Shown in pieces: positions 1 through 64,000 of a stretch of DNA of 64,000 nucleotides (its first letter is position 1; every line of letters starts with the position of its first letter). A program made the translations under genes and the position numbers. Origin of the DNA: Sparassis latifolia (Eukaryota > Basidiomycota > Agaricomycetes > Polyporales > Sparassidaceae); assembly GCA_018466975.1 (NCBI GenBank), contig CM031556.1, positions 3,100,001 through 3,164,000 of the forward strand, in the 5' to 3' direction. The notes below the pieces were generated by a model. The model was not told the origin of the DNA. It worked only from the letters and a program-made list of their open reading frames with translations, and did no database searches.

Positions 1-1
1 C

Positions 2-268
2 GGGTGGGAACTGGTCCGCAGCATGGATTGGGAGGGTGAGAAGGGCCGGGCACGTCTCGCGCGCGTGGAGGAGCTCGCAGAGGATGCGCGCGTGGTCGGC
101 GACAACGAGGTGCCGTTCGGGGCGGTTCGCAAGGGCTTCGCTGCGGATATCGTCGCGACGACTGGGAATCTGGAAAGTGACTTCGCGGGTGCGGTGGATA
201 AGGCGGCGATCACATTCGTGATGAAGGGTGGGAGGGTGTACAAGCGCGATGGGAAGCCGCTGGCATGA
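2..268 (+). CDS. Amidohydrolase family protein, 3' end only (partial at window edge)
   Basis: The reading frame is open from the left edge and ends with TGA at 266-268. The last 60 residues have the usual C-terminal layout of imidazolonepropionase-like metal-dependent amidohydrolases: a strand reading GAVRKGFAADIVATTGN (the 'G.I..GK.ADLVA..GNP' motif), then a variable loop, then FVMKGGRVYKRDGKP (the 'V..V.KGGK.Y' motif that closes the small beta-sandwich). The metal-binding and catalytic part lies outside the window, so the substrate cannot be judged. The first ~25 residues are weaker and could lie partly in an intron. The gene converges on the F-box gene at 1371-3710. Confidence 0.7.
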   Translation, partial: GWELVRSMDWEGEKGRARLARVEELAEDARVVGDNEVPFGAVRKGFAADIVATTGNLESDFAGAVDKAAITFVMKGGRVYKRDGKPLA

Positions 269-1370
269 GCCGCGGCATCGAGTGGGCCGCGCCACAGTGT
301 TGGACACACCGGATTGTGGGATTATGTATGGTTCGCGTGAAGTACTCGTATGTTGTATACGGATATAGCTGATGGAAGAGGAGTGACAGATCCGCCGTGC
401 GCGCGGTTTATCACCATCTTGTATGCCGAATGTTGCTTACCAATAACATTGTGTATGCACACGGGGGAGCTCCCTGCATGAACCTCACCCTGCGGAAGAG
501 CTTCCCATCTGGCCAAGTTGAAATATCACTCGGAGACATCATACGCCGTCTGCTTGGCTTATGGGCGCTCAAAGAAAACGCGATCGACACGCGCTAATTA
601 GGGACGCGTCTGTCACGTGCATGCGCTCCACGCTTCCCACCCTCAGATCGACCACCGGAGTCAGAAACTGGTTAGGTCTTCGAAGAGCACCGACACTTGC
701 ATGTACTATATTAGATGATTGACAGATAACACATCTAGTGATACACAGAGCATTAGACAGCGAGGCGCAGAGAAGCACTGTAAACCCGCACGATGACGAC
801 GGGGCACAAGTAACGTACACCAAGAACAAGATTCGGGGACGGGCGAAGAAGATGAAGTAAACGGGCCCTTTTGAGGGCTGACAAGCACAGGCAGGAGAAG
901 ACTGCGACCAAGGCGCATGTACGTACAAAGAAACGGGCGTGGCAGGCACATGACCAGCGCAAACGACCGCGATCTGCGCGAAGGTGCGAACGATGTACAC
1001 GAAGGGTGAGCAAAGCCATCGCCGCCGGGGCGAAGGAGAAAGACGAGAATGGCATGAGACGCACTGTATGTATGTAGGGGATATAGAGATGTAGGGCGAT
1101 AGCGATATATGGATGGGACCGTCCGTCCGCGTGTCCCGCCATGTGCGATATACAATGTCCACGACGGACGGGCACAATGTTCGGTGGGCGCGCAGCGGTC
1201 AGCAGGTAAACACATATAGGCACGCTGCCGCACCCATGTCCGTGTATCGTACAACGCAAGGCTCACCGAAAGACCGTGACGACTAGTCAGCGGGGCCGGT
1301 CTGTCAGCGTATAGCACATTTTGCGCCCCTTCTACATCGCGTTCGTGAGATCGTCGGTGCTCCTCGTGGC
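269..1370. other. Intergenic region between convergent genes
   Basis: 1.1 kb between the amidohydrolase stop and the F-box stop. Overlapping open frames on the minus strand here are low-complexity and show no family motif. It presumably holds the 3' UTRs of both genes. Confidence 0.5.
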
Positions 1371-3710
1371 CTAAACCTTGCTCATGACGAAGGGGCCCTC
1401 GAGCGGTATGGCATGCGTATTGTGCGTGTAGGCCCGCCAAGAGCCGACGAAGTTGGTGTTCGCGACGATGTACCCGCGGAATATGAACACGCCGAGTTCG
1501 GGGTAGTGGACCGGTACGCGAACGATGGCAATCAGCCCATCCCACTTGCGCACGCGCCCATAAAAGCGGAAGTGATGCCAGGCCTGGCCGTGGCGCGGAA
1601 GCGTCTGCAGTACGAGAGGATGAGATGAGCAACCGAGCAGCAAGAGGAGGAACGAGCGCACCTCGCCGGTGACGATGATATCCTGGATACCGTTACACGT
1701 ATGCATCATGTACTCCATGACGCTATCGGTATCGCTCCTGTCATCGTCGTCGTCATACGCGTCCGCATCCACGTCGGTGTCCTCAGCATCGCTACCGTCC
1801 TCGTGGTCCGACTCACCCATCACTTCGTCAAGCAGCTCGTCGACGCTGACGTCAGGCCCGAGCGCGTTATCCACGGCCATCCGCATCTCTTCATCTTCCG
1901 CGGCCTCCGACATCGGGCTCGAGGAAGGCAACCTCGAGGCAGACGTCGAGGGCGGGCCGGCCGCCGACGTCTCCTTCCGCAACGCGAAGCTGTGACCCCC
2001 GTCGTCCCCAACCTCCGCTTCCTGCGACGCGCGCCTCTGCGCATGCACGCGCATCTGGAGCTCCTCGTCCTCGAGCCGGCGGCGATGGAGGCACGACATG
2101 CAGCGGTCCTCGCTGTGCGAGTTCGGGCGGCCCTCGACGTACGTCTCGTAGTGCGAGACCTCGTTGTGGGTCTCGTCGTCCACGCGCACCATCCCGTGCG
2201 ACTCGCGGAACGAGACCTTCGGGAACCACCCGTTGCGGATACCATCGTCGTAGTCGCTCGGCGAGCCCCCGTACGCGACCGCGACCTCCGGACTAATGCA
2301 GTGGTGCTCGCGGAGGCGCATGTATACGGGCACCGTGGAGAGGCGCGGATTCTGGTCGGAGAAATCCTCTGGGAAGTTCACGGACCGGATAAGCGCGAAG
2401 TACTGGCCGACGTCGGGAATCTGGGTGCTAAAATAAGTAGGAACATAGACACGGAGAGGCGAGATACGTACCTGTATGACGCCCTGCCACTGTCCGTCCA
2501 GGGTACCGTATGTGTATACTACGCCCTTGAGTTCCGGGATCTCCCAAGGATTCGTGCAGCACGTCAGACGGTGCCAGTCGTTGTCCCAGCGCGCACTAGG
2601 ACCCTTCAGGCCTCTGCGCCAGACACCATCGTCCTCGAGCCTACCCTCTTCCTCGGTGAGCGCAGCTCGCCATTCCCACGTGCCGCGGTCAACGAGCTTA
2701 ACGGACTTGTGGGCGTTGACTTCCACGAGGTCCGCCTGGGTGAGGCAGACGTGCGTACGCCCGAGCTGTATCGCGTGTTCGCGGTTGAGCGGGAGCGAGG
2801 ACGGAATGTCGAAGAGCATCGTCCCGCTGAGCGTCATGTACAGCAGCTTCGCGCCTTGGGCAATGAGCGGCGGGGAGATCGCGAGCGGCAGATTGAAATG
2901 GCGACGACCCCGCTCGATAAGTGCGTCGGGCTGACGATAGAGTGGGTAGAAGCCATGCGGGGTCATAAGCGTATACGGAAACGCGTTCTGCAGTTCGTCC
3001 GGGAGGGGGAAGTCGAAATGGTTGTCCGGAGCGTGGAACGAAGGATAGCGAGCGGCGGTGAGGACGTACGGACGAATGAGATCCATGATCTGCTTGCGTT
3101 TCTCCGGGGTTATGGCAGCAAGCTTGGCTGTATGCAGAGGTGAGTACGACGACAGAGTAGGGGAGACATGTGACGCACCATCGTCCAAGTCAAACCATAC
3201 GAGCCAAATGACAAGAGCGTTGAGCGCACTCTCCGCAGGCCAACCGTTGCTGTCCTGTCTGTTCTCCCACAAGCGGGTTACGAGGAAATTGTGGAGAAGG
3301 GAGCCTATGTTCGCCCACTCGAGCTGGACGATGTTCTTGCCGTCGTTCTCGACTGCCATGATAAAGGCAACCCAAAGGTCGGCTTTGAGATTGCTGTCGA
3401 ATATGTCACCGCGCCTGATGCGTTTCAGAGCAAGGCAATGCTTGCGCAGCTGCCATGCGAGATTCTTGGAGTACGTAGCGCGTACACCGAGGCGACGGAA
3501 CGCGGCACGCGAGTCAAATCTGGACCGGAAAATGCGACCGTAGAGATGGGGACAGCCATGCATAGATAGGGAATGATATACATAACGACATGTGAGGAGG
3601 AGAGGGACCAGGACAGAGGGAGGACCGAGCGGGTCGATCAAGGTGGCCTCGAGGGCGATGTTTTCGAGGACGGTGACGGGAATGGCGCAGAGCCTGGAGT
3701 GCTGGATCAT
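1371..3710 (-). CDS. F-box domain protein (Agaricomycete family)
   Basis: The start is the ATG at 3710. The N-terminus (IPVTVLENIALEAT... then VPLLLTCRYVYHSLS) is an F-box-like helix pair, expected to bind Skp1 in an SCF ubiquitin ligase. It is followed by a leucine- and tryptophan-rich helical region, a long central region rich in Trp/Arg, a very acidic stretch (about residues 560-640) and a conserved tail, GQAWHHFRFYGRVRKWDGLIAIVR. The genomic frame is open across all 779 codons, but three segments look like introns: 3128-3178 (51 nt), 2421-2471 (51 nt) and 1605-1661 (57 nt). Each starts GT and ends AG. Removing the last joins IIVTGE to TLPRHGQAW. All three are multiples of three without stops, so the spliced product is about 726 residues. 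The substrate target is unknown. Confidence 0.8.
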   Translation of the reverse strand: MIQHSRLCAIPVTVLENIALEATLIDPLGPPSVLVPLLLTCRYVYHSLSMHGCPHLYGRIFRSRFDSRAAFRRLGVRATYSKNLAWQLRKHCLALKRIRRGDIFDSNLKADLWVAFIMAVENDGKNIVQLEWANIGSLLHNFLVTRLWENRQDSNGWPAESALNALVIWLVWFDLDDGASHVSPTLSSYSPLHTAKLAAITPEKRKQIMDLIRPYVLTAARYPSFHAPDNHFDFPLPDELQNAFPYTLMTPHGFYPLYRQPDALIERGRRHFNLPLAISPPLIAQGAKLLYMTLSGTMLFDIPSSLPLNREHAIQLGRTHVCLTQADLVEVNAHKSVKLVDRGTWEWRAALTEEEGRLEDDGVWRRGLKGPSARWDNDWHRLTCCTNPWEIPELKGVVYTYGTLDGQWQGVIQVRISPLRVYVPTYFSTQIPDVGQYFALIRSVNFPEDFSDQNPRLSTVPVYMRLREHHCISPEVAVAYGGSPSDYDDGIRNGWFPKVSFRESHGMVRVDDETHNEVSHYETYVEGRPNSHSEDRCMSCLHRRRLEDEELQMRVHAQRRASQEAEVGDDGGHSFALRKETSAAGPPSTSASRLPSSSPMSEAAEDEEMRMAVDNALGPDVSVDELLDEVMGESDHEDGSDAEDTDVDADAYDDDDDRSDTDSVMEYMMHTCNGIQDIIVTGEVRSFLLLLLGCSSHPLVLQTLPRHGQAWHHFRFYGRVRKWDGLIAIVRVPVHYPELGVFIFRGYIVANTNFVGSWRAYTHNTHAIPLEGPFVMSKV

Positions 3711-6500
3711 GGCGGGGCGGGGGCGGGGGAAGGTGGTATCAGGAGGAGAAGGAGTGGAAGGACATGATGAGAGGAAGGGGAGGGCTTTATCTGGCTGGAG
3801 AGGATGCGGGGGCGCCTAGTTGTGACAGAGCATATAGTAAGGAGCGGGGAGCTGGAGGTGAACTCGCGAAGCGGAGTTACGTCACGGTCACGCGCCGGAA
3901 TACCACGCGATCGGGCGAGATCTGCCTGCCGATCGGCGTTTCCCAGGGCCTCCCAAATTGGGCACCCAACTTCTTGAGCAGTGGTTTGGCCGGCACGCTC
4001 AGCCGCGTTCATTTCGCGCGCATCAGCTCTTTCTCTTCGCAACGAGCCTTCGCGGGAGAAAGCGCCACACATCAATTGTCTTTTCTTCCGCATCAGCTCA
4101 CGGCGTGGCGCAGCGTAACACCGCTTGTCCTCCTCGTCCTCTCACGCACCCGCCGCTTCTCTCCCCCCTCTCTGCCCAGACTCTCGCCATATATCCTCTA
4201 TTAGCCCTCTCCTACCCGGTCCTCTTTCTCCCCATCCTCCTCATTGCCCGACCGACCTCCATGCTGCGCATATCCCAGGTCTTTTACGTGTCTATCATAC
4301 CAATGTACTTCCTCTTCTCGTCCCACGACCCACACATACCGCGACGTCAGACTCCGCAAACGCACCGCAGACTGGTCCATGCCCAGTCGCGCAGTGACCA
4401 TCCTTATCTCCTTCTCCCCGTCCTCCATTTCACCCTCTTTTCAGTACCTCCTTCTTTCTCTTGCTCCACAAAGTTCAATCCCAGTCCGGACTTCACACCA
4501 ACTGCCTGTGTCTCGGGACCCAAATGCCATGTGTCTTCCCTCCGTGCCCTTTCTCGCATGTGTGCATCAATATATCCGCTGTCCATGCCGTCACCCTGTC
4601 CCCCGCCGTGCGCTCGCGCCTTCGAATTCGAACCGTTTGTCATCCCCGGCCGAGACCCACTCGAACCGTTCGCAGTCCAAGTGCTCAACGCGTCTCTGGA
4701 TGTCATGATGGCAGCTCTCCCCTTCCGATAGGCCCGTCTCCACCGCCAATGATCAATCTCGCCATCCCTGCCCACTCACCGCGCCAGCTCGTCCGCTCCA
4801 GCTCGCTCTGGATCCCGGCCAGCTCTCCTCAGTTCAACCCGTCCCCTGTCTCCGCTCGTCCGTCCGACGCGTCTCGTGTCTATTTGACGCGTCCTGTCAA
4901 CGTCTCACGAAATGACATCTCGATCTTATCAGCAATCTCGTGTCATTAAGTCCCCCACCGCTCCCTCTACTCTACATCGCCATTGCGCAAAGGGCGCACG
5001 CCTCCTTCTCGCTTGGCGTGCCTTAATGTTCGACGGCACGGCACACCCACCGAACTCAGCCCGGAGTCCGTCCGGTTTACGTATTATACCCCCCGGCGTC
5101 GGGATTGGTCTCGGAAGTCGACTGCAGTATGCTCTCTGCCAGCCCGATTCACACTGTCCATTTTCGAGCATATGCATATCGCTCGCCAACCCACCGGGCA
5201 GCACCCAGGAGACGCACCCCAGAATGCGTTCTCCACACACTTCGCGGCTTGACGTCGAAGCTCCCTGCCCGGCAACAACCCTGGCCTGATCGACTGGCGT
5301 CTACACCGCGGACGCCCGCATGCGATCACGTCCAGCATGAAATTAGGATTTTTAGCCAGCGGGGCCCGCAATTCATAGCGCGTCGAATACAATCGCACAA
5401 AGTGCGCCCTTGTTCTGGATCCGAGCACGAAATTGAATTACGATGTCCGTGCGTGCTTTTCTCCTGCGCACTTTGTCCGACGCATGCAGCTAATGATGCC
5501 CTCTCCGTCCGTCTCCGCCAACTGATGCTTGTGGGTGCGTGTACGTGTACCCAGCCACGCACACTTCCATCGTGTGGCAGGCACACAGTTCCGATTTACT
5601 TCGCAGTCGATATTAGCTTCATGCTTGAGCTGACGTGCGTTTATTCAGGATCCACACCGCTCTAAACTGGGCTGTGTGTGTCTCCGTGACGTCCAGTGTG
5701 GATGCAGTCAATTTCGTTCCCCAAAGCGAGCAGAGCGCTCGCTGAAGCTCGCCGCCAAGACTCCGTGCCTTCCGACGCCGCCCGATCGGCGTGGGTCCGC
5801 AACCCCGACTCTTAACCCCGACGACTCCCAACCCCGCCCCCCCAGCCGGCAGTAATCGCGCGTCACGCGTAGGCGTCCGCACCCTGCTGCCATAGTCTCC
5901 AGCATATGGGGCACCGACGTACATACGGGGCTCGCGTCGTGCAGCCATGTTACGACATGACAGCGCACAGGGTCATGTGCGCCACGTGAATACGCAAATT
6001 GGCTTCGCACATATCCACGTACCCTGTCGACTTGCACAATGCGGCATTCAGGTCTAGGTGCGCCATAGCGAGGTAGGTAGGTAGGTAGGCAGGCGCCTCT
6101 GTGGGCAAGACCGGCAGAGTGTTCGCCACCATCACACGTCGGGTTCTGTTCCTGACGATTGGCGCAGATTTGGAGCGCGTGCTCATTAAGCTCGTATCTG
6201 GAGAGGTGGAGCGGAACGCGTCGTTGTGTCGATTACGAGAACCGGCTGCCGGACACATCGTCTCTTGTCTCGCCATCCGTGGCAGCTGCAGAGGCCGTTG
6301 AGGTTGACGGAACGTAACTGCGCCCACGGTGACTCATGCTCCGCTGCCAGATGTACGTATACCTGCCCCACGCATCGGAGACTATCCCTCCAAGCGGGCT
6401 CGCACGGTGACTGACGTGGTGGTGGATACCGAATAGGCCCGAATACGCTCGACCGAGGTAGGTGTTCTGTGATTCAGTCCTCAAAAGCTGTCGCGCTGCC
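3711..6500. other. Gene-free stretch, pyrimidine-rich upstream region
   Basis: No frame here shows a recognisable motif. From about 4,100 to 4,900 the plus strand is strongly C/T-rich, which produces long open frames on both strands of low-complexity composition; these are not credible genes. Part of this is presumably the upstream region of the F-box gene. Confidence 0.4.
6071..6089. repeat. (GGTA)n microsatellite
   Basis: About 4.75 perfect copies of the tetranucleotide GGTA. Simple repeat in intergenic DNA. Confidence 0.9.
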
Positions 6501-9500
6501 CTTATACACTCAACGCACCGCGCGATATCTGAGGTATAATTAGAAAAGTTCGTTCATCCATGATTCTGCAGGGTCTGCTGAAAATTGTTTTCGATTCATC
6601 GTGTACGGATTTATTGGGTCCGTGCATATGTTTTTGTTTCGATCCAGCAACTCTTGACACCCAAATGGACCGACCGCACAGGGCTGATGCCGTAATCTTT
6701 CCATCGCGAACGCTAATGCTGCGGAATGTGCTGCGATGGTAATACAGCATGAAGATCTGGTAGCTGCACCGCTATCAGTGTTCTGCATCCATTCTCCGAA
6801 TTTCTCGAAGAACTGCGCGAGGCTGTTTCTTACGACAACGCACGGCGGACACGGCCAGTCACGGCAATGCGCGTTCCCGACGACGACGACATTTCGTGCT
6901 GTTGCGCGCAGCGTTCTTTCGACAAACATGCGCTGCCCCCGCCGACGAGGGCTACGTCTCGGCCCCGTCGTGAGTTTGCGACTCCGCTTTTGCGACGCAT
7001 CCTTACTTATGCAGGCCGCTCGAAGCTTATGTTGCTTGTGTTGCTTGTGTTACGTACCCAGGTGCCCATCATGATCCAGGTGTCTGTGAGCGATTGCACA
7101 TCTTACGAGAGGCGGGATGGACACTGGACAGTGACTGTTCAGATGAGCGACGAAGATGAGCCTGTGGCGATGACAGCTGCCGGTCGACGGATTGCCAGGG
7201 TTATTTATCTAATGTGCCCTGTTCGGTACTCGACGCAGAGAGGTACCGGTTGCTTTTGACTTTTCAATGTGAGTATGACCTGTTTTGTCGAAACGACATG
7301 AGCTTATTCACGGAGTATACTCTTATCACAGGTCCAGAATACTATTCACGAAATATATTTGTATGCTACGGTAAGGTTCAGTCTTTGCAAATGGACATCC
7401 TGAGATGCCTCTGGATGACCAATCACCTTCGCATGGTGTACACGATCCGAAGGCATGTTCACGACTGAACCTTGTCAAGACGGCGCAGCGGGGAACTGGT
7501 CTACATTTCCCTGTTGATACTGGCGGGTGTTCTCTCTGATCTTTCTATCCGTCGCTGTCCCTGATGGGATGCTGGAGCGCCCTTGGTTATGTCCCACGCA
7601 GTGCATCCCCGCAGTGCAAGGTCTGGGCACGATGCAGTGTGAGTGGACTAGTTCTTCACATGGCGGAATCAGGGAGCGTTGGCCACTCAGCGTCCTCCCA
7701 AGGTACATGTGGCGGCGTTTACATCTTTTGTTTCCTGAAGGGGCGCTGTGCATATATCACATCACGGACCTTCTCTGGGTACAAGGTTTCGGCATGACAT
7801 AGCAAGTTTTAACTGTCTCCCAACGTCGCGTGGATTGCACTCTCACTCGGTAGGTTTTCATATTTCCGGCGTCTGTTACGTATGTCAGACGTCACCGTGC
7901 TCTTTCGGCCTCACAACTGCATACATACTTATCTGTATGGGCATCCTACGTTACACTCTCATGGTGCTGTGCTGAAGTCCGTTTGCTATGACAATGAACT
8001 GGCATGCCAGGTCCCACGGCGTGCGACGATACTTCACGCCTTATGGTACCTTGAGGCGAGGTAACTTAAAAGACGTACAGGGAGCTTTTCCAGCGGGAAT
8101 GCACTCGATGCTTGGACATCCCTAGATTAGTGCAGTGGCGTTCTCAGAAAATAAACACGGTATGTCCACAGGCGCACTATGATTTGTGTGCGCCGCACTT
8201 ACGGTCGTATCCTGTGCTCGGTGATGCGATTCACGTCTCTCCGTGTGTTCCAGTTTGGTCTGCCATCATCATCGCATCCTCCACATCCAGAAACGCGCGC
8301 TTTCCTGTCCCGCAAAGATGTCTCTTGGCCCGTCGTTCTCCCATGCCATATGAGCTAAGCTCGTTTCTAGTATTCGTGATTGCCGCTCGGCGCAAGGCAG
8401 ACAACTTACTTGATTTGTTGAACAGCGATGCGGAATCCGTATTCGAATTTCATCCGCTCGGACGTTGTTCACCGTGACACTTCATGTCGTTCATGACATG
8501 ATGACCAACTGATGTCTTTCGTTGATGGGGATGTCAAGAACTCATCTTATCGGACGCTCGCATCCTTGTGGAGATGGCAGGGCAAGTGTATCCTCAATTC
8601 ATGCTCCCTTGTCGATAATCTGGTGTGCTGGTGTGCTAAATTACCAAATATGTCTCTGGGCTCGTCTGTTTACCATAGATTCTCCATCTAGATCTATTGG
8701 TCCGTAGGCCCATTCCTACCTCTGCGGCTGTGCAGGTGAACTAGCACTTCTGGCGATGCAGTTCCTATCAGATAATCTGGTGCGTCCTTCGCGAAGAGTT
8801 GCGTCTATCACGAATGCAAGCCTCGGTGGTCGCTTTTCGGAAGGCCTAGAATTCTCGAGCGTCACGTCCCCACTCGGCGACGAAGGCGCTGCATGCACAG
8901 TATGGTGTCTTTGGCTAGTGCCTTACGTGTCAGTTGTTTTTACGATTCCGCATGATGGAGTATCGATTTGGCGCCGATGGCTTCTTCCGCGTTGAGTGTC
9001 AAGGTGCAGTGGGGAAACTTCGATCGACCTACGCTTATCATACGAGCGTTTTGCAGGTATGTCTGGCTGCTCTCTCCGTAGGCAACTGAAGCGGCATTTA
9101 GGAACCTTCGAGCTGGATCCACTACAATCAGTGGAAATTTTCTTTGTCGCTCCTTGGTGTTGGACAAACGTCGGCGCTCGTCGCTGCACTTCTCTGTTGG
9201 TCAAATCTCGATCCCTGTCGCGCGCCTGAGGCTCCAACGATGCTGCTCACGGATCACACAGATATCGGAAATGATAACTGCGTCAAAACGCAGACAAAGG
9301 AGAAGCGCTTAAGGAGTGTGCGATGACCCCTTCGGTGAGAACTTGTTTCTGTCTTCGGTTGCCGAAACTGACTGAGGTGCCCGAACTCGGCGGTGTCGGC
9401 CAGCCTGCGAACGGTAGGCTTCATGACACGCATTGAGCGGACTAGGTGCGATGATAGCGACTCCTTCTAGCTTGTGACACAATCTGCATGCTATTTTCCT

Positions 9501-11907
9501 ATCCACCGGCCGTTATAGCGAACAAATATTGCTTGGCTATAGATCCATTGATGTAGAAGGTTAGTCGGCCATCGCGTATTGACTCTCAGCCGCTGTGCAG
9601 ACCCCAACCTCGTTCATCTTCTTGATTCTTGTGTCTCAATGTTGCTGATGGGCCGCTCACCGTGTTCCATCAGAATGAATGGACGACGCCTAGTTCACCT
9701 GCATGGTAGATGGCGATTCTGCCGGTTTTACTGCATATGTTCCATCATCGTGTTTCCTTTCTCAGTGAGTAGTCGTGCTGTTCAGTCGGACGCTGTACTG
9801 GTGATCAGGCCACGCTGACGCTATTGTCGTCAGATATAGCGCAAGTTCTGAGCAAGAGGCCTTTGACCGATACGCGATTCCGCCAAATTTGTGGCTGCAC
9901 ATGACCCCCTTCGCGTTGACTAGCAATTCGCTCTGTGTGATCTGGATAGGTGAGCGCTGTATCTCCATTGCTCACCTGATGCGCGTTCTGTCGCCTATTG
10001 TGTTACTTGAGTCGAGTCATAAGGGTACACCCCATCTTGTCACCGATGACCTCCCGATTTCTGCGCGCAAGCTGAGTAGGCCTCAGCACGAACGTTCCAC
10101 GCTCGCGCAGTTCAACTACAACACATTTCAATTCGACACGTCGTAGAACCTGATTGAGACGGCAGCCGTCCCGTGATGACTGGCGATTGCTTACCCCGGC
10201 CCCCAGGCTTCAGCTTCCATGACGCAGGGCTATCAGAATTCAAAACTCGGTAGCACTCCTAATGGCAGAGCTACCTGACTTTTGCCAGGGTCACTTGATG
10301 ATCTGCCAGTCCTACTCTCTAGTGCCCTGATACCCACCTTCCGGATGCGAGAGTGCTACAAACCTTAGCAATTGACCTTTGAGCAGTGGTATGGGATACA
10401 AGTTCAACCACCCGAGGGAGATCCTTCTCCCAGTCATCTGGTGATACCTTCCGCCGTACACATTGCATAACGCCTCGCTGGACCCTACATACTGTAGTTG
10501 TCTGCGAACTGCCGTCATGCATTTCCTTTGGAAGCTCGAACATCTTCTGGCGCGGCTTCAAATACGCACTGCCGGTGGGATATCTATGCGGTGCCTTGCC
10601 TCTGATGGTCTTGCTGGTTGCACCTTCCGTCGTCGCGGACTTCAAGTTGGTTTGTGAGTCCATTCTAGGCGTTCATATATCCATTTCTGTGTTATGTTCT
10701 CCCCACACTGGGATCCGGAGGAGTACAGCTATTGCCTGTTCTTGTTTATCCCAGGTCCTTTCACGTAGCGCTGCCCTTGTGTTCGCATCGTCCTCGGACT
10801 CTCACTGATAGCGGTCTAGTTTCAGCGCAGCCCTTGAATCTTGCTCCATTACCAAAGCCAGCCGCGACTGGCGCAAAGGATATCCTCTGGTTTGCTTATC
10901 TCGAGCCATTTGCCATTCTCATGAACGTCCATGTCACATACAACAATACTTGCAAGCTGACATCCTGGTTTAGATGCATGGCCAGTCTGTGGTCAGCCAA
11001 GAGGTGTGCACCACCGTCATACCCGTCAACCTGTAGTCCGAAGTATCGGAGGCGATTCATATGGACAATCCCTAGCATGTGTCTCATCCGCCATCTCTAA
11101 GAAGGGAGGAGACACGCGCTCACAATTTTGACCTCAATAGCGAGGACATACGGTGGAGATCTCAACCCGTTTTCGACATCATGACCACTCTCAGCGGAGC
11201 TAGTCCTCTTCTTTCCATTGGGGGGAACCGGCAGGTTCTGGAGCTGCGGGTCGAGGACAGCGGGTCTGCCGTAAGTGTGCACGCCTTGCGCCATATCTCG
11301 CCACGGTCCCCGTTAGGGTCAGAGTTTGCTCGGAGCGCGGGGGGCGGCTGCGGCACCCACCCATCAAGCGGTGGGGAAGCGACGGAACGTCTGCTGTCGA
11401 TGCTTCTTCCTGTTCTCGGGCGTGGCTTCTTGTCCTCGAGCGCTGCACGCTGGGATATCATGCGTCGTGTCGGTCCGTCTACTGCCAGGCGCCCGGTGAG
11501 GTTCCGCATGCGTGTTAGTTGGGTGCCGCGCTCGCTTTTGTGCATTGTTCAGGGCTTCGAAGATCCGAAGGCCTGACATATTACTCGTTTGTGTTGCGGA
11601 GGGAGAGACGATTGGCTCGGGAGGGATCCGCGGCCTCGATTTGAAACACATTCAATCCCGCCTTACTTTTATCCGGGTCGGTGCTCGCGCTGCCTCCAAG
11701 TGGCCGCCCGTCTCCATGAGGTCGTAGGTACAGTGTCCTGAAGACCATGCGCAACTGCCCGATAACAATTGTATGCAACTGGATTGCGCGAAACGAAGTA
11801 TTGCAGAACAGGGTATCGTCCGATACTGTACACACAGACAATAACTAAAGATCGAGGAATACTAAATGAAACATATGCATGGAAGAATGGCCAGATGCAT
11901 CTCACGA
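6501..11907. other. Gene-poor stretch without supportable features
   Basis: Over 5 kb with only short open frames on either strand. No reverse transcriptase, integrase, transposase or other domain motif, tRNA or clear inverted repeat was seen. On the minus strand between about 11,577 and 11,100 two overlapping frames have protein-like composition (one includes VHTYGRPAVLDPQLQNLPVP), so a small unrecognised gene is possible there. The rest reads as unconstrained or strongly decayed sequence. Confidence 0.35.
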
Positions 11908-13000
11908 TCAGGCGGTCAACGCCTGCTTCCGCATTTCTTCGAAGCGCGAGCCCTCCGCCTCGGCATGCTCAACAGTTTGGAGGAGCTTCTCCTCGCGCGA
12001 CTGCAACCGTTGTTCCATGCCAAGGATCAATAGGCGGACCTGTTCGATCTGCGTTGTACTGGCTTCTTGTTTCGATGCTTGAGCCTGGGCGAAAATGCTT
12101 GATTGAGTCCCACTGCGATGTCCTGTATTGATGTCAGATGGCGGTCGAAGTTAAGGTCTTTGTGGGATAAGGAAAGTCGACGCACGGGTAGGAACGGCCG
12201 ATGAAGATGTAATGTCGAGGTTTGCCTGTTGTACATGTTCATGACATGTGCGTGCAGCTAGCTTGGGGCAAGAGCCCTGACGTACCTGCCAGTTGGTTCC
12301 AGCCAATCTCTCGAGTTCTCTCTCCAACATCTTCTGGCGAGTCCTTTCCCTGAATGCGAACTTGTCAGGAATGACCGCGTTCCCAATGGCACAACGCCGC
12401 TCACCTCTCCATTTCAGCCATACACCGCTCATTCTCGCGCTGTGTTCCCTGCAGTAAAATCTCTAGATTGGTGTGTTCCTTCTGCATTGCTTGAACTGCT
12501 TCCAGAGGTGGTCGCTGGGCTAGTTGAGCCTGCAAGGTTTGAATTTGTGTCTGCAGCTACACTGCCCTATTAGAACCTCTGTGCATAGTATGCAGCATTG
12601 CCAGTAATGCAGAATAGGATCGATGTACCTTGTCGTTCTCCCTGTCCTTCTCAAGTAATTGGCGTCGGAGGACGTCCTCAATAGATTCGTCTGGTGATTC
12701 TTTCAACATCCCCAGATCGTCCGCTCCGAGGGCCAAAGACGGCCGAGCATAATGCCTGACACTTTGTGCGCGGCGCATCGATTCTGAATTTATCGAGGAA
12801 TAAAGAAGAGGATATTGTGAGAGTCTGGGAGAACGAGGTAGCTGGCCTGCCAGTTGAACGAACCTCGGGTTGCGGCGCGTTGTTTGCGCTTGTGTGGCAA
12901 GAGCCTGGGTTTTCAACAATCCACAACAACGCATACGCGACTGCGCGCCGGCCAGTCGCGTCGTTCCCTCCAAATCATGACAAGTTACACACCCCAACAC
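11908..13000 (-). CDS. Small coiled-coil protein, function unknown
   Basis: Hand splicing gives five exons: (start)-12629, 12556-12405, 12349-12286, 12225-12186 and 12122-11908, with introns of 55-71 nt and a stop at 11908-11910. From the ATG at 12778 the exons add up to 207 codons, an exact multiple of three. The product runs SIEDVLRRQLLEKDREND, then LQTQIQTLQAQLAQ, EHTNLEILLQGTQRENERC, KMLERELERLAG and ends QSREEKLLQTVEHAEAEG...MRKQALTA. This is a nearly continuous coiled coil rich in Gln and Glu. The 5' end is uncertain: the frame stays open to 13000, and an intron at about 12786-12836 (GTTCTC...TTCAG) could join upstream sequence. No family was recognised. Confidence 0.6.
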
Positions 13001-13089
13001 ACACAGCTACTCGTGCTGCGCAAGACGCTGCCAACCCATCCTCTCATGTGGCCTCTCATGCTGGAGACGGCGCGGCAGACGACGTTATG

Positions 13090-13690
13090 GATCGTTTCAT
13101 TCGGCCTTCTCACTGGGCCACAAACGTGCACATCACCGACATAAAACAGAATAGCGCGCAATGGAACAAGGACTGGGAAAAGTGCATAGCGGATATAGCG
13201 AAGGCGAGCGACATTTTCAACGTGCTAGGCAAGCTCTGGCTACGCGTGCTGCCGAACAAACGCGTGCAAACTGTCCACCATATGTGAGCTCCATAGGCAA
13301 GCGCCTACCGCAGGCGGAGAGTTGAAAGATATGATGCAAAAGGGTGACTTCGACGCCATCTGGCTTTTCATGGTAGTACATGCAAATTGAAACTGCACTT
13401 CAGTATCCACTATTGCTCTCAGTAAGTCCGTATTTGTCGCATTTCTTTTGATAACTTAGCTGAGTGTTTTACCAGACAATGTCAGAAAGAAGATTGGAAG
13501 AAGCACAAGCAGTACTGTGGTAAGACGGTGCACACCAACGGCCTACGGGGCACCGCAGGCGACAGCCTCGGGCTACATGGTGGTCAAATACATGTCGAGT
13601 GAACCGGGGTTTAACCGCACGCAGATTGAGCGACAGCTTTGTGAGGAGTTTGGGGACGACACGCAGCAGAAGTTGGACGCTTTTGAGTGA
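13090..13690 (+). pseudogene. Decayed MYND-type zinc-finger gene
   Basis: After an acceptor at about 13475 the sequence encodes the second half of a MYND finger, CQKEDWKKHKQYCG (13477-13518): the CQ..DW..HK..C pattern typical of fungal MYND proteins. The C-terminal part is in a different frame: GYMVVKYMSSEPGFNRTQIERQL...KLDAFE, stopping at 13688-13690. No intron of workable size joins the two frames; the only GT-AG segment between them is 39 nt. The exon before the finger reads YPLLLS where a C-terminal 'YCS..C' half-finger would be expected. Upstream, 13094-13290 encodes an alpha-helical segment with a stop. Together this suggests a degenerate copy rather than a working gene. Confidence 0.5.
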
Positions 13691-15810
13691 AGAGTGCAAT
13701 GTCGAGCACGGAATTGACGTTCATCTAGTCCATGGCCATGAGCAGGGGCTTGAACGCACTGGGCCCGCGCCTCGACTCGAAGCACTTCAAAGCATGAAGT
13801 TGCGATGACTCGGATAGGCCGCACAAAGCTAATCGAACGATTGTGTTGTGTAACATCACGTTGGCTGGTCTAGATGAAGTGTGTATGTTGATGAGGCTCG
13901 GTGCTTTGCAACCTTCGCAGTCATTTATAGATCAGCTCACGGAATGTAATGTTGTGGGAGAGGAACCCATGCTGTAATGTAAGACACCCTTTTGCAATGA
14001 AATTGATATTCTACGGCCAATGCCAAGATGTTCATACTGACAATCAAATCATCTCTCCATGGCACTTCTTTCAAGGTGCAAAGCGTACGAGAGGCATTTC
14101 GTTTTCGTCCTCGAGGACCTGGCGAGAGCCCTATCTTTTAAAGCTCTCCCACACCGACAAGCAGTCATCGATACACAGAGAGTTTATATCTCTCGATACG
14201 TGAGCAACCACCACATTCATTCCGAAGACAATCGGGTCTCGGAAACTATGAGCAGGAACCGATGCACAATGTTGTACACTGTCTAAGACATATTCCTGCG
14301 TTCCATTTTCCAGTGATACTGATACTCCGGTAACGTCCGATTCGTGGTGTCTCTTTGTGACACAGTTCTGGACTCAACGTATACAGATTTACTTCTGATC
14401 GCATGTAAATGCTTCCTTCTTGAGTACGAACAGGCAGTAGGTCAGGCGCATACCATGTGGTGTTCCAGCTCAACCTCTCCAAATGTCCGCTCGTTGTTGT
14501 ATCTCTTGTGCTAGGTGTGTGCTACAGGCTTAATACTACACGTCCGCCGAATTCTGTAGGCTCGAATGCGGATACATCCTCCAGGCGCCAGGCATTGTCC
14601 GTAACAGAGACCACTCGTCTTGAATGAGTAGTCGAGATCAAGCTGCACTACCAAGACCTGCAAAGTCTTCACTCTGAAAATCACCACTGATTCGAGATGG
14701 GACACACAGTACTATTAAATAATTCCAGCCTTCAAATGGTGTCAAACACTGCTGGTATCATACTGTGTCCATACCGTAAGCCTAGGAGTAGCTAATGATG
14801 AACTGGGACCAAGCTATATCAGATAATAAAGCAAAATTTAACGCCTTGTGACGAGTCGGAAACCACCCACGTCCGACTCCAGCGAAAACACCTCGACTTG
14901 TCTCATGCTCCTTGTCTCATGCTCCTTACGAACGTCGGCCGCGTCTTCATTTTACCAATGATCTTTCTCGAGAACGAACGCGAGAGGATGGGTGAGTCCG
15001 CATGCTGTGATGCATCTGCCAAACAAGGGAATTCGTTGAGATCACGATCAGTGCGTGGTCGTAAGTGTTAGGTGAGTGGGTATAATGCATGGATGTAAGC
15101 CATGGAGTTGGAGCCTTGGAGGGAAGTGGACGTGGGGGAAGAACACGCTCCCGCATGCTCTGAAAGGAAGGGCACTAGAGGGGAAAAAGTTCTGCTTCTC
15201 GATGAGGACCGAGCGGGGGCGAGCTGGCATCGTGGTCATTGGAGCAGGGTGACGCTACTAAGCGTGGTAGAGCAAAATCTTTCGGAGGAGACGGATGGTA
15301 GGCTATGCTCAACAGTTTTCAAGACACTTGGGCGAACATAAGGGCTGCCGCAGGGTTTTTATACCGCCAAAAGGGACTGCGGCGATCTCAGGCGCCACAA
15401 ACCAAAGATCGCTTGGAGTTCCGGGGTAGCAATCTCGCATCTCGGTGTTCTACCTTCTCTTGGAGCAAAGAGATGAGCAACGGGTTCAAACGTAGTTGCG
15501 GAGTAGTCACGGCGAGCGCACCTCATAGAACCAGATGTGCGCTCAGGGAATATGGTGCATCAGCAAAAGTGGGCACAGCTTGCATACTCGGGTGGTAACT
15601 AAATTTACCGGGTTTGGCAAGTGTTATCGTTCGATCAGTCTTCGATACCACTAAGTATGCTGTATAACACCTGCGATACATGCTCCATAGTCTAATCGAT
15701 GTGATGTGAGTGCTGTATATGAGAGGACGTGAGATGTGTGTGGGAAAATGGGAAGGGAAAGAAGGTCGGTATCAGTACTGGTGGAGCTCACGAAGAGGCG
15801 AAAGTCGTCA
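13691..15810. other. Intergenic region
   Basis: 2.1 kb without a recognisable gene. It contains a 14 bp tandem duplication at 14897-14924 (unit begins CTTGTCTCATG). Short open frames on both strands show no conserved motif. Confidence 0.4.
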
Positions 15811-18800
15811 TCAACTCTGCCATGGGTTGAGATCAAGCACGCTTGCAGATTTCTTTGCATTGTCACCGCCCAACGTGCTGCCAGCCCATCGAGCCTGCTC
15901 CATATTCAGCGGTGAGGGTGAAAACGTTATTGATCCATCCATGCCGCCGAAGGACAATGAAGTGCCCTGTGCAAACGGATCATCCGGTGGTGGTAGAATG
16001 TAGGACGGGGATGGACCCCAAACCGCCCGCTAGCACCGAAGGAAAGCGTTTCTCTCGACCGTAAATTGCTGGAAGGAGGGCGGTAACTGTAAGAGCTGTA
16101 TCTCGGCGGCTGCTCTGGTTGCTCCGATGGCCAAAACGAGCTGTTACTTGCTTCGTACAGTACGGCAGAAGCTTCAGATGCAGGTGATGGCTCTATGTTT
16201 AATGCGGGTATTTCGGTGTCATGTGATGCCAGTGTTTCCTGGCCTCGGACGTCATTCAGCGACATAGACCTTGCTGTGGAATCACTGTTCGAAATTGAAC
16301 TCGGGCCAGCGACTGGCTCATCCCGATCGTCCATCGATGGCAAGTCCAGTGATGCCCGTATCCTTGGTATTGGTTCTGGTGATTCGGATATGGGTAGAGG
16401 GACAGATTCGGAACGATGGGTGGGCTCGGAAATATGGGGGACGGGAAGTCGACGTGGAACAGGTATCTGCACCTCTTCGGGTTTCCGTTCAGATTCCCCG
16501 ATGACTTCCTTGATCGCCGCGAAGTTAAATCCAGCGCGGACGGGAATGTTGGACGCTGATATGTCAGAACCATCTGCCACAGGCGGCTCACTAGACGTCG
16601 TTTCCGGACCATGTGCTGTCGGAGGTATCAGAGGCGGAGGGCCGCCTCTCGCGGAGGAAGGTCGTCGTCAACACTTGACCGCGGTGAGAGTGTCTTCTTG
16701 TGTGGCGAAATCGACGAAAATGAGCCAGCGGACGGTGGTCTTGAGACACGTGAGGTGGGCGTGGGTGGCTGCTTCTTCCTTGAGAACCATGATCGCTTCT
16801 GCTTCAAGTCTTCGTCCTCCCGGACCACTATCCGCTCTCCCTCAAAGTCGGGCTCCTAGTAGAGTTAAAGACTGTCACGGGGTCGCTATCATCTGAACAC
16901 GTATGCGACGTACAACCGGTTCATCGAAATAATCAGCCGACACAGGAAAGCCAAGTTGATCGAGAATTAGAGGCATGAATGTGCGATAACTCATGTGCCC
17001 TGCGATCTTGTCAGTGACGTCGACGTTCTCCAAACCAGGCACGTCTTGTACAGGACGCAGGCCAGCAACAGTGTTGAGACCGCCGCTCGTTGCACGGAAG
17101 AGATAGTTGAGCACCCAGTCGTTTCGTGCGTATGCATTCACGAACCGACCCGAAATGACAGAACGCACTTCGAGCCATGTGTGTAACGGTGCGGTAACGG
17201 TGGCGCCCAGGAGAAAAACGTCTTGTACAATGCCAAACACCTTCAGCTTTGCGAGCTCAAGGAGGGCGTAGAAGATGACACGGGAGCCCAGAGAAAAGCC
17301 AATGAGAGTGATTGGGCGAACGCCGAGATGTCTATGGATGAGCACATCTGCCAGCACACGACCCGCAGCGCGTGCACGATCCAGCGCATTCGACCAGGGA
17401 TTATCGATGAGGTAACCCAACTTGGTCAAGACTAGGAGCCAGAATAAGCCGTGTCATAACCACACTTCTGAGAGACTTACTGATAGGCCACTGTAACGCA
17501 CTCACCAGCGCTGTCATAACAGTAGCTTGTAAAGCAGTCTGGGCAAGTTGTGTCAGGACTTCGCTCGTCAAAATCTTGAGCGCACTGCCTGTTTCTTGAA
17601 TCATTTCTGGTTCCCACAACACACTGAATACATCTCCCACCACCGGATCCAAGACGCTGAATGGCAATCGTACATCGTCTAGTTTGCCGTTCATGAATCT
17701 GGGATCCAGTTATTTTCAAGCTCGGTCAGTCAAAGTCGCCGAGCGATGTCTTGGACTAAGGACATACCCAGACACCGTGAGGATGCAGTTTACACGCTTG
17801 GTATTGTGTAATGGAAGGATATCGAATGTATGGACATATTGCGTCCGATTCGCCATGCCCCTCACAGCAATACCAGAACCAGTCAATACACCGCCAGTTG
17901 TTATAACAGCAGCTCCACCCGCACCCGCCAGAAAACCGGTGGTGCCGGTTATACCCACTGTGGTAAGGGCAGCACCAAGACCGGCGCCGATGACGGGTGC
18001 GAGAAGACCCGCAGAGAGACCAATAACCAGACCGCCGCCTGATTTGTGTAAGATAAGATTGAATATACAGAATATCACAAATAACCTCACCTATCGTAGC
18101 AAGTCCTAGCATCATATAGCGCCTCTTTTTAGAAGTCTTCTTCACGCCGTCAATGATCTCTTTCTGTTCAAGACTCTCCACTCCCTCCTGGATTTCAAGC
18201 GCTTCTGTCACACGCCGCTCAAACTTCACGACATCCAGCCATCCGAGACCGAGTTTCAACGCAACATTCTCTAGCAGCACTCGGGAACGCGCATCATACA
18301 CACTATCGGCGATGAGGATGAGAAACAGATCGCAAAGAATGGTCCATCGGATGTCGAGTGTGACGTTCTTGTCTGCAGCAGAGAGATGAGTGCTCACACC
18401 AGGCACAGTTGATGAAGTATCCTCTAAGACTTTTGCCGTAGTTTGCACTGGCTTTGGAGGTATCGGCGGAGGCACCTCAGGGCTGCTGTCTGCAGAAGCG
18501 GCTTGCGATGATGTCTTAGTCTCCGATAGGTCGGCAGAGTCACCCTCTAATTCCTCCAGTCGAGCTGCATCGGACACTGCCCGTTCCTCTTCTTGTCGTT
18601 GAGCTTCTGCGGGATCATACTCCGGATTCGCGACCGTCCGGGTGGTCATGAGGGATGGTACGAGGTCTTTAGCTTGAATGCCATGTAGCGCCAAAGTTTC
18701 AATCATCTTCTGTTCTATCGGACTTGTTCAGTGTGGGATCCATCTAGACAGTATGCACTATTCACCTTCAGTTGCAAGCTCCATATGATAATACAACCGA

Positions 18801-19330
18801 CCCATGATTTTCAACGCCCACAACTCCATGTTATCAATTGCCTTCTTCAACTCCTTCCGTTTTACCCGCTTTAACGAGTCCGACATCTCGCGGCTGGTCA
18901 GAGCACAGAGACCGACGTACGCTACGCGCTGAGCCTCGGTGAGGAGGTCCTTGGTCGCCTGCATCTGGCTAAGCGGCGTCATGGCCTTGTCCTCGTCAAA
19001 GAGGTATCTCGTTCGGAGATGCACTTCATCCGACTCATCCTCCTCGGTCACCCGCAGACGAGTATATTCGCTCTCGTTCTGGTCCACCTTCGAGCGCCAC
19101 TCCTGGCCCTGGTAATCCACATCCAAGAGATTCCCAGTAGCGTTGCCTGCCCCTCCAGATGGTCTTTCCTTCCTTTCAGGCGCAACGTAGTGGTACTTCC
19201 TCTGGTCTTCTTCGTCAAGGCCGCTAGCGAACTCATCGTTCCGGACCACCGGCATGTCTTGCCAGCCGTCATCGTCGTCGAAAACGTCTGGTTCAATGGG
19301 TGCTATTGGTGATGGTGCCAGAACGGGCAT
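15811..19330 (-). CDS. DUF726 / TMCO4-like alpha/beta hydrolase
   Basis: Start is the ATG at 19330 (MPVLAPSPIAPIEPDVFDDDDGW). Exons: 19330-18766, 18714-18091, 18038-17768, 17698-17481, 17431-16914 and 16855 onward; the first five add to 732 codons in phase. The order is an acidic N-terminus, a helical region, a Gly/Ala-rich membrane hairpin (GLSAGLLAPVIGAGLGAALTTVGITG), then the hydrolase core with nucleophile elbow LIGFSLGSRV. This is the DUF726 layout of human TMCO4 and yeast Mil1, membrane-associated putative lipases. The long Ser/Pro-rich tail ends ...SVLDLNPWQS with a stop at 15811-15813, but reaching it needs two frame changes, near 16621-16650 and 16012-16032, where no intron of normal size fits. 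Either the tail is decaying or the consensus has indels there. The core itself looks intact. Confidence 0.85.
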
Positions 19331-19597
19331 CACAGCAAGATAAACTGCGCAGAGACGGTTAGGACAGAAAAGGTGTGTAGGCAATGGGCATGAGGTACAT
19401 GAGTCCACACTCGTACACGTGATCTCCGAAGTCACGTTTCAAATGCCTGCCGCTCCGAGTCCCAGTCCGAGTCTCGTCCTTCGACTCCAACATCTCCGAG
19501 AACATACTTACATAGATCGGTACAATCTGCACAACTATACAGTATCTAAGGAAACCGTCGCACGACCTACGTATGCACGACACAGATGGAAAACCCG

Positions 19598-20262
19598 CTA
19601 TGTGCCTTTTACCCTGGTCTTGCCTTCTTCCCTATCGTGAGCTCTCTTCCGCGCCTCTTCCAGCTTCAAAGTCGCCTTGAGCTTCCTCTGCCGCTTCCGC
19701 CGCCCATTCCCTCGTTTGGCACCCTCTATGACAATCTCCTCGGCCAGCCGACGTTTGCGGCGAGCGCTCTCCTCGGCTCTCTGCTTCTCGCGTTTCTTGT
19801 CGCGCTTTCGGAGCGTGGTCATCGACGCTTTGAGCAGTGCACCATACGCGGAGTGGAACTTCTCGAGTTCATCCGGTTGAACCTGTATCATATAATATAC
19901 GGATCAGTGAACAGGAGAGAAGGAGAACAGGTAACTCACTCTGGTGGAGAAGTTGGCTTCTTTGCCATCAGTCACACGAATTAAACATGGATATTCTTTA
20001 TTTTCATCATCGGCAGAGGACATCTGCGCATCCTCGCCGTCATGTGTTACTGCAGTCCATGCGATGTAAGAGTAAAGATTTGAGAGTCGTGCGAGGAATA
20101 ACACATGTACGCACGTCTCTTATGAGTGAGCCATATTGACCCCCGCCCGTTCGATGACTCAAAAAGTGCTGTCAATCGTTTGAGGAACTGGAGACAGTCT
20201 TCAGAGAATTTCTGCGATTATTCCGGAGGGAAACATACTGTATCGTGGTCGACCAGCTGCAT
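19598..20262 (-). CDS. SRP14: Signal recognition particle subunit SRP14
   Basis: Four exons: 20262-20239, 20187-20115, 20049-19940 and 19882-19598, with introns of 51, 65 and 57 nt, give 163 residues. The product starts MQLVDHDT joined to FLKRLTALFESSNGRGSIWLTHKR, then LTHDGEDAQ, an acidic loop, YPCLIRVTDGK and KFHSAYGALLKASMTTLRKRDKKR. This is the SRP14 fold and its basic C-terminal helix. A further 60-residue Lys/Arg-rich tail (ARRKRRLAEEIV...) is longer than in animals. SRP14 binds the Alu domain of SRP RNA with its partner and delays elongation during secretory targeting. The gene is divergent from MET1; the mobile element begins 69 bp upstream of its ATG. Confidence 0.92.
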
Positions 20263-20324
20263 TGAAGCTGGGAGATGGACACCAAGTCCGAATATGACAC
20301 CTGTCACAGACCGGCTTGTCATGT

Positions 20325-20330
20325 GATTAG
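20325..20330. repeat. Target-site duplication, left copy
   Basis: GATTAG immediately before the first base of the left inverted repeat. It is identical to 22407-22412, directly after the right inverted repeat. Confidence 0.85.
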
Positions 20331-20550
20331 TATGGAGGTCGTTTGGTTACGGTTCGTTTAAGGACAGATGCCGTGATGCCGACGCGTGGCTCTCACGTGG
20401 ATTGCCCAGGAGACTCAGTCACCCTCTATGTGCGCTTGTATTTTTCCTTAGCACCTGCAATTCGTGCCGCACGTCGTGCTCGCCGTGCGTCGGCTCGAGC
20501 TATCGTCGCCGACGACGAGCTCCGCTACATAATATATGCCAAAATTCTCG
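20331..20550 (+). repeat. Left terminal inverted repeat (220 bp)
   Basis: Reverse complement of 22187-22406. Bases 1-60 match perfectly. Later matching blocks include CCGCACGTCGTGCTCGCCGT and the inner end GCCAAAATTCT. Confidence 0.9.
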
Positions 20551-20769
20551 CTGCTCCCCGACATATGACTACAACAACTTTTCTGCAATTTGCTAGTCTG
20601 TCCTGGCGCACGTCTGCGCCCGATCCCGCGTCCAGCCTGAGTGCATGAGCTCGGCACTGGCCCATTGACAAGTACTCCGGGCTGTTTCGCGGCTGTACTC
20701 AGGCCCATGTTGGACAGGCTGCATAGGATGTTGTCTTTGGAGCATCCTATTTTTTTTTCCAACCTGAAG

Positions 20770-21673
20770 GGCAAGCTGCCGTCCTCATCACCGGCTGCAC
20801 GTAAGTACATCACATACCACATCATATCTCGCCCACTCACCACATCTGGCACAGCGGAGGCATCGGGCAGGCGACTGCATGCACCTTTGCCCACTCCGGC
20901 TGCTCAGTAGCAGTGCACTACCAGGCGGCATCCTCGCACGCCAAGGCAGATACGCTCATCTCCGACCTCAAGGCCATTGCCAGCTCCGACCCGCGGTTCG
21001 CCATCTTCCACACAGACCTGTCAAACTACGATGAGGTGCGCCGCCTCCATGCTGAGGTTGTGCAGCAGATCGGGCATCCGGACATCCTCTTCGCAAACCA
21101 CGGCATCGCGGGGCCTAAGATTGGCCCGCTGGGCAATATCAATGACGTGCCCATGGAGGTGTTCGAAGAGATGTGGCGGATGAACACCGGCACGAGCTAC
21201 ATGCTTGCGCAGCTCTGTGTGCCACACATGGAAGCGCAGAAATATGAACATGCCATTTTCACGTCGAGGTGCGCTCTGCGTGCCCCTTTGCCCGAAATCC
21301 ATGGTAATTCATGTCTATCATAATCAGTATCGCTGCAGGTAATTCTCTGCATCGGGCACTCGTCCGACGCCGCAGATCTTTCCACCATCTACCAGGTAAC
21401 AGTGGACTCATCGAACCCCACTACACATCATTCAAAGCCGCCCTGCATGGCCTGGTCCACTGGCTCTCCCTGTGGTATGCCAAGGACGGAATCAAATCCA
21501 GTGCTATTGCGCCCGCACTCATCGAGGATACCGCCACGATGGCGAACCTGATGCCTGAGATGCGGAGCAAGATCCCCATCGGGCAACTTGGGAAGCCCGA
21601 CAAGATGGCCTGCAGGACATGCTGCAGTCACCCTCTTCCCCACTCGTACTCGCGCCGACGCCCGCGCACATGA
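20770..21673 (+). pseudogene. Captured short-chain dehydrogenase/reductase fragment inside the element
   Basis: Three exons can be joined: about 20770-20800, 20855-21268 and 21376-21673. They encode AAVLITGCTGGIGQATACTF (the TGxxxGIG cofactor loop), a Rossmann core, DILFANHGIAGPKIG (the NNAG position), HYTSFKAALHGLVHW (catalytic YxxxK) and IPIGQLGKPDKMA. These are hallmarks of NAD(P)-dependent SDR enzymes such as 3-oxoacyl reductases. The fragment lacks a plausible start codon in frame: a stop lies just upstream and a T-run abuts the first exon. After KPDKMA the family's last ~30 residues are replaced by unrelated sequence ending at TGA 21671-21673. It therefore looks like a genomic, intron-containing fragment picked up by the transposon; expression is unknown. 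Confidence 0.75.
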
Positions 21674-22186
21674 AGAGCAGCAGTCAGAAGCTGGGGCAGG
21701 ACTCACGTGGCGGGTCATGCAAGCATATCAGCATGCAGTCCCTGGTGCCGACGAGCCGGCGGACAAGCCAGCAGCAGGTGCGGGAGCGCGAGAGGGAGCG
21801 GGAACGCGAGGGAGAATGCGATGTGGGGCTTAGCCTGCACCCATGTGTGATGGCGCCGAGCCCGGGTGGGTACCGCGCAATGGCGTAAGGGCGTTCGTCA
21901 CCGGTGCCACTGAACACTGGTGCGCCGCTGGTGAACGGGAACGGCACGGAGGCACCGAACACAAATACGTCCGAGCCCTTTGTGTATGCGCAGACACCGC
22001 GGGCAAGGGCACGGACTCACGCGAGGACACAATATTGGCGGGGGCAAACCGCATGGAGCCGAACGGCTTTGGCGTGGGGGCGCGCGGGATGAGCATGTAC
22101 GACCGCGAGCAGATGATGAGGGTTGGGGAGCAGGAGACAAATACTTCTTGCAATGTATAATGGTAGTAGTGGAAATGAAAATATTT

Positions 22187-22406
22187 GCAAGAATTTTGGC
22201 ATATATACTATGTAGTGGAGCTCGTCGTCAGCGATGATGAGCTCGAGCCGACGCACGGCGAGCACGACGTGCGGCAAGAATTGCTAAAGAAAAAATACTA
22301 GTGCACGTAAGGGGTGACTGAGGTCTCCTGGATAATCCACGTGAGGGCCACGCGTCGGCATCACGGCATCTGTCCTTAAACGAACCGTAACCAAACGACC
22401 TCCATA
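22187..22406 (-). repeat. Right terminal inverted repeat (220 bp)
   Basis: Inverted copy of 20331-20550, ending CGACCTCCATA at 22406. Confidence 0.9.
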
Positions 22407-22412
22407 GATTAG
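22407..22412. repeat. Target-site duplication, right copy
   Basis: GATTAG directly after the right inverted repeat; matches 20325-20330. Confidence 0.85.
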
Positions 22413-22672
22413 TGACGGATCAAAGTCACGTCTTGCTCGCGTCTTGCTCACGAAATGTTTTCCAGGGTACACAAAATGGTCGGCTTGTTCTTACAAAAGG
22501 GCGGCACAGCACCTCTGTGCGCTGATATTCCTCTCATCCACTGCAAACTCATTTTCTCGCTGCAGCATATCCCTCAAGAGTTCGTGTGGCGGTGGTACGT
22601 GATTTTGTGCTCCCAGATTACCTTGTTCGTGCTCAAATCCCGTCAGGTTGAGAACAAACTGCTATAAAGCTC

Positions 22673-24576
22673 GTGATGACTTCGTTCCTCGCTCCCACTG
22701 GTGGCGCCTCCCTCTTACTATCCTTCCGCCTTCAAAAACACACTGTCCTGGTTATAGGGTCCAACAATTTGGCAGCATCTCGCGCCTTCGCAGCGTTAGA
22801 AGCAGACTCTAGGGTGATAATTCTTGCCAAGGGTGGAGTTCAGACCGCATGTAGCGAGCTCCAATGGCGCAATAGCCATGGTCAGCTCACCATCGTGGAT
22901 TGGGATGATCTGCCTTGCACGTCAGGTAGTGGGGTGGGTAGTGATCATGAAGCTGATGCAGTAGATGCATATGTTTCTGGTATCGAGGGACTCCGTTTTG
23001 TCTGCGTAACAGACACGATCCTCGGGCCGGAACCCTTCCTGCGTCGCAGTCGTGCCTCCGCTGCGCGGATCGCCCGTGTCTGTCGCGCTCGCAACATACA
23101 TATCAATGTTACCGATATGCCTGACCTGTGCGACTTCTCCTTCTTATCGACTCACCGATTTTACGACACCGAGACTGGGCTTGCAACACCCTTGCAAATT
23201 GGAGTTACTACCAACGGTCAAGGATGTCGCTTAGCTGGCCGCCTGCGGCGAGATATCGTCGCAAAGTTGGCTCGCGAGGCGGGCGGCGCTGTTGCCAAGG
23301 TTGGGAAACTGCGCAGTCTTGCGAAGACGTCTGACGAGGCTGTATATGAAGAGGGCGACGTGGGGCTGTACGAGGAGGAGACGGCGTCGACGCCAAACGT
23401 CCCTTTACCTCCGAGGAGCGCCAATGAGACTATTTTGGAGAGTGCGCGAAGGCGTATGAAGTGGGTTGCGCAAGTCAGCGAATATTGGCCGATTCAGAAG
23501 CTCGCTGGCTTGACGGAAGAAGAGATGGTCCGAGCACTCGATGGAAGACATGGCCTCCCAGGAACAGCCTCGTCGAATCTGCCCGCCGAAGTTTTCCCTG
23601 AGAACGGCGGAGAAAGCTCACTGCACTCGCTGGCGATACCCGCTGCACGTCGCGGTCGGATTTTTCTGGTAGGATCCGGACCTGGCCATCCTTCTCTGCT
23701 CACGCTCGCCACGTATGCGGTTCTCACGAAACACGCGAACCTCGTCCTTTCTGATAAGCTTGTACCCGACGTAGTACTTGCACTCATCTCGCCAAAAGTG
23801 GAAGTGCGCATTGCGCGGAAATTCCCTGGTAATGCGGACAATGCCCAGTCCGAGTTGATGGAGGCTGCCATTGAGGCTGCGGGGCGCGGCTTGACAGTAG
23901 TACGGGTGAGTTGAATGGCTTTCACCCTGTAAATTGCATTGATGTATGTCTATAGCTCAAGCAAGGGGATCCGACTGTATACGGGCGTGCGGGCGAGGAG
24001 GTGTTGTATTTCCGTGAACACGGCTTCGAACCGATCGTCATTCCAGGCGTCAGTTCTGTGCTTGCAGGGCCCACGTTTGCCGGAGTCCCCGTCACGCAGC
24101 GCGGAGCCGCAGAGTCTTTTGTCGTCTGCACAGGCGTGGGGCGGCAGGGCAAAGAAGTGAGGCTGCCGGGATACGAGAGGTCTCGCACGCTGGTCATCTT
24201 GATGGGCGTTGCGCGGTTACCGCAGGTTCTAGAGACCCTGCTGTCCCGCGCGGAACAGCCCTCGTCGCGGCGGAACGGCGCTTCGTATCCTGCATGCACG
24301 CCCATTGCCCTCATCGAACGCGCGTCCATGCCGGACCAGCGGGTGATCTTCTCCACATTACGGGACATCTTGGCTGCGCTGGAGAGCGCTGGTGAGCAGC
24401 GTCCGCCGGGTATGCTCGTGGTGGGTTGGTCGGTGCTCTCGCTGTGGGGGAAGGGCGACGTGAGCATTCTCGATGATGGGGCTGCCGAAAGAGACGAGGA
24501 GAGGCTGATGACATGGTTAGGAGATAGACGATGGCGGATTGATGATGGGCTAGATGCTGGATGGAAAGATCTGTGA
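22673..24576 (+). CDS. MET1: Siroheme synthase: precorrin-2 dehydrogenase-like domain fused to uroporphyrinogen-III C-methyltransferase
   Basis: Two exons, 22673-23905 and 23956-24576 (50 nt intron), encode 617 residues. Residues about 15-250 form a Met8/CysG-N type Rossmann domain (KHTVLVIGSNNLAASRAFAAL, then HINVTDMPDLCDFSF and GVTTNGQGCRLAGRLRRDI). Residues about 325-600 are a SUMT domain with GRIFLVGSGPGHPSLLTL, a DKLVPDVVL loop, LKQGDPTVYGRAGEE and PGVSSVLAGPTFAGVPVTQRG, all standard SAM/uroporphyrinogen-III binding motifs. The enzyme adds two methyl groups to uroporphyrinogen III, and the N-terminal domain probably oxidises or chelates, giving siroheme for sulfite and nitrite reductase. 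Two ATGs are adjacent (22673, 22676); the first is used here. Its upstream region was split from SRP14's by the mobile element. Confidence 0.92.
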
Positions 24577-25405
24577 CGGAGAACTACTTCGTGATATATT
24601 TATTAATGCTGTAATGTACTTATGGGTGGGTTGTCGGAAATGAGTGGTGAGCTTGATAACATCCTTAATATTAACTGGTATCAGTTTACAGCTGGACGGC
24701 TGATTTTCTCGCCCAGGTTTGGCGTAGGCCTCAACTTACTTTGGCTTTCTTAGACTCCACTGATGTTCCAGAACTGGTAGCAGGGTTCTTCTGAGCTTTG
24801 AGCTCCTCCTGAGAAGCTATTGTAACTGCAGGTGGTGGCCATAGCTTACTCGATGCATAGAGAAATTGCCTAGATGGGCAGGTGAGCTGCCAAATTGGGC
24901 AACTGCTGGTAGCCGGTGAACTTACCAGGAGAGCAGGGGCAGGGAAAGGCATTGAGAAAGAGTAAGTGTAAAAAACAGTAGAATAATGTAAGATATGAGA
25001 GAAATAACAAACGAATGAGTGAGAGCACGAGTCCAAGCATTTGTGCAGGTCAGCGAGGCATGGGAAAACTGCTGCCCAACAAGTGCCAGTTGGACTTAGA
25101 GCTTTTGCGCTCCTATTTTCCACCCTACCGCTGTGACACCTTTCCACAATGCTGAGGATTATTACCATTTTCATGGTGACAGTGAGGACACTCAACTCAC
25201 AGAGGAGTGTATTGTATAAGGATGTGTGCTAGGGATGCTGCACATGGTCTGCACACTCAATGTCTTGCATGTTCACATCCTGAAGAGGCGACACGCGTCG
25301 CGCTGATCACGTGTTGGGTGCTTTGTGTGACGCGACGCGACATGCGCGCCGTGACTTCGTTGAACTCGTTAGTGACCAACCTCGATTGGCCACTAGACAA
25401 CCGCA
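24577..25405. other. Intergenic region between MET1 and SMC4
   Basis: 829 bp. A 155-codon open frame on the minus strand (25195-24731) has no recognisable motif and a biased C/S/P composition; it is not called. The SMC4 promoter presumably occupies the last ~300 bp. Confidence 0.4.
25293..25298. promoter_or_regulatory. MCB-like ACGCGT site upstream of SMC4
   Basis: A perfect palindromic ACGCGT lies 108 bp upstream of the SMC4 ATG, with another GACGCGAC-rich stretch about 35 bp further down. ACGCGT is the MluI cell-cycle box bound by the fungal MBF complex at G1/S. The sequence match is direct; its use here is inferred. Confidence 0.35.
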
Positions 25406-28400
25406 ATGCCACCCCGTCGGTCGAGTCGCTCGACTCGCGCATCTATGGAGCCTATAGAGACACCCAAACCCCCTCCCGCGAAACCCCTTCCCAAGCGCAA
25501 ACGCTCCGAAGCGCCAGAGCCCCTGGTGGCCGAGCAAGAAAACATCAAACCTCTTGCCAGATCGCGCAGATCGACATCAACAGGTTCCAGCGCTGCATCG
25601 ACGGTGAAGAGAAGGGTTTCGACGCGCTCAAGGAAGTCATTGGAAGAAGTACCAGAGACAGATGAAGAACAGGAGGTGGAGGCCCCTCCACCCGCGAAAA
25701 AATCGCGTCCGTCGTTAGAACCCGAGCCTGAGGAAGTGGAAATGGTGGATGTGGACGAGAAGGAAGAAGTGCAGCCCACGAAGACAAAGCGGGCTTCGTC
25801 CAGGAAGCCTGCGACCACAACCAAAGGCGCCACGCGTGCCTCCAGTCGTGCCGCCAAAGTGCCGCCTAAATCTCGAAGGGCCAAAATCATGGATTCAGAT
25901 GATGAAGAGCCAAAAGCTGTCGAGGTTTCTGACGACGAAGCTCCCAAACCACTCAAGGGTAGGAGGGTCCCTGCAACAAAGGCGGTGGTGATCTCAGAAG
26001 ATGAAGAGGAGGCTCCGCGATCAAGTCCTAAGGGCAAAACTATGCAGGTAGATGAACAACCCGAGGCAGACGAGCCGGCACAAGCTCAGGCCAATGCCGA
26101 GGAAGAGGAGGCTGAGGTAGTTTTGGCATCAAAGCCAGAGGACGACGGCGTTAAGTCTGGAGTTGAGGAGGAAGAGCAATCGCTGCTAGACCACCCTGAC
26201 CTGGCCCCTCCACTTTCTCAATCACAACCCGCTGCGCCAGAGGAACCTCAGGGCCCCAAGTCTCGCCTAGTCATCCACAAGATGGCCCTCGTGAACTTCA
26301 AGAGTTACGCTGGCAGGCAGGAAATTGGTCCATTCCACAAAGTATGTTTGACATTGTGCTCAGTGAAGTGAGGCTCATTTTTGTACAGTCGTTTTCATCC
26401 ATTGTCGGTCCGAACGGGTCTGGAAAGTCGAACACGATCGACGCACTCCTATTCGTGTTCGGATACCGTGCGTCCAAGATGCGGCAGGGCAAGCTCTCCG
26501 AGCTCATTCACAATTCTGCGCGGCATCCCGACCTTGATGATTGCAGTGTGGAAGTGCACTTCCGCGACATCACCGATCTGGTACGTTGTATGTCCTATTT
26601 CATATGCGGATCATACTCATTTGGTAAACAGCCCGGACGCGATGCCTTCGAGATTGTCCCTGGCTCCGACCTCGTCGTGGCGCGCACCGCGTATAAGAGC
26701 AACGCCAGCAGGTACAGTATCAATGGGCGGCAGAGTAACTACACTGAAGTACAAACGCTGCTCAAAGGCCGCGGGATCGATCTGGACCACAATCGCTTCC
26801 TCATCCTCCAGGCATGTCTTGTGATCATCTCGGATGTCTTTTATTCACATCAACTTGCAGGGCGAAGTTGAATCCATCGCGCAAATGAAGCCCAAGGCGG
26901 CGACCGAGCACGAAGACGGTCTCCTTGAGTACCTCGAGGATATCATCGGCACGTCACAGTACAAGGCGCCGATCGACGAGGCGCTCGTCGAGATGGAGCG
27001 CTACGCCGAGGACCGTGTGGAGAAGCTTAATAGGCTGCGCATCGTCGAGCGCGACCGGAAAGCTCTGGAGGGGAAGAAGCGCGAGGCCGAGGAGTACCTC
27101 CGCCTACAGAACGAGCACGTCCGCGCGCTCTCGCGCCTGTGGCAGTGGTACCTGTGGAAGTGTCTGTTGAATGCGGAGCAGTATGAGAAGGTCATGGTAA
27201 ATATGAGTTTAGTGTCTCTTACTGTGAGTCTCACTGAGGTGGGCCCAGGCTCGGACCGAGAAGGAGCTCGCAGATGAGCGGGAGCGGAACCGCGACGACA
27301 TCACACATTTGGAGTTGCTTGAAAAACATTACGCGCAACGTACTGCTGCGTACGAGGTTCGTCCTTCACTCGGTACTTGTCCTTGCACTGATGCATCCCC
27401 ACGTTGTTAGGAAGTCAAAGCTGCCGCAGCCGAGGCTGTCAAAGACCTTGCAGTTCATGAGAAGCAGCAAGTCAGCTTGGAGGAGCGACGGAAACATGCT
27501 AACGGCAAGGCCAAGAAGCTCAAGAAGACTATGCAAGATGTTCGTTTTTTGTTATTCGATAGTGACTGGATCACTAAATCCACGATCACCGCAGGATGAG
27601 CATGCACTAGCCGAAGCAGTCCGTGCGGTGAAGGACAACGGCTCTAAGATGGTGAGCGAAAAGGCCACGGTGGAAGAGTTCGAGGAATCCCTGGCGGAAG
27701 AAGAGAAAGTGCTTGAAGAGATTCGAGATAGCCTGAAAGGTCAGAATTGTTTGTGTACTGTTCTACTTTAGCTAATCACTGCCACTGCAGACAAGACACA
27801 GGTGTTCCATGATCAGATCGAAGTGAAGCAGAAGGAACTCCAGCCTTGGAACGCGAAGATCAACGCGAAGCAAGCAGAAATCGATGTTGCCACCAGCGAG
27901 CGTGATATGCTCGCCAACAAGGCAGAGGCTGCAAAGGCCGCGCGTGCGGACGCCCAGGAAGCCCTCGAGAAACTGCAGGCTGATCATGACGCGAAGGTAT
28001 AGTTATACTATCTCGTCTATTTAATGGAGCTTAGCCGCTGGATATCTCAGACTACGGAGCTGGAAGAGCTGAAAGGCAGCAAAGCCAATAAGCAGAAGGA
28101 GATCAAGGATGGGGAGAGGAAACTGCAGGTATGTGGACATGTAACACAACTTTCACTCTCTGATGTCCCTGTCATCCAGGATACGCGAGCCAGGGTACAG
28201 GAGTTGCGTTCCAAAGCCTCGTCTTCACGACAGAAAACCGACGAGGCAAGGGCATCGCAAGCCGCTAGCACCTCGCAGAACAAGGTGCTGGATAGTTTGA
28301 CTCGCCTCAAGAATGCAGGTCGTATCTCCGGATTCCATGTACGTCTTCACGATATATATGTCTGACTTATGACTCACTTTCTATCAGGGCCGTCTCGGCA

Positions 28401-30981
28401 GCTTGGGGACAATTCCCGACAAGTACGATGTTGCAGTGTCCACTGCATGTGGAGCCCTCAACAACCTCATTGTTGACACTGTCGAACAAGGCCAAGCATG
28501 TATTGAATACCTGCGCAAGCAGAACGTTGGCCGTGCGTCCTTCATCGTCCTCGAGAAATTGTCCGGCAACGGGCTGAACAAGATCCCCACCCCGGAGAAC
28601 GTGCCGAGGCTCTTTGACCTAATCACTCCGAAGGATCCGCGCTTCGCCCCAGCGTTCTTCAAGGGCGTCGGAAACACACTCGTCGCGAACGATCTCGATC
28701 AGGCAAACCGTATCGCTTTTGGGGGTCAGAGAAGGTGGCGCGTCGTGACCCTCGCGGGCCAGCTTATCGATTCGTCGGGTACCATGTCCGGAGGCGGCAA
28801 CCACGTCGCTAAAGGTGGAATGAGCTCCAAACTTGCGGCGGATGCGGTCTCGCCCGAAGTGCTCAGGAGGTACGAGCAGGATAGCGAACAGGCCGCCCGG
28901 GCGCTCGAGGAGAGCCTCCAAGAGCTTCGTGAGATGGAATCTGCATGGGACGCCATCACAAGATCTAGTCCGCAGCTTGACATTGATATCGAGAAAATCT
29001 CCCTTGATATCGGGACTGGCGCCAGGCGCATTGTTGAAGCCGAGAAGAGACTCCGTGAACTCAAGTAGAATTTCCAATTCCTCTTGATGATGAAGATAGC
29101 TCACGATATCCCAATAGATCACAGAGCAAACCGGACGCTGATGACGTCTCCAGAGTTGCTGCGCTAGAGCAAGAGATTGCGAATTCGACTGCAAAACTGG
29201 AGGGGTTGCAAGAGAAGGCAGGCTCCATTGAGAAGGAGATCAAGGTTCTGGAGAAAAAGATCCTTGAGATCGGAGGTGCGCGCTTGCTGTCGCAGAAGTC
29301 GAAGGTCGATGGAATCCGCCTGCACATCAACCTTGCCAACGATGAGATCACCAAGGCGGAGGTTGCAAAGGCTAAAGCGGAGAAGGACACAGTGAAGCTG
29401 GAGAGCTCGATCGAGACCAACAGCGCGAGCATCAAGGAGGTTGAAGCCGAGGTTAAGGACCTTAGTGCCAAGCTCACCGAATGCACTGACTATGTGGATG
29501 AACTTCGCATCAGCGTTGACAAAGCCCAGGTTGCCGCGGAGAGCTCTAAGGACGACCTAGATAGCCTCAAGACCGAGCTCGATACGAAAACTGAAGAGAT
29601 CCAAGCGTTCCGACAAAAAGAGGTACGCGGTCATATCTGTTTCTAGATATTTAGACTAACGCGCTCTTCAGATGGAGCTCTCACAACGCCTTACAGACGC
29701 GAAGAAGGATTGGACTGATAACGACCGCTTGTTGGAACACTGGCAGAACGAACACGATAAGTTGAAGCTTGAGGACATAGAGTGAGCTTTTTTTGGCCGG
29801 GACACGTTCCTTGTTAAAGTTTGTCACAGCGATGATGATGAGGATGAAGAGGACGGGAAGGCAGAGCCAGAGGTGTCCGGAGAGGGCGCGCTGAAACAAG
29901 AGCGAGGAGGCGCGCCGAAACCGAATGCCCGTGAACATTCACCTTCCTACGAACTGCACACCTACAGTGCTGTGGAACTGTCTGTTTTCAAGAGAGATGA
30001 GCTCATTGCTGATGCTGAGCTGCTTGACGGTATGGCTGTTCCTCGTTGATCACTCGTCGAGGCTGAATATTTGTCTCAGAGAAACTCAAGAACTCAAAAC
30101 CGGACCTCAGTGTGCTCAAGGACTACAGGAAGCGTGAAGAAGAATTCTTGAAGCGCGCACACGACCTTGAGCAAGTCACGAAACTACGTGACGCCAAGAA
30201 ACAAGAGTACGATGGTCTCAGGAAACAGCGGCTTGATGAATTTATGACTGGCTTCAACACTATCTCCTTAAAGTTGAAGGAGATGTACCAGGTGAGCATA
30301 GCATACTGCTGAAAGTCCAGATTCATAATGACGATTCATTGTAGATGATTACTCTCGGAGGTAACGCGGAACTAGAGCTTGTGGACAGCATGGATCCCTT
30401 CTCCGAGGGTATCATCTTCAGTGTGATGCCACCGAAGAAAAGCTGGAAGAACATTTCCAATTTGTCAGGTGGTGAGAAGGTGCGAGGCTTAGGTTCTACT
30501 TCAAGATAAGAAGTGACTGACTACGCATCCAGACATTGAGTTCTCTTGCACTGGTCTTCGCGTTACACGTTTACAAGGTGAGAGCTTTGCGAAGTGGATG
30601 ACATACAATCTGACAGTCGTGGCAGCCTACGCCTTTGTACTTCATGGATGAGATTGATGCCGCTTTGGATTTCCGCAATGTATCGATTGTCGCCAACTAT
30701 ATCAAGGACCGTACGAAGAACGCACAATTTATTATTATTTCGCTTCGGTGTGTCATCCATTTACATCCACGAAACAGTGGAGGTCTGACTGTGGGTTCAG
30801 AAACGATATGTTTGAGCTGAGCCATCGGCTCATTGGTATATACAAGACCGCCAATGCCACTCGCAGTAAGTAATCATGTATACTGATTGATGTACTCTTC
30901 TGATGAGAAAATTCCGTAGGTATTTCTATCGATAACCAGCCTTTGCATGCTATCCCACTGAATGTTGCTCGAGCATCATAG
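25406..30981 (+). CDS. SMC4: Condensin ATPase subunit SMC4
   Basis: Twenty exons (first 25406-26341, last 30920-30981) give 4,602 nt, or 1,533 residues. Residues 1-290 are a charged, Ser/Lys-rich N-terminal extension. Then come LVIHKMALVNFKSYAG, Walker A GPNGSGKSN (~318-326), the SMC4-type LQGEVESIAQMKPKA and GTSQYKAPI, coiled coil, the hinge (GRISGFHGRLGSLGTIPDKYDVAVSTACG through GGGNHVAKGG), the return coil with GARLLSQKSKVDGI, the signature NLSGGEKTLSSLAL and Walker B YFMDEIDAALD (~1455). It pairs with SMC2 in condensin to compact mitotic chromosomes. A conserved motif forces one intron, 26812-26860, to have a GC donor. An apparent stop at 29066 lies within a 53 nt intron, 29065-29117. Key residues are all present. 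Confidence 0.97.
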
Positions 30982-31062
30982 AGCGTATACATGAATTTCG
31001 TCATGCGTTGTAGTGAACGGTATTATTTATGTTCTACATTGTATTATTTACATTATCTGATG

Positions 31063-32684
31063 CTATTGTCTCGACTGGTGACGCACTGGATGGGGAAGAA
31101 CAGACAACATCAAGTCGCCTATGGTCTTGTCTTCCCAGACTGTGGTGGCGACGGCCGTGAGGACTTCTGAGGTATACCCACTTGGCAACACGAGAGGTAA
31201 TCCTTCCGCAAACCAGCTGTGCTGGGAGGCTACACCAGCTTTTAGCCTCATGTTAGGCGGATATACCAGGAAGTTTTTAATAAATTCCAAACAGGGAGAA
31301 CCTGTGTTGTCAGTCTGCTCCCGCGTTTCGTTCAACGGTGGCAAGTTAGGCAGCAATGATTGTATGCCCACAGGAGGAACAACTTGGAACGATACTTTAT
31401 CAGCGTCGGGCAAGCCTTTAAACGTCTGAAATTCCGTTCAGCTGGACGGAAAATAAATGCGAATGTAGACTCTCACCGGCCAACTCTGTCCTGTCGGAGT
31501 GCCAAGAGTCTTGAAGATACTCCATGCTAGACCGATCGATCCTCTTGTGGAATCAAAAAGCGACTCTCGGACCCACACCGTGTCTGGGCTGCCTGCAGAG
31601 ATCTTTCGAGGAATAATGAAGGGTTCCTTGAATGCCTCTGCGTCGTCTTCGACCGAATCTTCGTCGTCATATGCATAACCTTCGTATTCATCTTGCAGTT
31701 TGAGGGGTGTAAAAAACTCGGCAAATGTTGCACCGAGGCTCCAAAGATCAATCGCAAAAGCGTCATACGCATTTGCACCGAAGAGCAGCTCAGGAGCACG
31801 GTAGGGGCTTAGTGACATTATGTAGTGAGATTACAGGTAGGAGATGAAAGGCCAACACCAACCCCGTAGACACGTCAAAACACATCTCGCCAAGGGGCTC
31901 TGGCCACAGCTCATGTTGTGCGAGGTCTTTGGTATCCGTCCATGCAATGCCAAAATCTATCAGCTTCACGGAACAATCTTCTGTGAGAAGAATATTTCGA
32001 GGTTTGATATCGCGATGAGCGATGTGATTATCGTGAAGGTACGCAACCCCACGGATGATCTGAAACATGAGGGACTTCGCGAGAAGTACGAAGGTCGATA
32101 TTCTCGAGTCTGGACCCGCATCTTGAGATGGAGAAGGTATAGATCCAGGATGCGAAAAAGGAGAAAACGCAGGACTAGAAAGCAGGACGGACAGTTCATA
32201 AGGAATGAAAGGCATCCAGAAGTGGATCGAACTCATTGCACGCTCCCAACCATGTCCGATAATCTCGATGATCTTGGAGAAGAGTCTGTTGGACACGTCA
32301 AATTAGGGGCTTGTATATGCAACGTACGTTTGGATGTGATAGATTTTGTAGTATCCTCAGCTCTCTGAGGATGTCGTGTGGCTTCTTGGAGAGTTCGGGA
32401 CGCGTAGACGAACTTTTGATGGCGCACCACTGGACAGGCGTTCCGTCGTTTCCAATCCAATAGTGTGCCTTCACCACGTAAGAAACCGGACTCTCTTCCA
32501 GAGTCTTACATGAGTCCTAAAAGTTGCAGGTATCAACGGTACATTTCAGAATGGACAAGACGCTCGGTGTACCGGATCGAAAATAGATTCCAATTCGAAG
32601 GCGGGTGCCGCTACTAAACCTGAGGAATTGGTAAGTGCTGAAACCGAAGAAATCTGCGCAGGTGAACACACCTGTGGGGTTCAT
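31063..32684 (-). CDS. CDK-like protein kinase of the CAK (Csk1/Cak1-like) type
   Basis: Six exons: 32684-32672, 32619-32573, 32516-32328, 32272-31863, 31807-31477 and 31425-31063 (450 residues). The product begins [20 protein letters not shown]. Catalytic motifs are present: the VAIK-type lysine in [25 protein letters not shown], and [17 protein letters not shown] with [13 protein letters not shown], a CMGC-type activation segment. The glycine-rich ATP loop is replaced by [14 protein letters not shown], with no GxGxxG. Absence of that loop is a known feature of budding-yeast Cak1, the CDK-activating kinase, which supports this assignment over a plain CDK. A proline- and serine-rich insert lies in the region between the N and C lobes, and an acidic insert follows the DLWSLG helix. 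The CAK role is inferred from these features. Confidence 0.8.
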
Positions 32685-33583
32685 CCTGCGGTATCTCAGT
32701 GAGTCAACGAAGCTGAATACAACAGGGTCAAGCGAAACTACAACCAAACATGTGCAAACTCCGATCGTGCTGTGGTTGCCAGTGAGGCTGCCTTTCTACG
32801 TGACTCTCTTCTTGTCTAGTGTACTTACAGTACATGTCCGACTAGCCCTTTGTATCGGCCGCTCGTCAATGCGACCCTTCAGCAGCCCCTTATGCTCAAG
32901 ATCATCTTCGAGGAGGCCCGACGGTTTCTGAACAATATTGTCAGACCTCGGCCTCACCTGAAGGTTAGCATCAGGTACTTTGACGGAGGGTTCAAGTGGC
33001 GGATGATACGACCACGTCTGTCTCACAGATTTTGGAGGTTCCCAGATCTGACCGCCAGTCATGTTGTCGGAATAAGTCTCGTGAGTTTATAGACAGCCTG
33101 CTTAAACTTCGTACGTTATACCACCAACCAGGCAGACGAACCGTTATGCAGTACCCCTCAGACAGCAGAATTTGCTACAAGGTATTGACATCTCTCTGTA
33201 ATAGCTGTCCTGCGCTCATATGAAACCTTTTGCTTGAGCGGAGCACTGCACATACTACCTCCAACCCGACCACTCATTTTTCCGCACCGTCGATCGATGA
33301 TGGAATGGTTTGTGACTCCGGCTATCTGGGTGCATATAGCGACTGAACAGGCTTTGCAGATACATACAACTAATCCCCATCCGTTGAAGTCATACCGACA
33401 GATGAAGGTGACTGACATCTTCGCCATTCATGGTTCATCGAGTTGACTCTGGCAAAATGGGATAGCATAGAAATATTGGCAGGCTTACCACTGCAGTAGA
33501 GGAAGTCAGTGTGCCTCTTGACACAGTTCTTAATACTGACCGTGTTTCAGCGTCAGCGAGATCCTACAAGAGTGCGGCCAAGT
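32685..33583. other. Divergent intergenic region
   Basis: About 900 bp between the kinase (-) and the unknown gene at 33584 (+). No conserved coding motif was seen. Confidence 0.4.
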
Positions 33584-34919
33584 ATGCCTCCAAGGACACA
33601 GCTTCGCCGATTCAACAGGAGAATATCCCGACTTCCCACCAAGCATATTACTGGTATCGATTCGTCCACTCTGCAACATGCTGCAAATTGTCCTCCGAGA
33701 AATCCGTATAGCATGACCGGTAACGAGCTGGTGAGTTTGATGCTCGAACGTATCATATTCTTTGTTAAATGGAAAGACTTGATTAACCTTTGCAAAGCTT
33801 TCGTCTCATGGGGAAGATGGCAGTGTAACTTCATCGCAATACGTCACCGCGCCTTCAGCCTTCTCAGACTGGTCCGACTCTGAGGATACCAATCCGGTCT
33901 TGCAAGTATCGGATGCCGACTCCGGTGTGATTTTTGAAGAAGTCCGCCAAGTATGTATATGGGCAATCCGTTGGTTGTTTGCTGATGACATCAAATGCTT
34001 GAAGGGAACAAACGTGGAAGCACAACCGGCTCAACTAGTACTTAACGGTCAAATAGACCAAGGGAATTGCTTTGTCGCGCCAACCAACTTTTCTGGACAA
34101 ACTTTACGCGACGAGAGAAGGCTTGCTCCGTTCGATCCGTATCTCCCTGCCTTCACCCTGACCATCCCCACTCCTCAACTACCGCCTTCGCCGGTTTTCG
34201 TGCTCAAGTCGCCCATTACAGTGTCCAAATTTGTATCAGCATCATCTAACCATGCAAACGCTGGGATATCCACAGCTATCCGTGGCTCTCCTGCGCCTAT
34301 GGTACCCGCGTGCGATCGCTGTCGCCTGGCCGAACCAGAGAGCAGCCAATGTTACTCCTGCTACCAGCAGTGGCTAGCATGCAAAGTCTGGTATCAAGCA
34401 AATGATGGCGGGAGGAGAGCTTGGCTGACGGAGCCGTATATCAAGCCTGCGGAGAGTAATGCGATCAACAGGGCGGTGACAGAGACGTTCTGGTCGCCAG
34501 AGAGGACACCTTTCGATCCGCGTGGCCTGGGGATCTTGACCGACGCACTGATAGGGAGCTCTATCCAGGCTGAAGGCTTTCCACGTCTACTTGCGTCGTC
34601 TACTGGATCGCGCGAGGTGGTAGCCTGGAAGCCTCGGCGTGGAGGTATCTTACTACTGCTTGCGGAGTCCTGGAGGGCGAGTGTCAATGCACTAAAGTCT
34701 AAGTTGTCTTCCTGCCAGAGGCGTATCGCTCTGGAATTCAAGACTCTGCGGGTTGCTGAGGTACCCGATGGTTGGTCTTGCCACATGAATCTCGGCTCCG
34801 AGGACGACGCCCTGCTGGACGCATGCTTCGAGCAGCCTCACCGACGAGCGAAGATAACTTCCAGCTCGAAGTTTGTCGAGCAGCTATTCGACTCGCCCAG
34901 CAACGCCAGCAGCAGTTGA
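33584..34919 (+). CDS. Unknown protein with paired CxxC motifs
   Basis: Three exons (33584-33730, 33798-33950, 34005-34919) with introns of 67 and 54 nt give 404 residues. The first two exons encode a basic and then a Ser/Asp-rich region (DGSVTSSQYVTAPSAFSDWSD). The third encodes a proline-rich segment followed by ACDRCRLAEPESSQCYSCYQQW, two CxxC pairs spaced 10 residues apart that could hold a zinc ion, and then a helical Trp/Arg-rich C-terminus ending in a Ser tail. The start is the ATG giving MPPRTQLRRFN; an alternative upstream ATG at 33509 is possible. I recognise no family. The two CxxC pairs are close together, unlike GATA or Zn2Cys6 fingers. Confidence 0.6.
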
Positions 34920-35716
34920 CACAGATACCTCTGGTTCTGCTTGGCCTCTTCCGGGCTCACCAGATACGGTGATGGACATCACATGGTTTTATCTTATCTT
35001 CTAAAGATTCCCCCGCTTGTACGACACACTTCCCACACGCTGGCTTGCCCATGTTCCACACGGCATGTCTTACGACTTCATTCACGGCTCCGAATACTTC
35101 CTGGCCCCATTCATTCACGAGCCCTGGTCCACGATTGGATGTCATATCTGCCTCGTATCTTGCCGAGCTACTACCACTCAACTAGTCCTGCAACACTGGC
35201 GATAACTAGGATCGATGTGTCTCTACTTGGCGACGGGGCGCGGCAATAGATCTCACACGGTTTTGGCTTCTCTTTGGAACGTTTTTCCCGCCTGCACAGC
35301 TACACTTCTCGCGTACAATTCCTCCTCCATCGTATTACGTCCTGTATACCCACTGCATGAATTCCATGTGGCGAATAGTTCATTGGGATTTTGTCGTGTG
35401 CCCTGCAACTCGCTGAGAGACTAAAGTTGTTCAAGTTTGTTAAATGACCCCTCTGAGACATTGACTGGACTGAGTTCTTGCTACAACTACAGATGCGATT
35501 GCTCAAGGACGAGGAGCGCGTCGGTAGCAGTACTACTGGTGATGGTGGAGCGATGCGTCGGAATAGGCCGGCTGCATGAGAACTGACCCAAAGCAATGGC
35601 AGCCACGGTGCTTTCTCTCCCGTTCCTCTGGTTCAATATGGGAGTATAGAAAGCTGGGGTCGGTGCTATGGGAGCCCTTTCGTTAGCAACCACCACTCTC
35701 ACTCTCACTCCGGCGC
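34920..35716. other. Intergenic region
   Basis: About 800 bp with no recognisable gene; contains the upstream region of the NRAMP transporter. Confidence 0.4.
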
Positions 35717-37865
35717 ATGGCTCGCTCGACGAGCAGCAAGACGAAGAGCGCGAAGGCCGGTGTCATCCATCGGATCCTCTTCCGATGTTACTCTGCTGCT
35801 GGAATCGTCCTTCGCCATGCCAGGAAGCATACTGGCGTAGGAATGATATGCTCAGTAGCGTATTTCGACCCGTGAGCCTTTGTTGATGGTTCGACGTGCC
35901 CGTCGGATGACTCGCCTGAACTGCAATGACAGGGGTAACTGGGGTGCCGATCTCCAGGCCGGTTCAGAATATGGATACAAGTTGCTTTTTGTCGTGCTGT
36001 TGTCCGGCTTATTTGCAATCTATATGCAGGTATGTTCGGGCACCCTAGCGCGGCCACTTTTTTAATGACACCCGTTAAGATTCTTGCTTCAAGATTGGGT
36101 TGTGTTACTGGGCTAGGTCAGTTCTATCGCTCAGATACTGTGCCCCGTGGTTGACGCTCGACGGAAGATCTTGCTTCACACTGTCGGTTGCTACTGCATG
36201 ATCGCCCTAAGCATACTCGTTTATGGCGATGGCTCGTCCTTTATCCGTTGTATTTGCTTTCAGAGGCGGCCATCATAAGTACCGATCTTGCTGAGCTGTT
36301 AGGTTCTGCCATCGCGCTGTGTCTGCTCTTCCCGAAGCTTCCTGAATGGGCTGGCGTACTGGTAACTGCAGCCGACGTGCTTGTACTACTGGCTTTTAGG
36401 GACCCTCTTCGAGGCCAACCTGTTAGAGTATTCGAGCTTCTGATCGCAGTCCTGGTAGGTCGTCTCATTGAATTGATACTAGTGTGTCCCACTTATGTTC
36501 GAGTCATGTAATGCAGGTCTTCACCGTTCTGATTTGCATGGCGGTAATCATCTCTAAAGCTGGAGTGCATTGGGGCCACGCTTTTGATGGTTTTATACCT
36601 TCGCATGTCTTGATCACACCTGGAGGTCTTTATACTTGTCAGTGCCGTTGTCCAAAACCGATGGTGAAGCTCTACTAAGATCTCATCAGCTGTCAGTATC
36701 CTCGGTGCGACGGTGATGCCGCACAGTCTGTATCTTGGTTCGGCCTTGGCTACTCAGGATAGGCTACTCAGATCGAAGGGAAATGATACTCTTATCTTAG
36801 CCGAAACACGCAAGTGTGAACTGTCGATGACTTCCTTGCGACTTTGGCGACCGCAATTATGGGCATTCGTGAAGTCCCTTCGCGAACATTTCGTCGTTGC
36901 TCCCATGCAGGACGACGCTACTACTCCAAAATCGCATGAGGAACGGGAGAATCATCCGCTCGCGTTTGTGCGGGCACATTTATACCATGGAATTGTGGAT
37001 ATGGTCATCAGCTTGCTTGGCCTAGCTGTTGTGATTAATACATTGTGAGTGCTGCTTTGTGGAGCGTGTCTTATGGGATGAGCTGAACATCGTCCAGGAT
37101 CCTCGTCCTTGCGAGTGCAGTTTTCTACTCTCCGGGATCGGTGAATTCAAACTCGCCGGCGACTCTCTTTGATACGTATGATTTGCTGCGGGACCGACTG
37201 GGTAAAGGTAGGTGCACTGTCGTTCGACGTCTGCATGGTATGGCTGAGTCTGCTTGATCGTGCAGCTGTTGCAATTTTGTTTGCCCTTGCACTTTTAGCT
37301 TCAGGTCAAAGTTCATCCATTGTTGCGACTCTAGCGGGTCAAACTGTCTCTGAAGGATTCATCCGATGGAGGATGTCTGTGAGTATATGGATCCAGGTAG
37401 TTTCACTCTCCTGGTCTAATTCCTCCCTCCTAGCCCGTCGCCAGACGTCTGGTGACCCGATGCCTTGGTCTGATTCCCTCCATGGTCGTCGCGAGCGCGT
37501 TGGGTCGTGCAGGAATCAGCACACTACTGATAGTTTCCCAGGTTGTGTTGTCGATCGTGCTACCCTTTGTTGCGTTTCCCCTCATCTGGTTGACTTCGTC
37601 GAAGTCGATCATGAGCGTCAAGAAACCGCGACCTGACAAATCATCTGTGGAGATACCTGCGTTATCAAGTGATGATGCCCCCGATGAGGTCCAGCTTAAA
37701 GAGGCCTGCGTAGAAGTAGAAGAAGACAAGGAAGCTGCGGAGGAAGAAATGGTGGACTTTTCGAACGGGAAGTTCACAATCTGCCTTGGATATAGTATTT
37801 GGCTCCTCATCGTGATCGCGAACGCATACACGATCGTGACATTGGCCATGGGGGAAGATGGTTAA
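35717..37865 (+). CDS. NRAMP/SMF-family divalent metal transporter
   Basis: Nine exons (35717-35871, 35933-36029, 36080-36116, 36168-36454, 36517-36637, 36690-37044, 37098-37207, 37266-37378, 37434-37865) total 568 residues. The first transmembrane helix holds VGMICSVAYFDPGNWGADLQ, containing the DPGN metal-binding motif. Later come WLVLYPLYLLSEAAIISTDLAELLG, GATVMPHSLYLGSALATQDR (the MPH motif) and LLASGQSSSIVATLAGQTVSEGF (the family's consensus transport motif). These are diagnostic for proton-coupled Mn/Fe transporters such as yeast Smf1-3. An acidic, Glu-rich cytosolic loop of about 50 residues separates the last two helices. Location (plasma membrane, endosome or vacuole) cannot be told from sequence. 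All expected motif residues are present. Confidence 0.93.
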
Positions 37866-38042
37866 ATAACTACGGACACGACCAAAACAACGGAGCAATC
37901 ACTGTACTTCATCAACAACGACAGCATAGATTTAGTGCTTGTATCATAGTCATGGACTCACACTACATATGTTGCTATATATTAGAATAGTGGTATTTTC
38001 TACCTGCCAGTGAAAGTGCACTGATAGTATGTAAACGAGGAC

Positions 38043-41000
38043 TCAGAGCAACTTCTCCAGAGGTGAAATGATCATGCCAGGCTGTGAAACACACAATTGA
38101 GTTACACTAGGGCGTTTGTGAACGGACTACATACCTTCTTGACCACTCTAGGCAACGTCGCGCGTTGAAATGCTATCCTCGTATTCCACTCGGTACCCAG
38201 TGGTGTCTCGACGCTGCGCTCAAACTGCGCCTTGCTGGTATACGGGTATGGCAGGTCTTTAACCAAGTACTTGGCCGCCTTCTTATCGCGCTTCTGGGAG
38301 ATAATAACGTGCGCTTTGTTGTGGTCTGCACGAGAAGACGGGTCTACCCCTGGTACCTTCTTGATGAGATGTGGTTTGGGGGGTGCTTTCTTTGTGCCTA
38401 CCCCACCCCATGATCCCTAAAACAGCAGTTAACTGGAGGTTGATCGTCTGTTAATATTATACTTACCCATCCAGGAAGTGTAGTGTCGACCTCGTGTGGC
38501 GCATCTTCCTGAATCTCGCGCCGTTTTTGCTCCGCGAAATCCTACAGAACAATAAGCATACAAGAACGAGCTGACCTCAAATCAATATATACCTGGACAA
38601 CGCGATCACCAGCGAAAGCAAGGGCTACGAGATCGCGCTGGGCGAAAGCCTGGACGCGGTTCGCTTTGACCTTACCCTTACCCTTACCCTTACGATCTAG
38701 GTTTCTCTCCTGTTCCTCCAGCTCGCTATTCACTTCAGAGTCCTCGTCCTCAGCGCCAGATAACGTGGACGGCTTGGCGGCAGAAATAGTGTTCGAATGA
38801 CTCTCAGGAGATGACGACCCTAAAGCCTTGCTACTGCTGGCCAGAGTGATGACTTCCGTCATGGAGATTTCCACGGTGGCATCATCCTTAGCGAGCTCCT
38901 TCTCTTCTTCCTGCTTTTTCGCGCTCTTGCGGAGCTTGTTCCTAGATTTTTCAGCAGCTGCACTGTTTTTACTCACTGCCACCTCATGCTTTTTCTGCAT
39001 TGGCCCACTGATATTCGTTTGTGGTACCAACCACGGGTTGGTTTCAGCGATAGCCGAAGGGGGGTAGGAGTGTCGAGCTACAGGAGAATCTAATGGTGGT
39101 GAGTCGGAGTGCGGGTCCAGGAAGTCAGAGGACTTCAATGTGACGCTCGAAGTATCGGATGGAATGGAACCAACAGGGCGTAATGAACTAGACTACACCG
39201 ACATATCAGTCACAAATCAATGAACATTTCGAGTAGACAAACTCACACCTACACCTGGACGGTACGTGACACGGCCTCCTACACGCTCGACGGTTGCCCC
39301 ATGAGATTGCTCCTGATCAACCAATTCGGCACCTTCGGCGTCCTCGTCGAGTACCGCGCCACCCATTTCTCTGATGAAGTCGTCCACATCTTCATCCACT
39401 CTTTTCTGATTCCTGGCTGTAGCGTCCTTCATGAACTTCATGTCGAATAAACTCTTGCCTTTTTTCCCGCTCTTGACATCTGCATCCTCTTGTGCATCCA
39501 GTCTGTTGAGTTCCTCGAACGCGCTCGCCTTGATCCGCTGTATGGTCGCCTCCTCGTCCTCATCCTCGCTCTCGCCGCCTTCAGTGCTCTCATCTCCACT
39601 GTCACGTTCCCCACGAATCTTTCTTCGCAACTTCTCTCCACGATCCAGCATCTCCGAAATCTCTCTTCTCTGGTCTTCATCCAACTCCCCTCGAGTCTTC
39701 ATCGCCTTGGCCCACTTCCCGGTGTTCTTGTGCCTCAAAGTCGCCCTCTCCCTTGCCCTGTCCAACTCACGCTTGAACCTCGTCTCATCGCTTTCTGGAT
39801 CCTCTTGATTCAGCTCGCCTAACTTGGCAGCTAGACGTATACGTTCTTTCTTCTTAATGCGTCGGTAAGTCTTGCTCTTAATCTTTGCGACACGCTTCGC
39901 CTTCGCCTCCGCACGAAACATTAAATCCCGCATCTTCGCGAGCTCTGCGCGTCGCGTGGCGACCTCCTCAACCGACAGATGGTTCATTTTTAGGGCCTCA
40001 GTCTGTGCAATGTCTTCCTCGCGCATCTTTGCAGACTTCAATAGCTTATCGACAGCACTCTCGAGTTCTGTCGTAGGCTAAACCAACCCATCAGAAATCA
40101 TGCAAATGATTCGCAAGGCGGTGTAAAATACCTTGAACTTGGCTGCCAATTCCAGGTTCGATGTTTTCCCCGCGGGGTGCGCTTGTAGTGGAAAGCTGAG
40201 ATGTTCGGCCTAACATCAAGATAAAATAAACAATGAGAATGAAAGCAGAACCGATGTCACAGTACATCTCTGATGCGTTGCATGGTTGCCTTCCACTTAT
40301 CGACCTCCTCCTTCGTCTGCTCATATGCGGCTTCACGGTCCAACCGTTCCGCTGTTCGTTGTGGAAGAGGTGCAGACAACGTCTTGTTCGATCCTGACTG
40401 TGATGTCAAGATCTTTGCCGACTTCCTCAGGGACAGAAGGTTAGAGGATTGAGCAATGAGCGGGGCGAGCAGGTCGTCGAGTTTTAACTTCTCGCCGCCT
40501 GCGCGACAATAAATGGAACGTAAATACGGCATCGAGAACAGAATAAGGACAGCAACACACCTAAGTGGGCAGCGAACTCGTTCTCTTCACCGGCCTCGGT
40601 TCTTTCCTTCAGAATTCTCCTCCTCCTCGCCCGAATCGTATCGTCTCCGCGCCCTTCAGTGCCCTCTGCATCGTCCGGGGCCTTGCGTTTCTGACCCACA
40701 TCCAGACTTGAGACAAAATCCTCGAGATTCTGAAGCGCAGAAAGGTCCTCGTCTTCCCCCTCCGAGGCCGATATACGGTGATCGTCGTCCTCTTCCTCTG
40801 ATGCCTGGAATTGCGATTCCCCTTCACCATCTCCAGCATCCATTTCTTCATCCTCGTCATCGTTCCCTTCATCAACTCCCTGCACATTCAATATCGGTTT
40901 CTCGGTTTTCTTGTTTTTCCTTGATTCAGCGCCCTCCTTCTCCTTCTCGCCCATGTTGTTCCCGCTCTCCGGCTCCCCTCTGCCGTCCAGTATGTCCAAG

Positions 41001-41659
41001 ACATCAATGAACTCGTCCGGATAGCCCTCCTCTTCTTCCTCGCCATCCTCGGACACACTGCCGTCGCCGTCCTCCAAACATTCCTCCTCTTCGTCCTGAT
41101 CGGTGTCCTCGTTTAGATCAACTTCTGCAAACCGTACAGCGCGTTCGGCAGGTTGCTTTTTCTTGGGTTTTGACTTCGACTTTCCCTTGTTCTATACATG
41201 TCAAAACACGGTAGATTGAGTAATATGTGTATGTGTGTGGAAACGACATACCTTGTGGGAGAAATCAAACCCGGCGAATCGCTCCTCATCGCTCTCCTCG
41301 AACGCCTCATCACTGTCGATCTCTTCGTCGTCTTCTGATCCAATCCCGCTATCATTGTCATTCTCCCCGACCAACCTCGGTCTCCTGCCACCACTCGGAC
41401 CACCAGTCTCCTCCTCGTCTTCGGTCCCATCTCCGCCCGTAAACCCAGCCCATTCGTCCCTCCCCACCTGGAGTCCCACTTTTGAGCGCCGGACTTTTTC
41501 AGGCTGATAATCATAAACGTCTGAAATATCCCTCCGACCTCCTGATGGAGTCTTGGATTTCAGCGATTGTTGCCGTTTCGCATACCCGGACGCGTTCATG
41601 GCTTTGCGGGATGACGTGCGCAGCTCGTTCATTTTACCTTGTTTCTGGGAACGAGCCAT
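38043..41659 (-). CDS. UTP14: U3 snoRNP / SSU processome protein UTP14
   Basis: Nine exons, 41659-41252, 41191-40561, 40498-40266, 40209-40132, 40077-39247, 39192-38593, 38541-38467, 38416-38135 and 38081-38043, encode 1,058 residues. The N-terminus is basic and then highly acidic, as in the family. The middle has AKIKSKTYRRIKKKERIRLAAKL and LRHKNTGKWAKAMK, and the C-terminus DFAEQKRREIQEDAP...LPGWGSWGG followed by HVIISQKRDKKAAKYLVKDLPYPYTSKAQFERS. The PGWGSWGG and YPYTSKAQFE motifs are diagnostic of Utp14, which activates the helicase Dhr1 during 18S rRNA processing. A stretch of (GK)n at 38671-38696 is a simple DNA repeat. The MITE-like element at 41811 lies 152 bp upstream of the start. 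Confidence 0.95.
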
Positions 41660-41810
41660 AGTTCTGGCGATCCCGGTGTGCGTCCAAGGGGTGGGAACTG
41701 TAAGAAATAGTGTACTGAGCGAGTGCGGCACTCTAAGAAAGAACTACAGTAATAACAGTATGCGGAAACTTTTCGGATGTCTCGATCACGTGATGCCCAA
41801 TATTGCTGGG

Positions 41811-42279
41811 CCCCCGCGAATCAACTAAGAGCTCCGATCCCGGCGACGATATTTCTCGGGGGTGGCCAACTACCCATTTTCGGGGGTTTGCACACAACCT
41901 GGCGGGAGGGCCATTTTCGGGGATATGTGGGATCGAACATTCGGCCGCCTAGAATTACGGCCGGCGGAACAAATTTTTCGCTTCCTGCGCGAAACCCAAG
42001 CTTTTGTCAACCAAATTACTAAAACTTTTTCCTAAACCACCACATATGTCTAAATTTGAGGCCGATCCTCCGAAACCTGAGAGATCCGCCGGCCAACCTC
42101 AGTTTCCTGGGGTTCTGGACCTAACCTCAGGTTGGAGGGTCACATTTCGGGGGTGTTTCGCACCCAACTTTCGATGACTTTTTGGCCAGTTTCGGGGGTC
42201 GAAGATCGAACATTAATTGCCTCCGGCGGCCCATTTTTCGGGGATGGGTGCATCGGAGCTCTCAGTGGATTCGCGGGGG
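41811..42279. mobile_element. MITE-like element with 28 bp terminal inverted repeats
   Basis: A 469 bp segment without coding potential. Its ends are inverted copies: CCCCCGCGAATCAACTAAGA at the left against the complement of TCTCAGTGGATTCGCGGGGG at the right, 26 of 28 positions equal through GAGCTCCGAT. The interior has at least six TTTCGGGG(G) or TCTCGGGGG motifs and two copies of GATCGAACATT (about 41,932 and 42,207). No clear target duplication was found. Small size, inverted ends and lack of coding fit a miniature inverted-repeat element, but superfamily is unassigned. Confidence 0.6.
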
Positions 42280-44055
42280 TCCTCTCTAAACGTCTGCGCT
42301 GCACCTCAATATTCAATCATAGCCGCTTGACAATGAGCCTGAGTAACACACACCAGTCATTACAATTGACCTTGTAAGTCCCTCTTGGAAATATACCGTT
42401 ATGTACAGTTATCCTGAACCATTGACAGCCAGGTCAGTACTTCGACCGAGGAGATCCTGCAAGCACTCAACTCTCTTCCGCCGCCTGTTTGGCACGGTGG
42501 AGGTACAGACGTTTGATGTGCTTGATATCACAATCGTATATGATTGGATACCCAATGGATTGACCAGAGTTGTCCAACCGTGTGCGCATCTAGCCAGACG
42601 TGGGATGAACCAGCTAGTGAATTCACAAGGTGGACGCTTTCTGGCGCGGGATTGAAGGCAACCCTGGACATGTGAGTGATCCCGTGAAGCCCAGTGATCC
42701 CGTGAAGCCCAGTGATTCCTGTGTAGACGAACGGTCGTATACCCCTCAGATCACGGTCAGCCTCACGGAGAAACATCCCGGCAAGATATGATTCATGACG
42801 GCCGGACGAGTTGCACGACGGCGCCCTGCGGATTGGAGATTCTCTGATAGATACGACAGGAGACCCTTAGGGAACAATGGTGTGTTCCTCGTAAAACTTC
42901 CTGCGCTCGTGCCGTCCTAACCGTCCACTTGAGGATAATTAATGCGGAGATCCGGCAGCAAGTTGCTGGGCGATATTCACCACCGTGGTCTTTACTCGAA
43001 CTTACATGCTGATTGCATGCAATGCACCTAGGACCGACCAATGTCTGGTGCGGATTTAGCATTTGATCTAGCTCAGAGCCTGCATGTAAGCTTCGTTCCC
43101 AGTAACGATTCTGCGAAGGCGGGTGGCGTGGAAGTCCGTCAATTATGCGGTGGGAGACTGCGCTCAGCGATACGTCTCACTGATGATGACCTTCTCACTA
43201 ACCTTCTTGCTCTGCGTGTGGATATTTGAAATATCTCAATATTGCTGTTCGTTCTTCGGGAACGTATGCTGTCTCGTATACCGACGATGACCACTATGAT
43301 TGATGAACAGACCACCCTTAATTAGCTCTGTCACTTAGACATGCTTGTCCAAGCACGATGTTCAACAGCGGTCCCGCGGCCATACTGCGAACATGTTTGC
43401 GCCGGCCAAGCCACCCGATTTCCATCTCTCTCAATTCCACATAATTCCTCAGCCAGGAACCGTTGTCAATAGTCGTTAAATAAATTGGTTGTTCTCTGTC
43501 GTTGTATCGGTCCCGAAAGATTCGATTGCCGTGTTATATACTTCTCATCGACGATGCGAGCTGGTTCGGAATCTGAGATTCGTATGCGGCAATAGTGAGT
43601 ACGGTCGAATACTTTACGCAGAATTTCCTCGCTATTCTCGAGACTGACTGCACCGCTGTTTGACGCCTCCTGCGTACTTGAGCGATGTCGATGAAGGCGG
43701 AGTGACCGACGCGATGGTAAGGCGGCGCTGGCGCTGATCGTATCGGTGTCTTCACTGGCGAACCAGACGCTAGCATCGACGAACGTGCGAGGCACTTGCT
43801 CCGCGGTGGTCCCCTCTCTCTATTTCTCACACCTATCGTCGGAATGTTGTCAGAACCAGTCCCTTCCAAGTTCCCTGGACTCGGGATGCACGGTCGCCGC
43901 ACACTCAGTGGCTCCGTCCGCCTACAAATGCACTTTCTGCCGTCTCTCTAATCTCTCAACGAATGTTTTCTTCTGCCGTTCTCTACACGGTAGCCGCGCA
44001 TCTTTTTCAATTACTGGTAATTCGTTGATACCCCGTCTGGTGCTGGTATTGGACT
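42280..44055. other. Intergenic region with a short tandem repeat
   Basis: 1.8 kb with no recognisable gene. At 42675-42710 an 18 bp unit beginning AGTGATCCCGTG is repeated twice perfectly, followed by a partial third copy. Confidence 0.45.
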
Positions 44056-45612
44056 ATGTCGAGAAACTCCAAGGTTTCGTCGCGCAGCTCGAAGGTTTCG
44101 TCGCGTTCTTCGCACAGCGCACCGAGCTCATTCCACATCGACGTCGCACTAGCAAACGGCGAGCCGCTGAAATCTCCCGCGGATTCTGGGTACACATCTG
44201 CAAGGGCCTCGAGCTCGGTAAACGTCGATGTCTCGCTGGATGCTGCCTATCAGCAGTGGAAGGCCGCTGCTGAAGCCAGCCGCTCTGTTGAAGAGCTGGA
44301 CCATTCCGTCGAGGAGTGTCAGGCTCAGCTGAAAGATGCCAAAGACCGTCTAACGGAGCTTGAGACACATCGGTGAATATATCCGTTTCACGGTCCCCGA
44401 GAGACGTATTGACGCTTCGTAGCAAACCGCTAAAGAGGAAGAAGTCGATCATGAGCGGGATCCTCGGAAAGTCCAAGCAGAACGTGTCGCAAGTCGTCGA
44501 CACAACGTCATCCGCAGATTTGGCAGATGCGAGGAGCGGTGTGCAGGAGCCCGAACGACGTCTAGCAGAATTGACGGCTCAGGCGAGCGCAGCCCCATGT
44601 AGAATGGCGTGTAACATCTGAACAAAGGCCGTGATCATCGTACAGCTCCAGGCCACTAAAGTTGTTGCTGAAAAGCTGGACGAGTGTTTCGATATCCTGA
44701 AGAACAGCTTGGCCGACGGTCCCTTACCCTCGTGGCGGTATATCGAGTCCGTGTCTATCCTTTCTTGTCCTCCTTCGTAAAGTGATTCACCGTGGTCATG
44801 TCCAGAGGTAATGAAGAAGCCATCAGTCGAGCCGAACACTCCGCTGCGAAGATCGAAGCGACGTACATCGATGTCGGTCTTCTTTACGTGTTGACAGCCT
44901 CGTGTCGCTAACAGACATCTGTCTTGCATTAGAGCCAGAAGACGACAGACGCAATGCTGTTCGCGCAGAACGCCGTACAGTCCTCTCACCACCACTATAG
45001 TCACGCCATGTTTCTCTTGGAGGGTGTCTGTGGCTCTCATAGGAGTAAAATTGCAGCAATTATGGCCGATGAGCAGAGCAAGGAGATGACTTACAAAGGT
45101 AGGATGGCGTGGTCGCCGTGATCGCCCAGTCAAATATTAAATTTATTTTACAGAGGCGGCGCAGTGGGCGCAGAAAGCCCAGATATGCTTCAACGAGTGT
45201 CTGCGTACGTTAGAGCCATTCAAGGACTTCCTCGGGGACGAGGCACAAGGCTGTGACGAGCTGGTGCAGACAGGTCTACTGCAAGCTGTTCAGCTGTACA
45301 ACCTAAATTACGGCGGGAAAGCACTGCAGTTCGGCATCACAAGTACGTATTGTTTCACATTTTCTTGGTCAGTGCGCGAATTTATCCCGCATCCACTCAG
45401 CACAAATGCAGATAATGCTCCAAAAGCAGGAAGCCGTGTTCGAACGGCTCACTGACTTCGCTGTAGCAGTGCAAAACTTCACGAAGCACAGCGAAAGTGT
45501 ACACCGAGAGATGCGACATAAGCGTGACGCAGCAAGGCGAAAACTTGTTGCGTTGTGGATGAACGACATCTCGGACTATTCTTCACCTTCCTCGCCCATT
45601 TCCCCGCTGTGA
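44056..45612 (+). CDS. Coiled-coil protein, tandem paralogue A
   Basis: Seven exons (44056-44372, 44423-44582, 44646-44746, 44806-44872, 44933-45098, 45154-45342, 45401-45612) encode 403 residues. A Ser-rich N-terminus precedes a helical segment AYQQWKAAAEASRSVEELD...LTELETHR, a basic linker RKPLKRKKSIMSGILGKSK, then a long all-helical region with SSHHHYSHAMFLLEGVCGSHRSK, ADEQSKEMTYK, EAAQWAQKAQICF, GLLQAVQLYNLNYGGKALQ and MLQKQEAVFERLTDFAVAVQNFTKHSESV. It is a helical-bundle protein; a BAR- or spectrin-like fold is possible but unproven. Intron 2 (44583-44645) has a GC donor. The neighbour at 46665-48194 is a clear tandem copy. I recognise no named family. Confidence 0.75.
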
Positions 45613-46664
45613 AGTGTTATTTGGTGTATTCTCGGTCCCGGTGCGATATTTATCCTGATCTATTATTGTGTTTCGATTTGCTGTGAGGTTGTTATGTACG
45701 TATGTCTGTACTGTGGCACACTCTAGATGTAGACCGTTCGTGTAGTACCTGTATGCTTCTATGATATGATTTTTATAAATCTGAACACCCGCAGCGGTAT
45801 TTAGGTCCGACTCGGCTGCCAGTACTAGCGCATTTCTTGCTCGGAGAGCAAGCCCTCCCGACCCAAAAGTGAAGGCGTCCTTTTTACACAGTCGCTGTGC
45901 GTCTTTTTTGTGGCAATTCTGTCCGCGCTCTCCGAGAGTTCCGTCACCACCTGGCCTTTCGCGTTATCCTGGTTCTCCGAGAATGAACATGCTACTCAGG
46001 ACATTAGACGGAATTACGTTGCTCAGTGGGTTAGGGTTAGGGCATCACCTTTAGATCTCCAGATCTCCGTTATTCTGCTCGATCACAGTACCCAAATCTG
46101 GTCCTGTACCTTGCACGTCCGAGTCCCGGCATCGATGAGTCCTCGAGAAAGATGTGGGTGCTGTTCTTTGCGCAGCGACGAATCTGCCTTATACTATTTT
46201 CTATCCCCGAAGGCCGCGGAACAACGTCACTTTCAGCCCGATTTCTGTGTCGTGCTAGCGAGCCCAGCTGGACAGAGAGCTCAATATTCCACGTCGTGTT
46301 CCTTCACCGGTGACCGGTTGACCCACTGATCATGAGTTGAGGTCAAGCCGGCGGCTATCGGGAAACGTACGCACGTTCGTCTGCCGAGGTAAGTCACGGT
46401 AATACCAAGGACGTACAGATATCGTCCCTAGCACCTCCCATGGTCCGTCCACTTTCGCACCCCGTCGACGTGGCAGATCTGGCAATATTCTCGCCGCAGC
46501 AGCATACTGGCACAGGCTGAGTAAGTGCGGGAATGTATTGCCCCTTGTTCTGGCACTGCGAGTCACTCTACGTGGGGGTACTTCTTGCGGCGTATTCAGC
46601 GTCGGTGCTTCCTTGTACCCAACCCTGTGATGACACTCGCGAAGAATCGACGGCTCAGATTTAC
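45613..46664. other. Spacer between tandem paralogues
   Basis: 1.05 kb without a recognisable gene. It holds a short GGGTTAGGGTTAGGG run at about 46027-46041. Confidence 0.45.
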
Positions 46665-48194
46665 ATGTCCGAGTGTAACTCACTTCTCAAGCCCTTGGCT
46701 GGATCTGTTAATCGTGTGCAAGGCACATCCATCTCTTCAGGCTCTTCGGACACGACTCGCGTGAGCGTAGACACTGCCATCAGCTCTTCTTCCCGCATCG
46801 CTATCCCGTTGCACCTGGATGCTCCACCCTCTCGTACCAGTGATGCGGCGGTTTTCGCAGCATATCAACGATGGAAGACCGCAAATGAAGCCAGTGGTGC
46901 CCTCCCAGATATGAAACGTGCGGTCGCACAGTGCAAGACTGAAGCCGACAGTGCGAAGGCACGTCTGGAAGGGATGAAGACTCAAAGGTAAGCCCGTCGC
47001 TACTAAAGTTGCATTCTTACCTATTGACGTACAATCGTACGTTTTCAGCACAGGCCTGCAGAGGAAACCGTCGATCATGCGCAAAATTGTTGGAAAAGCA
47101 AAGAAAGATCAATCGACTGGAGGCACAGAACTCCTTTCCACGGGTATTACAGAGGCTAGGTGCAGCAAGGAGGATGCTGAACGTCGGCTGGCTACCCTGT
47201 CTGATCAGGTAAGTACACACGTTGTACGGGTACTGGTCCTCAGTGAGAGGTATAATCATCATACAGCTTCGTGCTTTTGAAACTGTTGCTGGGATGCTGG
47301 ACGGATATTATGACACATTGAAGAGCATGATGGTCAGCAAACATTTACTTGCGTGGCGGTATAGCCTGTATGTGCACCACCTGTGTTTCGGAAAGGATGT
47401 TACCAACTGATGTGGTTATAGGGCAAGTGAAGCAGCGATCAGTCGGGCGGAGAAGGTCGTTGCCGAGGTAGAAGGGGCATACACCGACGTGAATTACACC
47501 TCCTTTTCCGATGCCTCACCAACAGCCTAATGGTCTATTCAACAGAGCCAGAGAATGACTAATATATTGCAGCGTGTCGAGCTGGCTATACAATCTACCC
47601 ACCATCACTACAGAAATGCCATGAATGACCTGGATGCAGTGTGCGGTGCTCGCAGAAGCAAATGGGAGTCTTTGTTGGCTGACGAACAGAGTAAAGAGAT
47701 GACCTACAAAGGTCCGTGCATAGTTCCAAGCATGATAATCGGTCTGGCGCTGACTTCACTCCGCAGCGGCTGCTGTATGGGCGCAGAAAGCCCAAAAGTG
47801 CTTCGACGAGTTTCTACGTGTATTCGACGCACATAGAGATCTTCTTGGCAACGAGCCCCAGGAGCGCCATGAGCTGAAGCAGGTTGGACTGCTGCAGGCC
47901 GTCCAGATATACAAACTCAACTATGGAGGGAAACCACTCCAGATGGGCATCATCAGTACGTGTCTGTGCATCTTGGATTCATCGACAGGCTAGACTTACA
48001 TGTGAGCAGAGGAGATGGAAGTCATGCTGCAGAAGCAGGAGGCTGTCTTCCAGCGGTTAACAGCTCTTGCCGTGTGGGTGCAGGATTTCACCAAGCACAG
48101 CGAGACCGTCTGCCAGGACGTGAGAGTGAAGCGGGACAGGGCAAGGCACAAACTCGTCGTGTTGTGGATGGACGACAGTATGCCCAGGATGTAA
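46665..48194 (+). CDS. Coiled-coil protein, tandem paralogue B
   Basis: Seven exons (46665-46987, 47049-47208, 47267-47367, 47422-47488, 47546-47711, 47767-47955, 48010-48194) encode 396 residues. Exons 2-6 are 160, 101, 67, 166 and 189 nt, exactly as in paralogue A. Matching blocks include FAAYQRWKTANEASGALPD, RKPSIMRKIVGKAKKD, ASEAAISRAEKVVAEVEGAY, HHHYRNAMNDLDAVCGARRSK, ADEQSKEMTYK, AAAVWAQKAQKCFDEFL, GLLQAVQIYKLNYGGKPLQ and MLQKQEAVFQRLTALAVWVQDFTKHSETV. It starts MSECNSLLKPLAG; this ATG is chosen because it keeps the frame and matches A's exon 1 size. Intron 2 has a GT donor here. The N-terminal 60 residues are unlike A. Function unknown. Confidence 0.75.
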
Positions 48195-48814
48195 CAGCTT
48201 GCATCTTCAAGCTTCAAGCTTCAAGCTTGGGCCTGTCCAGACGGTTGGCCCATACATTCTGCCCAGTGAGTGCTGTTATGGTTCGCACAGTACGCGACAT
48301 CCAGCTTCGGGGACTTCCGGTTCGTCAATCCTGAACTTCTTCTCCGTCGCGTCCCCTTGACTTCAACTAGCCGAGGTGAAGACCTTGCCAGAAAGCAACA
48401 GATCCCGACCGGAGGTTGCATTGGAGAGATCGCGTGGAGGAGATAGATGAGACTCGGGCCCGATCCGGAGAATGCGTCGGGTCGTGGGTCGGACATATGT
48501 TGGGTGGCATGTAGCTACAGTAGTATGAGAACTAGGAATGTGTAATTGATGAGAGTCTCCTAGAATTATTATTAATGTTCATGTTTTGTGGATTGGCCGG
48601 AGGTACGCGCCGGTGGACTTTAGACTATGACTTCGGGATTGACCTTGCGCTAGAGGCTGAGCGACAACAAGCACTTGTATTGTTTACTGCGAGCTCGGCG
48701 ATAACTCTCCGCTCGTCGACATTACACCTCCGAACCGTCTCCTCTCTTGTTTCCGCGCGAGGGCATTCTCCCTGCCTCTCACGCCCGTGTCATTTCCCCA
48801 GCCACTCCGCCATC
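48195..48814. other. Intergenic region with short tandem repeat
   Basis: 620 bp. Three tandem CTTCAAG units lie at 48205-48225, just past the paralogue B stop. Otherwise nothing recognisable; includes the promoter of the taxilin-like gene. Confidence 0.45.
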
Positions 48815-50966
48815 ATGAACGGCGCATCCACCGCCAGACACGGTAGACCTGCACCGACCGGCATAACACCCCCAGCACCCGCTGCCGCACCCCCAGCACC
48901 ACCAAATCACGCCCACCCACCGCCTGTGGCGCGCCCGTCGAACGGCGCCGCTGTCAATGGCACGCACCCGCCTATCCAGAAGGGCAAGAAGAAGGCCGCA
49001 GAACAACCTGTCGACCCATCACAAATGTACGAGACCCTCAAGAACCGCATCGCAGCTCTCGAGGAGGAGGAGGTCCATGAGGAGGAGGAAGAAAGGAGAT
49101 TCAGTGCGTGATGAGGTAGCTCTGCTTGGCTCCCCAGTTTCACCCTGGCTTTGCAGCCGAGGAGGCACAGAACTCCGTCTCGGGAATGGGGGATAATGCT
49201 GTACACGGGAAGTACATCGAACTGGTGAGTACTGCTCCCCCGTCGCGTTGGCGTGCATGCCACTCCTCACGCTGCTACTAGTTCGCAGAGTTCAAACGAC
49301 TGGAACGCGACCATGCGAAAGAGAAACAGAAATTGGTAAAGGACAAGGACGCAGGTACGTGTACTTCTTATGAACGCGTTCCCTGTCAACCGAGCATGCG
49401 CATATAGCGAAGAGCCAATTAAGCAAGGCGAACCAGACTAAGACCAAGATGGAGAATCTCGCTCGCGAGTTGCAGAAGGTAACGCGCATGCATGAATCTG
49501 TGCTCTGGTTTAACTCGCTTCGCAGGATAACAAGAGGTTACGGGTATGTTGCCATTCGCAAGCGGCGGACATGGGTCGGTTTCTCACAGGCGTCGCACAG
49601 GAAGACAGCAAGCGTCTCGCAACCTGTGTGGAGGAGGCCCAAGAGGAGGTAAGCCTGCTCCTGTCTTCCGTGCGCGCCAGATACGTCATAGTGGCTCGTA
49701 AAGATCACGCAAATGAAGAACGACATGGCGAAGCGCGCGGAGCGGGCAAAGGTCCAGGACACAAAGTACCGCGAGATGCCCGACATCGTGGTGCGGGTCG
49801 TCTGCAAATATCGCGCAGAGCTCTACTTCAAAATCTCTCGGAAGACGAAATTGTCGCGGCTGTTCAACGCGTGGACGGAGCGCATGGAGTCTGGCATAGG
49901 AAACAAGGGTGATGGGAAGACATTTCTGAGCGGCGGGGGACTCGGAAGCCCACAGGTGAATGGCACCGCGAAGTCGGACGCGGCTAGCCTTAGTTCTAGC
50001 TCCACACCACCTGCGAGTTCAATGCAGTTCGTGTTCACCCACAGTAGCAGATCTCTGGAAGCAGATCAAACCCCTGAGGAGGCTGGTATTGAGGATGGGG
50101 ATGTTATTCTGGCTGTAGAGATCATGGATCTGACGGAGGGACCAGGGACAGAAGAGCTGGTGAGTATCCATGCATGTATCTTGTTTGGGATCGCTCGTCA
50201 CGCGTTATAATGATTGATGGCGCAGGACGAGGGTGGGGAACCTCGGCGGGAGAAGTTGAAGAAGGAGTGGGCGGAAAGTCCTCAAGAGTAAGTCGGCTTA
50301 GAGATCATTGTCTGTGCGATATTCACACTGCGCGCAGAGCTAGGAAGACGATGGAAGGCATCTTCGATGGCATGTAGGTATTTTCGCACTTCTTGGATTG
50401 GATGATGGTCTAACTGCGTTTGTAGTGTCCGAGAGCGGATGAAGGACGTACTACGACAGTACGAACTTCGAGAGCGGCATTTCGAATGTGTCGTTCGCTC
50501 GAAGGAGCTGGAGGTGCTACTTTCCCGTGCTCGAGCAGCAGAGCAAAGGCAGCTAGCCGAAGGCGAGAAGACTCGAGCTGATAAACTGGAGGAAGATGTA
50601 CGCGATTCTAATCCTCCTGAAAGTCGATCCCTTCATCTTTCTGCACTGTTAGATTAAACAACTCCGGAAGGATTTGGACGACGCCACAGATCAACAGACA
50701 ATCCTGATTAATAAGCTTATAGCGTGTTGCCAAGAAGTACGTGCTCCTCTCACCTTCCTAAAGTTCAGCAGACACTGATCCTCCTGTCAGGAAAACGTCG
50801 ACGATAGGACGCAAAGAATATTTGGGTCATTGCGAGAAGAGCTGGAAAACCGTGAGTGAAACGTACAGGTCCCTCCGAGTTTCCCTGGTTGAGGACATGC
50901 CTACCAGGTGCCAATCATATGGCGAATAATGCGCCGCCCGAGGGCTCTCCAGAAGTAGGAATCTGA
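48815..50966 (+). CDS. Taxilin-like coiled-coil protein with an internal SUMO-like (Rad60-SLD type) domain
   Basis: Thirteen exons (48815-49103, 49157-49224, 49282-49354, 49408-49478, 49526-49543, 49601-49648, 49704-50160, 50226-50287, 50338-50373, 50426-50597, 50653-50736, 50792-50851, 50908-50966) total 498 residues, including an 18 nt microexon. After a Pro/Ala-rich N-terminus come taxilin-type coils (ELFAEFKRLERDHAKEKQKL, LARELQKDNKRLREDSKRLA) and, near the end, VLRQYELRERHFECVVRSKELEVLLSRA. Taxilins bind syntaxins and nascent-chain complexes. In one exon with the central coil, residues ~216-332 read DIVVRVVCKYRAELYFKISRKTKLSRLFNAWTERM..., a Ser-rich insert of ~45 residues, then MQFVFTHSSRSLEADQTPEEAGIEDGDVILAVEIMDL. 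This matches a SUMO-like beta-grasp fold. No C-terminal GG is present, so it would be a fixed, non-conjugated domain. Confidence 0.85.
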
Positions 50967-51250
50967 CAATGCTGTGGCGCAAAGGGTTGTTCATGCTGCA
51001 GATTTTCGTCAGGCTCGCATTCCACGATGGAAGCAGTGGCGAATTTGCGATGTAAGCCTTGCTATCAGCATGTCGAATCCATTTGCATCACACAGCTTCT
51101 GAACTGCACCGACATGATGGTGATCATCGATTATGAGAACGGTAACATGCGACGATGAGCAACGAAGTCCACTTGAGTAGAGAAAAGTGCCGAACTAACT
51201 ATACAGAAAAAGTCTTGTCCAAGGTTGTCCGAGATTAAGTTCGCTGTACT

Positions 51251-52770
51251 CTAAACCAGAGCGTCCAATTCTTCGACCGACTCCACCATGCCCGACCGAG
51301 CAAGCTTTTTACCCTTCACCGACGCCAACCCTCGCCGGCGTATGTTACCAGTGGGGACAGCTCGATGTCAGCACCCTCCACCACCTTCGCGCCCGCGTGC
51401 TCCAGGAAACGCTTGTGCTGGGCGAGCAAGTCGCGGCGGCTCGTTCCCGGGTCGTCGGAGCCCGTGCCCGGCGCGTTCTTCAGCGGGCTGAACTCCTCGT
51501 TCCGCGCGACTTCGAGCACGGCGAAGCGCTTCGTGAACGGGAACACGTCGAACACGAACATCTCGAGCTTCATGCCGTTCGGCTTGCTCGGCTTGACGGT
51601 CGCGCCGTGAGAGTCGACGAACGGGATCTTTTTGCGTGCGATATGGAACGCGAGCTCATCCTCAAACGCCTCGACACCATCGAGGAACGCGGTCGTGTAG
51701 AAGTGGTTCGCGATGTTGCCCGCGCGGAATGCGAGCTCACCCGTTTTCAGGTCCCTCCGCTCCGCCTGCTCCTGCGAGATCTCGGAGTACTCAACCACGC
51801 TGAACTTATTTCCGCGTCGCGCGACGACGCCGACGGCCTCAGTGGGGGATGCCTTCGGCACGACCTTGGCAGCGCAATCGGCTTGTTTGTTGATGCAGTA
51901 GCCGAGGAAGACAGGGTCGGCGACGCGCACGAGGCAGTTGTCGACGCAGTACGCGTGCACGAACTGGACCTTGCGTTGAGCCAGGTCAGAGAGCACCGTC
52001 TTCTTGGTGTTGGCAAGGGGTGCGCGCAGCGCAGCGTAGAGCCCGCCGTTGCCATCCGGCGCGACAGCGACGCGAGACGGCGTCTCGAGGATAACCTTGC
52101 CGTCCATAGTTAGACACGGCAGTGTTCCTACAATGCAATTGGACAAGGAATTTGGGCGTCGGATGTGGGAACATACCTTGCTCGAAGAACACGACATTTT
52201 CGGGTGAAAGTCCAAAGTACGAGTGCTTCTTGAAGAATCCTCCGTCTCGCGACGTGTCGGCCCACTAGTCATAACATACCAGGGAATAACGACAGACCCA
52301 GCTGTCTTCCCGCTCTGCTCCTCCGCAACTGTCTGCAGACGCGCGATGCGTTCCGCCTGATACTGGAAAAGCGACTTGTGAGAGGGTAGGCCGATGTCGT
52401 AGCAGCCCTTGGGCGCACTGCTCCCCAGACGCGTGCCCTGCCCACCGGCCATCAACAGCACGCCAACCTCACCGCGTGCGATAGCCTGCAGACCGACTGC
52501 GCGCCATTCGCTCTCCTTCCCCGGGAGACCAATGACAGAGTCGGCAGCATCCTCGGGTAAACGCTCGATAGCGTCCTTGCCAGCGTTCTGTGCAGCCGCC
52601 TGCTCACCGCTGATGGCTTTCTTGTATATGCGGTTCACGCGCTCGATATCGAGGGCATCGAGCTGTGCGAGGAGTAACGAGCGCTCCGATTGAGAGAGGG
52701 TGGGCCAGAACTGGAGTAGATGTCCCTGGCCAGCAGCCTCGTAGCGCTTGCGGACTTGATCGATGGACAT
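51251..52770 (-). CDS. UAP1: UDP-N-acetylglucosamine pyrophosphorylase, with two apparent 1-base deletions
   Basis: It makes UDP-GlcNAc from UTP and GlcNAc-1-phosphate, the precursor of chitin, N-glycans and GPI anchors. The start is ATG at 52770 (MSIDQVRKRYEAAGQGHLL). The uridyl-binding loop MAGGQGTRLGSSAPKGCYDIGLPSHKSLFQYQAERI, YVMTSGPTR, GTLPCLTMDGK, GNGGLYAAL, FVHAYCVDN, VEYSEI and AGNIANHFYT are all present. Near 52236 one T is missing from a TTT run, so the expected EDFFKKHSYFGL appears out of frame until the 49 nt intron 52128-52176. Near 51329 a base is missing in GAGGGTTGG; the expected tail EGLASVKGK...EELDALV then ends at 51251 instead of stopping at 51316. The unspliced frame happens to stay open for 484 codons. 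As UAP1 is essential in fungi, consensus errors are more likely than gene loss. Confidence 0.88.
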
Positions 52771-54785
52771 CGTTGCGTGGTATCTGTGTGTGAGTCGAAG
52801 CCGACGAAATTATGTAAAGGGTATGGGATAGAACGAATGTAAACTGGATGAAGGGTCGTGGTCGAGTTGGATGGTGGTGGGTGGAGGGCAACGCGGGATT
52901 ACTTATGTAGCGAGGGAGTTGCCACAACTCATGGTGGGCTAAGTTCGAGGCGATGTGTTGTGCCGCTGGTTTCCCTTCTACGTTCATCTACTGCGCTGTG
53001 CGTCCCTGTTCTGTGCTCGGATTTCCATCCTGATGGGGCACTGGATAGCCCGGCATGCTGTTAACTTCTGCTGTTGTAGAAGGGAAAAGCGCTGACAAGA
53101 CAGTTTGGGCGTCGCGGGCTTTCTTACGAACATCCTCTGAGTACCTACCTGATCCTAGTCTCCCTCAGGCAGACCGACACTCTGCTTCAACTTCGTGCCC
53201 CGGGATATCCGTGATCCTGACTTATCGAGCTCTGCCGCCTCATGTCTACAGAGGCTGCTTCTCTACCCCTCTGGATAGTGCTGGCAAGGCACATTCTGGC
53301 GCTTGCAGCATGTACCATATGGTGGCCTGGGGTAGCCTTCGTAAAAATTTCCAGGTAGAGTTAGTCCAGAAGACAACCGGCGGTACATGGTCTCGCATGC
53401 AGAAGATCTGGTAACTTAGCCGCCGCACGCTGTTCTCAACTGTTCTCAAGCTGCAGTGCACTGATAGCTGATGCGCCCTTTCCTGCCGCAAGAACTTCGC
53501 TTCCGTGCCACATCGACTCTTTGTCGAGGGTTTTCAGAGTCTACCCGTCGACCTCATCTGAATTCAGGACGTCAATCGACTCGTTTTGCCACAGAGACGG
53601 AGTTGAATCTTCCCAGGCCTTTATAGCGCGCACTCTTAGTTGGGTTTCACGGTGGGCTGCAGCAATCATCACGCGCACTTGTCATCCAAGAACAAGTGAT
53701 TGCGGTCGCGCGTTTGACAGCTATGTAAGTCGAAACCGATAGACGCATTTCGACGAAACTTACTTCAGGTACGCTGCTTACGAATTATCCCGGAACAGCA
53801 AATTCGTGTGGGGTAAGCCATGGCTGGCCAATCAGCAAGGAGAATTTCCATCCAGAGCGGTGTATTTGATGCACCCCGAACTGAAAATGATGAAGCGAGT
53901 TTCGTCGAAATGTTACTATCGTTTTCGACTTAGCTGGAACACTGCTTGGCAATCTCTGTTTGGTGGATTGATCTCTTGGTTCCATATTCACCTGGGCGCC
54001 TACTGAACGTACAAATGCGGGTCGCCGTCTCGCCCTGGCATACCAAGGTCACGCAGCCCACTGGCAAGACGTAGAATTGAAATAAATAATCTCCACTTGA
54101 CACCTGCGTATCCACCACGAGACCCCACGAACAGGTTCCATTCAAAGGATGTTGACTTACGCCGAGATAGTAACCACTACACCGATGATACGTGCGCTAA
54201 CGCCCCGGACACGCTCGGGACATCCTACTGGAAGATGGAATAAACTTCGTGCCGCTCAGGTGCCTGATCCGGTCTCCTGCACTCACCATCTGCACCAGTA
54301 GATTACGGTCAGGCCGCTGTTTTGTACCAACTGTACTTACCAACCTCCCCGTGGGTCGACTAGCATCGTCGAATGGCCTTCAGGTACGGTGCACTCGGTG
54401 GAAGATGGCATTAGTCCCGCTGCTTGGAGGACGGGCCTTGCGTTACGTGAGAGTCTCCCCTGCTTCCTTTCCTACTCCGTTCCGACACCGGACCTGCAGA
54501 GCGCGCTCCAAGAAACGCGTTTGTCTGTCTGGGAAGTGACCTGAAATAGAGCGGACCATGCCCTACCAACTCAGTATGTTGCATGCAGATGGCTGCCGAA
54601 AACGAGGATCATTGATATGACTGCACTGACACGTGGATGTCAATGGAAGTTGACCTGATCGTTGGCGGGGCACAGTTCCGCGTCTGTTGGTCCGGAAGGC
54701 AATAATTTCAGTTTTCCCTGCCTCATGGATGTCAGCCATATAAAAGCCGTCAACCTCTATTCTGTTCGTTCTCGGACCAACCTCC
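52771..54785. other. Divergent intergenic region
   Basis: 2.0 kb between UAP1 (-) and the glucanase (+). No recognisable gene or repeat. It includes both promoters. Confidence 0.45.
54739..54745 (+). promoter_or_regulatory. TATA box of the exo-glucanase gene
   Basis: TATAAAA lies 47 bp upstream of the ATG at 54786, preceding a pyrimidine-rich stretch, as expected for a strongly expressed secreted enzyme. Confidence 0.6.
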
Positions 54786-56560
<1,775 letters not shown>

Positions 56561-57368
56561 TTATCAGCACGGTGAAGGCGGCGACGCCTCGGGAAGGCCC
56601 TTGCTGAAGCACGTTCGTTGATTCCTCATTCCTGTCTTCCGCTCCTTGCGTGCTGGAGCGCGAGATGTCGATACCCGTGTGCGCATTCACGACTTATTTA
56701 TTTAACGACCTTTCTTTATCATCATGTTCTCCTGTGATTCTCGCATGTACAGGATACATTGGGATAATCCATCTGTACTTGTTTCACGATGCAATATAAT
56801 TCTGTTCACGAGGTCCTAAGAGTGTATGTACTGCTTGTAAGACAACACACATCGGCAAGTTATCGAGTAAAATTACAAGACGGGCGGAGAGTATTAATTC
56901 GTGAGCCTTGGGTTAGGGTTAGTCCAAGGTGCCAACATAAAAAAAGGCCTGCCCAGCCCGAGGGCCGAAGCAGGACAGGAAAATATTGAGACGGTGCATG
57001 AACCGAAGCTCACACAAACCGCAAGCTCCCTCTGAGGACAAGGTCGCCGTGCTATGAACGGACCCTACGGCCCACAAACCCTGGTACGTGAAGGGGCTTG
57101 TGCCATCAAGGTAAGTATGAAGTGATACAGTGCTGGAGGCGGCCTTTTATAGATAGACAAAGGTGCGCACGGACCATGGGGCATGTCGATGTCACGTGCC
57201 TTTCCAAAGAGGCGTCGTTTTTTATGGCATTTATAATTATCGAGAGCTGCTGCAATTGATCAGAAACGTCCACTCCTGCTGGAAGAGGATTAGGGAGGAT
57301 TTTGAAACCAGTTCAGAGGCAGGCCCCGGGCATCTACCCTTTATAACCTGCTGGCAACGTGAGTACGT
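56561..57368. other. Intergenic region before the 5S gene
   Basis: About 800 bp without a recognisable gene. At 56905-56929 CCTTGG and CCAAGG bracket a GTTAGGGTTAG loop, forming a short hairpin. Confidence 0.4.
57340..57346 (+). promoter_or_regulatory. TATA-like element upstream of 5S rRNA
   Basis: TTTATAA about 28 bp before the predicted 5S start. Many fungal 5S genes carry a TATA-like element near -28 in addition to internal control regions. Confidence 0.5.
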
Positions 57369-57486
57369 ATCCATGGCCATAGGACTTCGAAAGTACCGCA
57401 TCCCGTCTGATCTGCGCAGTTAACCGGAGTGCCGCCTAGCTAGTACTACGGTGGGGGACCACGCGGGAATCCTAGGTGCTGTGGTT
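57369..57486 (+). rRNA. 5S ribosomal RNA
   Basis: 118 nt recognisable from its conserved blocks: GGCCATAGGAC, CCGCATCCCGTC, GATCTGC, AGTTAACC, CGGTGGGGGACCACGCGGGA and ATCCTAGGTGCTGTGG. The ends pair as helix I. Compared with the fungal consensus from memory there are substitutions, such as ACTTCGAAAGTAC where ACTCTGAAAGCAC is usual. A TATA-like element lies at -28 and T-runs follow the end, so it may be functional. No other rRNA gene is in the window, so it is a solitary, dispersed 5S copy. Confidence 0.85.
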
Positions 57487-57493
57487 CCCATCA

Positions 57494-57519
57494 TTTTGGA
57501 ACTCTTTACCCATCTTTTT
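57494..57519 (+). terminator. Pol III T-run terminators after 5S
   Basis: TTTT at 57494-57497, 8 bp beyond the 5S end, and a stronger TTTTT at 57515-57519. Confidence 0.55.
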
Positions 57520-58250
57520 GATACACCGTTAAGGCTTGGAGGCTGTGAACGTTCCAAATTCTATCTTAGAGACATTCCGCTGTTTCTCCTGCGTGAATAC
57601 GTTCATCTCCCATGGGCCAAGTTAATAAGGTTGACTACATCACCTTTCCTGTACTCAGCAGAACATACAGTACTCGTACTTCAGCATGTAGAGTGTATCC
57701 TTGCCTTCCCTACATTATATCTCCTCGCGTTCTGAGGCTGCGAGCGCCAGGCGGAGCGCGACGCGTCTGCTGAACGTGACCGTGTTCTCATTGGCTGACG
57801 TCTCGGACTACGGTACTACTAAGTACTGACAGGCCTGTACGGTGTAAAGTTTACACAACTGACCGAGCGTTAGTACATGGCGTTGGGTAATCTACAATAT
57901 TTGTATTGCACCCTGGCCTAGCTTTCACGACACTCAAATGACCGAGCAGCAGAATACTACTGTCTTTTTTTGGCCTCATATGATTATTGTCTCGGAGGAA
58001 GTAGCCCTATGGTAGACATTGCAGTATCGTAAGTACGCTCGAGTGTACTGTGGATTGGGATCAATGTAAACAAAGTGATGCTGCTGTCATGTCACCGAGA
58101 AATCTGCGAGTGATAACCTGTTTCACTTGACGTACTATGTAAGCGCACTACTCACACTACAACTTGGGACGTGAATCTGACCTAACCGTGTCGGACAGTA
58201 TATAACAAATGCACGATGCGAGGCCATCCGGATTCTCCTGGAGAACCTGC
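57520..58250. other. Intergenic region
   Basis: About 730 bp with no recognisable gene on either strand. Confidence 0.4.
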
Positions 58251-59496
58251 TTATGGCATGAAGCTTAGTGCGTGCAGTAACGGTGATGTATGAGAAAGGC
58301 TTACAAGATGTCCGGCTTTAGGGACATATTGTACAGAAGCCATCTTCCGGGTTCCCAGGACCGATTCGTGGCAATACTTAGGGCTAGCATTAGGCAACGG
58401 GTGTGTTAGAGCTACTTCTGAAGAGACCGAAAGCAGAACAAAACTGACACAAAATCCGTTCTCTTTCCGAGAATGAAATGCACCGGAAATGCAGGATCCA
58501 GTGTAGCGAGTTGGTCCACAGCTTTGAAGTGGCAGTGGTTCTCGTCTGAATAGGCCACCTTTTCTTGCGGTCTCATACACTTGAGGGAAACCCTTGACAC
58601 CTTCCCATCTTCCTCTGTGGTAATATCTCTCAGGCCATGTTCCTGTCAAAAAATGTCAATGCACGCAGCATAGGACTATCGCGAGATGGCATGAACAAAG
58701 AAGAGCTCGAGGATTCTCGGATCCCAGATCTTCCACGGCAATCGCTTTCTGAAGAATCCTCTGGCTTCGTTCCGGTCGTCCCACGCGTCTCTCCTCCCGT
58801 CAATCATCTTCTGCGTGTTGGAGAGTCCAGCGCGCAGTTCCGTAAGGTGACTGTCAAATACAGGACGTGTTAATAGAGCAGGCTCGACCAGGATGATGAT
58901 TTTGTATGGAGGTTGAATGTCACCCGAGGAAATTGTACACATCATGCTATCCAAGAACGATTAAATTAGCATAGGGAAGACAAGGGGAAAGGTGAAAACT
59001 CGCATGGCGGTAGCTCCAGAAGAGTGACCGACACCGACAACGTCATGTCCTGAGAGGTAGTCCGATTTGAGGAATGCCTGCAACGCAGTCGCCCACTCCT
59101 GCACCGCTGTGGCGCAGTGAGTGTTCAGCGACCATAATTCAAAGGTGTGTCATCCGTAACACACAAAGGCCTGTGGGTGGTACCTTCAGTATGGTGTCAT
59201 TCTCCATGGTTCTGCCAGTCGAAGACCAAGCGGACAATAGGAACATGAGTTACAGGATGTATCTTGAGCAATGCTTCGATCACTGGCTCCCAGACCTCCT
59301 CATCTGTATCGAGAAGGGTAAGTTATGAACAGTAAAAGAGACGCTAATGGGCACCAGCGCAGTGGGTGAAGACGAGAGAGAGGCCAGCTTCCGGTTTTCT
59401 GGGAGACATGTACCGCTTGCCGACGAGACGCAGCCCTGGATCTCGCGCACCTGGGTAGTAAAAGGCGACAGTGGACGTTTCAAATGTCGAAGACAT
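58251..59496 (-). pseudogene. Alpha/beta hydrolase with an in-frame stop
   Basis: From ATG at 59496 the product reads MSSTFETSTVAFYYPGARD...GLSLVFTHCA, then after an intron DEEVWEPVIEALLKIHPV...VRLVFDWQNHGE. A TGA follows at 59197-59199, in the same frame that later yields VQEWATALQAFLKSDYLSGHDVVGVGHSSGATAM, with the GxSxG-like nucleophile elbow GHSSG. Further exons give IIILVEPALL, EHGLRDITTEEDGKV, AFPVHFILGKRTDFV and KMASVQYVPKAGHLV, where the catalytic histidine sits. This matches the family of fungal alpha/beta hydrolases with a DWQNHG motif. All catalytic blocks remain, so either the stop is a recent nonsense change or an unrecognised intron removes it. The substrate is unknown. Confidence 0.55.
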
Positions 59497-59922
59497 CGTC
59501 GAGACGACTCAGACGACGAACACAATCCAGCTGTATATATCAATCGTTACTTGACTCTCGTCATTAAAGAGCCCAGAGTGAAACGTCTCCGGATCTCCAC
59601 TTCAAAGTTGTACAAATGTATCCTGGGGACGACCACGCAACGCGTCTCGCGCTTCATCGGCACCTTGAAGACAGTACGATCCCAGATAGGCCCATAGTTA
59701 CAGCCTCTAGTTAGCGTGAGACTGTCTTCCTTTCTAATAGTTGCCAGAGACTTTCAGTTTCCGGGCAAGCTGAGGACTCGGACGCGAAAACGTGACCTTC
59801 ACGCGCATCGCGTTGAATGGGCGCTAACCGGCTGTGGCTTTCCTCTGAACGTCGCCTCTTACCATTCCTGTCCACACAACCCATTCCTGAAACATATTCT
59901 AATCTGCTCAAATATTACAAGG
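59497..59922. other. Divergent promoter region before BRCA2
   Basis: 426 bp between the hydrolase start (-) and the BRCA2 start (+). It holds ACGCGAAAA and ACGCGC elements; otherwise nothing recognisable. Confidence 0.45.
59782..59790. promoter_or_regulatory. MBF-like ACGCGAAAA site upstream of BRCA2
   Basis: ACGCGAAAA about 133 bp upstream of the BRCA2 ATG, with ACGCGC at 59801-59806. These resemble binding sites for fungal MBF and related G1/S factors. The match is seen; regulation is inferred. Confidence 0.3.
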
Positions 59923-62900
59923 ATGTCTCACTCTGGTGAGATGCTGAGAACTTGATGTTTGTCAACGCATTTCTCTGACACCGGGGATGATGTCCATTCA
60001 GAATTGCCATCACCAAAGAGGCTGCGACTCTCTTCTCCAACATATGACGAACAATGTTGTCTCAGCCAGGAAGAAATTAAGGCATTTGACGACTACGAGA
60101 AGCGAATGACACAGAGCTCCTCTTCCATTCCCCAACCATCGCACGTTTCATTGCCTGGCTCTGGGAAGAGGAAAAGAGAGAAATCTATCCAGCAGGATCC
60201 TGAGGACAATGGCGACAGTGACGTGTCCCACGACAAGAGCGAATACGAATCTTCAGGTGCGTAAAACTTCCCAACGTTGATGAGTCTACATACTATGTTA
60301 TCTTTCAGCTAATTCGTTGTTGCAACGAGCAACCCACCCTCGTCGGGACGTGAGAACCCATCCATCGAACACAGAACCCAATGCAATTTCTTTATTTGCG
60401 TCTTCCGCTGAATTATCTGCTAAGGAAGATACTACGGCACCAATTTCTTTCACCGATCTTCCTGCTGCAGGAAGATCCTCAGGCGGATTCACGTCCGCAG
60501 CATTGCTCACTCCGCAGGAGCATCCGGCAACATCTCAGAAAGATACCAATAATGATGATATTGCTCATCGCACTACTACTGTAACCCCTGCGAAGCGCTC
60601 CGGGTTCGGGTTTGCCTCTGCACTAACCATGGCGTCAAATCCCCAGTTTGACTCTATTCCTTCATCATCCCCCGATGCCACCCCGGAGCCGGACTACTCT
60701 ACTTGGTTCGAACCTTCAACAGTTCCAGAAACCGCGATGGTTGGCTTTCAGTCAGCGAAAGACATCAGTAAGTCCATGGCACCGTTGGAATGTGCAGCAG
60801 CAGGTTCTGCCGGCTGCCTTTCTGGGTTCAAGTCCGGGCGCGATATATTTCTCAAGTCCTTTCAGCCGGAGCATGAAGAAGAATCGAGTAGCACGGTGCC
60901 CCTTAAAGCGAGCTTGCCAGGATTCACGTCCGTACGCCTACTGCCTGGTGTTAGTGGAACTCCCGCTGACCCATCCCTGAGCGAATGCACCTCTGGGCTC
61001 AGCGTCTTCAATCCAAATAGTTCGAATGGTACTAAGGGGAAAGCCCGAGCGAGCAACTGGACGGCTCCTTCGGCCGAAGCGTTGGCTCGTGCACAGCAGC
61101 TGATGAAGCGTTGGGAGCAGGAGATGGACAGCAAATCCACAGACGTAGCTCAGCCCGAGCAAGGGAAAGAGAACACACAGGGCGCACGCCCCTCGGCGGC
61201 CTTCGAGGCACCCTCGCGCCCGGCTCTACGCTCTGTGGAGAACGCGTTCTCCCCCGCGCAGCCACCTGAGAGTCCGAGTCCAGCAGGCGCAGGAATGGGG
61301 AAACCGTTGGCGCCAGCCAGCAGGATGGGCATCCAATCGAAGAACAAGGTGTTCAAGTCCCCCCTCCTGATGCGGCCCCCACAGAAGGCGGCGTCGAGCA
61401 TGCCCTTTGTGGCGCCGCTTCTCAACCCAAAGGATCGGCCATCCGCCAAGCTCCCGGCTGCCTTCCCCGCTCTCTTACCTGCAGAAGCCTCTACGTCTGA
61501 TCCCCCGAGTACTCCGGCTCCTCGTGCTAAAGCGCTAGGCTTAACGCCACGGCGGCTGGGAGGTATGGCTGCGACAGGGAAGCCAAAGTTCTCCACGCCG
61601 TTTAAGCTTGGTATGAGACCTGGTGAGCCTGGAAGGTCACAGCGCAAGCAGTCCCACGCTAGAGAGAAAGAAGTGACAATAACCGTTGCGCCTATGCAAC
61701 ACGGATCACCGTACTCCATTCGGCCAAAAAAGAAACAATACATATTCTTCGACTTGGGTGAGCCTTTTCTTTCTCTGTCACTCGTATCGTACACTGCTCA
61801 TATCCCTTTCAGGTAGGCAGGTCTCGAGAGTATCACTGACAGCTGCTGAGCTCGTCCCGCAAAAGTGGGCTGCAGATGAGCTTGCGAGCCACGGCATGTT
61901 CGTACCCACTTTCATCGTCTATGCTCTCATTACACTGAACATCTTCCGTAGTGATGCGAAAGAGTTGGACACGATCACGCCCGGTCTGGCATTGTACTAC
62001 TCTTTCCATGCTACATGGGACGCCCCAACTTCCACGCCTTCTGAGCCCGTCAGGCTTGGTGCCGATGCGGCACTCGCCCGACTACTCGAACTGGGGTGCA
62101 AGCTTGCGACAAAGGAGTGGACCGACAACCACTGGGGCTTGATCCTGTGGAAGCTCGCCGGTATGGTCTGCATGAATCCAGAGCACGAAGATAACCCAGA
62201 CGAGAGAAGGTGGTGCTTTGAGGAAGTTGTGAAGCAGCTGCTCTATAGGCAAGGAAACATTTCTACGCATCGCACGCACGTGCCACTCATACTGATCGAC
62301 CCGTAGGTACGAGCGCGAGCTGCATGGTGGCACGCGGCCTCCGCTGCGGCTCATAACGACGCACGACGCGAACCCGTCGTGCCCTATGGTTCTCTGCGTG
62401 TCCAACGTACTGTGGTCCCCGGCAGGCATGGCGGACGACGGCACACCCATTGAGCCATACCCCGAGCTGGAGGTGACAGATGGGTGGTACAGGCTGCGTG
62501 CCGTTGTCGACGCTCCGCTTGAGCGCGCGATCCGCCGAGGCAAAATTCGCGTCGGGAGAAAGATCGCGGTCGCCAGTGCTAGAGTACGAGCTCCAGTATA
62601 AACGTTCGCCCTAGAATGTCTGCTGACGGACCCGACAGCTCGTGTCAGAGCGCAAGGAGCCTGCAGAGATCTTGGAAGCGTACGACTCAATGACATTGCG
62701 GCTGTCTGGTAATTCGTGTAATCTAGCGCCTTGGCATGCGAGGCTGGGCTTTGTGAAAACCCCCTTCGTTGCTACGCTGGATAAACTGACATCTGACGGC
62801 GGAAATGTCACCCTTATGGACCTTGAAGTCATCAAAGTGAGTTCTGGCATATACACAGTTACCAGCAGCAGCTTAAGCTGCCGCACAGGCCTACCCCATC

Positions 62901-63843
62901 GCATACATAGAATTCATCCAGAGAGACGGAGAGATGGACCGCGAAGGCCCGTGGTGCGAGAAGGAGGAAGCGAGGCACCACCGGAACTGGGAGGTGCGTC
63001 GTGGTCGTCCCTATCCCTATTGCACGCTCAAATTTATTGCATGTACAGATACGCAGAGCAGTAGAGGAGGAGAAGCTCCAGAACGAACTCCAGAAGAAGA
63101 TCACTCTCTACGAGCGATACGCCATTCGCGCGCAACTCCATGCAGGTGGATACAGGATTCATGAATGGGGTAAGCACACTCGACGGGAGGCAGGTGCTCG
63201 TAAACGTTGACTTGGAACTCGGATACGCTTGGCGTGTTTCTGCAGAAGGAGCACCAGACAACATCGCCGACCTCTATGAGGCCCTGGAAGATCGCGAGAA
63301 TGCGAGCAAATTTATCGAAACCCTTGACAGAGGCGACGCAGCATGGCTCGCGGAGCATATCCGCACGGAGAACGAGAGGCTGGAGGAAAATATGCGGGAG
63401 GAGGTCGAGAAACAGCTCGAGGTGCGCTACATCGCCCTTGTTCGTCTACTGCGTAGATGGTGCTGATGCTTCACCAGTCCATCTGCCCGCCCCGCACCGT
63501 GAAAAGCTTCCGCGTGGTCCTCATGCGCGACGCGCGCTGGGCGAAGCGGCAGCCGCTGCGCACCGTGCAGGTCACCGTGTGGGACGTGCTCTCGCTCACC
63601 TTTGAGGAGGGTGGCCGGCCGGGCCACTTTGCTCCAGGCCAGCAGTTCTTAGTGAGTCTCGCATTATCAGTATATGGTGGATCTCACGAATCCGTGCAGG
63701 TGTCGAATCTGATGCCAAGCCAGCCGGGTGCGTGGATGGGCGTCGAGCCCGACGCTGTGGTCTACCTCACCGCGCGGAGGGACGCCCGTTGGACCCCAGT
63801 GAAGCGGCCTACTCCCAGCCCGGCTGCGTATAGTCGACCATAA
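59923..63843 (+). CDS. BRCA2: BRCA2 / Brh2 homologue, recombination mediator
   Basis: Eleven exons (59923-59935, 60002-60256, 60309-61757, 61813-62248, 62307-62583, 62639-62836, 62889-62993, 63049-63169, 63246-63421, 63478-63651, 63700-63843) encode 1,115 residues. The tiny first exon gives MSHS, joined to ELPSPKRLRLSSPTYDEQ. Residues 140-310 hold BRC-like motifs with Phe at ~150, 191, 236, 263 and 295, for Rad51 binding. From ~570 on lies the DNA-binding region: a helical domain (VPQKWAADELASHGMFVPTF, NHWGLILWKLAGMV) and OB folds (YERELHGGTRPPLRLITTHDA, VLCVSNVLWS, LRLSGNSCNLAPWHARLGF), then a charged coil resembling the tower, and the last OB fold. Exon 4's donor (62249) is GC. It loads Rad51 onto single-stranded DNA, as Brh2 does in Ustilago. 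Confidence 0.92.
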
Positions 63844-64000
63844 TAGCCTGCTAAATTAGCTTACCATGCATACACTCGTTCTTGGAGGCATGCTCCACTT
63901 TATTACCTGGATGTTGTATTGCAATAGCTTTGCGAAATACGTTATATCTTGTAGTAGTCAAAGCACAGCACGATCCGAAACCTCATCATTGCATCTCCCG
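63844..64000. other. 3' flank of BRCA2 to window end
   Basis: 157 bp, presumably 3' UTR. No further gene start was seen. Confidence 0.4.

Follow-up and report, generated by a model that had tools for sequence, protein, structure and literature searches.

The element at positions 20331-22406 of the window (the whole 64,000 bp stretch analysed, C5:3100001-3164000 of the 41.4 Mb, 22-contig Sparassis latifolia genome) is, with a probability that we put at about 0.8, a non-autonomous, gene-capturing (Pack-type) DNA transposon, which its ends and target duplications (TSDs) would place in the IS3EU superfamily. Pieces of two genes are present in this element and pieces of four others in its sister copies, giving six host source genes at unlinked loci that were matched at the DNA level and are still in place.

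Self-alignment of the window element returned terminal inverted repeats (TIRs) of ~220 bp each, with the arm lengths and coordinates given by the original prediction, which had been made from the letters alone. The inverted-repeat comparison yielded 96% complementarity between 20331-20414 and 22323-22406, and further arm blocks in the element self-alignment reach inwards to ~20551 and ~22187. On re-reading, the outer 60 bases of the left and right TIRs were indeed identical and GATTAG stood on both sides, as had been claimed (Table 1). Leaving the TIR matches aside, 94% of the interior is covered by two unlinked loci, an SDR gene and a kinase gene. The interior had earlier been described as an intron-containing SDR fragment without its C-terminus; that fragment is present, with a +2 bp frameshift close to its start, but it is not the only cargo, the right third of the element (21610-22135) deriving from a second locus on another contig. 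A Pfam NAD_binding_7 frame (window 22679-22903), which we take to be the start of a MET8/siroheme-synthase gene, starts ~270 bp to the right of the element, so the insertion is located directly upstream of a likely host gene.

Table 1. Parts of the window element and source loci of the cargo carried by the family (positions without a contig name are those of the window).
Feature	Position	Strand	Basis or match
Left target duplication copy, GATTAG, 6 bp	20325..20330	.	Direct sequence reading; boundary by comparing copies
Left TIR, begins TATGGAGGTCGTTTGGTTACGG	20331..20551	+	Self-alignment, comparison of copies; outer 60 bp the same as in the right TIR
Captured piece from the upstream part of the SDR donor locus	20560..20733	+	86% against the C20/C4 copies
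Captured SDR (adh_short) gene fragment, introns kept	20765..21609	+	88.6% over 845 bp to donor
Captured 3' tail of kinase gene	21610..22135	+	87.5% over 527 bp to C7:2550240-2550756
Right TIR, finishes CCTCCATA	22187..22406	-	Self-alignment, comparison of copies
Right target duplication copy, GATTAG, 6 bp	22407..22412	.	Direct sequence reading; copy comparison
Source 1, SDR gene	C20/C4		845 bp at 88.6% plus upstream piece; Pfam adh_short
Source 2, kinase gene, 3' tail	C7:2550240-2550756		527 bp at 87.5%
Source 3, arginine methyltransferase (PRMT) gene	C9		Pfam PRMT_C
Source 4, ING-like gene	C4:2443164		486 bp at 97.5%; Pfam ING match below cut-off
Source 5, gene with MgtE match in neighbouring upstream frame	C11:2999292		88%
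Source 6, UPF0029 gene	C10:103839 or C1:46188 (equal matches)		91%

With the 224 bp left TIR as query, at least 25 matches were obtained across the genome, which sort into 10 two-ended elements (that of the window included), one left-truncated element and two isolated matches (C12 and C1). The outer 21-mer, allowing up to three mismatches, matched the genome 21 times and its reversed control not once, so the TIR family occurs beyond chance. Perfect 6 bp TSDs flank seven of the ten two-ended copies, all seven being different (GATTAG, AACTAG, ATCTTG, ATTTTG, CAAGAA, ATAATC and CATGAG); the copy at C10:3138226 has a perfect 5 bp TSD (ACGAC), two others have near-match flanks (C3, TGGCG/CGGCG; the 27 kb C10 copy, TGAGGG/GGAGGG), and none of the ten shows a TSD of 8-10 bp. 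TIR length within the family is 220-330 bp, and the ends read TATGG..CCATA with the exception of one end of the C5:1071 kb copy (CCAAA). The original prediction had named as grounds for abandoning the reading either a TIR without other copies in any genome, combined with the same structure at the orthologous site in distant species, or a local inverted duplication; many further TIR copies lie in the genome, with pieces of four more genes as cargo, and it is next to inconceivable that 20331-22406 is a local inverted duplication or an artefact of assembly, because the same ends recur at 10 dispersed sites across several contigs and the duplicated 6-mers at seven of these sites all differ.

The 7.9 kb C3 copy was considered as an autonomous element and rejected, being a Pack copy into which a Copia-like LTR retrotransposon has inserted (LTRs of 371 bp, 99.2% identical). 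The greater length of the 3.5 kb C2 copy comes from a 1.1 kb CACTG..CAGTG insertion, which is also found at four other places (98-99%). The C11:246 kb element is truncated at its left end and its right end is interrupted by an insertion that seems to have an 8 bp duplication; one stretch of this copy matches C3:1620575-1621080 at 85%. A stretch of ~214 bp at C11:246.8-247.1 kb recurs at 93-99% identity at 37 or more other places (at least 37 among the 40 of 197 candidates scored), and is probably a young miniature element lying within a single copy of the family.

The source loci lie on other contigs and the cargo of other copies differs, which upholds the earlier reading of a Pack-type arrangement formed by gene capture, and the family consists of non-autonomous TIR elements with fragments from six unlinked host genes, as in Pack-TYPE transposons. 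The donor with which the SDR fragment was compared lies at C20/C4 (88.6% over 845 bp), and its best relatives were from Sparassis crispa (98%) and S. latifolia (97%). The 9.3 kb stretch that holds this donor is present twice (C20:194500-204000 and C4:3361800-3371300, 99.5%, in opposite orientation and near the C4 end), as either a subtelomeric duplication or a haplotype remnant. From its translation, the kinase donor at C7 is presumably of the casein kinase I/YCK type, the frame that precedes the captured part giving a Pfam kinase match below the cut-off. Pfam gave no match for the captured part of the fifth source, of which a 77% paralogue is located at C4:3163772. The cargo retains introns and the source loci are still in place, so the capture proceeds by copying of DNA. 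Coverage by the six sources was 39-71% in four other short copies, falling to 26% for C2 and to 9% for E11b (two copies that carry further insertions), so more cargo sources may remain.

The IS3EU assignment compares the family with a fungal signature of a 6 bp TSD and TAYGG..CCRTA ends (PMC12730594) and with complete families ending TA..TA (PMC10045372), as given in the sections of these papers used here. The Pack family has TATGG..CCATA ends, a TIR of ~220 bp (>30 bp in IS3EU) and the 6 bp TSD in seven of ten copies (5 bp in one, a near match in two), in agreement with the original suspicion of an uncommon superfamily other than MULE. Pfam rva_4 (integrase core) matched the genome 21 times, at 10 places, five of which (C2, C10, C13, C5 and C7) begin TATGGCGGCC ~1.2-1.3 kb before the rva_4 match. 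Both ends were located for four of these five elements, which measure 17.5-20.2 kb, run TATGG..CCATA and have TSDs that are perfect over 6 bp in three cases and alike at 5/6 bases in the fourth; two short relatives also have perfect 6 bp TSDs. A search with the IS3EU end pattern returned 18 matches (12 forming six pairs, six unpaired) against one in the reversed control. The first 13 bases of the Pack family and of the C5 and C7 rva_4 elements are alike at 11 positions (by eye), and beyond the outer bases no similarity was found between the Pack-family TIR and the IS3EU element ends. At the other five rva_4 places (C9, two on C11 and two on C6) the stretches that were read showed no TATGG start, and no TIR pair was found in 7 kb at the C9 locus; our confidence in IS3EU is slightly reduced because half of the rva_4 places did not show the shared start. 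Two of the 17.5 kb IS3EU elements (C2:1422028-1439487 and C10:1491781-1509263) are 97.9-99.1% alike in their main pieces over ~12 kb, and this likeness, together with their perfect 6 bp duplications, implies that they moved fairly recently.

The window element had been predicted to lack a transposase, and tblastn indeed found no rva_4-like match in the copies; the autonomous copy with a transposase between similar TIRs that the same prediction envisaged was not found in the genome. None of the 10 rva_4 places has rva_4 between Pack-family TIRs, and the best tblastn match to an IS3EU transposase in the 27 kb element and the other copies had a non-significant E of 0.15 (queries being five exon translations from two rva_4 loci), so the mobilising enzyme is assigned by ends and TSD only. 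The TIRs would be bound by an IS3EU DDE transposase (Pfam rva_4) from another locus, and this enzyme would move the Pack element by cut and paste. DUF6589 (PF20231), tried as a possible IS3EU transposase, gave 27 genome matches.

TIRs of ~220 bp are common in MULEs, whose TSDs measure 8-10 bp. The long TIRs of the window element resemble those of MULEs, and, in the part of the literature cited, plant Pack-TYPE elements such as Pack-MULEs are defined by the gene fragments that their TIRs enclose (PMC8903248). It is nevertheless very improbable that the element is a Pack-MULE (Mutator-like) whose target duplication is atypical, the TSD being 6 bp in seven of ten copies and 8-10 bp in none, and the TATGG..CCATA ends matching IS3EU instead; MULE membership was rejected on this TSD and these ends. 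TATGG ends also differ from typical hAT ends. The hAT families with a 6 bp TSD are referred to as hAT6 in the relevant part of PMC12730594.

It is likewise quite improbable that a KDZ transposase drives the family with the 27 kb element (C10:2875398-2902558) as its autonomous parent, even though this element has family TIRs (332 bp, 78%) between flanks alike at 5/6 bases (TGAGGG/GGAGGG) and contains a KDZ domain, in a genome with 164 KDZ matches (PF18758, counted exon by exon and hence representing fewer genes). The KDZ gene has its own pair of large inverted repeats around it (at ~4.8-7.7 kb and ~17.6-20.0 kb in the stretch fetched) and is interrupted by an in-frame stop, so the KDZ block looks like a nested insertion; a target duplication was sought around this block, the edges of which could not be fixed, and none was found. 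Fragments of PRMT and GH47 are found towards the outside of the 27 kb element, and the KDZ TSDs quoted from the published account are 8 bp (Zisupton and Dileera) or 7 bp (Kyakuja, which has CA..TG ends and is without TIRs) (PMC12730594). The family, with its 6 bp TSD and TATGG ends, was not placed in KDZ. Large tandem and inverted repeats surround KDZ in the 27 kb C10 copy, which is possibly a giant, multiply nested element.

Turning to how a Pack-type family with IS3EU ends gained its cargo, the kinase-tail sequence is common to the SDR-bearing copies, the C2 copy and the C10:3138 kb copy, with a small part in the C10:4245 kb copy, and its presence beyond the SDR-bearing copies suggests that the kinase tail was gained before the SDR fragment. 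The SDR-bearing copies (window, C11:962 kb, C6, C3 and C5:1071 kb) share 84-97% mutual identity, and the occurrence of the same cargo in several copies indicates copying after capture; the end points of the SDR and kinase pieces differ between the C5:1071 kb and window copies. The newest cargo is the ING-like insert (97.5% to its donor), which lies inside the older PRMT cargo of the C10:4245 kb copy (E10c) and is flanked by two 78 bp copies of recipient sequence that are 96.2% alike. Since this divergence is similar to that between insert and donor, the duplication most likely arose together with the capture. The insert junctions are blunt or one-base (by eye) and are compatible with break repair and template switching, which could also leave the 78 bp scar. 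From the duplicated recipient sequence around this newest cargo we infer that a break or gap inside an element would be repaired by copying from an unrelated gene and then switching back, with a gain of cargo. Self-comparison of six of the 11 elements revealed a scar of this type in E10c, no flanking duplication in W, E5a, E10b and E2, and two short pairs in E11b (50 bp at 90% and 44 bp at 84%).

Since the scar was seen in a single copy of the six compared, more weight was given to cargo gain by the Pack-CACTA model, in which two elements insert in tandem and the DNA between them is re-mobilised, and break repair plays no part. This is a published mechanism for plant Pack-TYPE elements, in the portions of PMC8903248 and PMC13317346 concerned, and the window copy would suit it in that SDR sequence adjoins the left TIR and kinase sequence the right TIR. 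Against it, the donor loci lie on different contigs, no left-TIR match or remnant was present in the seven donor loci fetched, and the newest cargo is internal to PRMT cargo with the 78 bp recipient duplication at its edges; we regard tandem capture as possible, if rather unlikely.

The Pack-family copies are decaying. Four of the five SDR copies are frameshifted, with a common +2 bp shift near the SDR start and a loss of 4 bp in two of them. In-frame stops were absent from the SDR copies over the 134-137 codons compared, and dN/dS was 0.29-0.39 between donor and copies and 0.42-0.81 between copies, the latter on few changes; the stop-free codons and the donor-copy ratios leave room for the view that some constraint may act on the SDR cargo. 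Changes of C>T plus G>A relative to the reverse numbered 94/30 for the window copy (CpG accounting for 70 of the 94, compared with 40% of the C+G in the donor) and 89/34, 100/30 and 122/28 in three other SDR copies, and the excess was absent from the C5:1071 kb copy (54/47). Such an excess in four of five SDR copies is consistent with cytosine methylation.

Two S. crispa gene models match family cargo. P0013 (354 aa) is 99.3% identical to the C11:962 kb copy over 146 aa, kinase-tail sequence included, while two stretches of P0014 (266 aa) match the window copy, at 94.4% and 97.8%, with no better copy among those searched. A far-reaching interpretation, which we consider unlikely to hold as a whole, would make IS3EU a gene-shuffling system of mushrooms that gains unlinked cargo by break repair and template switching, leaving the flanking duplication as a scar, with at least one chimeric SDR/kinase-tail frame (C11:962 kb copy; S. 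crispa P0013) expressed as a new protein.

Judged from its sequence, the Sparassis family represents the known Pack-type principle, here in a fungus and with IS3EU ends and a 6 bp TSD. In the literature examined, Pack-type capture has been described for plant superfamilies, and the plant Pack-TYPE elements (Pack-MULE, Pack-CACTA, Pack-hAT and others) are likewise non-autonomous TIR elements with gene fragments, their cargo being duplicated by mobilisation, in the sections of PMC8903248 that deal with them. The Sparassis family differs from these in being fungal, in its IS3EU ends and 6 bp TSD, and in one capture with a 78 bp flanking duplication that does not obviously fit the tandem-insertion model. 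Helitrons, which are rolling-circle transposons and are not known to have TIRs or TSDs, are unlike the Sparassis family, which has both. The gene-capturing Helitrons of Pleurotus ostreatus, as summarised in PMC4289320, also place host gene fragments in a basidiomycete transposon, and transduplication in Pyrenophora tritici-repentis, as summarised in PMC3538342, is also transposon-linked gene copying in a fungus. Closest in ends are IS3EU/GingerRoot elements (including fungal TET+ IS3EU and Zymoseptoria Styx), which share TA..TA ends, a usually 6 bp TSD and TIRs >30 bp (excerpts of PMC12730594, PMC10045372 and PMC10853768). According to the same excerpts, fungal IS3EU elements encode a transposase and whole accessory genes (TET/JBP, alpha-kinase), whereas in the short Sparassis copies no transposase was found, the TIRs are 220-330 bp and the cargo is chimeric fragments of ordinary host genes.

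Among the titles and abstract openings listed from the open-licence PMC literature, none reported a Pack-type IS3EU element, or such elements in Sparassis. A 2026 review states, in the passage concerned, that an undiscovered mechanism for the capture of unlinked cellular sequence by DNA transposons might still exist (PMC13317346). The C10:4245 kb copy, a young capture with its edges preserved, makes the question of capture mechanism testable. Transposon cargo matches two public gene models of an edible mushroom (S. crispa), and it appears that in fungi the little-studied IS3EU group can gather host genes and reshuffle them.
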